The notes beneath the pieces were generated by a model, which saw only the letters and a program-made list of their open reading frames with translations, had not been told where the DNA came from and did not search any database. Shown here one piece after another: positions 1 to 45,417 of a stretch of 45,417 bases of DNA. Position 1 is the stretch's first letter; every line of letters starts with the position of its first letter. The position numbers and the translations under genes are program-made. Origin of the DNA: Bacillota bacterium. GTDB lineage: Bacteria > Bacillota > Dethiobacteria > DTU022. The stretch spans positions 1 to 45,417 of the forward strand of contig JAABTH010000015.1 of the NCBI GenBank assembly GCA_011389985.1, given 5' to 3'.

Positions 1-1
1 A

Positions 2-568
2 AAAATTGAAACCAGTGGAAAAACATTAATAAAACAGCCTGCCATACTGAGAAACTGGTGGCGAGACATATACATTAGTCCTCAGGAGGTTATTTTTGAT
101 AAGCCTGGTTCAACTTTTGAATTGACCAAAGGTGATACTTTTAACTATAATAATTATCAAATACTTTTTCGTGATTTAGAGGTTAATCATAACTATGATC
201 AAATAACCGATAGCGTTGAGATTGGTGCTATATTGGAAGTTTATAAAAATAATGAAATGGAAATTATTATTCCATTCCTTAAAATGGAAGGCAATACACA
301 GTATAGAGAGGGAGTAACCTTACCCGGAAGCAAAGAGAAGATCTTTCTGAATAATGTCGATCCTTCACAGGGAACAGTTCAGCTTGGGTTTGATTCAGAA
401 TCTTTTACTACTGTTGAGGTCCTTATTGCCGAGATAAAGTTTAAACCTTTTATTTCAGTATTAGGTTTGGGAGCGCTATTATTAATCATTGGCATCGCTC
501 TTGCCGTCTGGCGGCGATTAATTTCAAATCCACAGAACAAAAAAATGTTAGATAGAAAAAGGAAATAA
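2..568 (+). CDS. CcmF-like cytochrome c heme lyase subunit, C-terminal part (cut by window start)
   Basis: The reading frame is open from base 2 to the stop at 566-568, so the gene begins outside the window. The motif PAILRNWWRDIYISP near residues 14-28 of the visible part matches the conserved tryptophan- and aspartate-rich stretch of CcmF/NrfE proteins. These membrane proteins help attach heme to CxxCH motifs of exported apocytochromes. A soluble beta-rich stretch follows, then one transmembrane segment near the end (FISVLGLGALLLIIGIALAV) and a basic tail, the usual CcmF C-terminal layout. The next gene encodes a di-heme c-type cytochrome, which fits a maturation role. An internal TTG at 122 could be mistaken for a start but lies inside the conserved domain. 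The identification is by motif only; other heme lyase relatives remain possible. Confidence 0.75.
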   Translation, partial: KIETSGKTLIKQPAILRNWWRDIYISPQEVIFDKPGSTFELTKGDTFNYNNYQILFRDLEVNHNYDQITDSVEIGAILEVYKNNEMEIIIPFLKMEGNTQYREGVTLPGSKEKIFLNNVDPSQGTVQLGFDSESFTTVEVLIAEIKFKPFISVLGLGALLLIIGIALAVWRRLISNPQNKKMLDRKRK

Positions 569-904
569 GCTACTTTATATCGAATATGACATCAAGGTAA
601 TTGTAAATATGTCAAATAGCTGAAATTACTTAAAAGCTGTTGCATTTTTATAAATAAATGGTACTTTATAATTATATTAAGGAGTCAAAATAAAAATTTA
701 ATATAACCGTAGATAATTTGCAAAATTTTTTTGGAAGCAAAAGTTATTTTATTCACATAATGATATTTAGTCTATCTATTTAGTGGGTAATAAAAGTGTA
801 AATATATTAGCAAGAGATTTTAGCATTTGGAGGTGATATAAGGTTAGGTTGTTTATACTCGTGTCAGAAAGGTCTGAATCATATTTTACTAGGAGGTAGA
901 GAAA
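569..904. other. AT-rich intergenic region without a recognisable gene
   Basis: These 336 bases between the ccmF-like gene and the cytochrome gene are very AT-rich. I see no open frame with convincing protein features, no tRNA-like fold and no strong hairpin with a T-run. TATAAT-like strings occur (for example 667-672) but none has a good -35 box at 16-18 bp, so I do not call a promoter. A very short ORF after GGAGGTGAT near 831 is possible but unsupported. The last bases contain the AGGAGG ribosome binding site (892-897) of the next gene. Confidence 0.5.
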
Positions 905-1705
905 TTGGCAGAAGAAAAATTAACAGAAGAAAGAAATGATTCAAGTAGACGGCGATTTCTAAAAAATGCCGGAATTACGGTTGCAGGGATAGCTGTAGCT
1001 TCCAGTGGCCTTGGTATATTGTTATCAGGTTGTGAGACAAGTGATAACGCTAGCCAGGCTGCAGTTGTAGTACCTGAATGGCCATGGCCTTATACCAAGA
1101 TTGATCCTGACGTTGCTGCTGAAAGGGCTTATTTAAGTTATCAGGAGTCCGGCTGAGGCTACGGTTGCGCCGATGGTATCATCGGCACGTTGCAGGATGA
1201 AATCGGTCATCCCTATAACATGGTTCCGCAAAAGGCATTTCTGTGGGGCAGTGGTGGCGGTTATAAGTGGGGGGCTACATGTGGTGCTTTAACTTCGGCG
1301 GCTCAAATTATTAATCTTATGCATGATAAAGAAACTTCTTCAGCGATGATTAATAACTTATACGCATGGTATAGCCAGGAAGAACATCCGAATTATCAGC
1401 CTGAGGGACAAGTTGTCACCAGTGTTTCCGACTCAGTCCTTTGCCATGTGTCAGTCTCAACCTGGTTAGCTGCGAGTGGTGTTGATGAAAGCGATCCCCT
1501 GAAGAAGAAACGTTGCGGTGGCCTTACTGCAGATGTGGTAAAATTAACTGTTGAGATGATGAATAATCATGCTGATGGCAACTTTGCGGCTATGTTTGCG
1601 CCGGCGGCAACAGTAGATGGATGCATGTCCTGTCACAAAGAAGATACAGTAGGAAAAGACGACTGTTCAATCTGTCATGAAGAAAAAGAAGTTGAACACT
1701 GGTAG
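905..1705 (+). CDS. Selenocysteine-containing split-Soret-type di-heme cytochrome c, Tat-exported lipoprotein
   Basis: The gene is read as one 266-residue frame from TTG 905 (AGGAGG at 892-897) through an in-frame UGA at 1154-1156, decoded as selenocysteine (Sec84), to TAG 1703-1705. Residues 13-43 form a twin-arginine signal (SSRRRFLK), a hydrophobic stretch and a lipobox LSGC with Cys43, predicting a lipoprotein outside the membrane. The core has U-G-Y-G-C-A-D-G (residues 84-91), then Cys126 in WGATCGAL, Cys180 and Cys204: the C-GCAxxG-C-C family pattern with Sec at the first cysteine. Two CxxCH heme sites (Cys240-His244 and Cys254-His258) close the protein, as in split-Soret cytochromes c. 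A stem-loop just after the UGA fits a bacterial SECIS. Reading the UGA as a stop would leave an 83-residue fragment and a headless heme domain. The exact redox partner is unknown. Confidence 0.85.
1157..1190 (+). promoter_or_regulatory. Candidate bacterial SECIS element
   Basis: After the UGA at 1154-1156 a perfect 7-bp stem forms between GCCGATG (1169-1175) and CATCGGC (1180-1186). Its loop is GTAT (1176-1179). A mismatch and then two more pairs (1167/1188 and the wobble 1166/1189) can extend it. The apical loop begins 19 nt after the UGA, and its first base is G. Both values fall within the general description of bacterial SECIS elements: a short loop with an early G, 16-37 nt from the UGA. 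In bacteria such a hairpin binds SelB and delivers selenocysteinyl-tRNA. No selA, selB, selC or selD gene is visible in this window. Confidence 0.75.
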
Positions 1706-1727
1706 AATTAATTTTAGTTAGTCTGTT

Positions 1728-1766
1728 TAAGATCAAAGGGGAGTATTTTACTCCCCTTTGATCTTA
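1728..1766 (+). terminator. Long perfect hairpin, probable terminator after the cytochrome gene
   Basis: Bases 1728-1745 pair perfectly with 1749-1766 (18 bp, core AAGGGGAGTA/TACTCCCCTT) around a TTT loop, starting 22 bases after the cytochrome stop codon. The right arm ends in TTATATAATTATA rather than a clean T-run, so termination efficiency is uncertain. The symmetric stem could also stop transcription arriving from the other side. Confidence 0.75.
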
Positions 1767-1771
1767 TATAA

Positions 1772-1969
1772 TTATAGGGTAGGTAGCATCTTAGCCAACT
1801 GATCGATTGCCTCGATAGCATTAACTGCGGTAAAATGAAAAAGGTTGCAGGTAGATAATTTGGGTCTCAAAGTCACTGTTGAGAATGCAGCGCAGATATA
1901 GATAGTGTATCGATATATTATTCGATTCGGCTTTTGCTGCCAGACCGGCCTGAATATCTGTGGCCATTA
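1772..1969 (-). pseudogene. Possible decayed gene remnant on the minus strand
   Basis: The interval 1706-2034 holds the terminator hairpin and no intact gene. On the minus strand one frame is open for 64 codons from 1966 down to a TAA at 1774-1772, with no start codon near its upstream end. Its last part reads like a real protein C-terminus (FTAVNAIEAIDQLAKMLPTL). A neighbouring frame over about 1905-1966 reads MATDIQAGLAAKAESN, so a frameshift may separate two parts of one former protein. I do not recognise the family, and chance cannot be excluded. Confidence 0.25.
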
Positions 1970-2034
1970 GCCTGGGTTTTCAGGATAGAAAAAACAGGTA
2001 GCTTCATGATAGATCAGGTTAAGGAGGTTATATT

Positions 2035-2778
2035 TTGCTGGAAATCATCGATTTGAAAGTTAAAGCGGGCCAGGAGACAATTCTTAAAGGGATTTCCCTG
2101 AAAATACCTAAAGGTGAAACTCATATATTATTGGGGCCCAATGGGTCGGGTAAAACAACCCTGCTTAAAGTAATTATGGGCATGGGATCATTTCAGATAA
2201 CCGGTAGAATACTATTCGATGGAGAAGATATTACAGACCTGCCGCTCGACGAAAGAGCCAGACGGGGAATCGGTATAGCCATGCAAAAGTCTCCTGTTGT
2301 TCCGGAAGTGACTCTTGGCGGATTGCTGGAAATGATCCAGGAAAAACATGGCAACGGTAAGCTCGAAGAAAGGATTGAAGCTTTGAATTGCCATTATCTT
2401 TTAAAGCGTGGTGTTAACGAGAATTTTTCCGGCGGTGAGATGAAGCGCTCGGAAATGCTTCAGCTAATCGCCCAAAATCCCAAATTTGTTTTAGTCGATG
2501 AGCCAGAATCAGGAGTAGATCTTGATAACATCGTGGTGATCGGGGAAGCTTTGAAGAGTTTACTTAAGCCCCCAAGGGAAATCGATAAAAGCAGGTCTGC
2601 CCTGGTGATAACTCACACCGGACGCATTATGGAGTACTTAAATGCTGATAAAGGTTATGTTTTGGTCGGTGGTCAAATAGTTTGCTCGGGTAATCCCTGG
2701 GATTTATTTGAAGAAGTTAACAAGCATGGTTTTGAAGGATGTCTGACGTGTGGGAGGTGTAGCCATGAAGGAGTATAA
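2035..2778 (+). CDS. sufC: SufC-like ABC ATPase of Fe-S cluster assembly
   Basis: This 247-residue ATPase powers the SUF scaffold that builds Fe-S clusters in the cytoplasm. Visible motifs are Walker A GPNGSGKTT (residues 34-42), the signature FSGGEMKR, Walker B FVLVDEPESGVD and the switch histidine in VITHTG. The family-specific length and absence of membrane partners separate it from transporter ATPases. The protein ends in a cysteine cluster, CLTCGRC, which I recall from the reduced two-gene SufCB systems of archaea and clostridia. The TTG start is chosen for AAGGAGG at 2021-2027. It overlaps the next gene by 14 bp, so the pair is translationally coupled. SufS, SufU and SufE are not seen here, so sulfur must come from a cysteine desulfurase encoded elsewhere. 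Confidence 0.88.
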   Translation: MLEIIDLKVKAGQETILKGISLKIPKGETHILLGPNGSGKTTLLKVIMGMGSFQITGRILFDGEDITDLPLDERARRGIGIAMQKSPVVPEVTLGGLLEMIQEKHGNGKLEERIEALNCHYLLKRGVNENFSGGEMKRSEMLQLIAQNPKFVLVDEPESGVDLDNIVVIGEALKSLLKPPREIDKSRSALVITHTGRIMEYLNADKGYVLVGGQIVCSGNPWDLFEEVNKHGFEGCLTCGRCSHEGV

Positions 2779-4003
2779 TATGATTCTGAAAGAGAAAGCA
2801 AAAAAAGCGCTTCATAAAAAAGCCGCTTATGGGTCGGACTTAGAGCTGTCTGCTTCGGTTTCAGATCAGAAAGAGCAGCCCCTGGAATCTCTGGATAATC
2901 TGGATAAAAGAATTAAAGAGGTTTCTTTGCTTTCAGGAATGATTACAGATGAAACAAAACGTTCTGGTTCTTTTTACCAAAAAGGCGATTCGGTTATTTA
3001 CGAGAAAGTTCAGGAGGCTTACAGTGGTAAGGTCGAAATTATGAAGATTGAGGATGCGCTGCAAAAGCACTCCTGGCTGCAGGAATATTGGTGGCAGATG
3101 GTCCCGGTGGATATGGACAAATATACAGCCCAGGTTGAACTGTTAGGCCGGGGTGGATATTTTATACGAATTTTGCCGGGGGCAAAAGTTGACAAACCAA
3201 TTCAATCCTGCTTACTTTTGGATGAGAGCGGTTCCAGCCAGAGGGTTCATAATATCATAGTGGCTGAAGAAGGCTCACAGGCACAAATCATAACGGGCTG
3301 CACGGTCAGCCCTGACATAAAGAATGGGTTTCATTTGGGAGTCTCCGAGTTTTATATCAAAAAAGGGGCAGAACTTACATTTACCATGGTCCACAATTGG
3401 GCTGAGGATTTTCATGTCAGGCCGCGGACAGGTATCCTGGTGGAGGAAGACGGAAGTTTCATTAATAATTATTTACTGTTACAGCCGGTTCGCTCCATTC
3501 AATCGTACCCTCGTGCTGTTTTAGCGGGTAAAAGGTCAAAGGTTCGCTTTAATACAATTGTTTACGGGCAGGGACAGTCTGAATTGGATCTGGGGTCACT
3601 GATTGAATTAAAAGGCAGTGGAACCACAGGTGATTCTATCAGCCGCGCCTTAGGGACTGAACAGTCCAATATAATAATGAGAGGCCGCTTAAAGGCTTAT
3701 AATAACAAAGCCCGAGCCCACCTGGAATGCCGGGGAATGCTGCTTTCCACAGAAGCTGTCATGGATGCTATTCCTGAATTATCAGTTGTCGGCGCCCCTG
3801 AAGCTGATCTCACTCATGAAGCTGCCGTTGGACCGGTGGATGAAGAGGCAGTCGAGTACTTAATGTCCAGAGGGCTTAAGCAGGATGAAGCAGTCAGTGC
3901 AATTCTGCAGGGATTTATGCATACGGGAATCAAAGGTTTGCCGGAAATACTTGAGGAAACTCTTTCTAAAATATTTAGCAATATGTCAGAAAAAGTAATA
4001 TAA
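2765..4003 (+). CDS. SufB/SufD-family Fe-S cluster assembly scaffold
   Basis: This 412-residue protein is the beta-helix scaffold partner of the preceding SufC-like ATPase. The central region holds the repetitive beta-strand pattern of the SufBD core, including RVHNIIVAEEGSQAQIITGC and RSKVRFNTIVYGQG. The C-terminal segment DLTHEAAVGPVDEEAVEYL matches the conserved SufB/SufD tail with the cluster-associated histidine and glutamate, followed by an MSRGL motif. The start at ATG 2765 is preferred over GTG 2750 because GGGAGGTG (2751-2758) sits 6-7 bases upstream of it. Only one SufB/D-type gene is present, so it probably works as a homodimer in a minimal SufCB complex. The next gene is convergent and unrelated. 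Confidence 0.85.
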   Translation: MKEYNMILKEKAKKALHKKAAYGSDLELSASVSDQKEQPLESLDNLDKRIKEVSLLSGMITDETKRSGSFYQKGDSVIYEKVQEAYSGKVEIMKIEDALQKHSWLQEYWWQMVPVDMDKYTAQVELLGRGGYFIRILPGAKVDKPIQSCLLLDESGSSQRVHNIIVAEEGSQAQIITGCTVSPDIKNGFHLGVSEFYIKKGAELTFTMVHNWAEDFHVRPRTGILVEEDGSFINNYLLLQPVRSIQSYPRAVLAGKRSKVRFNTIVYGQGQSELDLGSLIELKGSGTTGDSISRALGTEQSNIIMRGRLKAYNNKARAHLECRGMLLSTEAVMDAIPELSVVGAPEADLTHEAAVGPVDEEAVEYLMSRGLKQDEAVSAILQGFMHTGIKGLPEILEETLSKIFSNMSEKVI

Positions 4004-4029
4004 ATTACATCTTTACCCATATTATCAGG

Positions 4030-4932
4030 CTACTGGTCGGATATTTTATAATAGTTGTCTAGCCATTGATAGATTGATTTAAGCGCAGTGACCGAGGAAG
4101 GCTGATAAAGGCCGCAGGTAGAGGCTAATAAGAGGCTGTTATGTTTAAGCAGGCCCGGTAAATTTCCGGGAAAATCAGTTGTTGCTTTGCCTGCGGCATT
4201 TTCTCCATATAGCCAGTCAGCCTTAATTCCTGACATGACAAACATGCGTCTACCGTAATTGCCAAGGATATCTTCCAGATTAACCGCTTCGGGCTCCAGG
4301 TTAAAGTAAACAAAACCCAAATCAATCAGTTCCGGTATTAACGAGTTTATATTCCCGTCGCAATGAAAACCAACCGGTAAAACGACTTCTGATTTGAAAA
4401 GATTGAAAAGCTTTTCATAGCAAGGTTTCAAGAATTGCTCGAAGTGAGTTGGAGAAAAATATAGGCCATTGTTGTAAGCAATATCATCTGCCACTAGAAT
4501 CAGATCAACCCCTGCTTCAGCCCAGGCAGTCATTTCGGTGTTCGCCAGCTCAACCTGGACGCTAAGCAATTCTTGTAATTCAAGAGGATTGCTGATTATT
4601 TTTTGTAATAAAAGCATTAAATCGTTATGATATGTTAATCTCTGCCAGGGTCCGTCAATAACTGCACCGCAGGCCAGGCTTAATGTCCTGGCAGCTTCAA
4701 CAGCCTTTTTCATATCTGGCGCACTATTTTTAACCGGTTGAGAGCCGCTGCAGCTGAAAAAGCAGAAGTCTGCCTTAATTCGAGCGGCAAATTGCGCAAT
4801 GCCCTCTGCATCATTGGATAAACCAATACTTTCTAATACATGCGGCTCAACCCAGATCTCTCCCCGGAGCGGAGGGCGATGCAGGGAATGCTTATGACTG
4901 AAAAAGTTTTTTATTTTTAATTGTGGGTTCAT
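4030..4932 (-). CDS. Uroporphyrinogen decarboxylase-like / corrinoid methyltransferase-like protein
   Basis: This 300-residue protein has the TIM-barrel signatures of the URO-D superfamily, which contains uroporphyrinogen decarboxylase and the MtaA/CmuA-type methyl-corrinoid:coenzyme methyltransferases. Visible are GVDLILVADDIAYNNGLYFSP, the FHCDGNI motif where the methyltransferase branch places zinc ligands (His and Cys), and a late cysteine in LASTCGL. The N-terminus lacks the RPVW-type arginine motif of true decarboxylases, and the protein is shorter than the usual 340 residues. A methyltransferase or unknown role is therefore more likely than heme synthesis. GGAG lies 8 bases before the ATG. 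The gene stands alone, convergent with the sufB-like gene and divergent from arsR. Its substrate cannot be told from the sequence. Confidence 0.75.
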   Translation of the reverse strand: MNPQLKIKNFFSHKHSLHRPPLRGEIWVEPHVLESIGLSNDAEGIAQFAARIKADFCFFSCSGSQPVKNSAPDMKKAVEAARTLSLACGAVIDGPWQRLTYHNDLMLLLQKIISNPLELQELLSVQVELANTEMTAWAEAGVDLILVADDIAYNNGLYFSPTHFEQFLKPCYEKLFNLFKSEVVLPVGFHCDGNINSLIPELIDLGFVYFNLEPEAVNLEDILGNYGRRMFVMSGIKADWLYGENAAGKATTDFPGNLPGLLKHNSLLLASTCGLYQPSSVTALKSIYQWLDNYYKISDQ

Positions 4933-4986
4933 CTGGTTATCTCCATTGCTGTTTTCTTTGAGTTTTTATATACAAAATCTTATGTT

Positions 4987-5015
4987 ATATTAGCAGAAAT
5001 TCTTTGTCCTGGCAA
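4987..5015 (-). promoter_or_regulatory. Sigma-A-type promoter for the URO-D-like gene
   Basis: On the minus strand TTGCCA (5015-5010) and TAATAT (4992-4987) are separated by exactly 17 bp. They lie about 55 bases upstream of the gene's start codon. No other good promoter lies in the 4933-5111 spacer on this strand. Confidence 0.6.
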
Positions 5016-5051
5016 AAGCCTGCATGACGCGATCGACTTAATCAATTGGGG

Positions 5052-5080
5052 TTGCCATGAATAATGACATCTAGTAAAAT
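5052..5080 (+). promoter_or_regulatory. Sigma-A-type promoter for arsR
   Basis: TTGCCA (5052-5057) and TAAAAT (5075-5080) are separated by 17 bp, just upstream of arsR. A perfect palindrome TAAATATTTA (5094-5103) lies downstream near the expected transcription start. It could be the ArsR operator, since ArsR-family repressors bind AT-rich inverted repeats around their promoters, but this is inferred from position only. Confidence 0.6.
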
Positions 5081-5138
5081 ATCACTATATAACTAAATAT
5101 TTAAATATGTAATGATTAATAAGGAAGGTGCCTGTTTA

Positions 5139-5465
5139 ATGAGAAACCTGGTAAATTTCTTTAAAGCGATGGGTGAGGATACCAGAGTCAAAATTATAAC
5201 TATGCTGCTGAAGGAGGAGATGTGTATCTGTGAGCTGATCGAAGAGCTTGGCTTATCGCAATCGGCAGTATCGCATCATGTAAAAATATTGAAGCAGGCT
5301 GAAATAGTAAACGATCGCCGTGACGGGAAGTGGACTTATTATTCGATTAATAAAGAAGGTTTTGCTGCACACCTGGACAGTTTACATGAAAAGTTTATCA
5401 TTCCAATCGAGAAATATAAATACGAACAAAAGTTAGAGCCCCAGGCCGAGTGTGTTCAGCGCTAA
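5139..5465 (+). CDS. arsR: ArsR-family metalloregulator, arsenite-responsive type
   Basis: This 108-residue winged-helix repressor should control the downstream arsenic genes. The DNA-recognition helix region reads LSQSAVSHHVKIL, followed by the wing DRRDGKWTYY. Cys29 and Cys31 in EEMCICEL match the CxC arsenite-binding pair of classic ArsR, whose loading with As(III) releases the DNA. The start at ATG 5139 is chosen because GGAAGG (5123-5128) sits about 10 bases upstream and the protein then begins at the usual family position. An in-frame ATG at 5112 lacks a ribosome binding site. The gene is followed by acr3 and arsC after a 161-base gap, so it may share a transcript with them or act on a second promoter there. 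Confidence 0.88.
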   Translation: MRNLVNFFKAMGEDTRVKIITMLLKEEMCICELIEELGLSQSAVSHHVKILKQAEIVNDRRDGKWTYYSINKEGFAAHLDSLHEKFIIPIEKYKYEQKLEPQAECVQR

Positions 5466-5626
5466 ACTTAATAAATAAGTAGGATTATCTACCTGCATGG
5501 TTGGCCAAAAAAATCGAAGAATTTCTGGTCAGTGCGATAAATCAGGTTGCAGAAGATCACTAAACATCGTTTATTGTGATTGTTTCTGCACAAGCTAAAT
5601 ACTAATTGATGAGGTGATTGTAAAAA
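5466..5626 (+). other. Spacer between arsR and acr3 with a possible gene scrap
   Basis: In frame from about 5484 to a TAA near 5563 the sequence reads as a 26-residue peptide, DYLPAWLAKKIEEFLVSAIN and onward to VAEDH, preceded directly by a stop and without a start codon. It looks like the amphipathic C-terminal helix of a lost gene, but it is too short to identify. The end of the spacer carries the GAGGTGAT ribosome binding site of acr3. I see no clear terminator or strong promoter. Confidence 0.25.
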
Positions 5627-6712
5627 ATGAGTGTACAAAAAGAATATGAACTTGGATTTTTTCATAAGTATTTAACAATTTGGGTTGCGCTCTGTATCAT
5701 AATCGGCATCGGCCTGGGAGCAGCTTTCCCCGGGGCAGCCCAGTTTCTCAATTCTCTTTCAATAGCCCAGGTAAATATTCCGGTCGCCATATTCCTCTTT
5801 GCCATGATGTACCCGATTATGGTTCAGATCGATTTCAGCGAGGTGGTTAATGCCGTTAAAGCGCCTAAGGCGGTGCTCCTTACTCTGATCATCAACTGGG
5901 GAATCAAGCCTTTTACTATGTTTTTCTTTGCCTGGCTCTTTATGCGTGTCATCTGGGCTCCCTTTATCGGTTACGAAATAGCCGGTGAATATATTGCCGG
6001 GATGATCCTCTTAGGCATTGCTCCCTGCACGGCCATGGTTTTGGTCTGGAGCTATCTGGCCCGCGGCTTTATGGGTTTAACCCTTGTTTTAGTCGCTCTG
6101 AACTCGCTGACAATGCTTGTTCTCTATGCCCCGCTTGGTAACTTCCTGCTGGGAGTTGCCGAAATGTCTGTGCCATTTATGACTATTTTCCTCAGTGTTA
6201 TGCTCTATGTCGGCGTTTCGCTCGTTGCCGGATATGTGAGCCGTACCCGGCTGATTAAAACCCGTGGTATTGATTGGTACGAGCGTGTATTCCTCAAAAA
6301 TATGGGTACCATCTCGATCATTGCCCTGTTGGCCACTTTGGTTTTCTTATTTATGCTTCAGGGCGGGGTTATTCTTGAGGCTCCGCTTGTTGTCGGCATG
6401 ATTGCCGTGCCGCTGATTATCCAGACTTTAGTAATTTTCTTCATTGGTTATGTTGTGGCTAAATTTATAGGTCTCAATTATGAAGAGGCCGCTCCAGCGT
6501 CTATGATCGGCGCCAGCAACCATTTCGAAGTGGCCATTGCCACTGCGGTTACAGTATTTGGGCTTACCTCGGGCGCCGCTCTCTCTACGGTTGTTGGTGT
6601 GCTCATTGAAGTGCCGATTATGCTTGTCTTGGTACGCATCTGTTTGCGCACCCGCAGCTGGTTCCCGGCCATGAAAAAAGCACCAATTGGAGGAATAACT
6701 AATGAACAGTGA
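5627..6712 (+). CDS. acr3: Arsenite efflux transporter, ACR3 family
   Basis: This 361-residue integral membrane protein exports arsenite using the proton motive force. It has about ten hydrophobic segments. The segment GIAPCTAMVLVWSYLA contains Cys134, the conserved cysteine of ACR3 carriers that is needed for arsenite transport. A second conserved segment, GASNHFEVAIATAV, lies near residue 296. ATG 5627 follows GAGGTGAT at a workable distance and gives the normal family N-terminus. It is preceded by arsR and overlaps arsC by 11 bp, which signals an operon with coupled translation. The protein belongs to the ACR3 type, not the unrelated ArsB type. Confidence 0.95.
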   Translation: MSVQKEYELGFFHKYLTIWVALCIIIGIGLGAAFPGAAQFLNSLSIAQVNIPVAIFLFAMMYPIMVQIDFSEVVNAVKAPKAVLLTLIINWGIKPFTMFFFAWLFMRVIWAPFIGYEIAGEYIAGMILLGIAPCTAMVLVWSYLARGFMGLTLVLVALNSLTMLVLYAPLGNFLLGVAEMSVPFMTIFLSVMLYVGVSLVAGYVSRTRLIKTRGIDWYERVFLKNMGTISIIALLATLVFLFMLQGGVILEAPLVVGMIAVPLIIQTLVIFFIGYVVAKFIGLNYEEAAPASMIGASNHFEVAIATAVTVFGLTSGAALSTVVGVLIEVPIMLVLVRICLRTRSWFPAMKKAPIGGITNEQ

Positions 6713-7130
6713 ACGGGATCAAAAACGGGTGCTCTTTCTCTGCACCGGTAATTCTGCCCGCAGCCAGATGGCTGAAGGGTTTCTCAAAGCGCTGGGTGGC
6801 GGCCATTTTGCTGTCAGCAGCGCCGGCACTGCCCCGGTAGGGGTAAACCCCCTGGCAATCAAGGCGATGGCCGAAGTGGGTATTGACATCAGTAGCCACA
6901 CTTCTGATGCAGTAAGTGCCGATCTACTGGCCAATATCGATTTGCTAGTTACTCTTTGCGGTGATGCCCGTGAAAACTGCCCCTTTGTTCCGGTTAAAGT
7001 TGAAAAACGTCACTGGCCGCTGGAAGATCCGGCCAGGGCCGAGGGTAGTGAAGAGCAAAAACTGCAGCGTTTCCGTGAAATCAGGGATAAGATTAAAGGT
7101 TATGTGGAAAAATTGATTACAGAAAGCTGA
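6702..7130 (+). CDS. arsC: Arsenate reductase, thioredoxin-coupled (low-molecular-weight phosphatase fold)
   Basis: This 142-residue enzyme reduces arsenate to arsenite, which the neighbouring ACR3 pump then exports. The P-loop CTGNSARS carries the nucleophile Cys14. The redox pair that resolves the arsenic adduct is Cys86 and Cys93 in LCGDARENC, and the catalytic aspartate lies in LEDPA (Asp109). These three cysteines define the thioredoxin-dependent ArsC of Gram-positive bacteria and exclude the glutaredoxin-dependent class. The gene starts inside the end of acr3. A hairpin terminator follows 27 bases after its stop, closing the arsenic cluster. Confidence 0.95.
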   Translation: MNSERDQKRVLFLCTGNSARSQMAEGFLKALGGGHFAVSSAGTAPVGVNPLAIKAMAEVGIDISSHTSDAVSADLLANIDLLVTLCGDARENCPFVPVKVEKRHWPLEDPARAEGSEEQKLQRFREIRDKIKGYVEKLITES

Positions 7131-7157
7131 TTATGAACACCGAGGAATATTTAACTG

Positions 7158-7192
7158 AAAAAGTCCGAAGAGCTATGCTCTCCGGACTTTTT
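7158..7192 (+). terminator. Intrinsic terminator of the arsenic operon
   Basis: AAAAAGTCCG (7158-7167) pairs with CGGACTTTTT (7183-7192). One A-C mismatch and a further AGAGC/GCTCT stem close on a TAT loop. The right arm ends in five T residues. It stands between arsC and the promoter of the next gene. Confidence 0.85.
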
Positions 7193-7214
7193 ATGCTGGC
7201 AAGCCGGTAAATTA

Positions 7215-7223
7215 TGCTATAAT
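7215..7223 (+). promoter_or_regulatory. Extended -10 promoter for the lipid kinase gene
   Basis: TGCTATAAT combines a perfect TATAAT (7218-7223) with the TG extension. The -35 region at 17 bp (GCTGGC) is poor, as is common for extended -10 promoters. The start codon is about 44 bases downstream. Confidence 0.55.
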
Positions 7224-7266
7224 TGATCAGGCTTGCTTTAATCAGAAATTCTTGGAGGTACCATTA

Positions 7267-8193
7267 TTGTCATCGCCCAAAATCGCCCTTGTTGTTAACC
7301 CCGTTTCTGCGAATGGAGCCACAGCTAAGCGCTGGCCCGAGGTAGTTGATGCTTTTCATGATGCAGGAGTGGAAATCAGCCATAGATTCACCGAAAAGCC
7401 TCTGCATGCCACTACTATCACTCGTGGTTACCTGCAGGAGGGTTTTGATTTAATTATCTCAGTCGGTGGTGACGGCACCGCCAATGAAGTAGTTAACGGT
7501 TTTTTTAGTGAAGGCCAGTTAATCAACCGGCAGGCGGCAGCCGCCTTTATGTCAATCGGCACGGGGCGCGACCTGGGCCGCACCATCGGTACTCCGCCAA
7601 CAATCCCCGAGGCGGTTCAACATATTTTGCAAAGCCCGGTTCGTCCTGTCGATCTCGGACAGGTTACTTTCATCAACAACCAGGGCGCTGAAGAAATTCG
7701 CTATTTCATAAACGTGGCCGGCCTTGGTCTCGATGGAGATACGGTAGCCAGGGTAAACCGTACCAGTAAGGCGCTGGGTGGCTTCATTTCCTTTTTGTGG
7801 GGTACCCTGGTCAGCCTCATGCTCTATAAAAATAAGCAGATGACCATCACCGTCGACGATGTTGAAATCTGCAGCGAACCGGTTACCGTGGTTGTCATCG
7901 GGAACGGCCGCTATTTTGGCGGCGGGATGTGTATCGCCCCTGGAGCAATCATCGATGATGGTTTTTTTGATATCGTCATTCTTCGTGGTTTAAGCAAGCC
8001 AGCCCTGCTTGCCAATCTACCGAAAGTATATGGCGGCACACACTTAAACCACCCCCGGATAACTAGCCTTCAGGGTCGGGAAATTACTGTCGCCTCTACA
8101 GGAGAAGCGCTGCTTGACCTCGACGGCGAACAGCCGGGGCGGGCACCGGTTACCATTGAGCTGCTGCCGGCCGCGATTTACTTGAAGGGCTGA
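7267..8193 (+). CDS. Diacylglycerol kinase-family lipid kinase (YegS/BmrU type)
   Basis: This 308-residue cytoplasmic kinase has the DAGK catalytic motif VGGDGTANEVVNG near residue 75 and the N-terminal VVNPVSANG element that opens the nucleotide-binding lobe. A second lobe follows with GNGRYFGGGMCIAPGA and DGFFDIV, typical of bacterial lipid kinases that phosphorylate diacylglycerol or related lipids. The start is TTG 7267, because GGAGG (7254-7258) lies 8 bases upstream; the in-frame TTG at 7252 overlaps that site. The gene is alone between the arsenic terminator and the thrS promoter. The exact lipid substrate is not visible in the sequence. Confidence 0.88.
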   Translation: MSSPKIALVVNPVSANGATAKRWPEVVDAFHDAGVEISHRFTEKPLHATTITRGYLQEGFDLIISVGGDGTANEVVNGFFSEGQLINRQAAAAFMSIGTGRDLGRTIGTPPTIPEAVQHILQSPVRPVDLGQVTFINNQGAEEIRYFINVAGLGLDGDTVARVNRTSKALGGFISFLWGTLVSLMLYKNKQMTITVDDVEICSEPVTVVVIGNGRYFGGGMCIAPGAIIDDGFFDIVILRGLSKPALLANLPKVYGGTHLNHPRITSLQGREITVASTGEALLDLDGEQPGRAPVTIELLPAAIYLKG

Positions 8194-8208
8194 TTAACTA
8201 CGATTCCC

Positions 8209-8237
8209 TTGACAGGCACGGTAAGGGGTCGTATCAT
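8209..8237 (+). promoter_or_regulatory. Sigma-A promoter of thrS
   Basis: TTGACA (8209-8214) and TATCAT (8232-8237) are spaced by exactly 17 bp and sit 45 bases before the thrS start. The leader is too short for a T-box, so this thrS does not appear to be controlled by tRNA-sensing antitermination. Confidence 0.75.
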
Positions 8238-8281
8238 TTTAAATAATGCTTTAAGTGCTGCAAAAAAGGAGGGCCAAGTCT

Positions 8282-10189
8282 TTGAGTATAAAAGTAAAAC
8301 TGGAAAACGGCCGCGAGGCCGAGTATCCGCAGGGTACCACCTGTATGGATTTATATCGTAATAAAGTAACTGAAAATAAAAATCTTCTAGCCGTGTTGGT
8401 CGACGGTAAGGAATGCGATTTAAACCGCCCCCTGACTGATCATAGTGAGGTAACTTTTGTAGACTTTGATTCACCTAAGGGCGCTGACATTTATCGGCAT
8501 AGTGCCAGCCATGTAATGGCCCACGCAGTTAAGAGGCTCTACCCGACAGCAAAGCTGGGTATTGGCCCGGCAATTGAAAATGGCTTTTATTATGACATCG
8601 ACTTTGAAGAACCAATTTCTGCTGATGATCTGCCGGCAATCGAGAAAGAAATGAAAAAAATAATCAAAGAACGCAAACCGATTCAGCGCAGGGAAATGAG
8701 CCGGGAAGAAGCAGAAAAACTCTTTAAAGAAAAAAATGAAACATATAAGCTTGAGTTACTTGCAGATTTACCTGAAGATGCTGTAATCAGCTGTTACGAG
8801 CAGGATGATTTTATTGATCTATGCGCCGGTCCGCACCTCAGCCATACAGGATTGATTAAGGCGTTTAAACTGACAGGTCTGGCTGGAGCATACTGGCGGG
8901 GCAGCGAAAAGAACCCTATGCTGCAAAGAATATACGGAACAGCTTTTCCAAGCAAAGAAAGACTTCAGGAACACCTGCTGATGATTGAAGAGGCCAAAAA
9001 GCGGGATCACCGAAAACTCGGACGTGAACTTGATCTCTTCAGCTTACATGAAGAGGGGCCCGGCTTTCCCTTCCTGCACAACAACGGAATGATAGTCTGG
9101 CAGGAGCTAACCGACTTCTGGCGAGTTGAGCACCGTCGGGCAGGTTATGAAGAAATTAAAACACCGTTAATATTAAACCGAACCCTGTGGGAGCAATCAG
9201 GCCATTGGGACCATTACCAGGATAATATGTATTTTACTGAAATAGATGAGCTGGATTATGCCGTTAAGCCGATGAATTGTCCCGGGGCAATGCTTGTCTA
9301 TAAGTCTAAAATGCACAGCTATCGTGATTTGCCCCGGCGCATCGCCGAAATGGGTATCGTCCACCGCCATGAGCTATCGGGTACACTGCACGGTTTGATG
9401 CGTGTGCGCTCCTTTACCCAGGATGACGCACATATCTTTATGCTGCCTGATCAAATTGAAGATGAAGTTGCCGGAATTATCGAGTTGATGGATCTTTTCT
9501 ACAGTGTTTTCGGTTTTGATTATCGTATCGAATTAAGTACCAGGCCGGAAAAAGCAATGGGTGCCGTAGAACTTTGGGATCAAGCGGAGAGGCTTCTCGA
9601 AAAAGTTCTTGTTGATCGCGGTATTGAGTATAAAATTAATGAAGGTGATGGAGCATTCTATGGCCCTAAAATAGATTTTCACCTTGAGGATTGCCTGGGT
9701 CGCAATTGGCAATGCGGCACCATTCAGCTAGATTTTCAGATGCCTGAGAAGTTTGATCTTACTTATATTGGTGAAGATGGCGCAAAGCATCGTCCTGTAG
9801 TCATTCACCGTGTAGTGTACGGGTCAATGGAAAGATTAATGGCCCTGCTGATCGAACACTACAGCGGTGCATTTCCGGCTTGGCTTGCTCCAGTTCAGGT
9901 TGCTGTTCTACCTGTAACCGACCGCAGCCATGAATATGCAGTTAAAATAAGCGAAGAGCTTAAGAATGAGGGATTTAGGGTTGAAGCAGATCTTCGCAGT
10001 GAAAAAGTCGGTTATAAAATCCGTGAAGCTCAGGTTAAGAAAGTCCCTTATATGCTGGTTGTCGGAGATCGTGAGGTTGAAAATAACCAGGTTGCTGTCA
10101 GACACCGCCATGAAGGAGATTTAGGGGCAGAGACACTTACTGATTTTATAGTGAAATTGAAAAAAGAGATTGCAGAAAAAATAATTTGA
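8282..10189 (+). CDS. thrS: Threonyl-tRNA synthetase
   Basis: This 635-residue class II synthetase charges tRNA-Thr. The order of domains is TGS (about 1-60), the editing domain with the HSASHVMAHA zinc-type motif (about residue 74), the catalytic core with MNCPGAM, HRHELSGTLHGLMRVRSFTQDDAH (motif 2 region) and VHRVVYGSMERL (motif 3 region), and a C-terminal anticodon-binding domain. The cysteine of MNCPGAM and two later histidines are the expected zinc ligands that select threonine. Start TTG 8282 follows AAGGAGGG (8266-8273) by 8 bases; the upstream TTG at 8255 has no such site. The length is normal for the family. Confidence 0.97.
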   Translation: MSIKVKLENGREAEYPQGTTCMDLYRNKVTENKNLLAVLVDGKECDLNRPLTDHSEVTFVDFDSPKGADIYRHSASHVMAHAVKRLYPTAKLGIGPAIENGFYYDIDFEEPISADDLPAIEKEMKKIIKERKPIQRREMSREEAEKLFKEKNETYKLELLADLPEDAVISCYEQDDFIDLCAGPHLSHTGLIKAFKLTGLAGAYWRGSEKNPMLQRIYGTAFPSKERLQEHLLMIEEAKKRDHRKLGRELDLFSLHEEGPGFPFLHNNGMIVWQELTDFWRVEHRRAGYEEIKTPLILNRTLWEQSGHWDHYQDNMYFTEIDELDYAVKPMNCPGAMLVYKSKMHSYRDLPRRIAEMGIVHRHELSGTLHGLMRVRSFTQDDAHIFMLPDQIEDEVAGIIELMDLFYSVFGFDYRIELSTRPEKAMGAVELWDQAERLLEKVLVDRGIEYKINEGDGAFYGPKIDFHLEDCLGRNWQCGTIQLDFQMPEKFDLTYIGEDGAKHRPVVIHRVVYGSMERLMALLIEHYSGAFPAWLAPVQVAVLPVTDRSHEYAVKISEELKNEGFRVEADLRSEKVGYKIREAQVKKVPYMLVVGDREVENNQVAVRHRHEGDLGAETLTDFIVKLKKEIAEKII

Positions 10190-10214
10190 CCATATCTCAC
10201 TAATCTGATATATT
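10186..10214 (+). promoter_or_regulatory. Sigma-A promoter of the infC-rpmI-rplT operon
   Basis: TTGACC (10186-10191) overlaps the thrS stop codon, and TATATT (10209-10214) follows after exactly 17 bp. Transcription would start near 10221, giving a leader of about 145 bases before infC. Confidence 0.7.
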
Positions 10215-10220
10215 TGTTAT

Positions 10221-10350
10221 TGTACAGATTTAGTCTAAGCAGAAGCCACCGCTTCTCACCCTGGGGCCTTACATAGAGCTGTCTGGGTTATCCATAAGCA
10301 ATGAGGATATATTGAGCAGGTGGTGTACACCTGCTCAATTTATATTTTTT
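10221..10350 (+). promoter_or_regulatory. L20-type autoregulatory leader of infC with intrinsic terminator
   Basis: The untranslated leader of the IF3-L35-L20 operon contains a structured segment (about 10240-10290, including CCACCGCTTCTCACC), then a strong hairpin. ATTGAGCAGGTG (10311-10322) pairs with CACCTGCTCAAT (10328-10339) and is followed by a T-rich run to 10350. A terminator this close to the infC ribosome binding site is the layout of the L20 leader in Firmicutes, where excess ribosomal protein L20 binds the RNA and promotes early termination. I infer the class from position and the hairpin; I did not model the pseudoknot. Confidence 0.7.
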
Positions 10351-10365
10351 AGGAGGTGAAAGGAT

Positions 10366-10878
10366 ATTAGTAAGAATTTGTTCGTCAATGAACAAATAAA
10401 CGCCCGGGAAGTACTGGTTATTGATGGGGATGGAACTCAGTTGGGAGTCATGAAAACTGATGAAGCTATGAAGCTGGCCCGGGAGAAAAAACTGGACCTT
10501 GTTAATGTTGCGCCCAGCGCCCGTCCACCGGTCTGCCGAATTATGGATTATGGCAAGTTTAAATATGAACAGAGTAAAAAAGACCGCGATGCGCGTAAAA
10601 AGCAGAAGATCACCACTGTAAAAGAAATCAAACTGCGGCCTAACATCGACACACATGACTTTGACGTTAAGGTAAAACGAGGCCAAAAATTTCTTGAAAA
10701 CGGAGATAAAATTAAAGTTACGGTAATGTTCAGAGGACGTGAAATTACTCACCCTGAGATTGCCCAGCGCCTCACTCAGCAGTTAGCCAAAGATTTAGAG
10801 GATTATGGCGTTGTTGAGAAACCTGCCAAACAGGAAGGGCGTAACATGATTATGATTTTAACGCCCAAATCACAGTAG
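10366..10878 (+). CDS. infC: Translation initiation factor IF-3, probable AUU start
   Basis: IF-3 binds the 30S subunit and rejects wrong start codons. The 170-residue reading begins at ATT 10366, giving I-S-K-N-L-F-V-N-E-Q, the normal Firmicutes IF-3 N-terminus. AGGAGG (10351-10356) ends 9 bases before it. The nearest standard start in frame, TTG 10378, is 21 bases from that site and would remove conserved residues. AUU starts of infC are known in Escherichia coli and Geobacillus, where IF-3 discriminates against its own rare codon as feedback. The N-domain and linker (RIMDYGKFKYEQSKK, TVKEIKLRPNIDTHD) and C-domain (VTVMFRGREITH) are complete. rpmI and rplT follow in the operon. Confidence 0.93.
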   Translation: MSKNLFVNEQINAREVLVIDGDGTQLGVMKTDEAMKLAREKKLDLVNVAPSARPPVCRIMDYGKFKYEQSKKDRDARKKQKITTVKEIKLRPNIDTHDFDVKVKRGQKFLENGDKIKVTVMFRGREITHPEIAQRLTQQLAKDLEDYGVVEKPAKQEGRNMIMILTPKSQ

Positions 10879-10896
10879 AGGAAGGTTGTAGTTAAA

Positions 10897-11088
10897 ATGC
10901 CTAAAATGAAAACTCACCGCGGCGCGGCGAAGCGTTTTAAAAAAACCGGCAGCGGAAAAATTAAACGGTTTCGCGCTTTTGGAAGTCACTTGCTCGGTAA
11001 AAAGAGCCCTGGTCGGAAAAGAAGATTGCGTAAGTCGACCCTGGTTAAACCTGCCGACACAAAACGGGTAAAACTGCTTATTCCATAA
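10897..11088 (+). CDS. rpmI: Ribosomal protein L35
   Basis: This 63-residue, strongly basic protein begins [20 protein letters not shown], the signature of bacterial L35, a component of the 50S subunit. It lies 18 bases after infC and before rplT, the conserved order of this operon. GAGGAAGG lies upstream of the ATG. The length is typical (about 65 residues). Confidence 0.97.
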
Positions 11089-11160
11089 AGGTAGCTTCAG
11101 CGAAAATTTGGATAAATATATAGATTAGCATTTAGTACATATGTAGGAGGATGATTAAAT

Positions 11161-11514
11161 ATGCCTCGCACCAAGAGAGGTTCTGTCGCCAGAAAACGGC
11201 GTAAAAAAATATTAAAGTTGGCCAAAGGTTATTACGGAGCCAAAAGCAAGCTTTTCAGACTAGCCAACCAGCAGGTTATGAAGTCTTTAACCTATGCTTA
11301 CCGTGATCGAAAGCAAAACAAAAGAGACTTCCGCAAACTCTGGATAGCCCGTATTAATGCTGCTGCCCGTAATGACGGTTTGTCTTACAGCCGTTTTATC
11401 AACGGTCTGAAAAAGGCAGATGTTCAGATTAACCGCAAGGTATTGGCAGATCTTGCCGTGAATGACAAGGCGGCATTTTCCCGCCTGGTCGAAGTAGCCA
11501 AAGAAAACGTATAA
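11161..11514 (+). CDS. rplT: Ribosomal protein L20
   Basis: This 117-residue basic protein opens with [26 protein letters not shown] and contains [18 protein letters not shown], both diagnostic of L20. L20 assembles early on 23S rRNA and is the expected repressor of its own operon through the leader upstream of infC. The ATG is preceded by AGGAGGATG (11144-11152). It is the last gene of infC-rpmI-rplT. Confidence 0.97.
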
Positions 11515-11791
11515 ACAAAGTATAGAAGCCTGTAAAGCAGTTGAAGATCACTCTTTGGAGAGGAATTTAAATGGTAAGCAGGCCTAAGTCTGTAAATCCG
11601 GGCCGGGTTATATCCGCCGGATTTACAGGGTTAATATTAAACAATTCGCTGTCGCTGGGTTTAACTCTACCCCATGGGGCTGGCGAAAAAATTTATCTTG
11701 ATATTTTTTTGTTTTGCCCCCGGCTAAGCTATGACAGGGGGATTTTTTATATCCGTGAGTTTTTATATGAATGCATAGTGGGGAGGAAATC
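11515..11791 (+). promoter_or_regulatory. Structured spacer between rplT and trkA, with hairpins and a possible terminator
   Basis: CTGTAAATCCGG (11590-11601) pairs perfectly with CCGGATTTACAG (11617-11628) around a 15-base loop. Further down, CCCCC (11717-11721) can pair with GGGGG (11737-11741), directly followed by ATTTTTT, a weak intrinsic terminator. The two structures could end the infC operon or form an attenuating leader for the potassium regulator. I checked for c-di-AMP (ydaO) riboswitch landmarks, which often precede ktrA genes, and did not find them. An ORF at 11571-11795 crosses this structure and looks non-coding. Confidence 0.45.
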
Positions 11792-12448
11792 ATGAAAAAA
11801 TCATATCTTGTGATCGGTGCTGGACGGTTTGGTTCGAGTGTTGCTCGCACTCTTTATGAGTTGGGCCATGATGTGATGGTCATAGATAATAATGAAACAC
11901 TGATTCAACAAATCAGCAATGAAGTGACTGATGCTATCACAGCTAACGCTGTTTCGGAAACAAGTCTGAAATCCCTTGGGGTAAGAGATTTTGATGCTAT
12001 AGTCCTGGCAATAGGGTTCGATATCCAGGCGAGCATTATGGCTGCAATTCTTCTGCTTGAACTGGAAGCCAAACATATCATCGCAAAAGCACAAACTGAA
12101 CTTCACGGTAAAGTCCTGCATAAAATAGGGGTGCACAGGGTTGTTTATCCAGAGCGGGACATGGGACAGAAAATTGCTCACAGTCTGAATGCCCCCACGA
12201 TTATCGACCTGATTGAACTCTCTGAAGAATATAGTGTTGTTGAAGTTACAGCTCCCGAAAATATGGTTGGAAAAACTATCAAAGATCTTGATTTACGCGC
12301 CCGTTACGGTATCAGTGTGATTGCTCTGAGACGAAACAACGGCAATAAGACCAATATATCTCCTGCGGCTGAAGATAAAGTTTTACCGGGTGACATAATA
12401 GTTGCAGTTGGAGAAAATAAGTTTCTCAAAAAACTGGAGTGGGTTTAA
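11792..12448 (+). CDS. Potassium uptake regulatory subunit, KtrA/TrkA (RCK) family
   Basis: This 218-residue cytoplasmic protein gates a K+ channel subunit in response to nucleotides. The N-terminal RCK_N Rossmann domain shows VIGAGRFGSSVARTL and the acidic end of beta-2 (VMVIDNNE). The C-terminal RCK_C domain begins at about residue 133 (YSVVEVTAPENMVGKTI). The start at ATG 11792 is set by GGGAGGAAAT at 11781-11790; the ATG at 11771 lies before this site. The membrane partner (KtrB/TrkH) is not next to it, so the channel must be encoded elsewhere. It overlaps or abuts the following methylase gene. The single RCK module points to KtrA over the double-module TrkA. Confidence 0.9.
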   Translation: MKKSYLVIGAGRFGSSVARTLYELGHDVMVIDNNETLIQQISNEVTDAITANAVSETSLKSLGVRDFDAIVLAIGFDIQASIMAAILLLELEAKHIIAKAQTELHGKVLHKIGVHRVVYPERDMGQKIAHSLNAPTIIDLIELSEEYSVVEVTAPENMVGKTIKDLDLRARYGISVIALRRNNGNKTNISPAAEDKVLPGDIIVAVGENKFLKKLEWV

Positions 12449-12450
12449 AC

Positions 12451-13248
12451 TTGGAGATGAATGTTACAAGCAGGGACAACCCATATATAAAGGAATATCT
12501 GAAACTGAAAAAGAATAGGTCATATCGTTATAAAAGCGGTCAAATTGCTGTGGAAGGGCCAAATCTTGTTGGTGAAGCGATTAAAGCCGGCCTGGCTCCT
12601 GGCGTGATATTTGTGACCGATAACTATTTAAAGTCTGATTATGATCAGTTGTTTAAAGATGCCCCTGCGGATACCAGGCTGTTAATTCTCACTGAGGTTC
12701 TCTTCAGTTTGATTGCGGAAACTGATACCCCACAGGCAGTAGCCGCAATATTTCCTTATAATTTCAGTGAATCTGCCAGTCAGGTTGACAAGACCGCTGA
12801 CCCCGTCCTGATTCTTGATCACCTTCAGGATCCAGGCAATGTTGGAACGATTATCCGTACAGCTGTTGCAGCAGGGGTTAAACGAATTTACTATACAAAG
12901 GGATGCGCCGATCCCTTCAATCCGAAAGCTTTACGGGCGACTGCAGGGGCGGTTTTCCGGATGATGCCTTTGCTTGAAAAAGATCCGGTTAAGCTTACGG
13001 CAGAACTGCAAAATAAAGGATTTCAGGTGGTCGCTTCTACTGCCGGTTCGGGAAAAGATTACCGAACAGTCGATTATCACAAACCTACCGTATTGGTTGT
13101 CGGCAATGAGGCCGGTGGCATATCGCAAGAAATGCTTGCGGCAGCCGATATATCTGTGACTATCCCGTTGCCCGGAGAAGTCGAATCGCTTAACGCTGCT
13201 GTAGCAGCAGGAGTACTGATTTTTGAAATAATACGCTACCGGTCTTAA
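12451..13248 (+). CDS. TrmH/SpoU-family RNA 2'-O-ribose methyltransferase
   Basis: This protein of about 265 residues methylates ribose 2'-O positions in rRNA or tRNA with S-adenosylmethionine. The C-terminal knotted SpoU domain has its three motifs: DHLQDPGNVGTIIRTA, VVGNEAGGIS and IPLPGEVESLNAAVAAG. An N-terminal substrate-binding domain precedes it (NPYIKEYLKLKKNRSYR), as in the 23S rRNA methylases of the TsnR/RlmB group. The start is uncertain: TTG 12451 has GGAG about 11 bases upstream, while ATG 12457 and GTG 12439 are in frame but poorly spaced. It directly follows the KtrA-type gene and precedes the T-box leader of pheST. In Firmicutes an orthologous gene often stands upstream of pheS. 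Confidence 0.9.
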   Translation: MEMNVTSRDNPYIKEYLKLKKNRSYRYKSGQIAVEGPNLVGEAIKAGLAPGVIFVTDNYLKSDYDQLFKDAPADTRLLILTEVLFSLIAETDTPQAVAAIFPYNFSESASQVDKTADPVLILDHLQDPGNVGTIIRTAVAAGVKRIYYTKGCADPFNPKALRATAGAVFRMMPLLEKDPVKLTAELQNKGFQVVASTAGSGKDYRTVDYHKPTVLVVGNEAGGISQEMLAAADISVTIPLPGEVESLNAAVAAGVLIFEIIRYRS

Positions 13249-13255
13249 AGTGCTC

Positions 13256-13284
13256 TTGAAGAGTGGTTGTACAGGTGCTATAAT
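13256..13284 (+). promoter_or_regulatory. Promoter of the pheST operon
   Basis: TTGAAG (13256-13261) and TATAAT (13279-13284) are spaced by 17 bp, and TGC before the -10 provides the extended element. It stands directly upstream of the T-box leader. Confidence 0.75.
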
Positions 13285-13289
13285 GCATA

Positions 13290-13546
13290 TATCTTTATAG
13301 TGTACAATGATGATGGAGACAAGTAGGCGGAATCCAGCGCCGCTAAGGGAGGTCTAGCCGAGACTGCAAGCTAAACCCGGTGCTGCCTGTTGAAATTCAC
13401 TCCGGAGTTTCCTGCTGAACGGTTGTAAAAACCAGGTAGGCGGGAACGGGAATCCCGTTATTGATACCAAGAGAGCCTTAATTGACTAAATTGGGTGGTA
13501 CCGCGGAAGTTTTACTTTCGTCCCTCGGAAGAGGGTTTTTTTATTT
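13290..13546 (+). promoter_or_regulatory. T-box riboswitch controlling pheS-pheT
   Basis: The leader has the AGTAGG-type S-turn near 13322, a large stem I region, and the invariant T-box TGGGTGGTACCGCGG at 13492-13506. The overlapping terminator is CCCTC/GAGGG (about 13522-13535) followed by seven T residues. Uncharged tRNA-Phe binding would stabilise the antiterminator and allow synthesis of phenylalanyl-tRNA synthetase. The likely specifier is TTC (Phe) at 13396-13398, followed by the usual purine. The T-box itself is certain; the specifier is inferred from the regulated gene. Confidence 0.95.
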
Positions 13547-13565
13547 ATCCGGGAGGTGCATAAAA

Positions 13566-14594
13566 TTGCTGCAGAAGTTGAAAGAACTTGAAAAAGAATC
13601 ACAACTGAAGATTGATAAGGCTAAGAACCTTGAAGAGCTGAAGGAAATTAAAGTACGCATACTCGGTAAAAAAGGCGCTTTAACCACGCTGCTGCGCAGT
13701 CTGGGAACAGTAGCTCCAGAAGAAAGGCCTGTTATCGGTAAAGAAGCAAATAATCTAAGGGCTAAACTGGAACAAGCTTTTGAACGAAAAGAATATGAAC
13801 TTCGTGATGCAGGTAAAGAAAATCAATGGGAAAAAGAAAGAATAGATATCACTCTGCCCGGCAGGCCGGGATTGCTGGGTCAGAAGCACCCCCTGACTTT
13901 GGTTACAGAGGAGATTAAGGATATTTTTATCGGTCTGGGTTTTAAAGTAGCTCATGGACCTGATATAGAAACCGATTTCTATAATTATGAAGCTCTGAAT
14001 TTTCCTGCAGATCATCCCGCCCGTGATATGCAGGACAGCTTTTATATCACCCCTCAGTTACTGTTGAGAACCCATACCTCACCAGTGCAGATCAGGGTAA
14101 TGGAAAAACAGGCTCCTGAACTGCCTGTGCGGATTATCGCCCCCGGTAAGGTATTTCGGCGTGACGATGACGCAACTCATTCACCGATGTTCCACCAGGT
14201 TGAAGGCCTCGCAGTAGATACTGATATTACTTTTGCCGATCTGAAAGGGACTTTGCTGCTCTTTGCCCGTGAAATGTTTGGTTCTGAACAGAAGATTCGC
14301 TTACGCCCCAGTTATTTTCCATTTACTGAACCGAGCGCAGAAGTTGATATCTCATGTATCATGTGCGCCGGAAAAGGTTGCAGAGTATGCAGTGACACCG
14401 GATGGCTTGAAATTTTGGGTTCGGGAATGGTTCACCCCAATGTGCTGGAAATTGCAGGTTACGATTCGCGCAAAGTAACCGGCTTTGCATTCGGGATGGG
14501 AGTAGAACGAATTGCCATGCTTAAATATGGAATCGGAGATCTGCGCCAATTTTTTACCAATGATCTTCGTTTTCTGAAACAATTTGGCGAATAA
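13566..14594 (+). CDS. pheS: Phenylalanyl-tRNA synthetase alpha subunit
   Basis: This 342-residue class II synthetase subunit carries the catalytic site of the alpha2-beta2 enzyme. An N-terminal coiled coil binds tRNA. The core shows [10 protein letters not shown], motif 2 ([24 protein letters not shown]), [10 protein letters not shown], and motif 3 ([18 protein letters not shown]). A zinc-like cysteine group, [12 protein letters not shown], lies in the C-terminal half, as in many clostridial PheS. The start TTG 13566 follows GGGAGGTG (13551-13558) by 7 bases; the longer open frame from 13482 runs through the T-box RNA and is not coding. pheT follows 107 bases later. Confidence 0.97.
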
Positions 14595-14701
14595 AATACT
14601 GAACAAAAATCAAAAATCCTTTTATTACTGATATTCAGATGGATAATAAAAGTACTTAACTTAAAAATGTAGTAATAATTAATTAACGGGGGAGATAAAC
14701 T

Positions 14702-17110
14702 ATGCAAGTATCATACCAGTGGTTGAAAGAATATATCGATCCTGGCATGAGTGCCGAGGAACTGGCTGAAAAAATGACTTTGTCCGGAATTGAAGTAGGC
14801 ACTGTCGAAAAATTCGGCCCTGAACTGTCTGGAGTAGTGGTCGGTCAGGTTTTAAAATTGGAGCCACATCCCGGAAGAGATAACCTCACCCTGGTTGAAG
14901 CAGGAGTAGGCAAAAAAGTATTTAGTATAGTATGTGGCGCCAGGAATATGAAGGTTGGCGATAAGGTAGCTGTAGCCACACCCGGCTCAAAACTACCAGG
15001 TCCCCGCCTCATTGAAGAGGCAATATTATACGGTGTGAAATCTTCCGGTATGCTCTGCTCAGCCCAGGAAATCGGCCTGGAACTTGGGGCCGAAGATGAA
15101 ATATTAATTTTAGAAAATGATGCCCCCCTGGGCGAACCGGTTGACAGGCTGCTTGGCTTTGACGATGAGATATTATACCTGGAGCTTACTCCCAACCGAT
15201 CAGACTGTCTTGGAATGATTAACGTTGCTTATGAAGTGGCCGCACTCACCGGTAACGAAGTAAAACTACCGCCGGCAAATCCGCCTGAAGTGACTAAAAG
15301 TGTCGAAGATGCAGCTAAAATAAGGGTTGATGATCAATTACTCTGCCCGCGTTACACGGCGAGGGTAATTGAAAATATAAAAATCAAACGCTCGCCTCTA
15401 TGGTTGCAGATGAAACTTCTAAAGGCCGGCATTCGTCCCATCAGTAACATAGTTGATATTACAAACTATATTATGTGGGAATTTGGCCAACCGCTTCATG
15501 CTTTTGACCTGCAGCATATAAATGAAAGAGAGATTATAGTCAGAAGAGCCGGAGATGATGAAGAACTTATTACCCTGGACGGAGTAAAAAGAAAGCTTGA
15601 TTCTGACGTTCTGGTAATTGCAGATGGTTCGGTCCCTGTAGGTTTAGCGGGGGTAATGGGTGGGGAAGATACTGAAATTACAGATAAAACAACAGAGGTT
15701 TTAGTTGAAGCTGCTGCCTTTGATCCTACCAATATCCGACGCACTGCCCGTCGTTTTACTTTGCCATCGGAAGCATCCCAGCGTTTTGAAAGAGGGGTTG
15801 ATCACGAAACGGTGATGATTGCTCAGAACAGGGCGGCCCTTTTGATCAGTCAAATAGTCGGTGGGGATGTTTTGAAGGGAGTCATAGACGTCAACTATTC
15901 AAAAGCCATACCGAAAAAAGTTAATGTCAGCCCGAAAAGAATTAACAAGGTGCTCGGTATGGAAATAGCAAGAGATGAAATTATTAATATCCTGAACCGG
16001 TTGCGTTTTCAAATCCGGGAAAATGAAGAACTTATAGAAGTTATTGTCCCTCTCAGGCGGCCCGACATCACTTTGGAAGAAGATATTATCGAAGAGGTGG
16101 CAAGGCTTTATGGTTATGACAAGATCCCGATATCTTTACCCAGCGGTGAGCTTATTGAAAATCGTGAATCTGAAAAAGAACGGCTTAAAAGCCAACTCAA
16201 GAATATATTAACTGCCTGCGGCTTTTATGAATGCATCAGCTATTCTTTTATTAATCCGGTTAACCTGGTGCGCCTGAGATTGTCTGATAAAGATAAGCGG
16301 ATGCAGACTATTCCGGTTCAAAACCCCTTTTCGGAAGAACAGGCCAGTATGCGGACAACAATAATACCGGGATTGCTAAAAGCAATTCAGCATAACATTA
16401 ATCACAGGGAGCTCAATCAATTGCTCTTTGAAATTGGTTCAGTATACGAAGCGAAGGAACTCCCTCTTAAAGATCTGCCTTTTGAAAGAGTAAAGATTTG
16501 CATGGCTGCAACAGGAGTGGTTCCAGAACCCAATTGGATTGCCCCTTCACGTGAAGCTGACTTTTTTATGGTAAAAGGCGTTTTAGAGAAAGTACTGAAC
16601 CGTTTGCAGATAGACAATGTTGAATATAAAGCTGAAAGTGAACCGTTTACACACCCGACCAGGAGTGCAAAAATTATAATAGACGGAAAATTACTCGGCT
16701 TTATTGGACAAATACATCCAGAAGTGGCCGGTATCTGGGATTTAACTCAACCGGTTACTGTATGCGAAATCGATTTTGACCTGTTGGCAGAGAAAGCCAA
16801 TATAGTGCCCAGGGTAGAGCCTGTACCACGATATCCTGCTGTCATAAGAGACCTGGCCCTTGTCGTGCCGCGTGATATTACAGCTTTGAAGCTTGAAACT
16901 GTCATGAAAGAGGCCGGTGGTGTTATACTGACAAAGGTTAAACTCTTTGATTTATATGAAGGCAAGCAAATACCTGAAGGTAAAAGAAGCCTGGCCTACT
17001 CCCTGACATTCAGAAGGGAAGAGACCACCCTTACAGATGCCGAAGTAAATGACAGGCTGGAGGATATCAAGAATGCACTTTTCAGCCTGGGAGCAGTACT
17101 CAGGGCTTGA
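14702..17110 (+). CDS. pheT: Phenylalanyl-tRNA synthetase beta subunit
   Basis: This 802-residue subunit has the standard order: an N-terminal domain with the tRNA-binding OB fold (about 40-150, GVVVGQVLKLEPHP), the B3/B4 editing domain that removes mischarged Tyr, B5 (about 400-470), the catalytic-like core, and a C-terminal FDX-ACB anticodon-binding domain (RYPAVIRDLALVVP onward). The length equals that of Bacillus PheT. ATG 14702 follows GGGGGAGA. It is co-transcribed with pheS behind the T-box. The AT-rich 107-base gap between the two has only a weak 9-bp stem (14619-14627 with 14644-14652). Confidence 0.97.
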   Translation: MQVSYQWLKEYIDPGMSAEELAEKMTLSGIEVGTVEKFGPELSGVVVGQVLKLEPHPGRDNLTLVEAGVGKKVFSIVCGARNMKVGDKVAVATPGSKLPGPRLIEEAILYGVKSSGMLCSAQEIGLELGAEDEILILENDAPLGEPVDRLLGFDDEILYLELTPNRSDCLGMINVAYEVAALTGNEVKLPPANPPEVTKSVEDAAKIRVDDQLLCPRYTARVIENIKIKRSPLWLQMKLLKAGIRPISNIVDITNYIMWEFGQPLHAFDLQHINEREIIVRRAGDDEELITLDGVKRKLDSDVLVIADGSVPVGLAGVMGGEDTEITDKTTEVLVEAAAFDPTNIRRTARRFTLPSEASQRFERGVDHETVMIAQNRAALLISQIVGGDVLKGVIDVNYSKAIPKKVNVSPKRINKVLGMEIARDEIINILNRLRFQIRENEELIEVIVPLRRPDITLEEDIIEEVARLYGYDKIPISLPSGELIENRESEKERLKSQLKNILTACGFYECISYSFINPVNLVRLRLSDKDKRMQTIPVQNPFSEEQASMRTTIIPGLLKAIQHNINHRELNQLLFEIGSVYEAKELPLKDLPFERVKICMAATGVVPEPNWIAPSREADFFMVKGVLEKVLNRLQIDNVEYKAESEPFTHPTRSAKIIIDGKLLGFIGQIHPEVAGIWDLTQPVTVCEIDFDLLAEKANIVPRVEPVPRYPAVIRDLALVVPRDITALKLETVMKEAGGVILTKVKLFDLYEGKQIPEGKRSLAYSLTFRREETTLTDAEVNDRLEDIKNALFSLGAVLRA

Positions 17111-17186
17111 TCAGGCAGGATATCAGTTATTAAATCGCGAATCTTGCTCCATAAGGCTTGCACTCAGAGGAAAGCGGGCGAAACAG

Positions 17187-17462
17187 ATGGAGGATAATGG
17201 TAAAAACAGGGTTACTATATCGATTATGGGTGAAGAATATATTCTCCGGGGCTCTTCTTCAACCGATGAGATGCATAGGATCGGTAGTTATGTTGATCAC
17301 CTGATGAGAACTCTTGCAGAAAAAAATATTCAGATGAGCAAACATAAAATCGCGGTTCTGGCTGCATTAAACCTGGCAGATGAGCTTTTTAAGATTAAAG
17401 AAAATATAAATGCAGACGTAGATACTGAAGAGGGCAGGGAATCTGATCATGAACTGGCTTGA
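17187..17462 (+). CDS. zapA: Cell division protein ZapA
   Basis: This 91-residue protein stabilises FtsZ bundles at the division site. It shows the ZapA fold: an N-terminal strand region (NRVTISIMGEEYILRG), then a long helix that forms a coiled-coil dimer, with the characteristic HKIAVLAALNLADELFKIK. ATG 17187 gives the usual family start, although the ribosome binding site is weak (AGAGG 17 bases upstream), so the start is provisional. The longer open frame from 17049 overlaps pheT and is not supported. The gene overlaps cvpA by 14 bp. pheT-zapA-cvpA-mutS2 is a common Firmicutes order. Confidence 0.9.
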   Translation: MEDNGKNRVTISIMGEEYILRGSSSTDEMHRIGSYVDHLMRTLAEKNIQMSKHKIAVLAALNLADELFKIKENINADVDTEEGRESDHELA

Positions 17463-18018
17463 TATCCTGCTCTTAGTGATTTTATTTTTGCACCTGATCA
17501 GCGGATACTCCCGTGGTATGGTCAAACAGTTATTTGACATACTTGGGTTTTTAGTCATAATACTTCTGTCTTTTTGGGGCAGTAGATTGTTTAGTGATCG
17601 CCTTGCTGTATTAATTGATCCAGAAGACATCATCCCCCATCACGACCTCATTCAGAGTCTGGGCCTTGAAGTTGCCCTTGAAAAAGCTCCTCAGCTCATT
17701 GCCGGTGTGGTAACATTTTTACTGTTGCTGCTTGCACTTAGCCTTATTTTCCGTCTTTTCTCGGGCGGTTTCAGGTGGATTAACCGTGTTCCCGTTATCG
17801 GTTTTTTAAATCGAATTGGCGGTTTGGTTCTTGGAGCATTCGTCGGGGTGGTTTTTGTTTATATTATTATTACTGCCGTTGGGCTGATACCGCTGAATCT
17901 TTTTATGGAAGCTCTTCAAAATTCTGAAGTTGTCTTTTTCGCTGATCATTATCTAACACCATTTGTTGATCAACTCAAGGAAATAGCTGTCAACTATTAC
18001 CTCAGCCTGAACGGATAA
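17449..18018 (+). CDS. CvpA-family membrane protein
   Basis: This 189-residue inner membrane protein has about four hydrophobic segments (near residues 3-25, 27-47, 81-101 and 122-145). It carries the family's first-helix pattern NWLDILLLVILFLHLISGYSRG and the loop before the last segment, NRVPVIGFLNRIGGLVLGAFVG. CvpA proteins are linked to colicin V production and envelope integrity, but their activity is unclear. AGGGA lies 8 bases before the ATG, inside the end of zapA. Its position between zapA and mutS2 is conserved in Firmicutes. Confidence 0.88.
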   Translation: MNWLDILLLVILFLHLISGYSRGMVKQLFDILGFLVIILLSFWGSRLFSDRLAVLIDPEDIIPHHDLIQSLGLEVALEKAPQLIAGVVTFLLLLLALSLIFRLFSGGFRWINRVPVIGFLNRIGGLVLGAFVGVVFVYIIITAVGLIPLNLFMEALQNSEVVFFADHYLTPFVDQLKEIAVNYYLSLNG

Positions 18019-18074
18019 CATATTACTCATTAGCGGATTGTGTCCATTTCAGGCAGGCAGGAAAGGATAACCTT

Positions 18075-18668
18075 TTGCCCTTGTATTTTAATGATCTGGG
18101 TCGATTGAATACCGAAGAAGTGGCCAGGGGGCTCCTTGGCCATTACCTTTGTCATGAAACAACCTCGGGATTGATATCCGGTATTATCGTTGAAACAGAA
18201 GCATACCTGGAAAAAAATGATTCGGCCTGTCATGCCGCCCGAGGAATAACCAGGCGTAATGCAACCATGTTTGGCCCGGCGGGGCGTGCTTATGTATATT
18301 TTGTTTACGGCAATTACTATTGCCTCAATGTCGTAACCGGATCGGAAGGTTCAGGTGAAGCTGTTTTAATTCGTGCAGTTGAACCGGCTACAGGAATTGA
18401 GATAATGCAGCATAACCGCGGCAAGAATTGCAAATTAACAAACCTGGCCAACGGACCAGGGAAATTGTGTATTGCTTATGGTATTGATAAAAGGTACGAT
18501 GGACATGACTTGAATAAAAAACCTTTGTACCTGGCAGAAAATAGTAACCCTGGTTATTATGAAACAGCAGCTACCAGTCGCATCGGTATATCAACTGCCA
18601 GAGATAAATTGTTACGGTTTATTATAAAGGGAAATAATTATCTATCAAGGAGAGAGCCAATTGGCTGA
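18075..18668 (+). CDS. 3-methyladenine (alkyladenine) DNA glycosylase, AAG/MPG family
   Basis: This 197-residue base excision repair enzyme removes alkylated or deaminated purines. Family motifs are ARGLLGHYLCHE, the active-site segment VETEAYLEKNDSACHA with the catalytic glutamate, RNATMFGPAGRAYVYFVYG, and NGPGKLCIAYGI. The start TTG 18075 follows AGGAAAGG (18059-18066) at about 8 bases. It overlaps mutS2 by 8 bp, so the two repair-related genes are probably translated together. The length matches bacterial members of about 195-205 residues. Confidence 0.93.
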   Translation: MPLYFNDLGRLNTEEVARGLLGHYLCHETTSGLISGIIVETEAYLEKNDSACHAARGITRRNATMFGPAGRAYVYFVYGNYYCLNVVTGSEGSGEAVLIRAVEPATGIEIMQHNRGKNCKLTNLANGPGKLCIAYGIDKRYDGHDLNKKPLYLAENSNPGYYETAATSRIGISTARDKLLRFIIKGNNYLSRREPIG

Positions 18669-21051
18669 GGTTATTAGAAAGCGGGAAATAGAAATACTTG
18701 AATTTGATCAAATCAGAAAAACGCTGGCAGGGATGACAGTAAGCCCAATGGCAGCAGGTAAGGCTGAATCTTTAACTCCTTCAGCCGATTTTGTTCAGGT
18801 AGGCCGTTGGCACAAAGAAACTGCTGAAGGCCGAATGCTTTGCTTGAAGAATGCCTTTACTCCATCCGCTGTAGACGATATCTCAGGAACAGTATCGAGA
18901 TCAAAAAAAGGAGCGATTCTCTCAGGCGCAGAATTAGCTGTTGTTATGTCCTTCATAAAGGCGGCAAAACGCTGGATTGTTTTTTTTAAAGATAACGAGC
19001 AGGCACTTTTATATCCACTAACAGCTGAACTTGCCGGATTAATCGACCCCTGTCGCGAACTTCACTCTGAGCTTGAAAAATCTATTGACCAGGAAGGAAT
19101 TGTTCTGGATAGCGCCTCAAGTTTGCTGCAGTCTATCCGAAGAAAAAAACAGGCGCTTCAAAATAAAATCAGGGATAAACTGGATGACTATATTCGTGGC
19201 GCGAATACCAGGAAATATTTACAGGAAGCTCTCGTAACTATACGTGGTGGGCGTTACGTGTTGCCTGTAAAACAGGAATACAGGCAGTACCTTGACGGCG
19301 TAGTTCACGATCAGTCTGCCAGCGGTGCAACCTTGTTTATCGAACCAATGCCCGTGGTCCAAATGCAAAATGAGCTGACCGGGCTGCACCGTCAGGAAGA
19401 GCAGGAAATCGAACGTATTTTATACAAACTTAGCGGGTTGCTGGCAGATTCGGCAGAAGCGCTTTTACAGAACGGATCACTTTATGGCGATCTCGATTTT
19501 ATAGTAGCCCGTGGCAAATTCAGCCTTTCAATAGCAGGTAATGAACCGGAGTTTTTAAGTAAAGTTAATTCTGTAATTATTCTTGAGAATGCAACGCATC
19601 CCCTGTTGCCGGGAGAAAAGGTTCCCCTTAAAGTTGAGTTGGGAGATCCGGTCAGAACTCTTGTAGTAACCGGCCCCAACACTGGAGGAAAGACAGTTGC
19701 TCTAAAAACAATTGGCCTTATGGCCGTAATGGCCCAATGCGGTCTGCAGATTCCTGCTGAACGTGGAACAATGATGCCTGTTTACGGGAAGATACGGGCA
19801 GATATTGGTGATGAACAGAGTATAGCGCAATCACTGAGTACATTTTCCGGCCACATGAAAAATATTATTGAAATAGTAAAAGAATGCGGCCCTGATTCCC
19901 TTGTTTTATTTGATGAACTCGGTGCCGGAACCGATCCTTCCGAAGGAGCGGCACTGGCCATGGCCATTCTAGAGGAACTTACCAACAGTAAAGCAATGAC
20001 CGTGGCAACTACCCATATTAACGAGTTAAAGCTATTTGCCCAGGTACGGGAAAAAATGCAAAATGCTGCTATGGAATTTGATCCCGATACCCTTACCCCC
20101 ACTTACAGGCTGCTCCAGGGAGTACCAGGCCAGAGTAATGCTTTTTATATCGCCGAACAAATGGGGTTACCTGCTAATATAATGCAGAAAGCAAAAAGCT
20201 TTGTCCACAGGTCTCATGATCAGGTCGAGGCGGTTATTGCCAGCCTTGTTGAAGACCAGCAGCGTTACCATCGTGACAGCCACCAGGCAGCGCTTGAAAG
20301 AAGTAAGGCTGAAATGCTCATGACCGAATTGGAAAGTGAACGCGAACTACTCCGGGCCAGGCGCGAAGATATATTGAAGGAAGCACGTGATGAGGCTAAA
20401 CAGCTGGTTAAAAAGACAAAAGGAGTCACAGATCAGCTAATAAAAGAGTTAAAGGCAATAAAAAAAACCCAGGTTGAAATACCCGCTTCCAGAGTAGAAG
20501 AGATAAGACAGGATTTAAACCTGCTAAAACAGGACATTGAAACCGACGAAGAAAAAGATTATGCTGATGAAGAAATAATAACTGCTGAAGATTTAAACCC
20601 GGGTCAGATTGTTTATATCCGCAGTCTCAGGCAGAAGGGTGAAGTGCTGTCATTTGATGGTGACGAGGCCCAGGTTCAGGTGGGATCAATTAAAGTTCAT
20701 CTACCTCTTGGTGAGCTAAAGATCGAAAAGGATAAACAAGGGCGAAAAAAGGAAGAATCACTAAAGAAAAGCTCAGGCGGTTATAGCGTTACGAAAGATC
20801 TCGCCATCAGCAATTCCATTGATCTGCGCGGATTAAACCTTGACGAAGCACGTCCCCTGGTCGATAAACTATTGGATAACGCTCTCTGGGCCGGTCTGAA
20901 CAGGGTTGACGTTATACACGGTAAAGGAACCGGCAAGCTTAAAGAGGGCTTACGAATCTACCTGAAAGATCACCCCCTGGTAAGAACAATACGTGGAGGC
21001 ACTCCTGCAGAAGGTGGCGAGGGTGTAACAATTGTGGAAATAAACGCATGA
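18661..21051 (+). CDS. mutS2: MutS2 family ATPase with Smr nuclease domain
   Basis: This 796-residue protein has the MutS core and ATPase: Walker A TGPNTGGKT at about residue 339, Walker B LVLFDELGAGTD, and the trans-acting helix after it. A long helical segment follows (about 515-640, rich in E and K), then the C-terminal Smr domain with DLRGLNLDEA and HGKGTGKL. MutS2 lacks the mismatch-recognition domain and is known for suppressing recombination or rescuing collided ribosomes in Firmicutes. TTG 18661 follows AAGGAGA (18647-18653) by about 8 bases. The small unknown gene at 21086 follows after 34 bases. Confidence 0.96.
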   Translation: MAEVIRKREIEILEFDQIRKTLAGMTVSPMAAGKAESLTPSADFVQVGRWHKETAEGRMLCLKNAFTPSAVDDISGTVSRSKKGAILSGAELAVVMSFIKAAKRWIVFFKDNEQALLYPLTAELAGLIDPCRELHSELEKSIDQEGIVLDSASSLLQSIRRKKQALQNKIRDKLDDYIRGANTRKYLQEALVTIRGGRYVLPVKQEYRQYLDGVVHDQSASGATLFIEPMPVVQMQNELTGLHRQEEQEIERILYKLSGLLADSAEALLQNGSLYGDLDFIVARGKFSLSIAGNEPEFLSKVNSVIILENATHPLLPGEKVPLKVELGDPVRTLVVTGPNTGGKTVALKTIGLMAVMAQCGLQIPAERGTMMPVYGKIRADIGDEQSIAQSLSTFSGHMKNIIEIVKECGPDSLVLFDELGAGTDPSEGAALAMAILEELTNSKAMTVATTHINELKLFAQVREKMQNAAMEFDPDTLTPTYRLLQGVPGQSNAFYIAEQMGLPANIMQKAKSFVHRSHDQVEAVIASLVEDQQRYHRDSHQAALERSKAEMLMTELESERELLRARREDILKEARDEAKQLVKKTKGVTDQLIKELKAIKKTQVEIPASRVEEIRQDLNLLKQDIETDEEKDYADEEIITAEDLNPGQIVYIRSLRQKGEVLSFDGDEAQVQVGSIKVHLPLGELKIEKDKQGRKKEESLKKSSGGYSVTKDLAISNSIDLRGLNLDEARPLVDKLLDNALWAGLNRVDVIHGKGTGKLKEGLRIYLKDHPLVRTIRGGTPAEGGEGVTIVEINA

Positions 21052-21085
21052 TAAAAATTATTGGCAGTTTCGGGGGAGAGCGGCT

Positions 21086-21352
21086 ATGGTTGAAGAAAAA
21101 CTGACTAAAGCCATTATTAAACTGCTTGAGCCGGGTATTTATAAAACAACCGCCCAAATTGCTGAAGAAGTTCGCACGGAATACTTTAACCTGTGGCGGC
21201 AGCTTGAAAAGGAAGGGGAGATGCTTTACGGTAAAAGCTGCAGTTCGGTTCAGCAGCCTTATACCCGTATCTCCCAGGTTTTATTCGCTTTGTCTTCAGA
21301 TATCTGTCTGCGAAAACGTAAAGGTAATCATTATACCTGGAGCAGACGGTAA
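21086..21352 (+). CDS. Small protein of unknown function downstream of mutS2
   Basis: This 88-residue basic protein begins at ATG 21086 after GGGGGAGAG (about 21071-21079). It has no signal peptide or membrane segment. The N-terminal half (IIKLLEPGIYKTTAQIAEEV) looks like a helix-turn-helix or winged-helix unit. The end (LRKRKGNHYTWSRR) resembles the basic wing of such folds, where a reader protein contacts nucleic acid. I do not recognise a named family. It may be cotranscribed with mutS2, and it faces the convergent penicillin-binding protein gene. An overlapping frame (21126-21362) lacks a ribosome binding site and looks like a shadow. Confidence 0.65.
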   Translation: MVEEKLTKAIIKLLEPGIYKTTAQIAEEVRTEYFNLWRQLEKEGEMLYGKSCSSVQQPYTRISQVLFALSSDICLRKRKGNHYTWSRR

Positions 21353-21391
21353 TTCTCAATAAAAAACAATTAAAGTTGCAATCTACCTAAA

Positions 21392-24244
21392 CTAGTTATC
21401 TTCAGGCATTCGATTTGTAGTTACAACCAGGTTAACCGTGCTGCCCTTGTATACTGTTGATCCCGCTGCCGGAAATTGAGATATAACAGTTCTTCTTGGC
21501 TGATCCGGATCATATTCCTGGATTATTGTGCCAACCCGTAACCCCAGCCTCGATAATTTCATTTCTGCTATAGCCTGGAAGGTGTTTGTTAAATCGGGGA
21601 TAACAACAGATGTGTTATCCTCTGGCTGCAATATTCCTCCTCCGCCTGGCATCGTAGTTTTCTGGACAGCGACAGTTGCTGAATCTGACATGGTCCCATC
21701 AGCGAATATGGCTGCAAGAGAATAAGTTAAAAACCCTTCCGCTTCGTCGTCTAGATATTGTCGAGTGATTGAATCAAGTTTTACTGAATAGCTATCGCCT
21801 GTAGCCTGAACATCTCTTGTCAGGATAAAACCTGAAATATCAGGTCCATTATACTGCCACTGCAGCGTTACACCGCCTGAGGTTACATACGCATTAAAAA
21901 GACTTATTTCATTCGTAGTTACCCCCGTTCGCTCCATCATGTCGGTAAGGCCGCCCGGTTGCATCTCCTTAGCATCTTCAGGCCCACGGCCAGGTCCGCC
22001 TTTTGAAGACCATCTTTCATCAGTAGTAATATACGGCGGCCGGTTATAGAACATGCCGGTATGCATATTGCATGTTTGACCAGGAGCATTGCCGGCTATA
22101 AAATAATCGCTTACAACCGTGCCGGCAGCCCTGCAAGATTCGTTGGGCAGTAAACCTGATCTGCTGCAAACAGAGACACTTACAATTCCATCAGGCCTTT
22201 CAAATTCCCTGATTTCAAGAGTTTCAAATGCTTCTAAAAACACCTCACGCAAAAAGGCGGTTGAGTAACGCCAACCTTGCTGAATGCTGCCAATTTTCGG
22301 TTCATCGTAACCCATCCAGAAGGAAGCAACCAGGTTGGGGGTATAAGCAACAAGATAAACATCTTTCCAGTTTTCTGTAGTGCCGGTTTTGGCGGCAACG
22401 GGCCGGTCAATCTGCAGTGCCCTGCCCAGATAGTTTGTAACGAAATCCTGAAGGATATCATTAACTAAAAAAACAGCCTGCGGACTTAGTATTTGCTGAG
22501 GATTTACCACGTTTTCAAAGATAACTTCTCCGCTGCGATCCACAATTTTTTCAATTGCATGCAGCTCAACTTTTACCCCGTTGTTGGCATATACACTGTA
22601 AGCCTGGGCCATATCAATGGCACTAACACCGTTAGTCAGGGCGCCCAGGGTAAGGCTGAGGTTATCCAGTTCATCCGGATGCAAGGTTGAAATGCCCATT
22701 TTTTCGGCGTAAGCGGCTCCCACACGCGGCCCCAGAGCTTCGATTGTTCTTATGGCCGGTATATTGTAAGACATGTAGAGAGCTTCACGGGCGGTGATCA
22801 TGCCTCTGAATCTGAAATCAAAGTTTTCCGGAAACCAGTTGCCGGCAGGGTTGATGTATGGTGAATCGTCCAAAGTTGAGCCGGCGCCAGCCAAAACCCC
22901 TTCTTCAAAAGCCGGCCCGTAAGTAGTAATCGGCTTGATGGCAGAACCGGGTTGACGTAAAGTGTTAAAACGCAGCACTTCGTCAAATTTTTTACGATAT
23001 TCACGTCCGCCGCCGAGAGCTTTAATCTGCCCGGTAACAGGATCTGCAACAACAATAGCAGCCTGCGGTTGCGGCACACCATTGTCTTCATCTAATAATT
23101 CCTCTATCTGGGTTCTCGTCAAATCCTGCCCTGCAGGCAGTTCAGCTATTACTTCCTTCGCTTTGGGCATATTGACGAGTATAGTAGTTGGATATAAATC
23201 TGATCTTCCAAGGACTTCCTCTACGTGATTTTGCATCGGTGGCTCGAGCGTTGTGTAAACGCGCAGACCGCCTGTATAGATAGCCCTGTAGGCTTCATCT
23301 ACTGAGCCTATAGAGGGTATTGCCTTTAAGATCCTGATAAGCTCGTGGTGAACCACATAATCTACAAAGTGCGGGTATGGATAATCTTCACTGGGGGCGC
23401 TCGAATAATTCATATTCTGATTTAAAGCCTGCTGATATTCTTCTTCGCTGATCAATTCCAGTCGGTGCATGTTATAAAGTACCAGTTCCATGCGCTCTTC
23501 AGCAGCAGCTTCATTATCAATGGGGTTGTAATAGTTTGGCGAGCGCAAGGCTGCAGCAAGTATAGCGCCTTCGGCAATTGTCAAGTCGCTTACATTTTTA
23601 TTGAAATAAGTTTGTGCAGCTGCTTCTACTCCGTAAGCTCCGTTGCCGAAATACATACGGTTTAGATGAAGAGTAAGAATTTCTTCCTTTGAATAGTTTC
23701 TTTCCAGTTGGATGGCAAGCCAAATCTCCTGTACCTTGCGTTTATAGCTTGTTTCAGTTGTTAAAAAAGCATTTTGAGCGAGTTGTTGGGTAAGAGTGCT
23801 TGCACCCTGGACAATAGAACCGGCCCTCAGGTTTGCAAAAAAAGCTCTGAAACTACCGATAACATCAAAGCCGAAGTGGCTGTAAAAACGTTCATCTTCA
23901 ATAGCAATAAAGGCTTTTTGGACATGTACCGGAATCTCGCTAAGATTTACAACAATGCGGTTTTGCTCTTCGTGTAAAGAGGTGATTTCAACGCCATTGC
24001 TGTCATATAGATAAGATGTCTCCACCGTTGCAAGACGTTCGGGGTCAAGCGGGGGAGCTTCATTAATATAGCTGTATGCTATGGCTGCAACTGCTCCGCC
24101 AACAGCTATTGCCAGGATCAAAGTAACTAGCAGAATGATTTTCAATGCAGGCCGTTTTTTTCTCTCTTTAACCGGCTTGTTAATACGTTTATCTTTTATT
24201 TTATTATTTTTTTGCTGATCAAACGGTGTTTTATTCTCTGCCAA
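21392..24244 (-). CDS. Class A penicillin-binding protein (PBP1A type) with FN3-like and PASTA domains
   Basis: This 950-residue protein polymerises and crosslinks peptidoglycan outside the membrane. A basic cytoplasmic tail and one transmembrane segment (residues 35-58) precede the GT51 glycosyltransferase domain, whose catalytic glutamate is Glu116 in EDERFYSHFG with the GASTLTQQLAQN motif after it. The transpeptidase domain has S434-x-x-K437, SYN (492-494) and KTG (619-621). After it come an FN3-like unit (about 790-860) and a PASTA domain (about 878-943), which bind wall material. AGGAGG-type sequence lies upstream of the start. The gene stands alone on the minus strand, convergent with mutS2 and divergent from the acyl-CoA synthetase gene. 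Confidence 0.95.
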   Translation of the reverse strand: MAENKTPFDQQKNNKIKDKRINKPVKERKKRPALKIILLVTLILAIAVGGAVAAIAYSYINEAPPLDPERLATVETSYLYDSNGVEITSLHEEQNRIVVNLSEIPVHVQKAFIAIEDERFYSHFGFDVIGSFRAFFANLRAGSIVQGASTLTQQLAQNAFLTTETSYKRKVQEIWLAIQLERNYSKEEILTLHLNRMYFGNGAYGVEAAAQTYFNKNVSDLTIAEGAILAAALRSPNYYNPIDNEAAAEERMELVLYNMHRLELISEEEYQQALNQNMNYSSAPSEDYPYPHFVDYVVHHELIRILKAIPSIGSVDEAYRAIYTGGLRVYTTLEPPMQNHVEEVLGRSDLYPTTILVNMPKAKEVIAELPAGQDLTRTQIEELLDEDNGVPQPQAAIVVADPVTGQIKALGGGREYRKKFDEVLRFNTLRQPGSAIKPITTYGPAFEEGVLAGAGSTLDDSPYINPAGNWFPENFDFRFRGMITAREALYMSYNIPAIRTIEALGPRVGAAYAEKMGISTLHPDELDNLSLTLGALTNGVSAIDMAQAYSVYANNGVKVELHAIEKIVDRSGEVIFENVVNPQQILSPQAVFLVNDILQDFVTNYLGRALQIDRPVAAKTGTTENWKDVYLVAYTPNLVASFWMGYDEPKIGSIQQGWRYSTAFLREVFLEAFETLEIREFERPDGIVSVSVCSRSGLLPNESCRAAGTVVSDYFIAGNAPGQTCNMHTGMFYNRPPYITTDERWSSKGGPGRGPEDAKEMQPGGLTDMMERTGVTTNEISLFNAYVTSGGVTLQWQYNGPDISGFILTRDVQATGDSYSVKLDSITRQYLDDEAEGFLTYSLAAIFADGTMSDSATVAVQKTTMPGGGGILQPEDNTSVVIPDLTNTFQAIAEMKLSRLGLRVGTIIQEYDPDQPRRTVISQFPAAGSTVYKGSTVNLVVTTNRMPEDN

Positions 24245-24286
24245 CTAAGTATCAGCCTCCTTGAAAACTTAAAATCATCTATTTTG

Positions 24287-24295
24287 ATTATAACA
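24287..24295 (-). promoter_or_regulatory. Possible extended -10 promoter for the penicillin-binding protein gene
   Basis: On the minus strand TGTTATAAT combines TATAAT (24292-24287) with a TG extension. The -35 region is weak. It lies about 45 bases upstream of the start codon. The 210-base divergent spacer 24245-24454 is otherwise AT-rich and without a gene. Confidence 0.4.
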
Positions 24296-24454
24296 TAAGG
24301 AACCAAAGGTTTTAATTCTGAAAGTTTATTCTTCAAGTTTTTTAAGAACCGAAATAAAATAAAAACTATACCAATTTATTAATTGATCATGTAAAATATT
24401 AATGAGTAAAAATATCTTAACAGGCAAGCCAGCAATAAAAGGAAGGGGCCGAGC

Positions 24455-26626
24455 ATGATAAACCCACTATCACATGAAAAAAATCTAATCAATACAAATG
24501 ACCTGGAAGCTTTCTTTTATCCCCGCTCCCTCGCGGTAATAGGAGCAAGTCAAAATGCTTTAAAACCGAACGGAATTCCTTTGTACCTCTTAAATATGTT
24601 TGGATATCGAGGTGACGTATACCCCGTTAACCCGAAGTATGACCGGGTCGGTGGTTTAAAATGTTACAGTTCAATACTGGACATTGATAGCCCTATAGAT
24701 CTTGCCATAATTGGTGTTAATGAAGCTCAGGCTATGGAAGTGTTATATGAATGTGCCGAGAAGAAAGTAAAAGCGGCCATAGTATTTACTTCAGGATTTG
24801 CGGAAGTTGGCGAAAATGGCCGGTTAAAACAGGCAGAAATGAAGAAACTGGCTGACAAAAGCGGGATGCGCATTCTGGGACCAAATTGTCTTGGGGTCCT
24901 GAACTATTATAACGGCTGTATGGCCAGTTTCTTCTATAACCAGGAGAGAAAAGACCTGGTGCACCCCGAAATGCTTTCCTTCATCACTCAGAGCGGCGGT
25001 TTAGGTGGTATTATATACCAGATGGTTATTCAGCTTTCTATTGGCTTTAATTACTTTGTAAGTACCGGTAACGAAGCCGATGTTTCCTTCGCTGAAATCC
25101 TTAATTACTTTTCAGAACGTGATGAAGTATCCATAGTAGCCGGTTATATGGAAGGGCTTCAGGGTGACGGTAAACTTTTTATTGAGGCTTGTAAAAAAGC
25201 GCTGCATAATAAAAAGCTTGTAACCATGCTTAAAGTTGGCAGAACAGAAAGCGGGGCGGCTGCAGCAGCATCTCACACCGGGGCCCTGGTTGGTTCCGAT
25301 CAAGTATACGATGGAGTATTTAAGCAGTTTGCAATACCGCGGGCAGATGATGTAGAGCAGATGAATGCTCTTATTACTCTTTTTGCCGCCGGCAGATTGC
25401 CAAGAGGAAAAAAGATGGCTATTATAACCATTTCGGGTGGCAGCGGTGTTGTAGTGGCCGATAAATGTCCTGAATATGGTATTGAAGTGGTTTCTCTGAC
25501 AGAAGTAACACAGGAGAAACTACGCGGTATATTACCTTCATTTGGAGCTGTTGGCAACCCGGTAGATCTTACATCGCAGCTTTTTTTTGATACAGAGCTT
25601 TTCCAGCGCTCACTGCGTTTGGTAATGCAGGATCCTCAGGTTGATCTAGGAGGATTTTTCTATAACCTTGAGATGCCTGACCCTGATGCTGATAAAAAGA
25701 TAATAGATGTTTATAATGATATTGAAAAACCCCTTGTTGTCTTTACCTGGCCAACGGGGCAGGATTATGCCATGGAAGCAAAACAAAAAATAGTTCAGGC
25801 TGGAGTGCCTGTTATTGAACATATACCGAGCGGTCTCTGGGCTATTAGTGCATTGGCTGAATGGGTCGGTAAGTCTTCAGAAAGCAGAATATATCCAACT
25901 TACCGCCCGGGAAGCGAGCGAGATAAGGCCTTTGCCCTTATAAAGAGTGATTTAAAGGGCAGCAGCAGGACTATGACAGAATATGCATCCAAAGAAATCC
26001 TTAAGACATATGAAATACCTGTAACAAAGGAGCTGATTGCAAAAACTGCAGATGAAGCAGTTAGTGCCGCTGAAAAAATCGGCTATCCCCTGGTTATGAA
26101 GATCCTGTCACCGGATCTTCCCCATAAAAGTGATGCCGGTGGAGTAGTATTGAATATAAATGATCGTGAAGGGGTTAAAACTGCCTTTGAAGTAATTATA
26201 AAAAATGCAAAAAAATATAAGCCTGATGCATTTCTTGAAGGAATTCTTGTCCAGGAAATGCTTGGCAGCGGTCTTGAAGTAATATTAGGCATTAAGAAAG
26301 ATCCTGTATTCGGGCCGGCTGTCATTATAGGCCTGGGCGGTATCTTTGTTGAAGTTTTAAAAGATGTTTCGACCAGGGTAGCTCCTCTTAGGGAAGAAGA
26401 TGCCAGGGAAATGATTAATGAATTAAAAGGACGAGCGCTCTTTGAAGGGCTGCGTGGCCAAAAACCGCTGGATATCAATGCTCTGGTTTCTGTATTACTA
26501 AAAGTTTCGCGGCTGGCTGTTGAGCTGGAAGATAATATTGATGAAATGGATATCAATCCTTTAGTCGTTTATGAGGAGGGCAAAGGCGTTGTTGCTGCCG
26601 ATGCCCTGATCGTTAAAAACAGTTAA
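24455..26626 (+). CDS. ADP-forming acetyl/acyl-CoA synthetase (fused alpha and beta domains)
   Basis: This 723-residue enzyme converts acyl-CoA, ADP and phosphate to acid, CoA and ATP, or the reverse. The order is an N-terminal CoA-binding domain (FYPRSLAVIGAS, residues 22-32), the succinyl-CoA ligase-like domain with TQSGGLGG, the phosphohistidine loop ASHTGALVGSD with His274, and a C-terminal ATP-grasp domain (about 495-720: YPLVMKILSPDLPHKSDAGG, then DINPLVV). The fused layout matches the NDP-forming Acd family found in archaea, protists and anaerobic bacteria. Protein acetyltransferase (Pat) fusions would carry a GNAT domain, which is absent. AAGGAAGGGG precedes the ATG. The acyl substrate cannot be told from sequence. 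It probably yields ATP by substrate-level phosphorylation in fermentation. Confidence 0.92.
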   Translation: MINPLSHEKNLINTNDLEAFFYPRSLAVIGASQNALKPNGIPLYLLNMFGYRGDVYPVNPKYDRVGGLKCYSSILDIDSPIDLAIIGVNEAQAMEVLYECAEKKVKAAIVFTSGFAEVGENGRLKQAEMKKLADKSGMRILGPNCLGVLNYYNGCMASFFYNQERKDLVHPEMLSFITQSGGLGGIIYQMVIQLSIGFNYFVSTGNEADVSFAEILNYFSERDEVSIVAGYMEGLQGDGKLFIEACKKALHNKKLVTMLKVGRTESGAAAAASHTGALVGSDQVYDGVFKQFAIPRADDVEQMNALITLFAAGRLPRGKKMAIITISGGSGVVVADKCPEYGIEVVSLTEVTQEKLRGILPSFGAVGNPVDLTSQLFFDTELFQRSLRLVMQDPQVDLGGFFYNLEMPDPDADKKIIDVYNDIEKPLVVFTWPTGQDYAMEAKQKIVQAGVPVIEHIPSGLWAISALAEWVGKSSESRIYPTYRPGSERDKAFALIKSDLKGSSRTMTEYASKEILKTYEIPVTKELIAKTADEAVSAAEKIGYPLVMKILSPDLPHKSDAGGVVLNINDREGVKTAFEVIIKNAKKYKPDAFLEGILVQEMLGSGLEVILGIKKDPVFGPAVIIGLGGIFVEVLKDVSTRVAPLREEDAREMINELKGRALFEGLRGQKPLDINALVSVLLKVSRLAVELEDNIDEMDINPLVVYEEGKGVVAADALIVKNS

Positions 26627-26648
26627 GTTAGTTTAATAACTTTTAGTG

Positions 26649-26684
26649 ACCCGATATGTTATAATACCTATCGGGTGATTTTTT
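26649..26684 (+). terminator. Intrinsic terminator with a -10 promoter element in its loop
   Basis: ACCCGATA (26649-26656) pairs with TATCGGGT (26669-26676) and is followed by TTTTTT (26679-26684), directly before the next ATG. The 12-base loop contains TGTTATAAT with a perfect TATAAT (26660-26665) and TG extension. The element may end transcription of the acyl-CoA synthetase gene while starting that of the next gene. The -35 region is weak. Confidence 0.65.
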
Positions 26685-27101
26685 ATGGAGAAATTAAAAA
26701 TAAAACTTACTGATTACTTAGTAATCATTGCAATACTGGTTTGGGGCGCGGCAGGATTCTGGTTTAACCTTCAGCAGGTTAGCGCTGCAGAACGTAAGTA
26801 TGCAACTATCTATATTGAAAACCAGCAGGTTGCCGAGCTTTCACTGGCACCGGGTGAAACTTATAACTATTCATTTCAGTTTGGTAATGAAAAAGAGCAT
26901 ACAGCATACGTTGAGATTGAAGATGGAAAGGTCAGGATGTTACCTATTGATGAAGAACTTTGCCCCAGCGCCATTTGCTCGCACACCGGTTGGATAGAAC
27001 ATGAATATGAAAGCATTGTCTGTTTGCCAAACAGAATTGTGGTTGTATTTTCCGAAATTCCCGAAGGCAACGATGAAGGCATTGACGGAGTAACTTTTTA
27101 A
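26685..27101 (+). CDS. Membrane-anchored NusG-domain-II protein
   Basis: This 138-residue protein has one N-terminal transmembrane segment (residues 11-28) and a small extracytoplasmic beta domain of the NusG domain II type. The conserved cysteine pattern is CPSAICSHTGWI and later IVCLPNRIVVVF, the mark of this family. Relatives are often next to genes for FMN-dependent electron transport, heptaprenyl synthesis (Gx) or ApbE, but no such gene is adjacent here. The function is unknown. ATG 26685 comes directly after the terminator T-run; GGGTGAT at 26673-26679 may serve as ribosome binding site. It is followed by the strong promoter at 27148. Confidence 0.82.
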   Translation: MEKLKIKLTDYLVIIAILVWGAAGFWFNLQQVSAAERKYATIYIENQQVAELSLAPGETYNYSFQFGNEKEHTAYVEIEDGKVRMLPIDEELCPSAICSHTGWIEHEYESIVCLPNRIVVVFSEIPEGNDEGIDGVTF

Positions 27102-27147
27102 CTGATTTTATTTAGGCCTTTTTGTCGAAAATATAATATTACTTTTG

Positions 27148-27176
27148 TTGACAAAGAAAATCAAGGTCTATATAAT
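27148..27176 (+). promoter_or_regulatory. Perfect-consensus sigma-A promoter of the yceD-rpmF-plsX-fab cluster
   Basis: TTGACA (27148-27153) and TATAAT (27171-27176) match the consensus exactly with 17 bp between. Transcription would start near 27183, 20 bases before the first gene. It is the strongest promoter visible in the window and heads a run of twelve same-strand genes without another obvious terminator. Confidence 0.9.
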
Positions 27177-27202
27177 TACTTTAGTTTTTTTGGGGTGTAG
27201 AG

Positions 27203-27733
27203 ATGCAGATATTTATTCCTGAGTTACGATTAAAAAATGGCGATGCAGTTGATTACAGTTTTGAAAGTCAGCTGTCTGATATCCTTGATGATTCATCGGC
27301 CGGTGGGAGCTTAAAGCTTTTGGTTAGTGCTTCCTGCAGCGGCGATCAAGTTTTGATCAAAGGTGTTCTTGAAGTTACAGCAAAGTTTGATTGTTCGAGG
27401 TGCCTTGAGCCATTTAACCATACTTTTAAAACTGATTTTTCGGAAGCCTTTACTGTCACCGGGGAAAATACTGAGAATGATAATCGTGATACGCTTGCCG
27501 AGAAAGCGGCAAATAAGCTTACAATTTCAGGAGATTATTTATACCTCGATGAATATATTCGCCAGTTGATAATCCTGACCGAGGATTACAATCCTGTTTG
27601 TAAACCTGACTGCAAGGGGCTTTGTCCCAACTGTGGGGCTGATTTGAACAAAGCGCCCTGTGATTGCAGTAGTAATAATAACCAAATTGACGTAAGGCTG
27701 CTTAAGCTTAAAGAATTAAGCCCCGGCAGTTGA
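27203..27733 (+). CDS. yceD: YceD/DUF177 family protein
   Basis: This 176-residue protein belongs to the YceD (DUF177) family, known from its constant place before rpmF and, in plants and bacteria, from a role in 23S rRNA or L32 accumulation. Features are the N-terminal half with VTAKFDCSRCLEPFNH and the C-terminal zinc-type cysteine cluster CKPDCKGLCPNCGADL, ending in CDC. ATG 27203 lies after a moderate ribosome binding site (GGGGTG near 27190). rpmF begins 21 bases after its stop. The role is inferred from the family and the neighbour. Confidence 0.9.
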   Translation: MQIFIPELRLKNGDAVDYSFESQLSDILDDSSAGGSLKLLVSASCSGDQVLIKGVLEVTAKFDCSRCLEPFNHTFKTDFSEAFTVTGENTENDNRDTLAEKAANKLTISGDYLYLDEYIRQLIILTEDYNPVCKPDCKGLCPNCGADLNKAPCDCSSNNNQIDVRLLKLKELSPGS

Positions 27734-27754
27734 GTCTGATAAGGAGGCGTTATT

Positions 27755-27931
27755 GTGGCTGTTCCAAAAAGAAGAACCTCGAAGTCGAAGCGGAATATGA
27801 GACGAGCTCATAATAAACTTACTGTTCCCCGGCTGGTTCCCTGCCCGCAATGTCACGAGTTGAAGCCGACCCACCGGGTATGCTTAAATTGTGGTTATTA
27901 CAAGAATCGGGAAGCTGTAAAAGTGAACTAA
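27755..27931 (+). CDS. rpmF: Ribosomal protein L32
   Basis: This 58-residue ribosomal protein starts at GTG 27755, with AAGGAGG at 27741-27747. It reads MAVPKRRTSKSKRNMRRAHN, the L32 signature, then CPQCHE and CLNCGYY, the two CxxC zinc knuckles of the zinc-binding form. The end is NREAVKVN before TAA 27929-27931. It lies between yceD and plsX, the usual order. The zinc-binding form implies no zinc-independent substitution for this copy. Confidence 0.97.
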   Translation: MAVPKRRTSKSKRNMRRAHNKLTVPRLVPCPQCHELKPTHRVCLNCGYYKNREAVKVN

Positions 27932-27938
27932 TTTTAAT

Positions 27939-27971
27939 TACGCCCCTTTTGCACATGCAATAAGGGGCGTA
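27939..27971 (+). terminator. Hairpin between rpmF and plsX
   Basis: TACGCCCCTT (27939-27948) pairs with AAGGGGCGTA (27962-27971), and an inner TGCA/TGCA can pair within the loop. There is no T-run after it, so it may slow or partly stop transcription, or protect the 3' end of rpmF RNA and thereby uncouple its level from plsX. Confidence 0.45.
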
Positions 27972-28012
27972 CTGTACCTGCGGCCACCGGCAGAACGGGG
28001 AAGGTGATGTGC

Positions 28013-29050
28013 TTGGTTAAAGTAGCTGTTGACGCTATGGGCGGAGACAACGCGCCCGGAGAAATTATCAGGGGCGCATTATCTGCGCTTTCTTCTTTAG
28101 AAGATTTGCATATAATCTTAGTCGGGCAAGAGTATAAGATAAATGAAGTGCTAAAAAATCTCGACTATCCGGCAAATAAGGTAGAAGTATTTCACACCGA
28201 AGAGGTTATAGAGTGTGATGATGATCCGGGACTCTCAATAAGAAGCAAAAAGAAATCTTCAATGGTGCAGACTTTGCAGTTAGTCCGCTCCGGTGAGGCC
28301 GATGCAGCTTTAAGCGCTGGTAACACAGGGGCCTTAATGGCTGCCGGATTATTGTTTCTTGGGCGGCTGACAGGCATCAGCAGACCTGCCCTGCTCACAC
28401 CGATGCCCAGCTTTGGCGGCCAACCGGTTCTTTACCTCGATGTAGGTGCAAACATGGATGCCCGCCCGGAGCAGCTTCTGCAATATGCATATATGGGTCG
28501 GGTATATGCTCAGCAGGTCATAGGTCTGGCTGAACCGCGTATTGCCCTGCTTAATGTAGGGGTGGAATCAAATAAAGGCAATAACCAGATTAAAAAGGCA
28601 TATAAGCTTTTTGATGAACATTTGCCTGGTTTTTGTGGCAATGTTGAAGGAACTGAAGCATTTTTTAATGCTGCTGACGTTGTAGTGTGCGATGGGTTTG
28701 TGGGCAATATCTTTCTAAAGACTGCAGAAGGGCTTTCAAGGGCCATATTAAGTTATTTTAGAATTGGTATTAAAATAAAACTTAGATATAAACTGGGAGC
28801 TTATCTGCTTAAACCGATTTTTCTTGGCCTGCGTGAAAAAGTGGATTCTTCCGGTTATGGCGGAGCTCCTCTTCTGGGAGTAAATGGGCTTTGTATAAAG
28901 TGTCATGGTTCTGCAAAGGCCAGATCTATTGAGCAGGCTTTAATTAAACAGGCTTATCCCTTTGTTCATAACAGGGTGATTGACCTGCTGCAGGAAGCGT
29001 TGAAGGAGCTTTCCTGCGAAATCGGGGAGGTTAAAGATTCTGAGCAGTGA
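28013..29050 (+). CDS. plsX: Phosphate acyltransferase PlsX
   Basis: This 345-residue enzyme makes acyl-phosphate from acyl-ACP, the first step of phospholipid synthesis with PlsY. The family start VKVAVDAMGGDNAPGEI, the segment DADAALSAGNTGALMA-like (GEADAALSAGNTGALMAAG) and YGGAPLLGVNG are all present. The TTG 28013 start is chosen because GAAGGTG ends 6 bases before it and the protein then starts as in relatives; GTG 28004 and ATG 28007 overlap that site. In Firmicutes FapR usually precedes it, but not here. fabH follows with its ribosome binding site inside the plsX end. Confidence 0.95.
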   Translation: MVKVAVDAMGGDNAPGEIIRGALSALSSLEDLHIILVGQEYKINEVLKNLDYPANKVEVFHTEEVIECDDDPGLSIRSKKKSSMVQTLQLVRSGEADAALSAGNTGALMAAGLLFLGRLTGISRPALLTPMPSFGGQPVLYLDVGANMDARPEQLLQYAYMGRVYAQQVIGLAEPRIALLNVGVESNKGNNQIKKAYKLFDEHLPGFCGNVEGTEAFFNAADVVVCDGFVGNIFLKTAEGLSRAILSYFRIGIKIKLRYKLGAYLLKPIFLGLREKVDSSGYGGAPLLGVNGLCIKCHGSAKARSIEQALIKQAYPFVHNRVIDLLQEALKELSCEIGEVKDSEQ

Positions 29051-30029
29051 GATTAATACAATAATTACAGGAACAGGTATGGCCCTTCCTCCAAAAATTA
29101 TTACAAATAAAGACCTTGAGGAAATGGTTGAGACAACTGATGAATGGATTGTCTCCAGAACGGGCATACGCGAAAGAAGAAAACTTGAAGAAGGCTTGTC
29201 AGCAGCCGATTTAGCTGAAAAAGCATCTCTTGAAGCGCTCGAAGCGGCATCGCTTGATCCTTCTGATTTGGATTTAATCTTAGTCGCTACTGTTACTCCT
29301 GACTACCCGACCCCGGCAACATCATGCCTGCTTCAGGCCAGGCTTAGCGCACTTAATGCAGGAGCCATGGATCTATCTGCAGGCTGCACCGGTTTCATTT
29401 ATGCCCTCTCAGTAGGGCACCAGTTTATTAAAAACGGAGCCTGTAAAAATATTCTCGTAGTCGGGGTAGAAGTTTTAACCAGGGTCACCGATTGGGAAGA
29501 TCGCGGTACCTGTGTGCTTTTTGGAGATGGAGCCGGCGCAGTGGTTATTAGTGCCAGCCGTGAAGACAGGGGTATCTTTAGTTTTTCACTAAAGGCTGAT
29601 GGCAGAGGTGCCGAACTACTGATGGTGCCCGGTGGCGGTAGTGCTATGCCGGCCAGCCTGGAAAGTATTTCTAATCGAGCTCATTTTATTAAAATGAACG
29701 GTAATGAAATATTTAAATTTGCCGTTCGTGTTGTTGAAGATACCTTGTTCGAAATGCTTGCAGAAAAAGAGCTCAAGCCGGAAGACCTTGATTTTCTTAT
29801 ATTACACCAGGCTAACCTGAGAATCATTGAACATGTTCGGAAACGTCTTAAATTGCCTAAAGAAAAAGTTCCGGTAAATATAGATCGCCTTGGCAATACC
29901 TCTTCTGCAACAATTCCCATTGCTATTCATGAAGAAATCAGAGCCGGTCGTTTGCGCCAGGGAGATCTTGTGGCCATGGTCGCTTTCGGAGCCGGTCTTA
30001 CCTGGGGCGGTCTACTGATTAAATGGTAG
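29040..30029 (+). CDS. fabH: 3-oxoacyl-ACP synthase III (FabH), probable CTG start
   Basis: FabH starts fatty acid synthesis by condensing acetyl-CoA with malonyl-ACP. The triad is Cys116 (AGCTGFIYAL), His in LHQANLRIIEHV and Asn in LGNTSSAT. The first standard start in frame, ATG 29079, would remove the opening beta strand (INTIITGTG) and place the cysteine at 103; relatives have it near 112. In frame upstream, GGGGAGG (29024-29030) is followed 9 bases later by CTG 29040, giving MSSEINTIITGTG, a complete N-terminus of 329 residues. ATT 29037 is the alternative. The reading overlaps plsX by 11 bp. fabD follows after 29 bases. Confidence 0.94.
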   Translation: MSSEINTIITGTGMALPPKIITNKDLEEMVETTDEWIVSRTGIRERRKLEEGLSAADLAEKASLEALEAASLDPSDLDLILVATVTPDYPTPATSCLLQARLSALNAGAMDLSAGCTGFIYALSVGHQFIKNGACKNILVVGVEVLTRVTDWEDRGTCVLFGDGAGAVVISASREDRGIFSFSLKADGRGAELLMVPGGGSAMPASLESISNRAHFIKMNGNEIFKFAVRVVEDTLFEMLAEKELKPEDLDFLILHQANLRIIEHVRKRLKLPKEKVPVNIDRLGNTSSATIPIAIHEEIRAGRLRQGDLVAMVAFGAGLTWGGLLIKW

Positions 30030-30058
30030 CAGATATGTGAAACGAGGTTTGATACATC

Positions 30059-31003
30059 ATGAAAATAGCGGTATTGTTCCCCGGTCAGGGTGCTCAGTTT
30101 GCTGGTATGGGTCTTGACTTTTATAATAAATATCCACAGGCTGAAGTTGTTTTTGATCAGACAGCTGCGGCATTAGGTGATGCATTCATTAATACCATAT
30201 TTAAGGGTCCGGAAGTTAAGTTACAGCAAACCGAAATTACACAACCTGCAATTCTGGCAGTTAGCGCAGCAATATATAGCGTTTTGGAAAACCTTGGCCT
30301 GAAACCTTACGGTCTGGCCGGTCTTAGTCTGGGTGAATACAGCGCTCTTGTTGCTGCCGGCTCAATCTCATTTGAAGATGCCCTTCCCTTGGTCCAGAAA
30401 AGGGGCATCTATATGCAGGAAGCAGTGCCTGCCGGTGAAGGCACCATGGCAGCCATAATGGGTGTGCCGCATAAGATCGTAGAAAAAATCTGTCATGAAG
30501 CAACAGATGAAGATCTCGTTTCGCCGGCAAATTACAACTGTCCCGGACAGACAGTAATTTCAGGTAATACCAAAGCAGTTAACCGGGCCATTGAGCTTGC
30601 CCGTAAAGCCGGAGCTAAGAAAATTACAGCTCTTAAAGTTAGCGCCCCCTTTCACTGTGCTTTGCTTAATCCTGTGGAAGAAAGGCTGGCTTTGGAATTG
30701 GAAACAATTATAGTCAACGAACCTTCAATCCCTGTTGTTTTTAATGCAACTGCCGGGTTTGCCCGTAATCCAGATCAAATAAAAGCGAATCTTGTAACAC
30801 AGGTAAGCAGCCCTATTTTGTGGGAACAGTCAATCCGTGTTCTGATTGCTGCCGGTATTGAAAGCTTTATTGGCCTGGGTCCCGGAAATTCACTCAGCCG
30901 TCTGATGAAACGTATTGCTCCGGAGATGGAAACATACACTGTGGAGAAAGTAGAAGATATCGAAGAACTGGTTCAGAAAGGTATTTTCAATACTGATCTA
31001 TAG
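30059..31003 (+). CDS. fabD: Malonyl-CoA:ACP transacylase
   Basis: This 314-residue enzyme loads malonyl groups on acyl carrier protein. It begins KIAVLFPGQGAQFAGMG, has the nucleophile in GLSLGEYSALVAAG, the substrate arginine in QKRGIYMQEAVP, and the histidine in SAPFHCALL, all diagnostic. ATG 30059 follows GAGG at 30044-30047. It is part of the fab operon, and fabG begins 81 bases later after an AT-rich gap without a visible terminator. Confidence 0.96.
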   Translation: MKIAVLFPGQGAQFAGMGLDFYNKYPQAEVVFDQTAAALGDAFINTIFKGPEVKLQQTEITQPAILAVSAAIYSVLENLGLKPYGLAGLSLGEYSALVAAGSISFEDALPLVQKRGIYMQEAVPAGEGTMAAIMGVPHKIVEKICHEATDEDLVSPANYNCPGQTVISGNTKAVNRAIELARKAGAKKITALKVSAPFHCALLNPVEERLALELETIIVNEPSIPVVFNATAGFARNPDQIKANLVTQVSSPILWEQSIRVLIAAGIESFIGLGPGNSLSRLMKRIAPEMETYTVEKVEDIEELVQKGIFNTDL

Positions 31004-31084
31004 AAGTCAATTTATAGTTATGATTTAATTAATCCGGACAATTCATACATATATATTGTAAAAAACAGGTGGTGTGGTAGCATT

Positions 31085-31828
31085 ATGGAACTTAAGGGGA
31101 AGACTGCAATTATAACTGGGGCCTCTCGCGGTATCGGCAGGGCAACTGCTCTGGCGCTTGCTAAGGCGGGCGCTAATGTTGTAATCAATTACACCAGTAA
31201 TGAGCTCAAAGCAGCTGCGGTTAAAGAACAGATAGAAAATGATGGCGGCAGTGCCGTTATATTTAAGGCCGATGTAACTGAGTACAAACAGTGTGAAGCG
31301 TTGGTTCAGTGTGCTATTGACCATTTTAACAGAGTTGATATACTAATAAATAATGCCGGTATAACTCGTGATAACCTTTTAGCCCGAATGAAGCCTGAAG
31401 AATGGCGGGAAGTTATTGATACTAATTTATCCGGTGTTTATAATTGCTGCCGGGCGGTAATGCGGCCGCTTTTGAAACAAAAAAGCGGCGGACGTATTAT
31501 AAACATAGCTTCAGTAGCCGGCATTCATGGAAATAGTGGTCAGGCTAATTATGCTGCTGCCAAAGGCGGGGTAATTTCTTTTACTAAATCACTGGCTAAG
31601 GAGCTTGGGTCTCGTAATGTAACTGTTAATGCAGTTGCCCCCGGTTTTATCGAGACTGAAATGACCGAAGCTCTTTCAGGACAGGTTAAAGAGCAGGTGC
31701 TATCCCGCATAGCGCTTGGTCGCTTCGGACAGCCCGAAGATGTAGCTGATTTGGTGCTTTTTCTAGCTTCATCGGCTGCTTACATAACCGGTCAGGTTAT
31801 TGTCGTGGATGGCAGCCTTTCTATGTGA
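31085..31828 (+). CDS. fabG: 3-oxoacyl-ACP reductase
   Basis: This 247-residue short-chain dehydrogenase reduces 3-ketoacyl-ACP with NADPH. Visible are the nucleotide-binding TGASRGIGRA (residues 11-20), NNAG near residue 89, the catalytic Ser in IASVAG, the YAAAK pair of Tyr and Lys, and the PGFIETEMT loop. Position between fabD and acpP supports FabG over other SDR enzymes. GGTGGTGTGG lies before ATG 31085 as a moderate ribosome binding site. Confidence 0.95.
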   Translation: MELKGKTAIITGASRGIGRATALALAKAGANVVINYTSNELKAAAVKEQIENDGGSAVIFKADVTEYKQCEALVQCAIDHFNRVDILINNAGITRDNLLARMKPEEWREVIDTNLSGVYNCCRAVMRPLLKQKSGGRIINIASVAGIHGNSGQANYAAAKGGVISFTKSLAKELGSRNVTVNAVAPGFIETEMTEALSGQVKEQVLSRIALGRFGQPEDVADLVLFLASSAAYITGQVIVVDGSLSM

Positions 31829-31893
31829 CACGAAGTCAATTAAATGATAAACTGTTACTGTTGGTTTTATAGACGATGGAAGGAGGTGATTAA

Positions 31894-32121
31894 GTGAGCG
31901 TTGAGAATAAAGTAAAAGGAATAATTGCCGATCAGCTTGAAGTAGGAATAGATAAACTTACTCTGGATACCACTTTTGAGGATATCGACGCTGATTCACT
32001 TGATATCGTGGAGTTGGTTATGGCTCTCGAAGAGGAGTTCGACCTCGAAATTTCCGACCAGGAAATTGAAAATATTAAAACCGTTGGCGATGTAGTCCGC
32101 TATATAGAGTCGAAAGTATAG
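31894..32121 (+). CDS. acpP: Acyl carrier protein
   Basis: This 75-residue acidic helical protein carries the growing acyl chain. The phosphopantetheine site is Ser35 in [18 protein letters not shown], preceded by the usual helix 1 and followed by helices 3-4 ([19 protein letters not shown]). GTG 31894 is preceded by AAGGAGGTGATTAA, a very strong ribosome binding site fitting the high ACP demand. fabF follows after 20 bases. Confidence 0.97.
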
Positions 32122-32141
32122 TACTTAGCAGAGGTGAAACC

Positions 32142-33380
32142 GTGCGTAGAGTAGTAATCACCGGAATCGGGGTCATGACACCTGTGGGCTCCGATAAAAA
32201 TATTTTCTGGAATAATTTAGTCAACGGAAAAAGTGGTATTTCAAATGTAGAAAGCTTTGATGTAAGCCAATACCCAAGCCGTATTGCCGGTGAGATCAAA
32301 GAATTTGATCCGACTGTATGCATGGAAAAACGGGAGGCTAAAAGGGTCGACCGCTTCACCCAACTCGGAGTGTGCGCTGCAATGCAGGCCTGGCATGATG
32401 CGGGCCTGGATCATGTACAGCTAAACAAGGAAGATGTCGGGGTGCTTGTAGGCTCTGGCATTGGTGGCATTCAAACAACGGAAGAACAGTTGCAGATACT
32501 GGCTGAAAAAGGTCCGAGACGTGTCAGCCCCTTTATGGTACCTGCCCTGATAGCCAATATGGCTTCAGGCTATATTTCCATCATGCTGGGGTTAAGAGGG
32601 CCTAATTCTACAGTAGTGACCGCCTGCGCTTCATCTACCCATGCTGTTGGAGATGCCTGGCACATTATCGGACGTGGTGACGCAGAAATTATGGTAGCGG
32701 GTGGAGCAGAGGCTGCTATAAGCCATCTTGCCTTCTCCGGTTTTTCTTCAGCAAGGGCGCTTTCTACCCGTAATGATGAACCTGAAAGAGCATCCAGGCC
32801 TTTTGATCTGGAGAGGGACGGTTTTGTCATAGGTGAAGGTTCAGGCATTGTCATTCTTGAGACATTTGAACATGCACTTAAACGCGGTGCCCATATTTAT
32901 GGTGAAATTGTCGGTTACGGCATGTCGGGAGACGCTTATCATATGACTGCGCCTGATCCTGAAGGGCGGGGGGCGTTTCTCTGCATGCAAAGAGCTTTGA
33001 AAAGCGCCGGATTATCGGTTGAAGAGGTCGATTATATTAACGCTCACGGTACTTCAACAGAATTTAATGATAAGATAGAAACAAAGGCCATTAAAAAGCT
33101 ATTTAAAGAGCATGCCTATCAGCTGGCCGTCAGTTCCACAAAATCGATGACCGGACATCTGCTGGGAGCTGCCGGTGCAGTTGAACTTATTGCCACACTC
33201 CTGATCATGGAAAATGGGGTTATTCATCCGACTATTAATTATGATTATCCCGATCCTGAATGTGATCTCGATTATGTTCCAAACAAGGCCAGGAAGAATG
33301 CAGTAAAGTTTGCCCTATCTAATTCCTTTGGTTTTGGCGGAACTAATGCTACCTTAGCTGTCAAAAAATATCAGTCGTAA
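32142..33380 (+). CDS. fabF: 3-oxoacyl-ACP synthase II
   Basis: This 412-residue ketosynthase elongates acyl-ACP with malonyl-ACP. The nucleophile Cys162 lies in [15 protein letters not shown], and the histidines are in [11 protein letters not shown] and [12 protein letters not shown]. The start [15 protein letters not shown] and the end [11 protein letters not shown] are standard. GTG 32142 follows GAGGTGAAA. It is the last fab gene of the cluster; no fabK, fabI, fabZ or acc genes lie nearby, so the enoyl reduction and dehydration steps are encoded elsewhere. Confidence 0.96.
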
Positions 33381-33402
33381 ATAATGTTGATGAGGAAATA
33401 AT

Positions 33403-34098
33403 ATGCATCGCTCTGATAAAATAAAGTTGTTTATTGGTTCCCTGGGTTTAGAGGTTGACAATGCTCAACTATATGAACAGGCGTTAACCCACAGCTCGTA
33501 TGCCCATGAAAAAGGACACCGCCGCTCACATAATGAACGAATTGAATTCCTGGGCGATGCCGTTCTTGAGTTGATAGTTAGTGTATATCTTTATGAAACA
33601 TACCCTAAGCTGCCAGAGGGTAATTTAACCAAACTCCGGGCAGATCTGGTCTGTGAAGCGTCTCTTGCCCGCCTGGCCTATAGTTTAAATCTGGGTCAAT
33701 ACCTTCGCCTGGGCAGGGGTGAAATCGTCGGTGGTGGCTCAAGCCGTCCTTCATTACTTGCAGATGCAGTTGAAGCGATTATCGGCGCTGTATATCTTGA
33801 TCAGGGTTTGGAAAAATGCAGAGATTATGTGCTAGAATTATACCAACCGATTTTAGAGGAGCTTCAGGAAGGTGTGTTGCGCCGTGATTATAAAACCTTG
33901 CTGCAGGAGTTTTCGCAGGCGCGGTTTGCCATAACACCGGTTTACCGTATAGTTCACGAAAGTGGTCCCGATCACAGCAAAATTTTCGAAGCTGAAGTGT
34001 ATATATCTTCGGATGCTGTTGGCTCTGGTCAGGGACGGAGCAAAAAGGAGGCGGAACAAGCGGCAGCAAAAGAGGCCTGGAGTAAATTAACACCATGA
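33403..34098 (+). CDS. rnc: Ribonuclease III
   Basis: This 231-residue endonuclease cuts double-stranded RNA, including rRNA precursors. The catalytic signature NERIEFLGDAVLEL lies at about residues 45-58 with the acidic metal ligands, and a second acidic residue is in LADAVEAIIGAVY. The double-stranded RNA-binding domain covers about 155-230 (YKTLLQEFSQARF to KKEAEQAAAKEAW). It starts 22 bases after fabF. The fabF-rnc-smc-ftsY neighbourhood is common in Firmicutes. Confidence 0.96.
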   Translation: MHRSDKIKLFIGSLGLEVDNAQLYEQALTHSSYAHEKGHRRSHNERIEFLGDAVLELIVSVYLYETYPKLPEGNLTKLRADLVCEASLARLAYSLNLGQYLRLGRGEIVGGGSSRPSLLADAVEAIIGAVYLDQGLEKCRDYVLELYQPILEELQEGVLRRDYKTLLQEFSQARFAITPVYRIVHESGPDHSKIFEAEVYISSDAVGSGQGRSKKEAEQAAAKEAWSKLTP

Positions 34099-34152
34099 TC
34101 TAGACATACCCTGGTTCGTAATATTATATGGGAGGAGCATTATTAAGGAACC

Positions 34153-34413
34153 ATGGAAACCTTAAAAGTATCGGCCCATTCAAAGACCAAAGCTCTGGCT
34201 GGAGCCCTGGCGGCAGTAGTAAGAAATGATGGGGTTGTTGAACTACAGGCTATCGGAGCAGGAGCAGTGAACCAGGCTATAAAAGCAATTGCTGTAGCCA
34301 GGGGTTACGTAGCGCCCAACGGAATAAATTTGATTGTTATCCCCTCCTTTGTAGAAATTACTATTAACGATGAAGAAAGAACCGCTATAAAATTTACTGT
34401 AGAAAAAAGATAA
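34153..34413 (+). CDS. spoVS: Stage V sporulation protein S
   Basis: This 86-residue protein belongs to the SpoVS family, which in Bacillus promotes late sporulation (coat and dehydration) and belongs to the Alba-like nucleic acid-binding folds. The match to the family is clear: METLKVSAHSKTKALAGALA, LQAIGAGAVNQAIKAIAVARG and APNGINLIVIPSFVEI. ATG 34153 has AAGGA (34145-34149) close upstream and a better GGGAGGAG at 34130-34137, 15 bases away. It stands between rnc and smc, not near rny/ymdB as in Bacillus. It suggests that the organism sporulates, although the family also occurs in non-sporulating bacteria. Confidence 0.93.
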   Translation: METLKVSAHSKTKALAGALAAVVRNDGVVELQAIGAGAVNQAIKAIAVARGYVAPNGINLIVIPSFVEITINDEERTAIKFTVEKR

Positions 34414-34421
34414 CGAACTAA

Positions 34422-34476
34422 ACAGGGGGACACGGTTTTACCCTGCTGACGCAGGTAAGCACAACCTTCCCCCTGT
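34422..34476 (+). terminator. Large hairpin between spoVS and smc
   Basis: ACAGGGGGA (34422-34430) pairs with TCCCCCTGT (34468-34476). Inside, TTAC-CTGC pairs with GCAGGTAA with one bulged C, closing on TGAC. The right arm is followed by ATATATGATC, not a T-run. It may be a weak terminator or an RNA element that separates spoVS from smc expression. Confidence 0.5.
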
Positions 34477-34507
34477 ATATATGATCATGCAGTGAGGAGT
34501 ATAACAG

Positions 34508-37500
34508 GTGTTCTTAAAAAGAATGGAACTTTTTGGCTTTAAATCATTTGCCGAAAAATCAGAACTAAGCCTTAATCCGGGTATTGCAGCTGTTATCGGC
34601 CCCAATGGGTGTGGTAAAAGCAATCTTGTTGATGCGGTACGCTGGGCATTGGGCGAGCAGAGTGTGAAGTCACTGCGTGGAACAAAAATGGAGGAAATTA
34701 TATTTTCCGGAAGCGAAAGCCGCAAACCTTTAAACTTTGCTGAAGTATCGCTTACATTTTCAGGAGCAGCTGAATTTTTAAACCTTGATTATGATGAAAT
34801 AACTATCACACGGCGCCTGTTTCGAAATGGTGACAGTGAATACTATATAAACAAATCTCCCTGCCGCCTTAAAGATATAACCGAGTTATTTCTTGATACC
34901 GGTTTGGGTAAAGATGTATATTCGGTTATAGGACAGGGCCGTGTCGATGAAATCATTAACAGTCGCCCTGAAGAACGCCGCGAAATATTTGAAGAAGCAG
35001 CCGGCATTTTTAAGTATAAACTCCGGAAAAAGGAAGCCAGGCGTCGTTTGGATGAAACCAGAGAGAACCTAGTGAGGGTTCAGGATCTGGTTTATGAACT
35101 GGAAACCCAGATTGAACCGCTGCAGAAACAGGCAGAGATAACTAAGCAATATCGTAATTTTCAAAAACAAATTGAAGAAGAAGAAAAAAAACTACTTTCT
35201 TTTAAGCTTCAACAATCCCGGGAACAATTAGAAAAGGTAAACAGGCAGCTTGAGTCTGTTAATGACGCCCTCCTGAACTCTGCTGCACAGGGGGGACTTC
35301 AGGAAAAAGAACTGCAGAGTTTAAAGAATAAATCGTCAGATCACCGGGCTGCCCGAAAAGAAGAAGAACAAAAATTAGGTGAGCTGGTAAGGCTGCAGGA
35401 GCAACAGGAACATGAATTAAAACTTTTGGTAGAGCGCGAAAAACATTTTGAAGATCAAATTGAAAATAATCGTTTACGTGTTCGCCAGCTTGACCAATTG
35501 ATGGAAGAACTTGCGAACCGTAAAGTTAAAGCTGAAGATGATTTGATGGCAAAAAACAAAGAATTGGCTGAGCTTGATCTCCAGCTGCAGGAACTACGCA
35601 CAGAACTTGAAAAACATGAAAAGAGTGCCCTTTCAGCAGAAATTGACCGGCTCCAGGAAAATATATATAAAGCCGGGGCAAGAAAAGAAGCGGCCTCGGT
35701 GGCTGTTATTGAACTGACCCGGCGCATGGAGCGCCTTCAAGATCAGAAGAAGAACACTGATGATGAAGAAAAAATACTGGAAGAAAAACTTGCTCAAGTT
35801 GTTAGTAGAATTGTCTCACTTGATGAGCATATAAAATCTATAAAAATAAGTTTGACTGAAAACGAGAAGAACCTCGGGAAACTGAATTTATCTGAAGTGC
35901 AAATTGGTAAAAAGCTTGAAGAAGCAATCAAGAAAGAGCAGCTGCTAAAAGAAAACCTTCACGACGCAGCCGGACGTCTGAGCCTTTTAAGAGAGCAGGA
36001 TTCAGCGCTATCCGGCTATTACCGGGGTGTTAAAGAGATTATGCAGGCCGGTTCTAACCTTCCCGGTATAATCGGACCGGTTGCTGATCTAATATCTGTC
36101 GATAACGAATATGTACAGGCTATTGAATCAGCGTTAGGGGCAAGTTTGCAATATCTTGTTGCTGAATCAGAAAAATCAGTGCAGGGCGCTATAAAATTTC
36201 TCAAGGAACAAAACAAAGGGTGGGCCACATTTTTACCTCTGGACATCCTTCATGATCCTGCAAATCCGCTCGACAGGTTCCCCGGCTGGAAAGATTTAGA
36301 TGGCGTTGTTGGCAGAGCCGCTGAATTGGTAAAAACTGATTCTGCTTACAAGAAGGCAATAGAGTACCTTCTTTCACCAATTCTAGTATGCCGCACCCTT
36401 GAAGATGCTTCCCGTGCAGCGCGCTTTGTTAAACACAGTTGCAGGGTTGTAACACTGGAAGGTGAGATGATCAATCCGGGAGGTGTAATGCGAGGCGGAA
36501 GTTTGCCAAAACGCAGCGCCAATATGCCGCTTGGCAGACGAAGCGAGATTGAGAAACTGCAGAAGAAAGAATCAGTTTTAAAAGAAGAATATAACAGGGC
36601 CGCGCAAAAAGTATCTGACTTAAAAGAAGATCTCAATAATGCGACTGAGGCGGTTAGAATTGTTGTTGAAGAAAGCCGCAGCATTAACAATCAGCTCGGT
36701 GAACTGAGTAAGGAGTTAGAAAGGTATCAGCTAGAAGAAGAAAACTTACAGGCCAAAATCGCTGCTGAAAGAGAAAAACGAAATGAGCTGGAAAGAGAAG
36801 AAAATGAAATTACAACCAGGCAGTTAAACCATAAAACTGAAAGCGATAACAGCATTGAAGAAGTTAAAGAGCTTGAACAAAAATTATCTGACTTAAAAGA
36901 AGGACATCTTCATTTCATCGAGGAGAAAAATTTACTTGAACAGAAAATAACGGATACGCTCGTAAAGATAAGCTCCAGCAGAGAGCAGCGTGACGGTTTA
37001 ACAGCCAGAATAGAAGAAATAGAAGAAAATTTGAAGAAGCCTTTTGATGAAAAAGCGGAAAAGAAAAATGAACGTGAAAAATACCAAAAAGACATTAATG
37101 ATAATAAGGAAGCGCAACAGAACATAGCGAAGAAGCTTGAAGAGCTCAATACCGAAAAAGCAGCCCGGATTATAGCTCTTGAAAAGATGACTGCGCGATC
37201 TGACAGTTTTGATGCTGAACTTATTGAACTGGAAGAAAAAGAAAGGCTGAGGCTAAGCCGCCTGTCACGGCAGGAAAAAAGGGAACGTCAGCTGTCAGTT
37301 GAACAGACCAGGCTGCAGACAGAAGTAAATTACCAGGAAATGCGCTTCAGAGAGCAGTTTCGTAACCTTGAACTTGTAGCGCTTGATGATTCCTTTGAAC
37401 CTGAACCTGTCAGATTGCAAATAGAAAACCTGAAAGAAGACCTTGAAGCACTGGGTGAGGTTAATCTGGGTGCTATCGAAGAACTTGCCAGGTTGGAAGA

Positions 37501-38071
37501 TAGGATCAGCTTTCTGAATGAACAGAAAGACGACCTGCAGAAAGGTGAAGCATCATTAAACAAGGTATTAGCCGAAATTGACCAGCGGATGGAGTATTAT
37601 TTCACATCAGCTTTTGAGCAGATTAACGAAAACTTCGGGCAAACATTCAATGAGCTCTTTCAGGGCGGGCAAGTTTTGCTTAAACTGACGGACAAGGATA
37701 ACATCCTTGAATCAGGCATTGAAATCGTAGCCCAGCCTCCCGGCAAAAAACTGCAAAACATAACTCTCCTTTCAGCCGGAGAAAAGGTTCTTACTGCCAT
37801 AGCCCTTGTTTTTGCCATACTGAGGTTTAAACCGGCACCTTTTTACCTGCTTGATGAAGTGGAATCTATGCTTGATGATGCAAACCTTACCCGTTTTACA
37901 AAATTTCTTAAACAAAATTCTAAACAGGCCCAGTTTATTTTAATTACTCATCGCCGAAGAACAATGGAAGAAGCTGCCGTCCTTTATGGTGTAACCATGC
38001 CTGAAGCGGGAGTTTCCCGTTTAATGTCACTTAAGCTTGAAGATAATAACATTGTCAGGGAGAGTCAGTAA
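34508..38071 (+). CDS. smc: Chromosome segregation protein SMC
   Basis: This 1187-residue SMC ATPase compacts and organises the chromosome with ScpA/ScpB. The N-terminal head has Walker A GPNGCGKSN (about residues 32-40). Two long coiled coils flank the hinge domain at about residues 505-660, and the C-terminal head has LLSAGEKVLTAIALVFAI followed by Walker B YLLDEVESMLDD. The signature reads SAGEK where most SMC proteins have SGGEK, and ESMLDD where most have DAALDD. GTG 34508 follows GAGGAG. ftsY begins 4 bases after its stop. Confidence 0.96.
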   Translation: MFLKRMELFGFKSFAEKSELSLNPGIAAVIGPNGCGKSNLVDAVRWALGEQSVKSLRGTKMEEIIFSGSESRKPLNFAEVSLTFSGAAEFLNLDYDEITITRRLFRNGDSEYYINKSPCRLKDITELFLDTGLGKDVYSVIGQGRVDEIINSRPEERREIFEEAAGIFKYKLRKKEARRRLDETRENLVRVQDLVYELETQIEPLQKQAEITKQYRNFQKQIEEEEKKLLSFKLQQSREQLEKVNRQLESVNDALLNSAAQGGLQEKELQSLKNKSSDHRAARKEEEQKLGELVRLQEQQEHELKLLVEREKHFEDQIENNRLRVRQLDQLMEELANRKVKAEDDLMAKNKELAELDLQLQELRTELEKHEKSALSAEIDRLQENIYKAGARKEAASVAVIELTRRMERLQDQKKNTDDEEKILEEKLAQVVSRIVSLDEHIKSIKISLTENEKNLGKLNLSEVQIGKKLEEAIKKEQLLKENLHDAAGRLSLLREQDSALSGYYRGVKEIMQAGSNLPGIIGPVADLISVDNEYVQAIESALGASLQYLVAESEKSVQGAIKFLKEQNKGWATFLPLDILHDPANPLDRFPGWKDLDGVVGRAAELVKTDSAYKKAIEYLLSPILVCRTLEDASRAARFVKHSCRVVTLEGEMINPGGVMRGGSLPKRSANMPLGRRSEIEKLQKKESVLKEEYNRAAQKVSDLKEDLNNATEAVRIVVEESRSINNQLGELSKELERYQLEEENLQAKIAAEREKRNELEREENEITTRQLNHKTESDNSIEEVKELEQKLSDLKEGHLHFIEEKNLLEQKITDTLVKISSSREQRDGLTARIEEIEENLKKPFDEKAEKKNEREKYQKDINDNKEAQQNIAKKLEELNTEKAARIIALEKMTARSDSFDAELIELEEKERLRLSRLSRQEKRERQLSVEQTRLQTEVNYQEMRFREQFRNLELVALDDSFEPEPVRLQIENLKEDLEALGEVNLGAIEELARLEDRISFLNEQKDDLQKGEASLNKVLAEIDQRMEYYFTSAFEQINENFGQTFNELFQGGQVLLKLTDKDNILESGIEIVAQPPGKKLQNITLLSAGEKVLTAIALVFAILRFKPAPFYLLDEVESMLDDANLTRFTKFLKQNSKQAQFILITHRRRTMEEAAVLYGVTMPEAGVSRLMSLKLEDNNIVRESQ

Positions 38072-38075
38072 CCTT

Positions 38076-38984
38076 ATGAGTCTTTTAAATAAGTTTAAAA
38101 AGGGTCTTGTCCGCAGTAAAACCGGGTTCATCGGACGTTTAGATAACTTATTCGGTTCGGGAGAGCTGAATGAAGAATTTTATGAAGAACTTGAAGAAAT
38201 ACTGGTTACCGGTGATGTCGGTATCGAAACAAGTCTCAAACTTACCAGTGATTTAAAAGATGAAGCTCTTAAGCGTAAGATGAAAACCAGGGAAGAAGTC
38301 AGGCTGCTTTTGCAGGAAAAGATTAATGAAATTCTTTTATCAGGAACAAGAGAGGAAAAAACAGTTGAAAAACCGCTGATCATTTTGCTCGTGGGTGTTA
38401 ATGGATCGGGCAAAACCACATCAGCAGCAAAACTTGCTCACCTCTACAAAAATTGTGGTGATAAAGTTATTCTGGTAGCAGGTGATACATTTCGAGCCGC
38501 CGCTGTCGAACAACTTGAAATATGGGCAGAGCGTACCGGTGTTGAAATTATCAAGCAGCAGGCAGGCTCTGATCCCTCGGCGCTCTTCTTTGATGCTGTA
38601 AATTCCGCCCGGGCAAAGAACGTTGATGTCCTTATTGGTGATACTGCCGGACGATTGCATAACAAGTATAACCTGATGGAAGAGCTCAATAAAATCTACC
38701 GGGTTATAAACCGTAACATGCCCGGAGCACCCCACCAGGTACTGCTGGTAATAGACGCTACGACAGGACAAAATGCCATGGCACAGGCAAAAAGTTTCAA
38801 CGAATCACTGCCGCTTAGTGGTATTATCCTGACCAAGCTTGACGGTACAGCCCGTGGTGGTATTGTTATTGGCATCCAGGATACTCTCGGCATACCAGTT
38901 CGTTATATTGGCACAGGTGAAAAAATGGATGATCTGGCCCCGTTTGATCCGCTTCTCTTTACAGAAGCTCTTCTCGGCAAATAG
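38076..38984 (+). CDS. ftsY: Signal recognition particle receptor FtsY
   Basis: This 302-residue SRP GTPase docks ribosome-SRP complexes at the membrane. A short N-terminal A region is followed by the N domain and the G domain with GVNGSGKTTSAAKL, DTAGRLHNKYNLM, TKLDGTARGG and the GTGEKMDDL end motif. ATG 38076 with GGGAGAG upstream gives the short Gram-positive form without a long acidic extension; the in-frame TTG/ATG upstream at 38037 lies inside smc. ylxM and ffh, its functional partners, follow. Confidence 0.96.
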   Translation: MSLLNKFKKGLVRSKTGFIGRLDNLFGSGELNEEFYEELEEILVTGDVGIETSLKLTSDLKDEALKRKMKTREEVRLLLQEKINEILLSGTREEKTVEKPLIILLVGVNGSGKTTSAAKLAHLYKNCGDKVILVAGDTFRAAAVEQLEIWAERTGVEIIKQQAGSDPSALFFDAVNSARAKNVDVLIGDTAGRLHNKYNLMEELNKIYRVINRNMPGAPHQVLLVIDATTGQNAMAQAKSFNESLPLSGIILTKLDGTARGGIVIGIQDTLGIPVRYIGTGEKMDDLAPFDPLLFTEALLGK

Positions 38985-39011
38985 TTACTATGTACATGCA
39001 ACCAATTCCCG

Positions 39012-39068
39012 TTGACAGGGCTTAAACCTTCTGCTATACTTCGTCTGTAAAGTAATAATGCTTTACAG
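39012..39068 (+). promoter_or_regulatory. Sigma-A promoter of ylxM-ffh with a 5'-end hairpin
   Basis: TTGACA (39012-39017) and TATACT (39035-39040) are spaced by 17 bp. A perfect 8-bp inverted repeat, CTGTAAAG (39045-39052) and CTTTACAG (39061-39068), with an 8-base spacer covers the expected transcript start and ends just where the ribosome binding site of ylxM begins. It could be a 5' stabilising hairpin or a protein operator. Confidence 0.8.
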
Positions 39069-39076
39069 AGGTGCGT

Positions 39077-39424
39077 ATGCTTGATCAACTTAACCGGATT
39101 AACCTGCTTTACGACATTTATAGCCCACTGCTGACAGAACGGCAGCGGGAGGTGCTTCAGCTTTATTTCAGTGACAACTTTTCACTTGGAGAAATCGCTG
39201 CTGAATATGAGATAAGTAGGCAGGCAGTGCATGATTTGATACAACGTGCCCTGGCTTCACTTGAAAAGCACGAAGATAAACTTGGTCTCTACAGGCTGTA
39301 TAATCAGCAGCAGGAACTGCTTGATGAAGCAGAGTTACTGTTAAAAAGCGATAACCTTGAGCTAAATGAGATTAGCCGTTTAAGAGAGATAATTGCCGGC
39401 TTGCGCTTCAGCACTGAACAATAG
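39077..39424 (+). CDS. ylxM: YlxM-type SRP-associated helix-turn-helix protein
   Basis: This 115-residue protein has the YlxM fold. The sigma-factor-like HTH is in LTERQREVLQLYFSDNFSLG and EIAAEYEISRQAVHDLIQRA, followed by a helical tail. YlxM genes lie almost always just upstream of ffh, and in streptococci the protein modulates SRP GTPase activity with RNA. The start ATG 39077 is tight to the GAGGTG site; GTG 39071 is the alternative. It begins the ylxM-ffh transcript after the strong promoter. Confidence 0.9.
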   Translation: MLDQLNRINLLYDIYSPLLTERQREVLQLYFSDNFSLGEIAAEYEISRQAVHDLIQRALASLEKHEDKLGLYRLYNQQQELLDEAELLLKSDNLELNEISRLREIIAGLRFSTEQ

Positions 39425-39439
39425 GAGTGAAATATTTTA

Positions 39440-40789
39440 ATGTTTTCCAATCTTGCTGAAAAACTGCAGAATACGCTTCGCCAACTCAGAGGCAAAGGCA
39501 AACTAAACGAAAAAGATGTCGATGCGGCAATGCGGGAAATACGCCTTGCTTTGCTCGAAGCCGACGTAAACTTTAAGGTGGTAAAAGAATTTATAACGTC
39601 TGTCCGGGAAAGGGCAATTGGCCATGAAGTGATGTCAAGCCTTACACCGGGTCAACAGGTTGTTAAAATAGTCAATGAAGAAATGGCCAGGCTGATGGGC
39701 GAAAAGCAGAGCAGCCTTGACCTTTCCGGTAAGAGTCCGGCAAAAATATTGTTAGCCGGCCTTCAGGGGTCTGGTAAAACCACCACTGCAGTGAAGCTTG
39801 CTGTTCATTTGCGTAAAAGCGGGCGTGCGCCGCTTCTTGTTGCAGCCGATATTTATCGCCCTGGAGCAGTAAAACAGCTGCAAGTATTAAGTGATGCTGT
39901 TGGTGAAAAATGCTTCAGCAGTGAAAATAAAAACCCTGTTGATATCTGTCGTGAAAGTTTGAAATACGCTGAAAATGAAGGCCTTGATACAGTCATATTC
40001 GATACTGCCGGTCGTCTTCATATCGATAACGAAATGATGTCTGAAATAAAAACGATTAAAGCAGCCCTGAATCCTAACGAAGTGCTTTTAGTAGTTGATT
40101 CAATGACCGGCCAGGATGCTGTAAATGCCGCTGCTGCTTTTAATAATGCAGTAGAGTTAAGCGGTGTTATTTTAACCAAACTTGACGGTGATACCCGTGG
40201 TGGTGCTGCCTTATCGGTAAAAGCGGTTACAGGCTGTCCGATAAAATTTGTCGGTGTGGGCGAAAAAGTAGAAAATTTTGAACCTTTTCATCCCGACAGG
40301 ATGGCGTCAAGAATACTTGGAATGGGCGATGTTTTATCGCTGATTGAGAAAGCCGAAGCATCTGTTGATCAGGCTAAAGCGCGAGAGCTGGAACAGAAGC
40401 TGCGCAAGCAGCAGTTCACACTGGATGACTTCAGGGATCAACTGGGACAGCTTCGCAATATGGGTTCACTCGATGAGATCCTTAATATGATGCCCGGCGG
40501 GGCAAATTTGCCAAAAGAAGTTCGACAGATGTCTTTAAATGAAGGTAATTTTACCAGAGTTGAGGCAATCATCAGCTCAATGACAAAGACAGAACGTCAG
40601 GAACCGGCAATCCTTAACAGCAGTCGCAGGCGCCGTATAGCATTGGGCAGCGGCACATCGGTTCAGGATGTTAACCGTCTTTTGAACCAGTTTGGACAGA
40701 TGCAGAAAATGTTTAAACAGATGGGTTCGCTTGAGAAAAAAGGTGCATTAAAAAAGTTCAAAAAAGGAAACAAAGGCTTTCCTTTTTAG
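39440..40789 (+). CDS. ffh: Signal recognition particle protein Ffh (SRP54)
   Basis: This 449-residue GTPase binds signal sequences and SRP RNA. The N and G domains show GLQGSGKTTTAVKLA (near residue 107), DTAGRLHIDNEMM, TKLDGDTRGGAAL and GVGEKVENF. The C-terminal M domain contains the methionine- and leucine-rich helices (LGQLRNMGSLDEILNMMPGG) and an RNA-binding segment near the end with SRRRRIALGSGTSVQDVN, the SRP RNA contact. ATG 39440 follows AGGAGTG. No SRP RNA gene was seen in the window. Confidence 0.97.
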   Translation: MFSNLAEKLQNTLRQLRGKGKLNEKDVDAAMREIRLALLEADVNFKVVKEFITSVRERAIGHEVMSSLTPGQQVVKIVNEEMARLMGEKQSSLDLSGKSPAKILLAGLQGSGKTTTAVKLAVHLRKSGRAPLLVAADIYRPGAVKQLQVLSDAVGEKCFSSENKNPVDICRESLKYAENEGLDTVIFDTAGRLHIDNEMMSEIKTIKAALNPNEVLLVVDSMTGQDAVNAAAAFNNAVELSGVILTKLDGDTRGGAALSVKAVTGCPIKFVGVGEKVENFEPFHPDRMASRILGMGDVLSLIEKAEASVDQAKARELEQKLRKQQFTLDDFRDQLGQLRNMGSLDEILNMMPGGANLPKEVRQMSLNEGNFTRVEAIISSMTKTERQEPAILNSSRRRRIALGSGTSVQDVNRLLNQFGQMQKMFKQMGSLEKKGALKKFKKGNKGFPF

Positions 40790-40829
40790 AAGCATGTATC
40801 TAGATCAATTGATAATGGAGGTGACATAG

Positions 40830-41075
40830 TTGGCAGTTAGAATCAGATTAAAGCGCATAGGCGCAAAGAAAAAGCCTTTTTACCGCATTGTGGTAGCAGA
40901 TTCCCGTTATCCGCGCGACGGTCGTTTTATCGAAGAAATCGGATATTACAACCCCACCACAAAACCGACCACATTTGAGGTCGATGCCGAAAAAGTTCAG
41001 CAGTGGCTTTCTAAAGGGGCCAGGCCGTCAGATACGGTAAAAGCTTTATTTGAAAGAGCAGGACTGAATAAGTAA
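40830..41075 (+). CDS. rpsP: Ribosomal protein S16
   Basis: This 81-residue ribosomal protein begins [20 protein letters not shown], with YNPTTKP following: the S16 signature. TTG 40830 follows GGAGGTGAC by about 6 bases. It opens the conserved order rpsP-khpA-rimM-trmD-rplS. The length fits the short bacterial form of about 80-90 residues. Confidence 0.97.
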
Positions 41076-41098
41076 GCTCTGCAGGGAGGTTAGAAACT

Positions 41099-41329
41099 AT
41101 GAAGCAGCTGTTAGAGCAAATTGCCAGAGGCCTGGTGGATGAACCTGAACAGGTTGATGTTCAGCAGGTTGAAAGTGAGCGGTTGATCGTCTTGGAACTA
41201 AGAGTAGCTTCCGATGACATGGGTAAAGTTATTGGCAAACAGGGACGAATCGCCAAGGCGATCAGAACTGTTGTTAATGCTGCTGCAGTAAAAGAAAATA
41301 AACGGGTTGTTGTGGAAATTGTTCAATAA
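41099..41329 (+). CDS. khpA: KH-domain RNA-binding protein KhpA (YlqC)
   Basis: This 76-residue protein is a single KH domain with the GxxG-type loop in VIGKQGRIAKAIRTVV. In Gram-positive bacteria KhpA works with KhpB in cell elongation and RNA binding. GGGAGG lies before ATG 41099. It overlaps the rimM reading by 23 bp. The position between rpsP and rimM is conserved. Confidence 0.93.
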   Translation: MKQLLEQIARGLVDEPEQVDVQQVESERLIVLELRVASDDMGKVIGKQGRIAKAIRTVVNAAAVKENKRVVVEIVQ

Positions 41330-41846
41330 AAACAGTGAAGTAGCTGTTGGTAAAGTACTTTCACCGCATGGAGTCGGCGGTCAGGTTAAGGTCTATCCAT
41401 ACTCGGATTTTCCTGAAAGGGTTACCCTTCTAAAAGAGGTGGATCTCGTATCCGAGAGCGGCAGAGAAAGTATTACCGTAGAAAAAGGTGTACTTTACGG
41501 TCGTTTCTGGCTAATTAAGTTTGCCGGAATAAATAGCCGCGAAGAGGTCGCCAAACTGTGCGGCAACCTGATTGTGATAGCCAGGGATGATCGGTTACCA
41601 CTGCCTGAAGACAGTTTTTACCATGACCAGCTTGTTGGTCTTGAGATCTACGATACCAGCGGTGCCTTTATCGGTGAAATTATTGATATTATCACAACCG
41701 GGGGACACGATCTTTTTCTGGTGGAACAAAAAGACAATGCCAACCGGCAGGTTCTCATACCCGCTGTGAAACAGTTCATCATAGAAGTAAATCCGAATAA
41801 AAAAACTGTAATTGTTGAGCTTCCTGATGGACTGTTGGATCTTTAA
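41307..41846 (+). CDS. rimM: 16S rRNA processing factor RimM
   Basis: This protein of about 179 residues assists 30S assembly, binding S19. The N-terminal domain opens VAVGKVLSPHGVGGQVKVYP, and the PRC barrel contains DQLVGLEIYD and ITTGGHDLFLVE. The start is uncertain: TTG 41307 or 41310 lies inside khpA, or TTG 41319. None has a clear ribosome binding site, so coupling to khpA translation is likely. It precedes trmD by 14 bases, the usual order. Confidence 0.93.
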   Translation: MLWKLFNKNSEVAVGKVLSPHGVGGQVKVYPYSDFPERVTLLKEVDLVSESGRESITVEKGVLYGRFWLIKFAGINSREEVAKLCGNLIVIARDDRLPLPEDSFYHDQLVGLEIYDTSGAFIGEIIDIITTGGHDLFLVEQKDNANRQVLIPAVKQFIIEVNPNKKTVIVELPDGLLDL

Positions 41847-41860
41847 GGAGTTTACCGAGC

Positions 41861-42598
41861 ATGAAAATCGATCTGGTCACAATATTTCCAGGTATATTAG
41901 ATGGCCCTTTCAGAGAGAGTATGATTAAAAGGGCTGTTGAGCAGAATCTGGTTGATATCAACTTAGTTGATCTGCGCTTATACACTGAAGATCGCCACAG
42001 GCAGGTTGATGACAACCCTTATGGCGGCGGTTACGGCATGATAATGAAACCTGAACCGATCTTTAAGGCTGTTGAAGATCTTAAAAGTAGAAGTGAAGAT
42101 TTACCGACAAAGGTAATTCTTTTAGCCCCCCAGGGGCGTTCTTTTAATCAACAGATAGCTTGCGAACTGGCCGAAGAAAAACATCTAATTATGATTTGCG
42201 GCCGGTATGAAGGTATTGATGAACGGGTACGAACAGCGCTGGTTGATGATGAAATCTCCATTGGTGATTATGTCCTCACCGGTGGTGAGCTTGCCGCTGC
42301 CGTGGTGGTAGATTCGGTTGTGCGCCTGCTTCCGGGGGTTCTGGCTGAAGAAGCGTCAACAGAAGAATCTTTTACAGAGCCACTGCTTGAGTATCCGCAT
42401 TACACCCGCCCCCGTGTTTTCAAAGAGATGGAAGTACCGCCGGTGTTAGTCTCCGGTAACCATGGTGAAATTGCCCGCTGGCGCAGAGAAAAATCTCTGG
42501 AAATAACTTTCAGAAGAAGGCCTGAATTACTTAAGAAAGTTAATTTGTCACCGGAGGACAGAGATTACCTGGAAAAGATAAAGAAACAGCAATCTTGA
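41861..42598 (+). CDS. trmD: tRNA (guanine-37-N1)-methyltransferase
   Basis: This 245-residue enzyme makes m1G37 and prevents frameshifting. The start MKIDLVTIFPG, DNPYGGGYGMIMKPEP, the trefoil-knot SAM site with ICGRYEGIDERV and SIGDYVLTGGELAA, and the C-terminal HYTRP motif are all diagnostic. AAGGAG lies before ATG 41861. An extended -10 promoter for rplS lies after it. Confidence 0.97.
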   Translation: MKIDLVTIFPGILDGPFRESMIKRAVEQNLVDINLVDLRLYTEDRHRQVDDNPYGGGYGMIMKPEPIFKAVEDLKSRSEDLPTKVILLAPQGRSFNQQIACELAEEKHLIMICGRYEGIDERVRTALVDDEISIGDYVLTGGELAAAVVVDSVVRLLPGVLAEEASTEESFTEPLLEYPHYTRPRVFKEMEVPPVLVSGNHGEIARWRREKSLEITFRRRPELLKKVNLSPEDRDYLEKIKKQQS

Positions 42599-42611
42599 AT
42601 TAAATTCTATA

Positions 42612-42620
42612 TGATATAAT
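42612..42620 (+). promoter_or_regulatory. Extended -10 promoter before rplS
   Basis: TGATATAAT contains a perfect TATAAT (42615-42620) with the TG extension; the -35 at 17 bp (ATCTTG) is weak. It lies between trmD and rplS and would give L19 extra transcription beyond the upstream operon. Confidence 0.5.
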
Positions 42621-42650
42621 AGCCCAGTGATAGAAGGAGGTTTGAGGCAG

Positions 42651-42992
42651 ATGGATTTAATCAAAGAAGTAGAAAAGCGAAATCTAAAAGAAGGCTTGCC
42701 GCATTTTAGCTCTGGTGATACTGTTAAAGTGCATGTTAAAGTTGTAGAAGGCGGACGTGAGCGGACACAGGCTTTTGAAGGGGTTGTAATCAGACGCCAG
42801 GGAAGTGGTGCAAGGGAAACCTTTACGGTTCGACGTGTTACCTTCGGTATTGGTGTGGAAAGGATATTTCCTGTTCACTCGCCTTCAATTAACAAGATTG
42901 AAGTCGTAAAAAAAGGCCGTGTGCGCAGGGCAAAGCTTTATTACCTGAGAAAGCGTACCGGTAAAGCTGCTCGTATCAAAGAACGCCGCTAA
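42651..42992 (+). CDS. rplS: Ribosomal protein L19
   Basis: This 113-residue protein lies at the 50S-30S interface. It shows [36 protein letters not shown] and the basic C-terminus [19 protein letters not shown] typical of L19. ATG 42651 is chosen because AGAAGGAGG (42632-42640) is 10 bases upstream; the GTG at 42627 would lie before that site. It follows trmD, and lepB starts 15 bases later. Confidence 0.97.
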
Positions 42993-43007
42993 ACGGGGAT
43001 GATTTGA

Positions 43008-43535
43008 TTGAATAAATGGAAAGAGCTTTGGGATTGGGTTCGTTCGATCCTGATTGCAATAGTGCTGGCTTTGCTGATTAGATTGTTCCTCTTTGAGGTT
43101 TTTGTTGTTGAAGGACGTTCGATGTATCCGACTCTTCATGAGACAGAACGTCTTATGGTTAATAAGGTAATCTATCGTTTTGATCAACCCAAGAATGGCG
43201 ATGTTGTTGTATTCGAATATGAACCCGGCCGTGATTTTATTAAACGCGTGATCGGAATTCCCGGTGACAAGATCGAAATTAACACCGGCCGGGTTTACAT
43301 CAATGATCAACCTTTAGAAGAGCCATACTTGCTTGACAATATGGAAATGAATGATTTTGGTCCGATAGAAGTGCCACCGGGATATTTATTTCTTATGGGC
43401 GACTATCGTATAAACAGCATGGACAGCCGCGATCCGCGTGTAGGCTTTGTCTCCCTTGAAGATCTAAAGGGCAGGGCATTCTTTATCTTCTGGCCGCCCT
43501 GGGAAGCACGTGCTATCAGCAGCAAGGTGGAATAG
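43008..43535 (+). CDS. lepB: Signal peptidase I
   Basis: This 175-residue membrane protease removes signal peptides outside the cell. One N-terminal transmembrane segment (about residues 12-32) leads to the catalytic Ser38 (VEGRSMYPTL), and Lys79 lies in DFIKRVIGIPGD. The box GDYRINSMDSRDPRVGFV is the conserved C-terminal signature. TTG 43008 is preceded by GGGGATG. The single membrane segment and small size are the Gram-positive SipS type. rbgA starts 2 bases after its stop. Confidence 0.95.
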   Translation: MNKWKELWDWVRSILIAIVLALLIRLFLFEVFVVEGRSMYPTLHETERLMVNKVIYRFDQPKNGDVVVFEYEPGRDFIKRVIGIPGDKIEINTGRVYINDQPLEEPYLLDNMEMNDFGPIEVPPGYLFLMGDYRINSMDSRDPRVGFVSLEDLKGRAFFIFWPPWEARAISSKVE

Positions 43536-43537
43536 CT

Positions 43538-44371
43538 ATGAAAGAAGGTCAGTGGTATCCGGGAAACATGGCCAGAGCTGTAACCCGACTTCGCCAGGAT
43601 ATAAAAATTGTCGATCTGGTGGTAGAACTGCTTGATGCGCGTATTCCAAAAAGCAGCCATAATCCTGCTTTCGCCGGCCTGGTCGGTGGCAAAAAACATT
43701 TGGTGCTCCTGCATAAGGCAGACAGAGCAGAAGATGCTGCTACCGAAAGCTGGCTTTCTCATTATAAGGAAGCCGGTACGCCGGCAATGGCTTTCAGTGT
43801 TCACAACAAGAGTTACTTAACCGGGCTTTTAAACTACCTGAAGAAGGAAGAAAAGAATCTAAGATCAGGTCGTCTGAAACGTCCTTTAAGAATGATTATT
43901 GTCGGTATTCCCAATGTAGGCAAGTCGACCATGATTAACTATTTTGTCAATAAATCTGTTACAAAAACCGGCAACCAACCGGGGATAACAAGGGGAAGGC
44001 AGTGGATTCGTATAACGCCCGGCCTTGAACTGCTTGATACTCCGGGTATACTATGGCCCAAAATTGATGAAGAAACCTCATGGCCGCTTGCTGTGGTTGG
44101 CGCCATCCCCCCCAGCAGAATAGACATCCAGCAATTGGTTCAGCGCTTGATCGCTTTTTATATTGAAAGAGGAAAAGAGAAGCTGATCACAGAACGTTAC
44201 AGTGGGATTGCTGTTGGTTCGGCTGAAAAGATGCTTGCCGATATCGGCCTGCTCCACGGTTGTTTATTACCTGAAGGTAAGGTTGATCTTAACCGGTCTT
44301 CAGCGCTGCTCTTACGAGATTTCCAGGGAGGCTTGCTTGGACAGGTTACTCTTGAATTTCCTCAAGCCTGA
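43538..44371 (+). CDS. rbgA: Ribosome biogenesis GTPase RbgA (YlqF)
   Basis: This 277-residue circularly permuted GTPase helps the late assembly of the 50S subunit. In this order the permuted motifs are G4 (LLHKAD), G1 (GIPNVGKST), G2 region (TGNQPGITRG) and G3 (DTPG). The start EGQWYPGNMARA is the family's N-terminus. It lies between lepB and rnhB, as in Bacillus. AAGGTGGAATAG before the ATG supplies the ribosome binding site. Confidence 0.95.
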   Translation: MKEGQWYPGNMARAVTRLRQDIKIVDLVVELLDARIPKSSHNPAFAGLVGGKKHLVLLHKADRAEDAATESWLSHYKEAGTPAMAFSVHNKSYLTGLLNYLKKEEKNLRSGRLKRPLRMIIVGIPNVGKSTMINYFVNKSVTKTGNQPGITRGRQWIRITPGLELLDTPGILWPKIDEETSWPLAVVGAIPPSRIDIQQLVQRLIAFYIERGKEKLITERYSGIAVGSAEKMLADIGLLHGCLLPEGKVDLNRSSALLLRDFQGGLLGQVTLEFPQA

Positions 44372-44386
44372 TAGGATGTGGTTTAA

Positions 44387-45163
44387 ATGCCTGTATTTGA
44401 CAAGATGACCATAGCAGAACTGGCTCTCTATATCGATCAGGCAGGCAACCTCACCCCGGAAATTGAAGAAATATTGATGAAAGATAAAAGAAACGGTACA
44501 TCTGCTCTACTTGAACGTCACAGGAGAAAGCAGGAGCGACGCGCGAAAGAAACTGCCCGGCTTGAGAAAATGCTTATCTACGAAAAACAGCTCTGGCAAA
44601 AAGGCTTCAAAGCAGTCGCCGGTATAGATGAAGCGGGAAGAGGTCCTCTGGCCGGACCTGTTGTTGCCGCAGCAGTTGTTTTCTCTTCCGGCACCTTAAT
44701 CGACAATCTTAACGACTCCAAGCAGTTGTCAGCTGCAAAACGTGGCAGCCTTTACGAAGAGATAATTGTAAATGCAAAAGCCTATGGAATCGGCAGCGCT
44801 TCGCGGGAGGAAATTGACCATTTTAATATTCATCAGGCTACCTTTCTGGCCATGAGACGGGCTCTGGCAAAATTGCCGGACGAGCCCGATTTTATTTTAG
44901 TCGACGGTTTTGCCTTGCCTGAGTCATCATGCCGGCAAAAAGCTATAAAGAGCGGGGATGCGCTTTCACTGTCTATCGCGGCTGCTTCGGTGCTGGCCAA
45001 AGTTACCAGGGATACAATGATGCTAAGACTGCATGAAGAGTACCCTCATTACGGATTTAACCGTCACAAAGGGTATGGAACTGCAGATCATTGCGCTGCT
45101 TTAAACAAATACGGACCGTGCCCTGCTCACAGGGTTTCCTTCCGACTTAAATTTGACGACTGA
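44387..45163 (+). CDS. rnhB: Ribonuclease HII
   Basis: This 258-residue enzyme cuts RNA in RNA-DNA hybrids. The catalytic acids lie in GIDEAGRGPLAGPVVAAA and the later LVDGFALP and DALSLSIAAASVLAKVTRD segments. An N-terminal extension of about 75 residues precedes the core, as in the Bacillus RnhB form. It follows rbgA after 15 bases, the order seen in Bacillus. The ATG has GGATGTGG upstream, a moderate site. Confidence 0.95.
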   Translation: MPVFDKMTIAELALYIDQAGNLTPEIEEILMKDKRNGTSALLERHRRKQERRAKETARLEKMLIYEKQLWQKGFKAVAGIDEAGRGPLAGPVVAAAVVFSSGTLIDNLNDSKQLSAAKRGSLYEEIIVNAKAYGIGSASREEIDHFNIHQATFLAMRRALAKLPDEPDFILVDGFALPESSCRQKAIKSGDALSLSIAAASVLAKVTRDTMMLRLHEEYPHYGFNRHKGYGTADHCAALNKYGPCPAHRVSFRLKFDD

Positions 45164-45178
45164 CAATGGGGCATCACG

Positions 45179-45417
45179 ATGACAAAAAAAAGACTTCAGG
45201 TTGGACAGACAGGAGAAACAGCTGCACGCCGATACCTGGAGAACCTCGGTTATAGAATTATTGAATCAAACTATCGCTGTCCTATTGGCGAGATTGATCT
45301 GATCGCCCGCGATAACCGAACCGTAGTTCTGGCTGAGGTGCGCACGCGCACGAGCTTGGCTTTTGGCAGCCCTGAAGAGTCTATCACGGCTGAAAAAGCG
45401 CGTCGTTTGCGCCGCCT
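45179..45417 (+). CDS. YraN/UPF0102 family protein, N-terminal part (cut by window end)
   Basis: The frame opens at ATG 45179 and runs open to the window end (79 complete codons). The start KKRLQVGQTGETAARRYLE is followed by LGYRIIESNYRCPIGEIDLIARD and VVLAEVRTRT, the endonuclease-like core of the UPF0102 family with its conserved acidic and basic residues. The family is often next to rnhB and comes before the comM/dprA genes in many Firmicutes. Its function is unknown. The ribosome binding site is weak (GGGG at 45168-45171). Confidence 0.9.
   Translation, partial: MTKKRLQVGQTGETAARRYLENLGYRIIESNYRCPIGEIDLIARDNRTVVLAEVRTRTSLAFGSPEESITAEKARRLRR

Follow-up and report, generated by a model that had tools for sequence, protein, structure and literature searches.

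In the first part of the analyzed DNA (the window, meaning the whole stretch of 45,417 nucleotides), two open reading frames at positions 905-1156 and 1190-1705 lie in the same frame, with one TGA at the end of the first and then only 11 sense codons (1157-1189) before the second, as an earlier note on this DNA had pointed out. The question is whether this TGA ends a gene or is translated as selenocysteine (Sec), as that note proposed, within one cytochrome of the split-Soret type. From the comparison of sequences described below, the UGA at 1154-1156 is almost certainly read as Sec at residue 84 of a split-Soret cytochrome c. The features of the read-through gene are as follows.

891-896, plus strand: Shine-Dalgarno sequence AGGAGG, 8 nt upstream of the TTG start (direct reading)
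905-1705, plus strand: proposed Sec-containing split-Soret cytochrome c gene (266 aa, U84; TTG start, TAG stop)
944-964, plus strand: Tat motif SRRRFLK (S14-K20), R15 invariant in an alignment of 20 sequences
1022-1033, plus strand: lipobox LSGC, ending in C43, a Cys shared by 18 of 20 homologs
1154-1156, plus strand: in-frame TGA, proposed Sec residue 84 (U84)
1280-1282, plus strand: invariant Cys126, C-G-A motif
1442-1447, plus strand: invariant Cys180 followed by His181, LCH motif
1514-1516, plus strand: invariant Cys204, RCGG
1622-1636, plus strand: haem c site 1, CMSCH, residues 240-244
1664-1678, plus strand: haem c site 2, CSICH, residues 254-258

Thus, all of the family features claimed for the two sides of the TGA are present, the Tat signal and lipobox before it and the three cysteines and two CxxCH sites after it. 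The read-through protein scores 19.3 against the cut-off of 16.7 of the TAT_signal_seq model and has the RR motif, a hydrophobic stretch and the lipobox Cys; from these motifs, the 266-residue product is predicted to be a Tat-exported lipoprotein. Cys88 (1166-1168), which makes a U-x-x-x-C pair with U84, occurs only in the window protein among the 20 aligned.

Split-Soret cytochromes c are characterized by a split Soret band and by parallel stacked haems, with a His supplied from the other monomer. Residues 59-258 of the window protein match the cytochrome of this type in PDB entry 1h21 (E value of 2.1e-31), the sole PDB relative by sequence, and a Cys of 1h21 aligns exactly with U84; the three other cysteines and both haem sites are common to the two proteins. 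The AlphaFold2 model (pLDDT of 80) likewise has 1h21 as its only significant PDB match (E value of 1e-14, TM scores of 0.70 and 0.78), and the split-Soret identity suggested earlier therefore holds both by sequence and by predicted fold. NF047622, the NCBIfam equivalog for split-Soret cytochromes, matches nearly the full length (E value of 2e-51), with a score of 174.9 bits that does not reach its cut-off of 400 bits; thus the window protein is a distant relative of the Desulfovibrio protein and not that equivalog. PF09719 (C_GCAxxG_C_C) scores 53.4 bits against the Pfam gathering score of 27, and its match begins at residue 86, just past U84; TIGR01909 stays below its curated cut-off (16.8 against 47.4 bits). 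The earlier note placed the TGA exactly at the first Cys of the C-GCAxxG-C-C family. This is exact for the first Cys of the split-Soret proteins, whereas correspondence with the first Cys of the Pfam family needs a four-residue insertion: in the short C-GCAxxG proteins, the first Cys or Sec is directly followed by AE or AQ and lies about four residues later than U84. Two loci in other genomes of the family (L134 and L140) encode such short, haem-less proteins, in which Sec occupies the position of the first Cys (FNUAEK).

The continuity of these alignments bears on the possibility that the locus holds two genes, one for a short Tat lipopeptide (905-1156) and another, from TTG 1190 on, for a haem protein. 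Each is formally open and has a start codon that could be used; however, the two parts together follow single-chain relatives and 1h21 in unbroken alignments, and the second frame has no export signal, which haem attachment requires. We consider two separate genes highly improbable. Stop-codon-based automatic annotation probably cuts genes of this Sec cytochrome family in two.

A search of contigs with the single window protein as a query found only one distant relative, where an alignment query would have done better, and in phage records the protein had no match. Among 98 genomes of the class, 16 (that of the window included) have the Sec form, in 17 genes, each of which has a single TGA at the column of U84. 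In a draw of 398 genomes from the phylum, the family was found in 53; at the loci inspected in this phylum, together with one Desulfobacteraceae locus (Cys), 35 genes have Sec at the column and 31 have Cys, with no other residue, and at least twelve families within the phylum include Sec carriers. In a second phylum, that of the Desulfobacteraceae relative, the family was found in 49 of the 395 genomes drawn, and the inspected loci gave 3 Sec, about 33 further Cys and nothing else. Over the two phyla and about 100 homologs, the column is therefore Sec in 38 genes and Cys in about 64, so that every homolog inspected has one or the other.

These counts also bear on a sequencing or assembly error, or a pseudogene mutation, in a codon that was truly TGT or TGC. 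In favour of such an error, the assembly is in draft state (45 contigs), and TGC or TGT stands at this codon in the majority of homologs from outside the class; however, 37 other genes in other genomes have TGA at exactly this column, those TGAs mostly precede a conserved hairpin that is absent from the Cys genes (see below), and the frame is otherwise intact. An error in the codon is thus extremely unlikely, and since independent genomes share the TGA and relatives carry exactly one at the same column, we rejected both error and a chance TGA.

The earlier note had presented a Sec-containing member with two haems and a Tat lipoprotein signal as worth describing. Such a member is indeed present in the window, but it is no singleton, the Sec form being widespread and repeatedly evolved. 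Some genomes hold both Sec and Cys paralogs. Tandem copies were seen as Sec beside Cys in L036 (at 1500 and 2859; G089), as two Sec copies in L105 and as four Cys copies in L109. The haem sites are missing from six Sec genes (L038, L089, L099, L100, L103 and L113), which suggests, as far as such haem-less relatives can tell, that the Sec/Cys core may work without haems.

If UGA is decoded as Sec, the genome should have the machinery, and tRNA-Sec(UCA), SelA, SelB and SelD are all encoded in the genome of the window. The tRNA-Sec gene (anticodon TCA) scores 72.5 bits against a cut-off of 47 and SelB 396 bits against 242; SelA and SelD adjoin SelB and were both recognized by reading the sequences, not by model search. 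In SelD itself, read upstream of the mechanical start, the catalytic site includes an in-frame TGA (SAGUAAKIG), which serves as a positive control for UGA-Sec decoding in this organism. This SelD gene (L019, minus strand near 6107, G000:C41) would be called from a false downstream GTG start. Beside the tRNA-Sec gene (7077-7166) is a gene for a YedE family putative selenium transporter (L020, 5671-6756, minus strand; 479 bits, above the cut-off). SelB was found in 30 of 32 Sec carriers and in 32 of 36 sampled Cys-only genomes, and hence its presence does not separate the two groups.

A general reassignment or suppression of UGA, for example as Trp (code 4), would also leave the frame open. However, TGA ends 13 of the 32 long open reading frames of the window, so that UGA is not globally reassigned; furthermore, homologs have Cys and never Trp at this column, and the Sec machinery is present. 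This possibility is negligible, and code 4 was rejected because TGA often serves as a stop here and the homologs have Cys. The earlier note named three observations that would speak against Sec, and none of them was made: selB and tRNA-Sec are present, the column is Cys or Sec, and the TGA is shared.

Decoding of UGA as Sec in bacteria involves a hairpin in the mRNA, and the window has the following candidate.

1169-1186, plus strand: bacterial SECIS hairpin, stem 1169-1174/1181-1186 (GCCGAU/AUCGGC), loop GGUAUC 1175-1180

The outer G-C of the loop GGUAUC can pair, and the loop starts 18-19 nt after the UGA. Published bSECIS criteria (PMC13188914) are a loop of 3-9 nt, a stem of 4-16 bp, a G in the first two loop positions, a loop 16-37 nt after the UGA and a minimum free energy of -7.5 or lower; the window has a 7-bp stem, the loop GUAU, a spacing of 19 and -10.6 kcal/mol, all within these limits. 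At stem positions 16-21 and 28-33 after the UGA, all six pairs are formed in 20 of 35 Sec genes, as against none of 31 Cys genes. In the main clade (25 sequences), 96.7% of cells are paired, with a covariation of 0.357 against 0.116 for shuffled data, and 20 cells keep pairing through two-sided changes (for example, G-C to C-G at the fourth pair) where 4.7 are expected by shuffling; slid partners pair in at most 50%. RNAalifold recovers the same hairpin unaided. For the best hairpin that conforms to the model, the mean energy is -9.2 kcal/mol among Sec genes as against -1.0 among the 31 Cys genes tested (Mann-Whitney p = 3e-12, a value that is too small, as the sequences are related and not independent). 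Because the hairpin region is coding, synonymous codons were resampled as a control, which gave a mean z of -1.51 for Sec genes and -0.20 for Cys genes; the former thus fold better than their resampled counterparts and the latter do not. The window hairpin by itself is only modestly better than its controls (z of -1.47 against shuffled and -1.61 against synonymous sequences) and is suggestive; the strength lies in the comparison. Separate Sec lineages have different hairpins: in some the distance from the UGA to the loop is 17-20 nt, and in others, which have AGUU loops, it is 31 nt. In a strict contiguous-stem search, two of the three Sec genes of the second phylum scored poorly (L196, -2.6; L197, none), perhaps owing to a mismatch or a longer loop. 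With the covariation, the Cys-gene control and the bSECIS criteria taken together, the SECIS-like stem-loop noticed earlier proves to be real.

A quick maximum-likelihood tree of 63 proteins was made with the Sec letters treated as gaps, by a short search and without bootstrap. This tree has one large Sec clade that holds the window protein, and four more groups with Sec lie among Cys relatives. It requires six changes between Sec and Cys, each imposed by branches whose SH-aLRT values are at least 95%. L033, which lies inside the large Sec clade, is a probable case of reversal from Sec to Cys, judging from its position in the tree.

The neighbours of the gene in the window are as follows.

2-568, plus strand: C-terminal part of a haem lyase of the CcmF type, for cytochrome c maturation; truncated at the contig edge
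2035-2778, plus strand: SufC-like ABC ATPase (Fe-S assembly)
2750-4003, plus strand: SufB/D core protein

The product of 2-568 has no direct family match of its own and is 32% identical to the C-terminus of the CcmF of L152 (TIGR00353/PF16327). Recurrent neighbours of the relatives are YedE/FdhT-like Sulf_transp proteins (11 loci), LysR regulators (9 loci) and TatC (8 loci); a LysR representative scores 226 against the cut-off of 250 of the selenium-metabolism LysR model. Such YedE/FdhT-like, selenium-type LysR and TatC neighbours were seen at L150, L153, L157, L158, L160, L161, L164, L099 and L100. The YedE/LysR pair is absent around the gene in the window. The YedE/FdhT-like neighbour is sometimes split into two adjacent genes; these were tried as Sec genes and rejected, as there is no internal UGA at the Cys site. 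Elsewhere in the window, genes for an ArsR-type regulator, an SBF-family (ACR3-like) transporter and an LMWPc-type arsenate reductase-like protein lie in a row (5112-7130) and are probably an arsenic resistance set, and a T-box leader (Rfam RF00230) scores just over the gathering score at 13301-13528.

The comparison strongly supports a reading in which SelB with Sec-tRNA-Sec binds the hairpin at 1169-1186 and Sec is inserted at the UGA at 1154-1156. The protein may then be exported by the Tat system and held by a lipid anchor at C43 outside the cytoplasmic membrane, and two c-type haems would be attached at the C-terminal CxxCH sites, as the motifs and the neighbouring CcmF end suggest. Sec84 and the invariant Cys126, Cys180 and Cys204 may form a second redox site of the fold, which could either ligate non-haem iron, as in the iron centre reported for the D. 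desulfuricans homolog, or trade electrons with the haems through a selenol/thiol pair. A more specific form of the first possibility, that Sec84 is a direct selenolate ligand of a non-haem iron (or Fe-S) centre in a dihaem cytochrome, with Cys and Sec swapped several times, seems rather unlikely on present evidence. The structure paper on the split-Soret cytochrome of D. desulfuricans reportedly proposed an Fe-S type cluster with cysteine ligation. If a metal centre is built in the cytoplasm, Tat export would suit it; that Tat export and the adjoining Fe-S assembly genes (2035-4003) fit a cofactor made there is a weak indication. Alternatively, Sec84 may be a nucleophilic or resolving selenol of the peroxidase or disulfide type, perhaps acting with Cys88, and not a metal ligand; we give this somewhat less than an even chance. 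Sec is the redox nucleophile in most selenoproteins (PMC13188914), and Cys88 is present in the window protein, though in it alone among the 20 aligned, residue 88 being V or A in 17 of them and thus not conserved. Furthermore, the four invariant positions U84, C126, C180 and C204 resemble a ligand set, and the PDB title of 1h21 names a novel iron centre, both of which argue for Sec84 as a ligand rather than a selenol.

Whichever the chemistry, the protein is probably a membrane-anchored periplasmic electron carrier. A role in electron transfer to sulfur or selenium species is a tentative possibility, raised because relatives often adjoin a YeeE/YedE-type sulfur/selenium transporter and a LysR resembling the regulator of selenium metabolism. 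Mutants in split-Soret cytochromes of D. alaskensis had no fitness effect under the energetic conditions tested (PMC4215793), and the D. desulfuricans gene is among those altered by nitric oxide (PMC5701242).

Members of the C-GCAxxG-C-C family with Sec have already been catalogued, so that, as the earlier note acknowledged, the idea is not new at the family level: C-GCAxxG-C-C forms 1 and 2 are entered under PF09719, with no motif given, in a 2026 catalogue of 119 selenoprotein families (PMC13188914), which also has Sec in other cytochromes (ExtKL and an octahaem family) and does not name split-Soret proteins. In the literature searched, with subscription papers and database records lying outside the search, no work joining "split-Soret" with selenocysteine or "seleno" words was found. 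The Sec branch of the split-Soret cytochromes thus appears to be undescribed in that literature, as do its wide spread, its recurrent origin and the SECIS elements that go with it, while earlier annotation in databases is possible. The present results add a widespread selenoprotein branch to a known cytochrome. Several independent Sec groups outside the main clade, with different SECIS builds, are a natural experiment on selenium versus sulfur at one position, which may lie at a non-haem iron centre, and side-by-side Sec and Cys paralogs, such as those of L036, would allow a direct test.

Among known systems, the ExtKL-type multihaem cytochrome (GSU2937+GSU2936; PMC1914089) is also a c-type cytochrome with an in-frame UGA proposed as Sec; however, it belongs to a different family, with five CxxCH in its N-terminal part and a C-terminal part that resembles no characterized protein. 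The Sec form of the tetrathionate reductase family octahaem cytochrome (TIGR04315, annotated in GenBank and included in the 2026 catalogue) is likewise a haem protein with Sec, but of a different family and haem number. The C-GCAxxG-C-C family (PF09719/TIGR01909) is nearer, since PF09719 matches the window protein over its cut-off and in short members from the same class Sec stands in the first Cys position; unlike the short proteins inspected, which are haem-less, the window protein adds two haem c sites and a Tat lipoprotein signal, and its Sec stands about four residues earlier in register. The closest system is the split-Soret cytochrome c of Desulfovibrio desulfuricans ATCC 27774 (1h21; Ssc, Ddes_2150), which shares the fold, a near full-length alignment, the four conserved non-haem Cys positions and the two C-terminal CxxCH sites, and which differs in having Cys at the position where the window protein would have Sec, the latter protein having a lipobox in addition.
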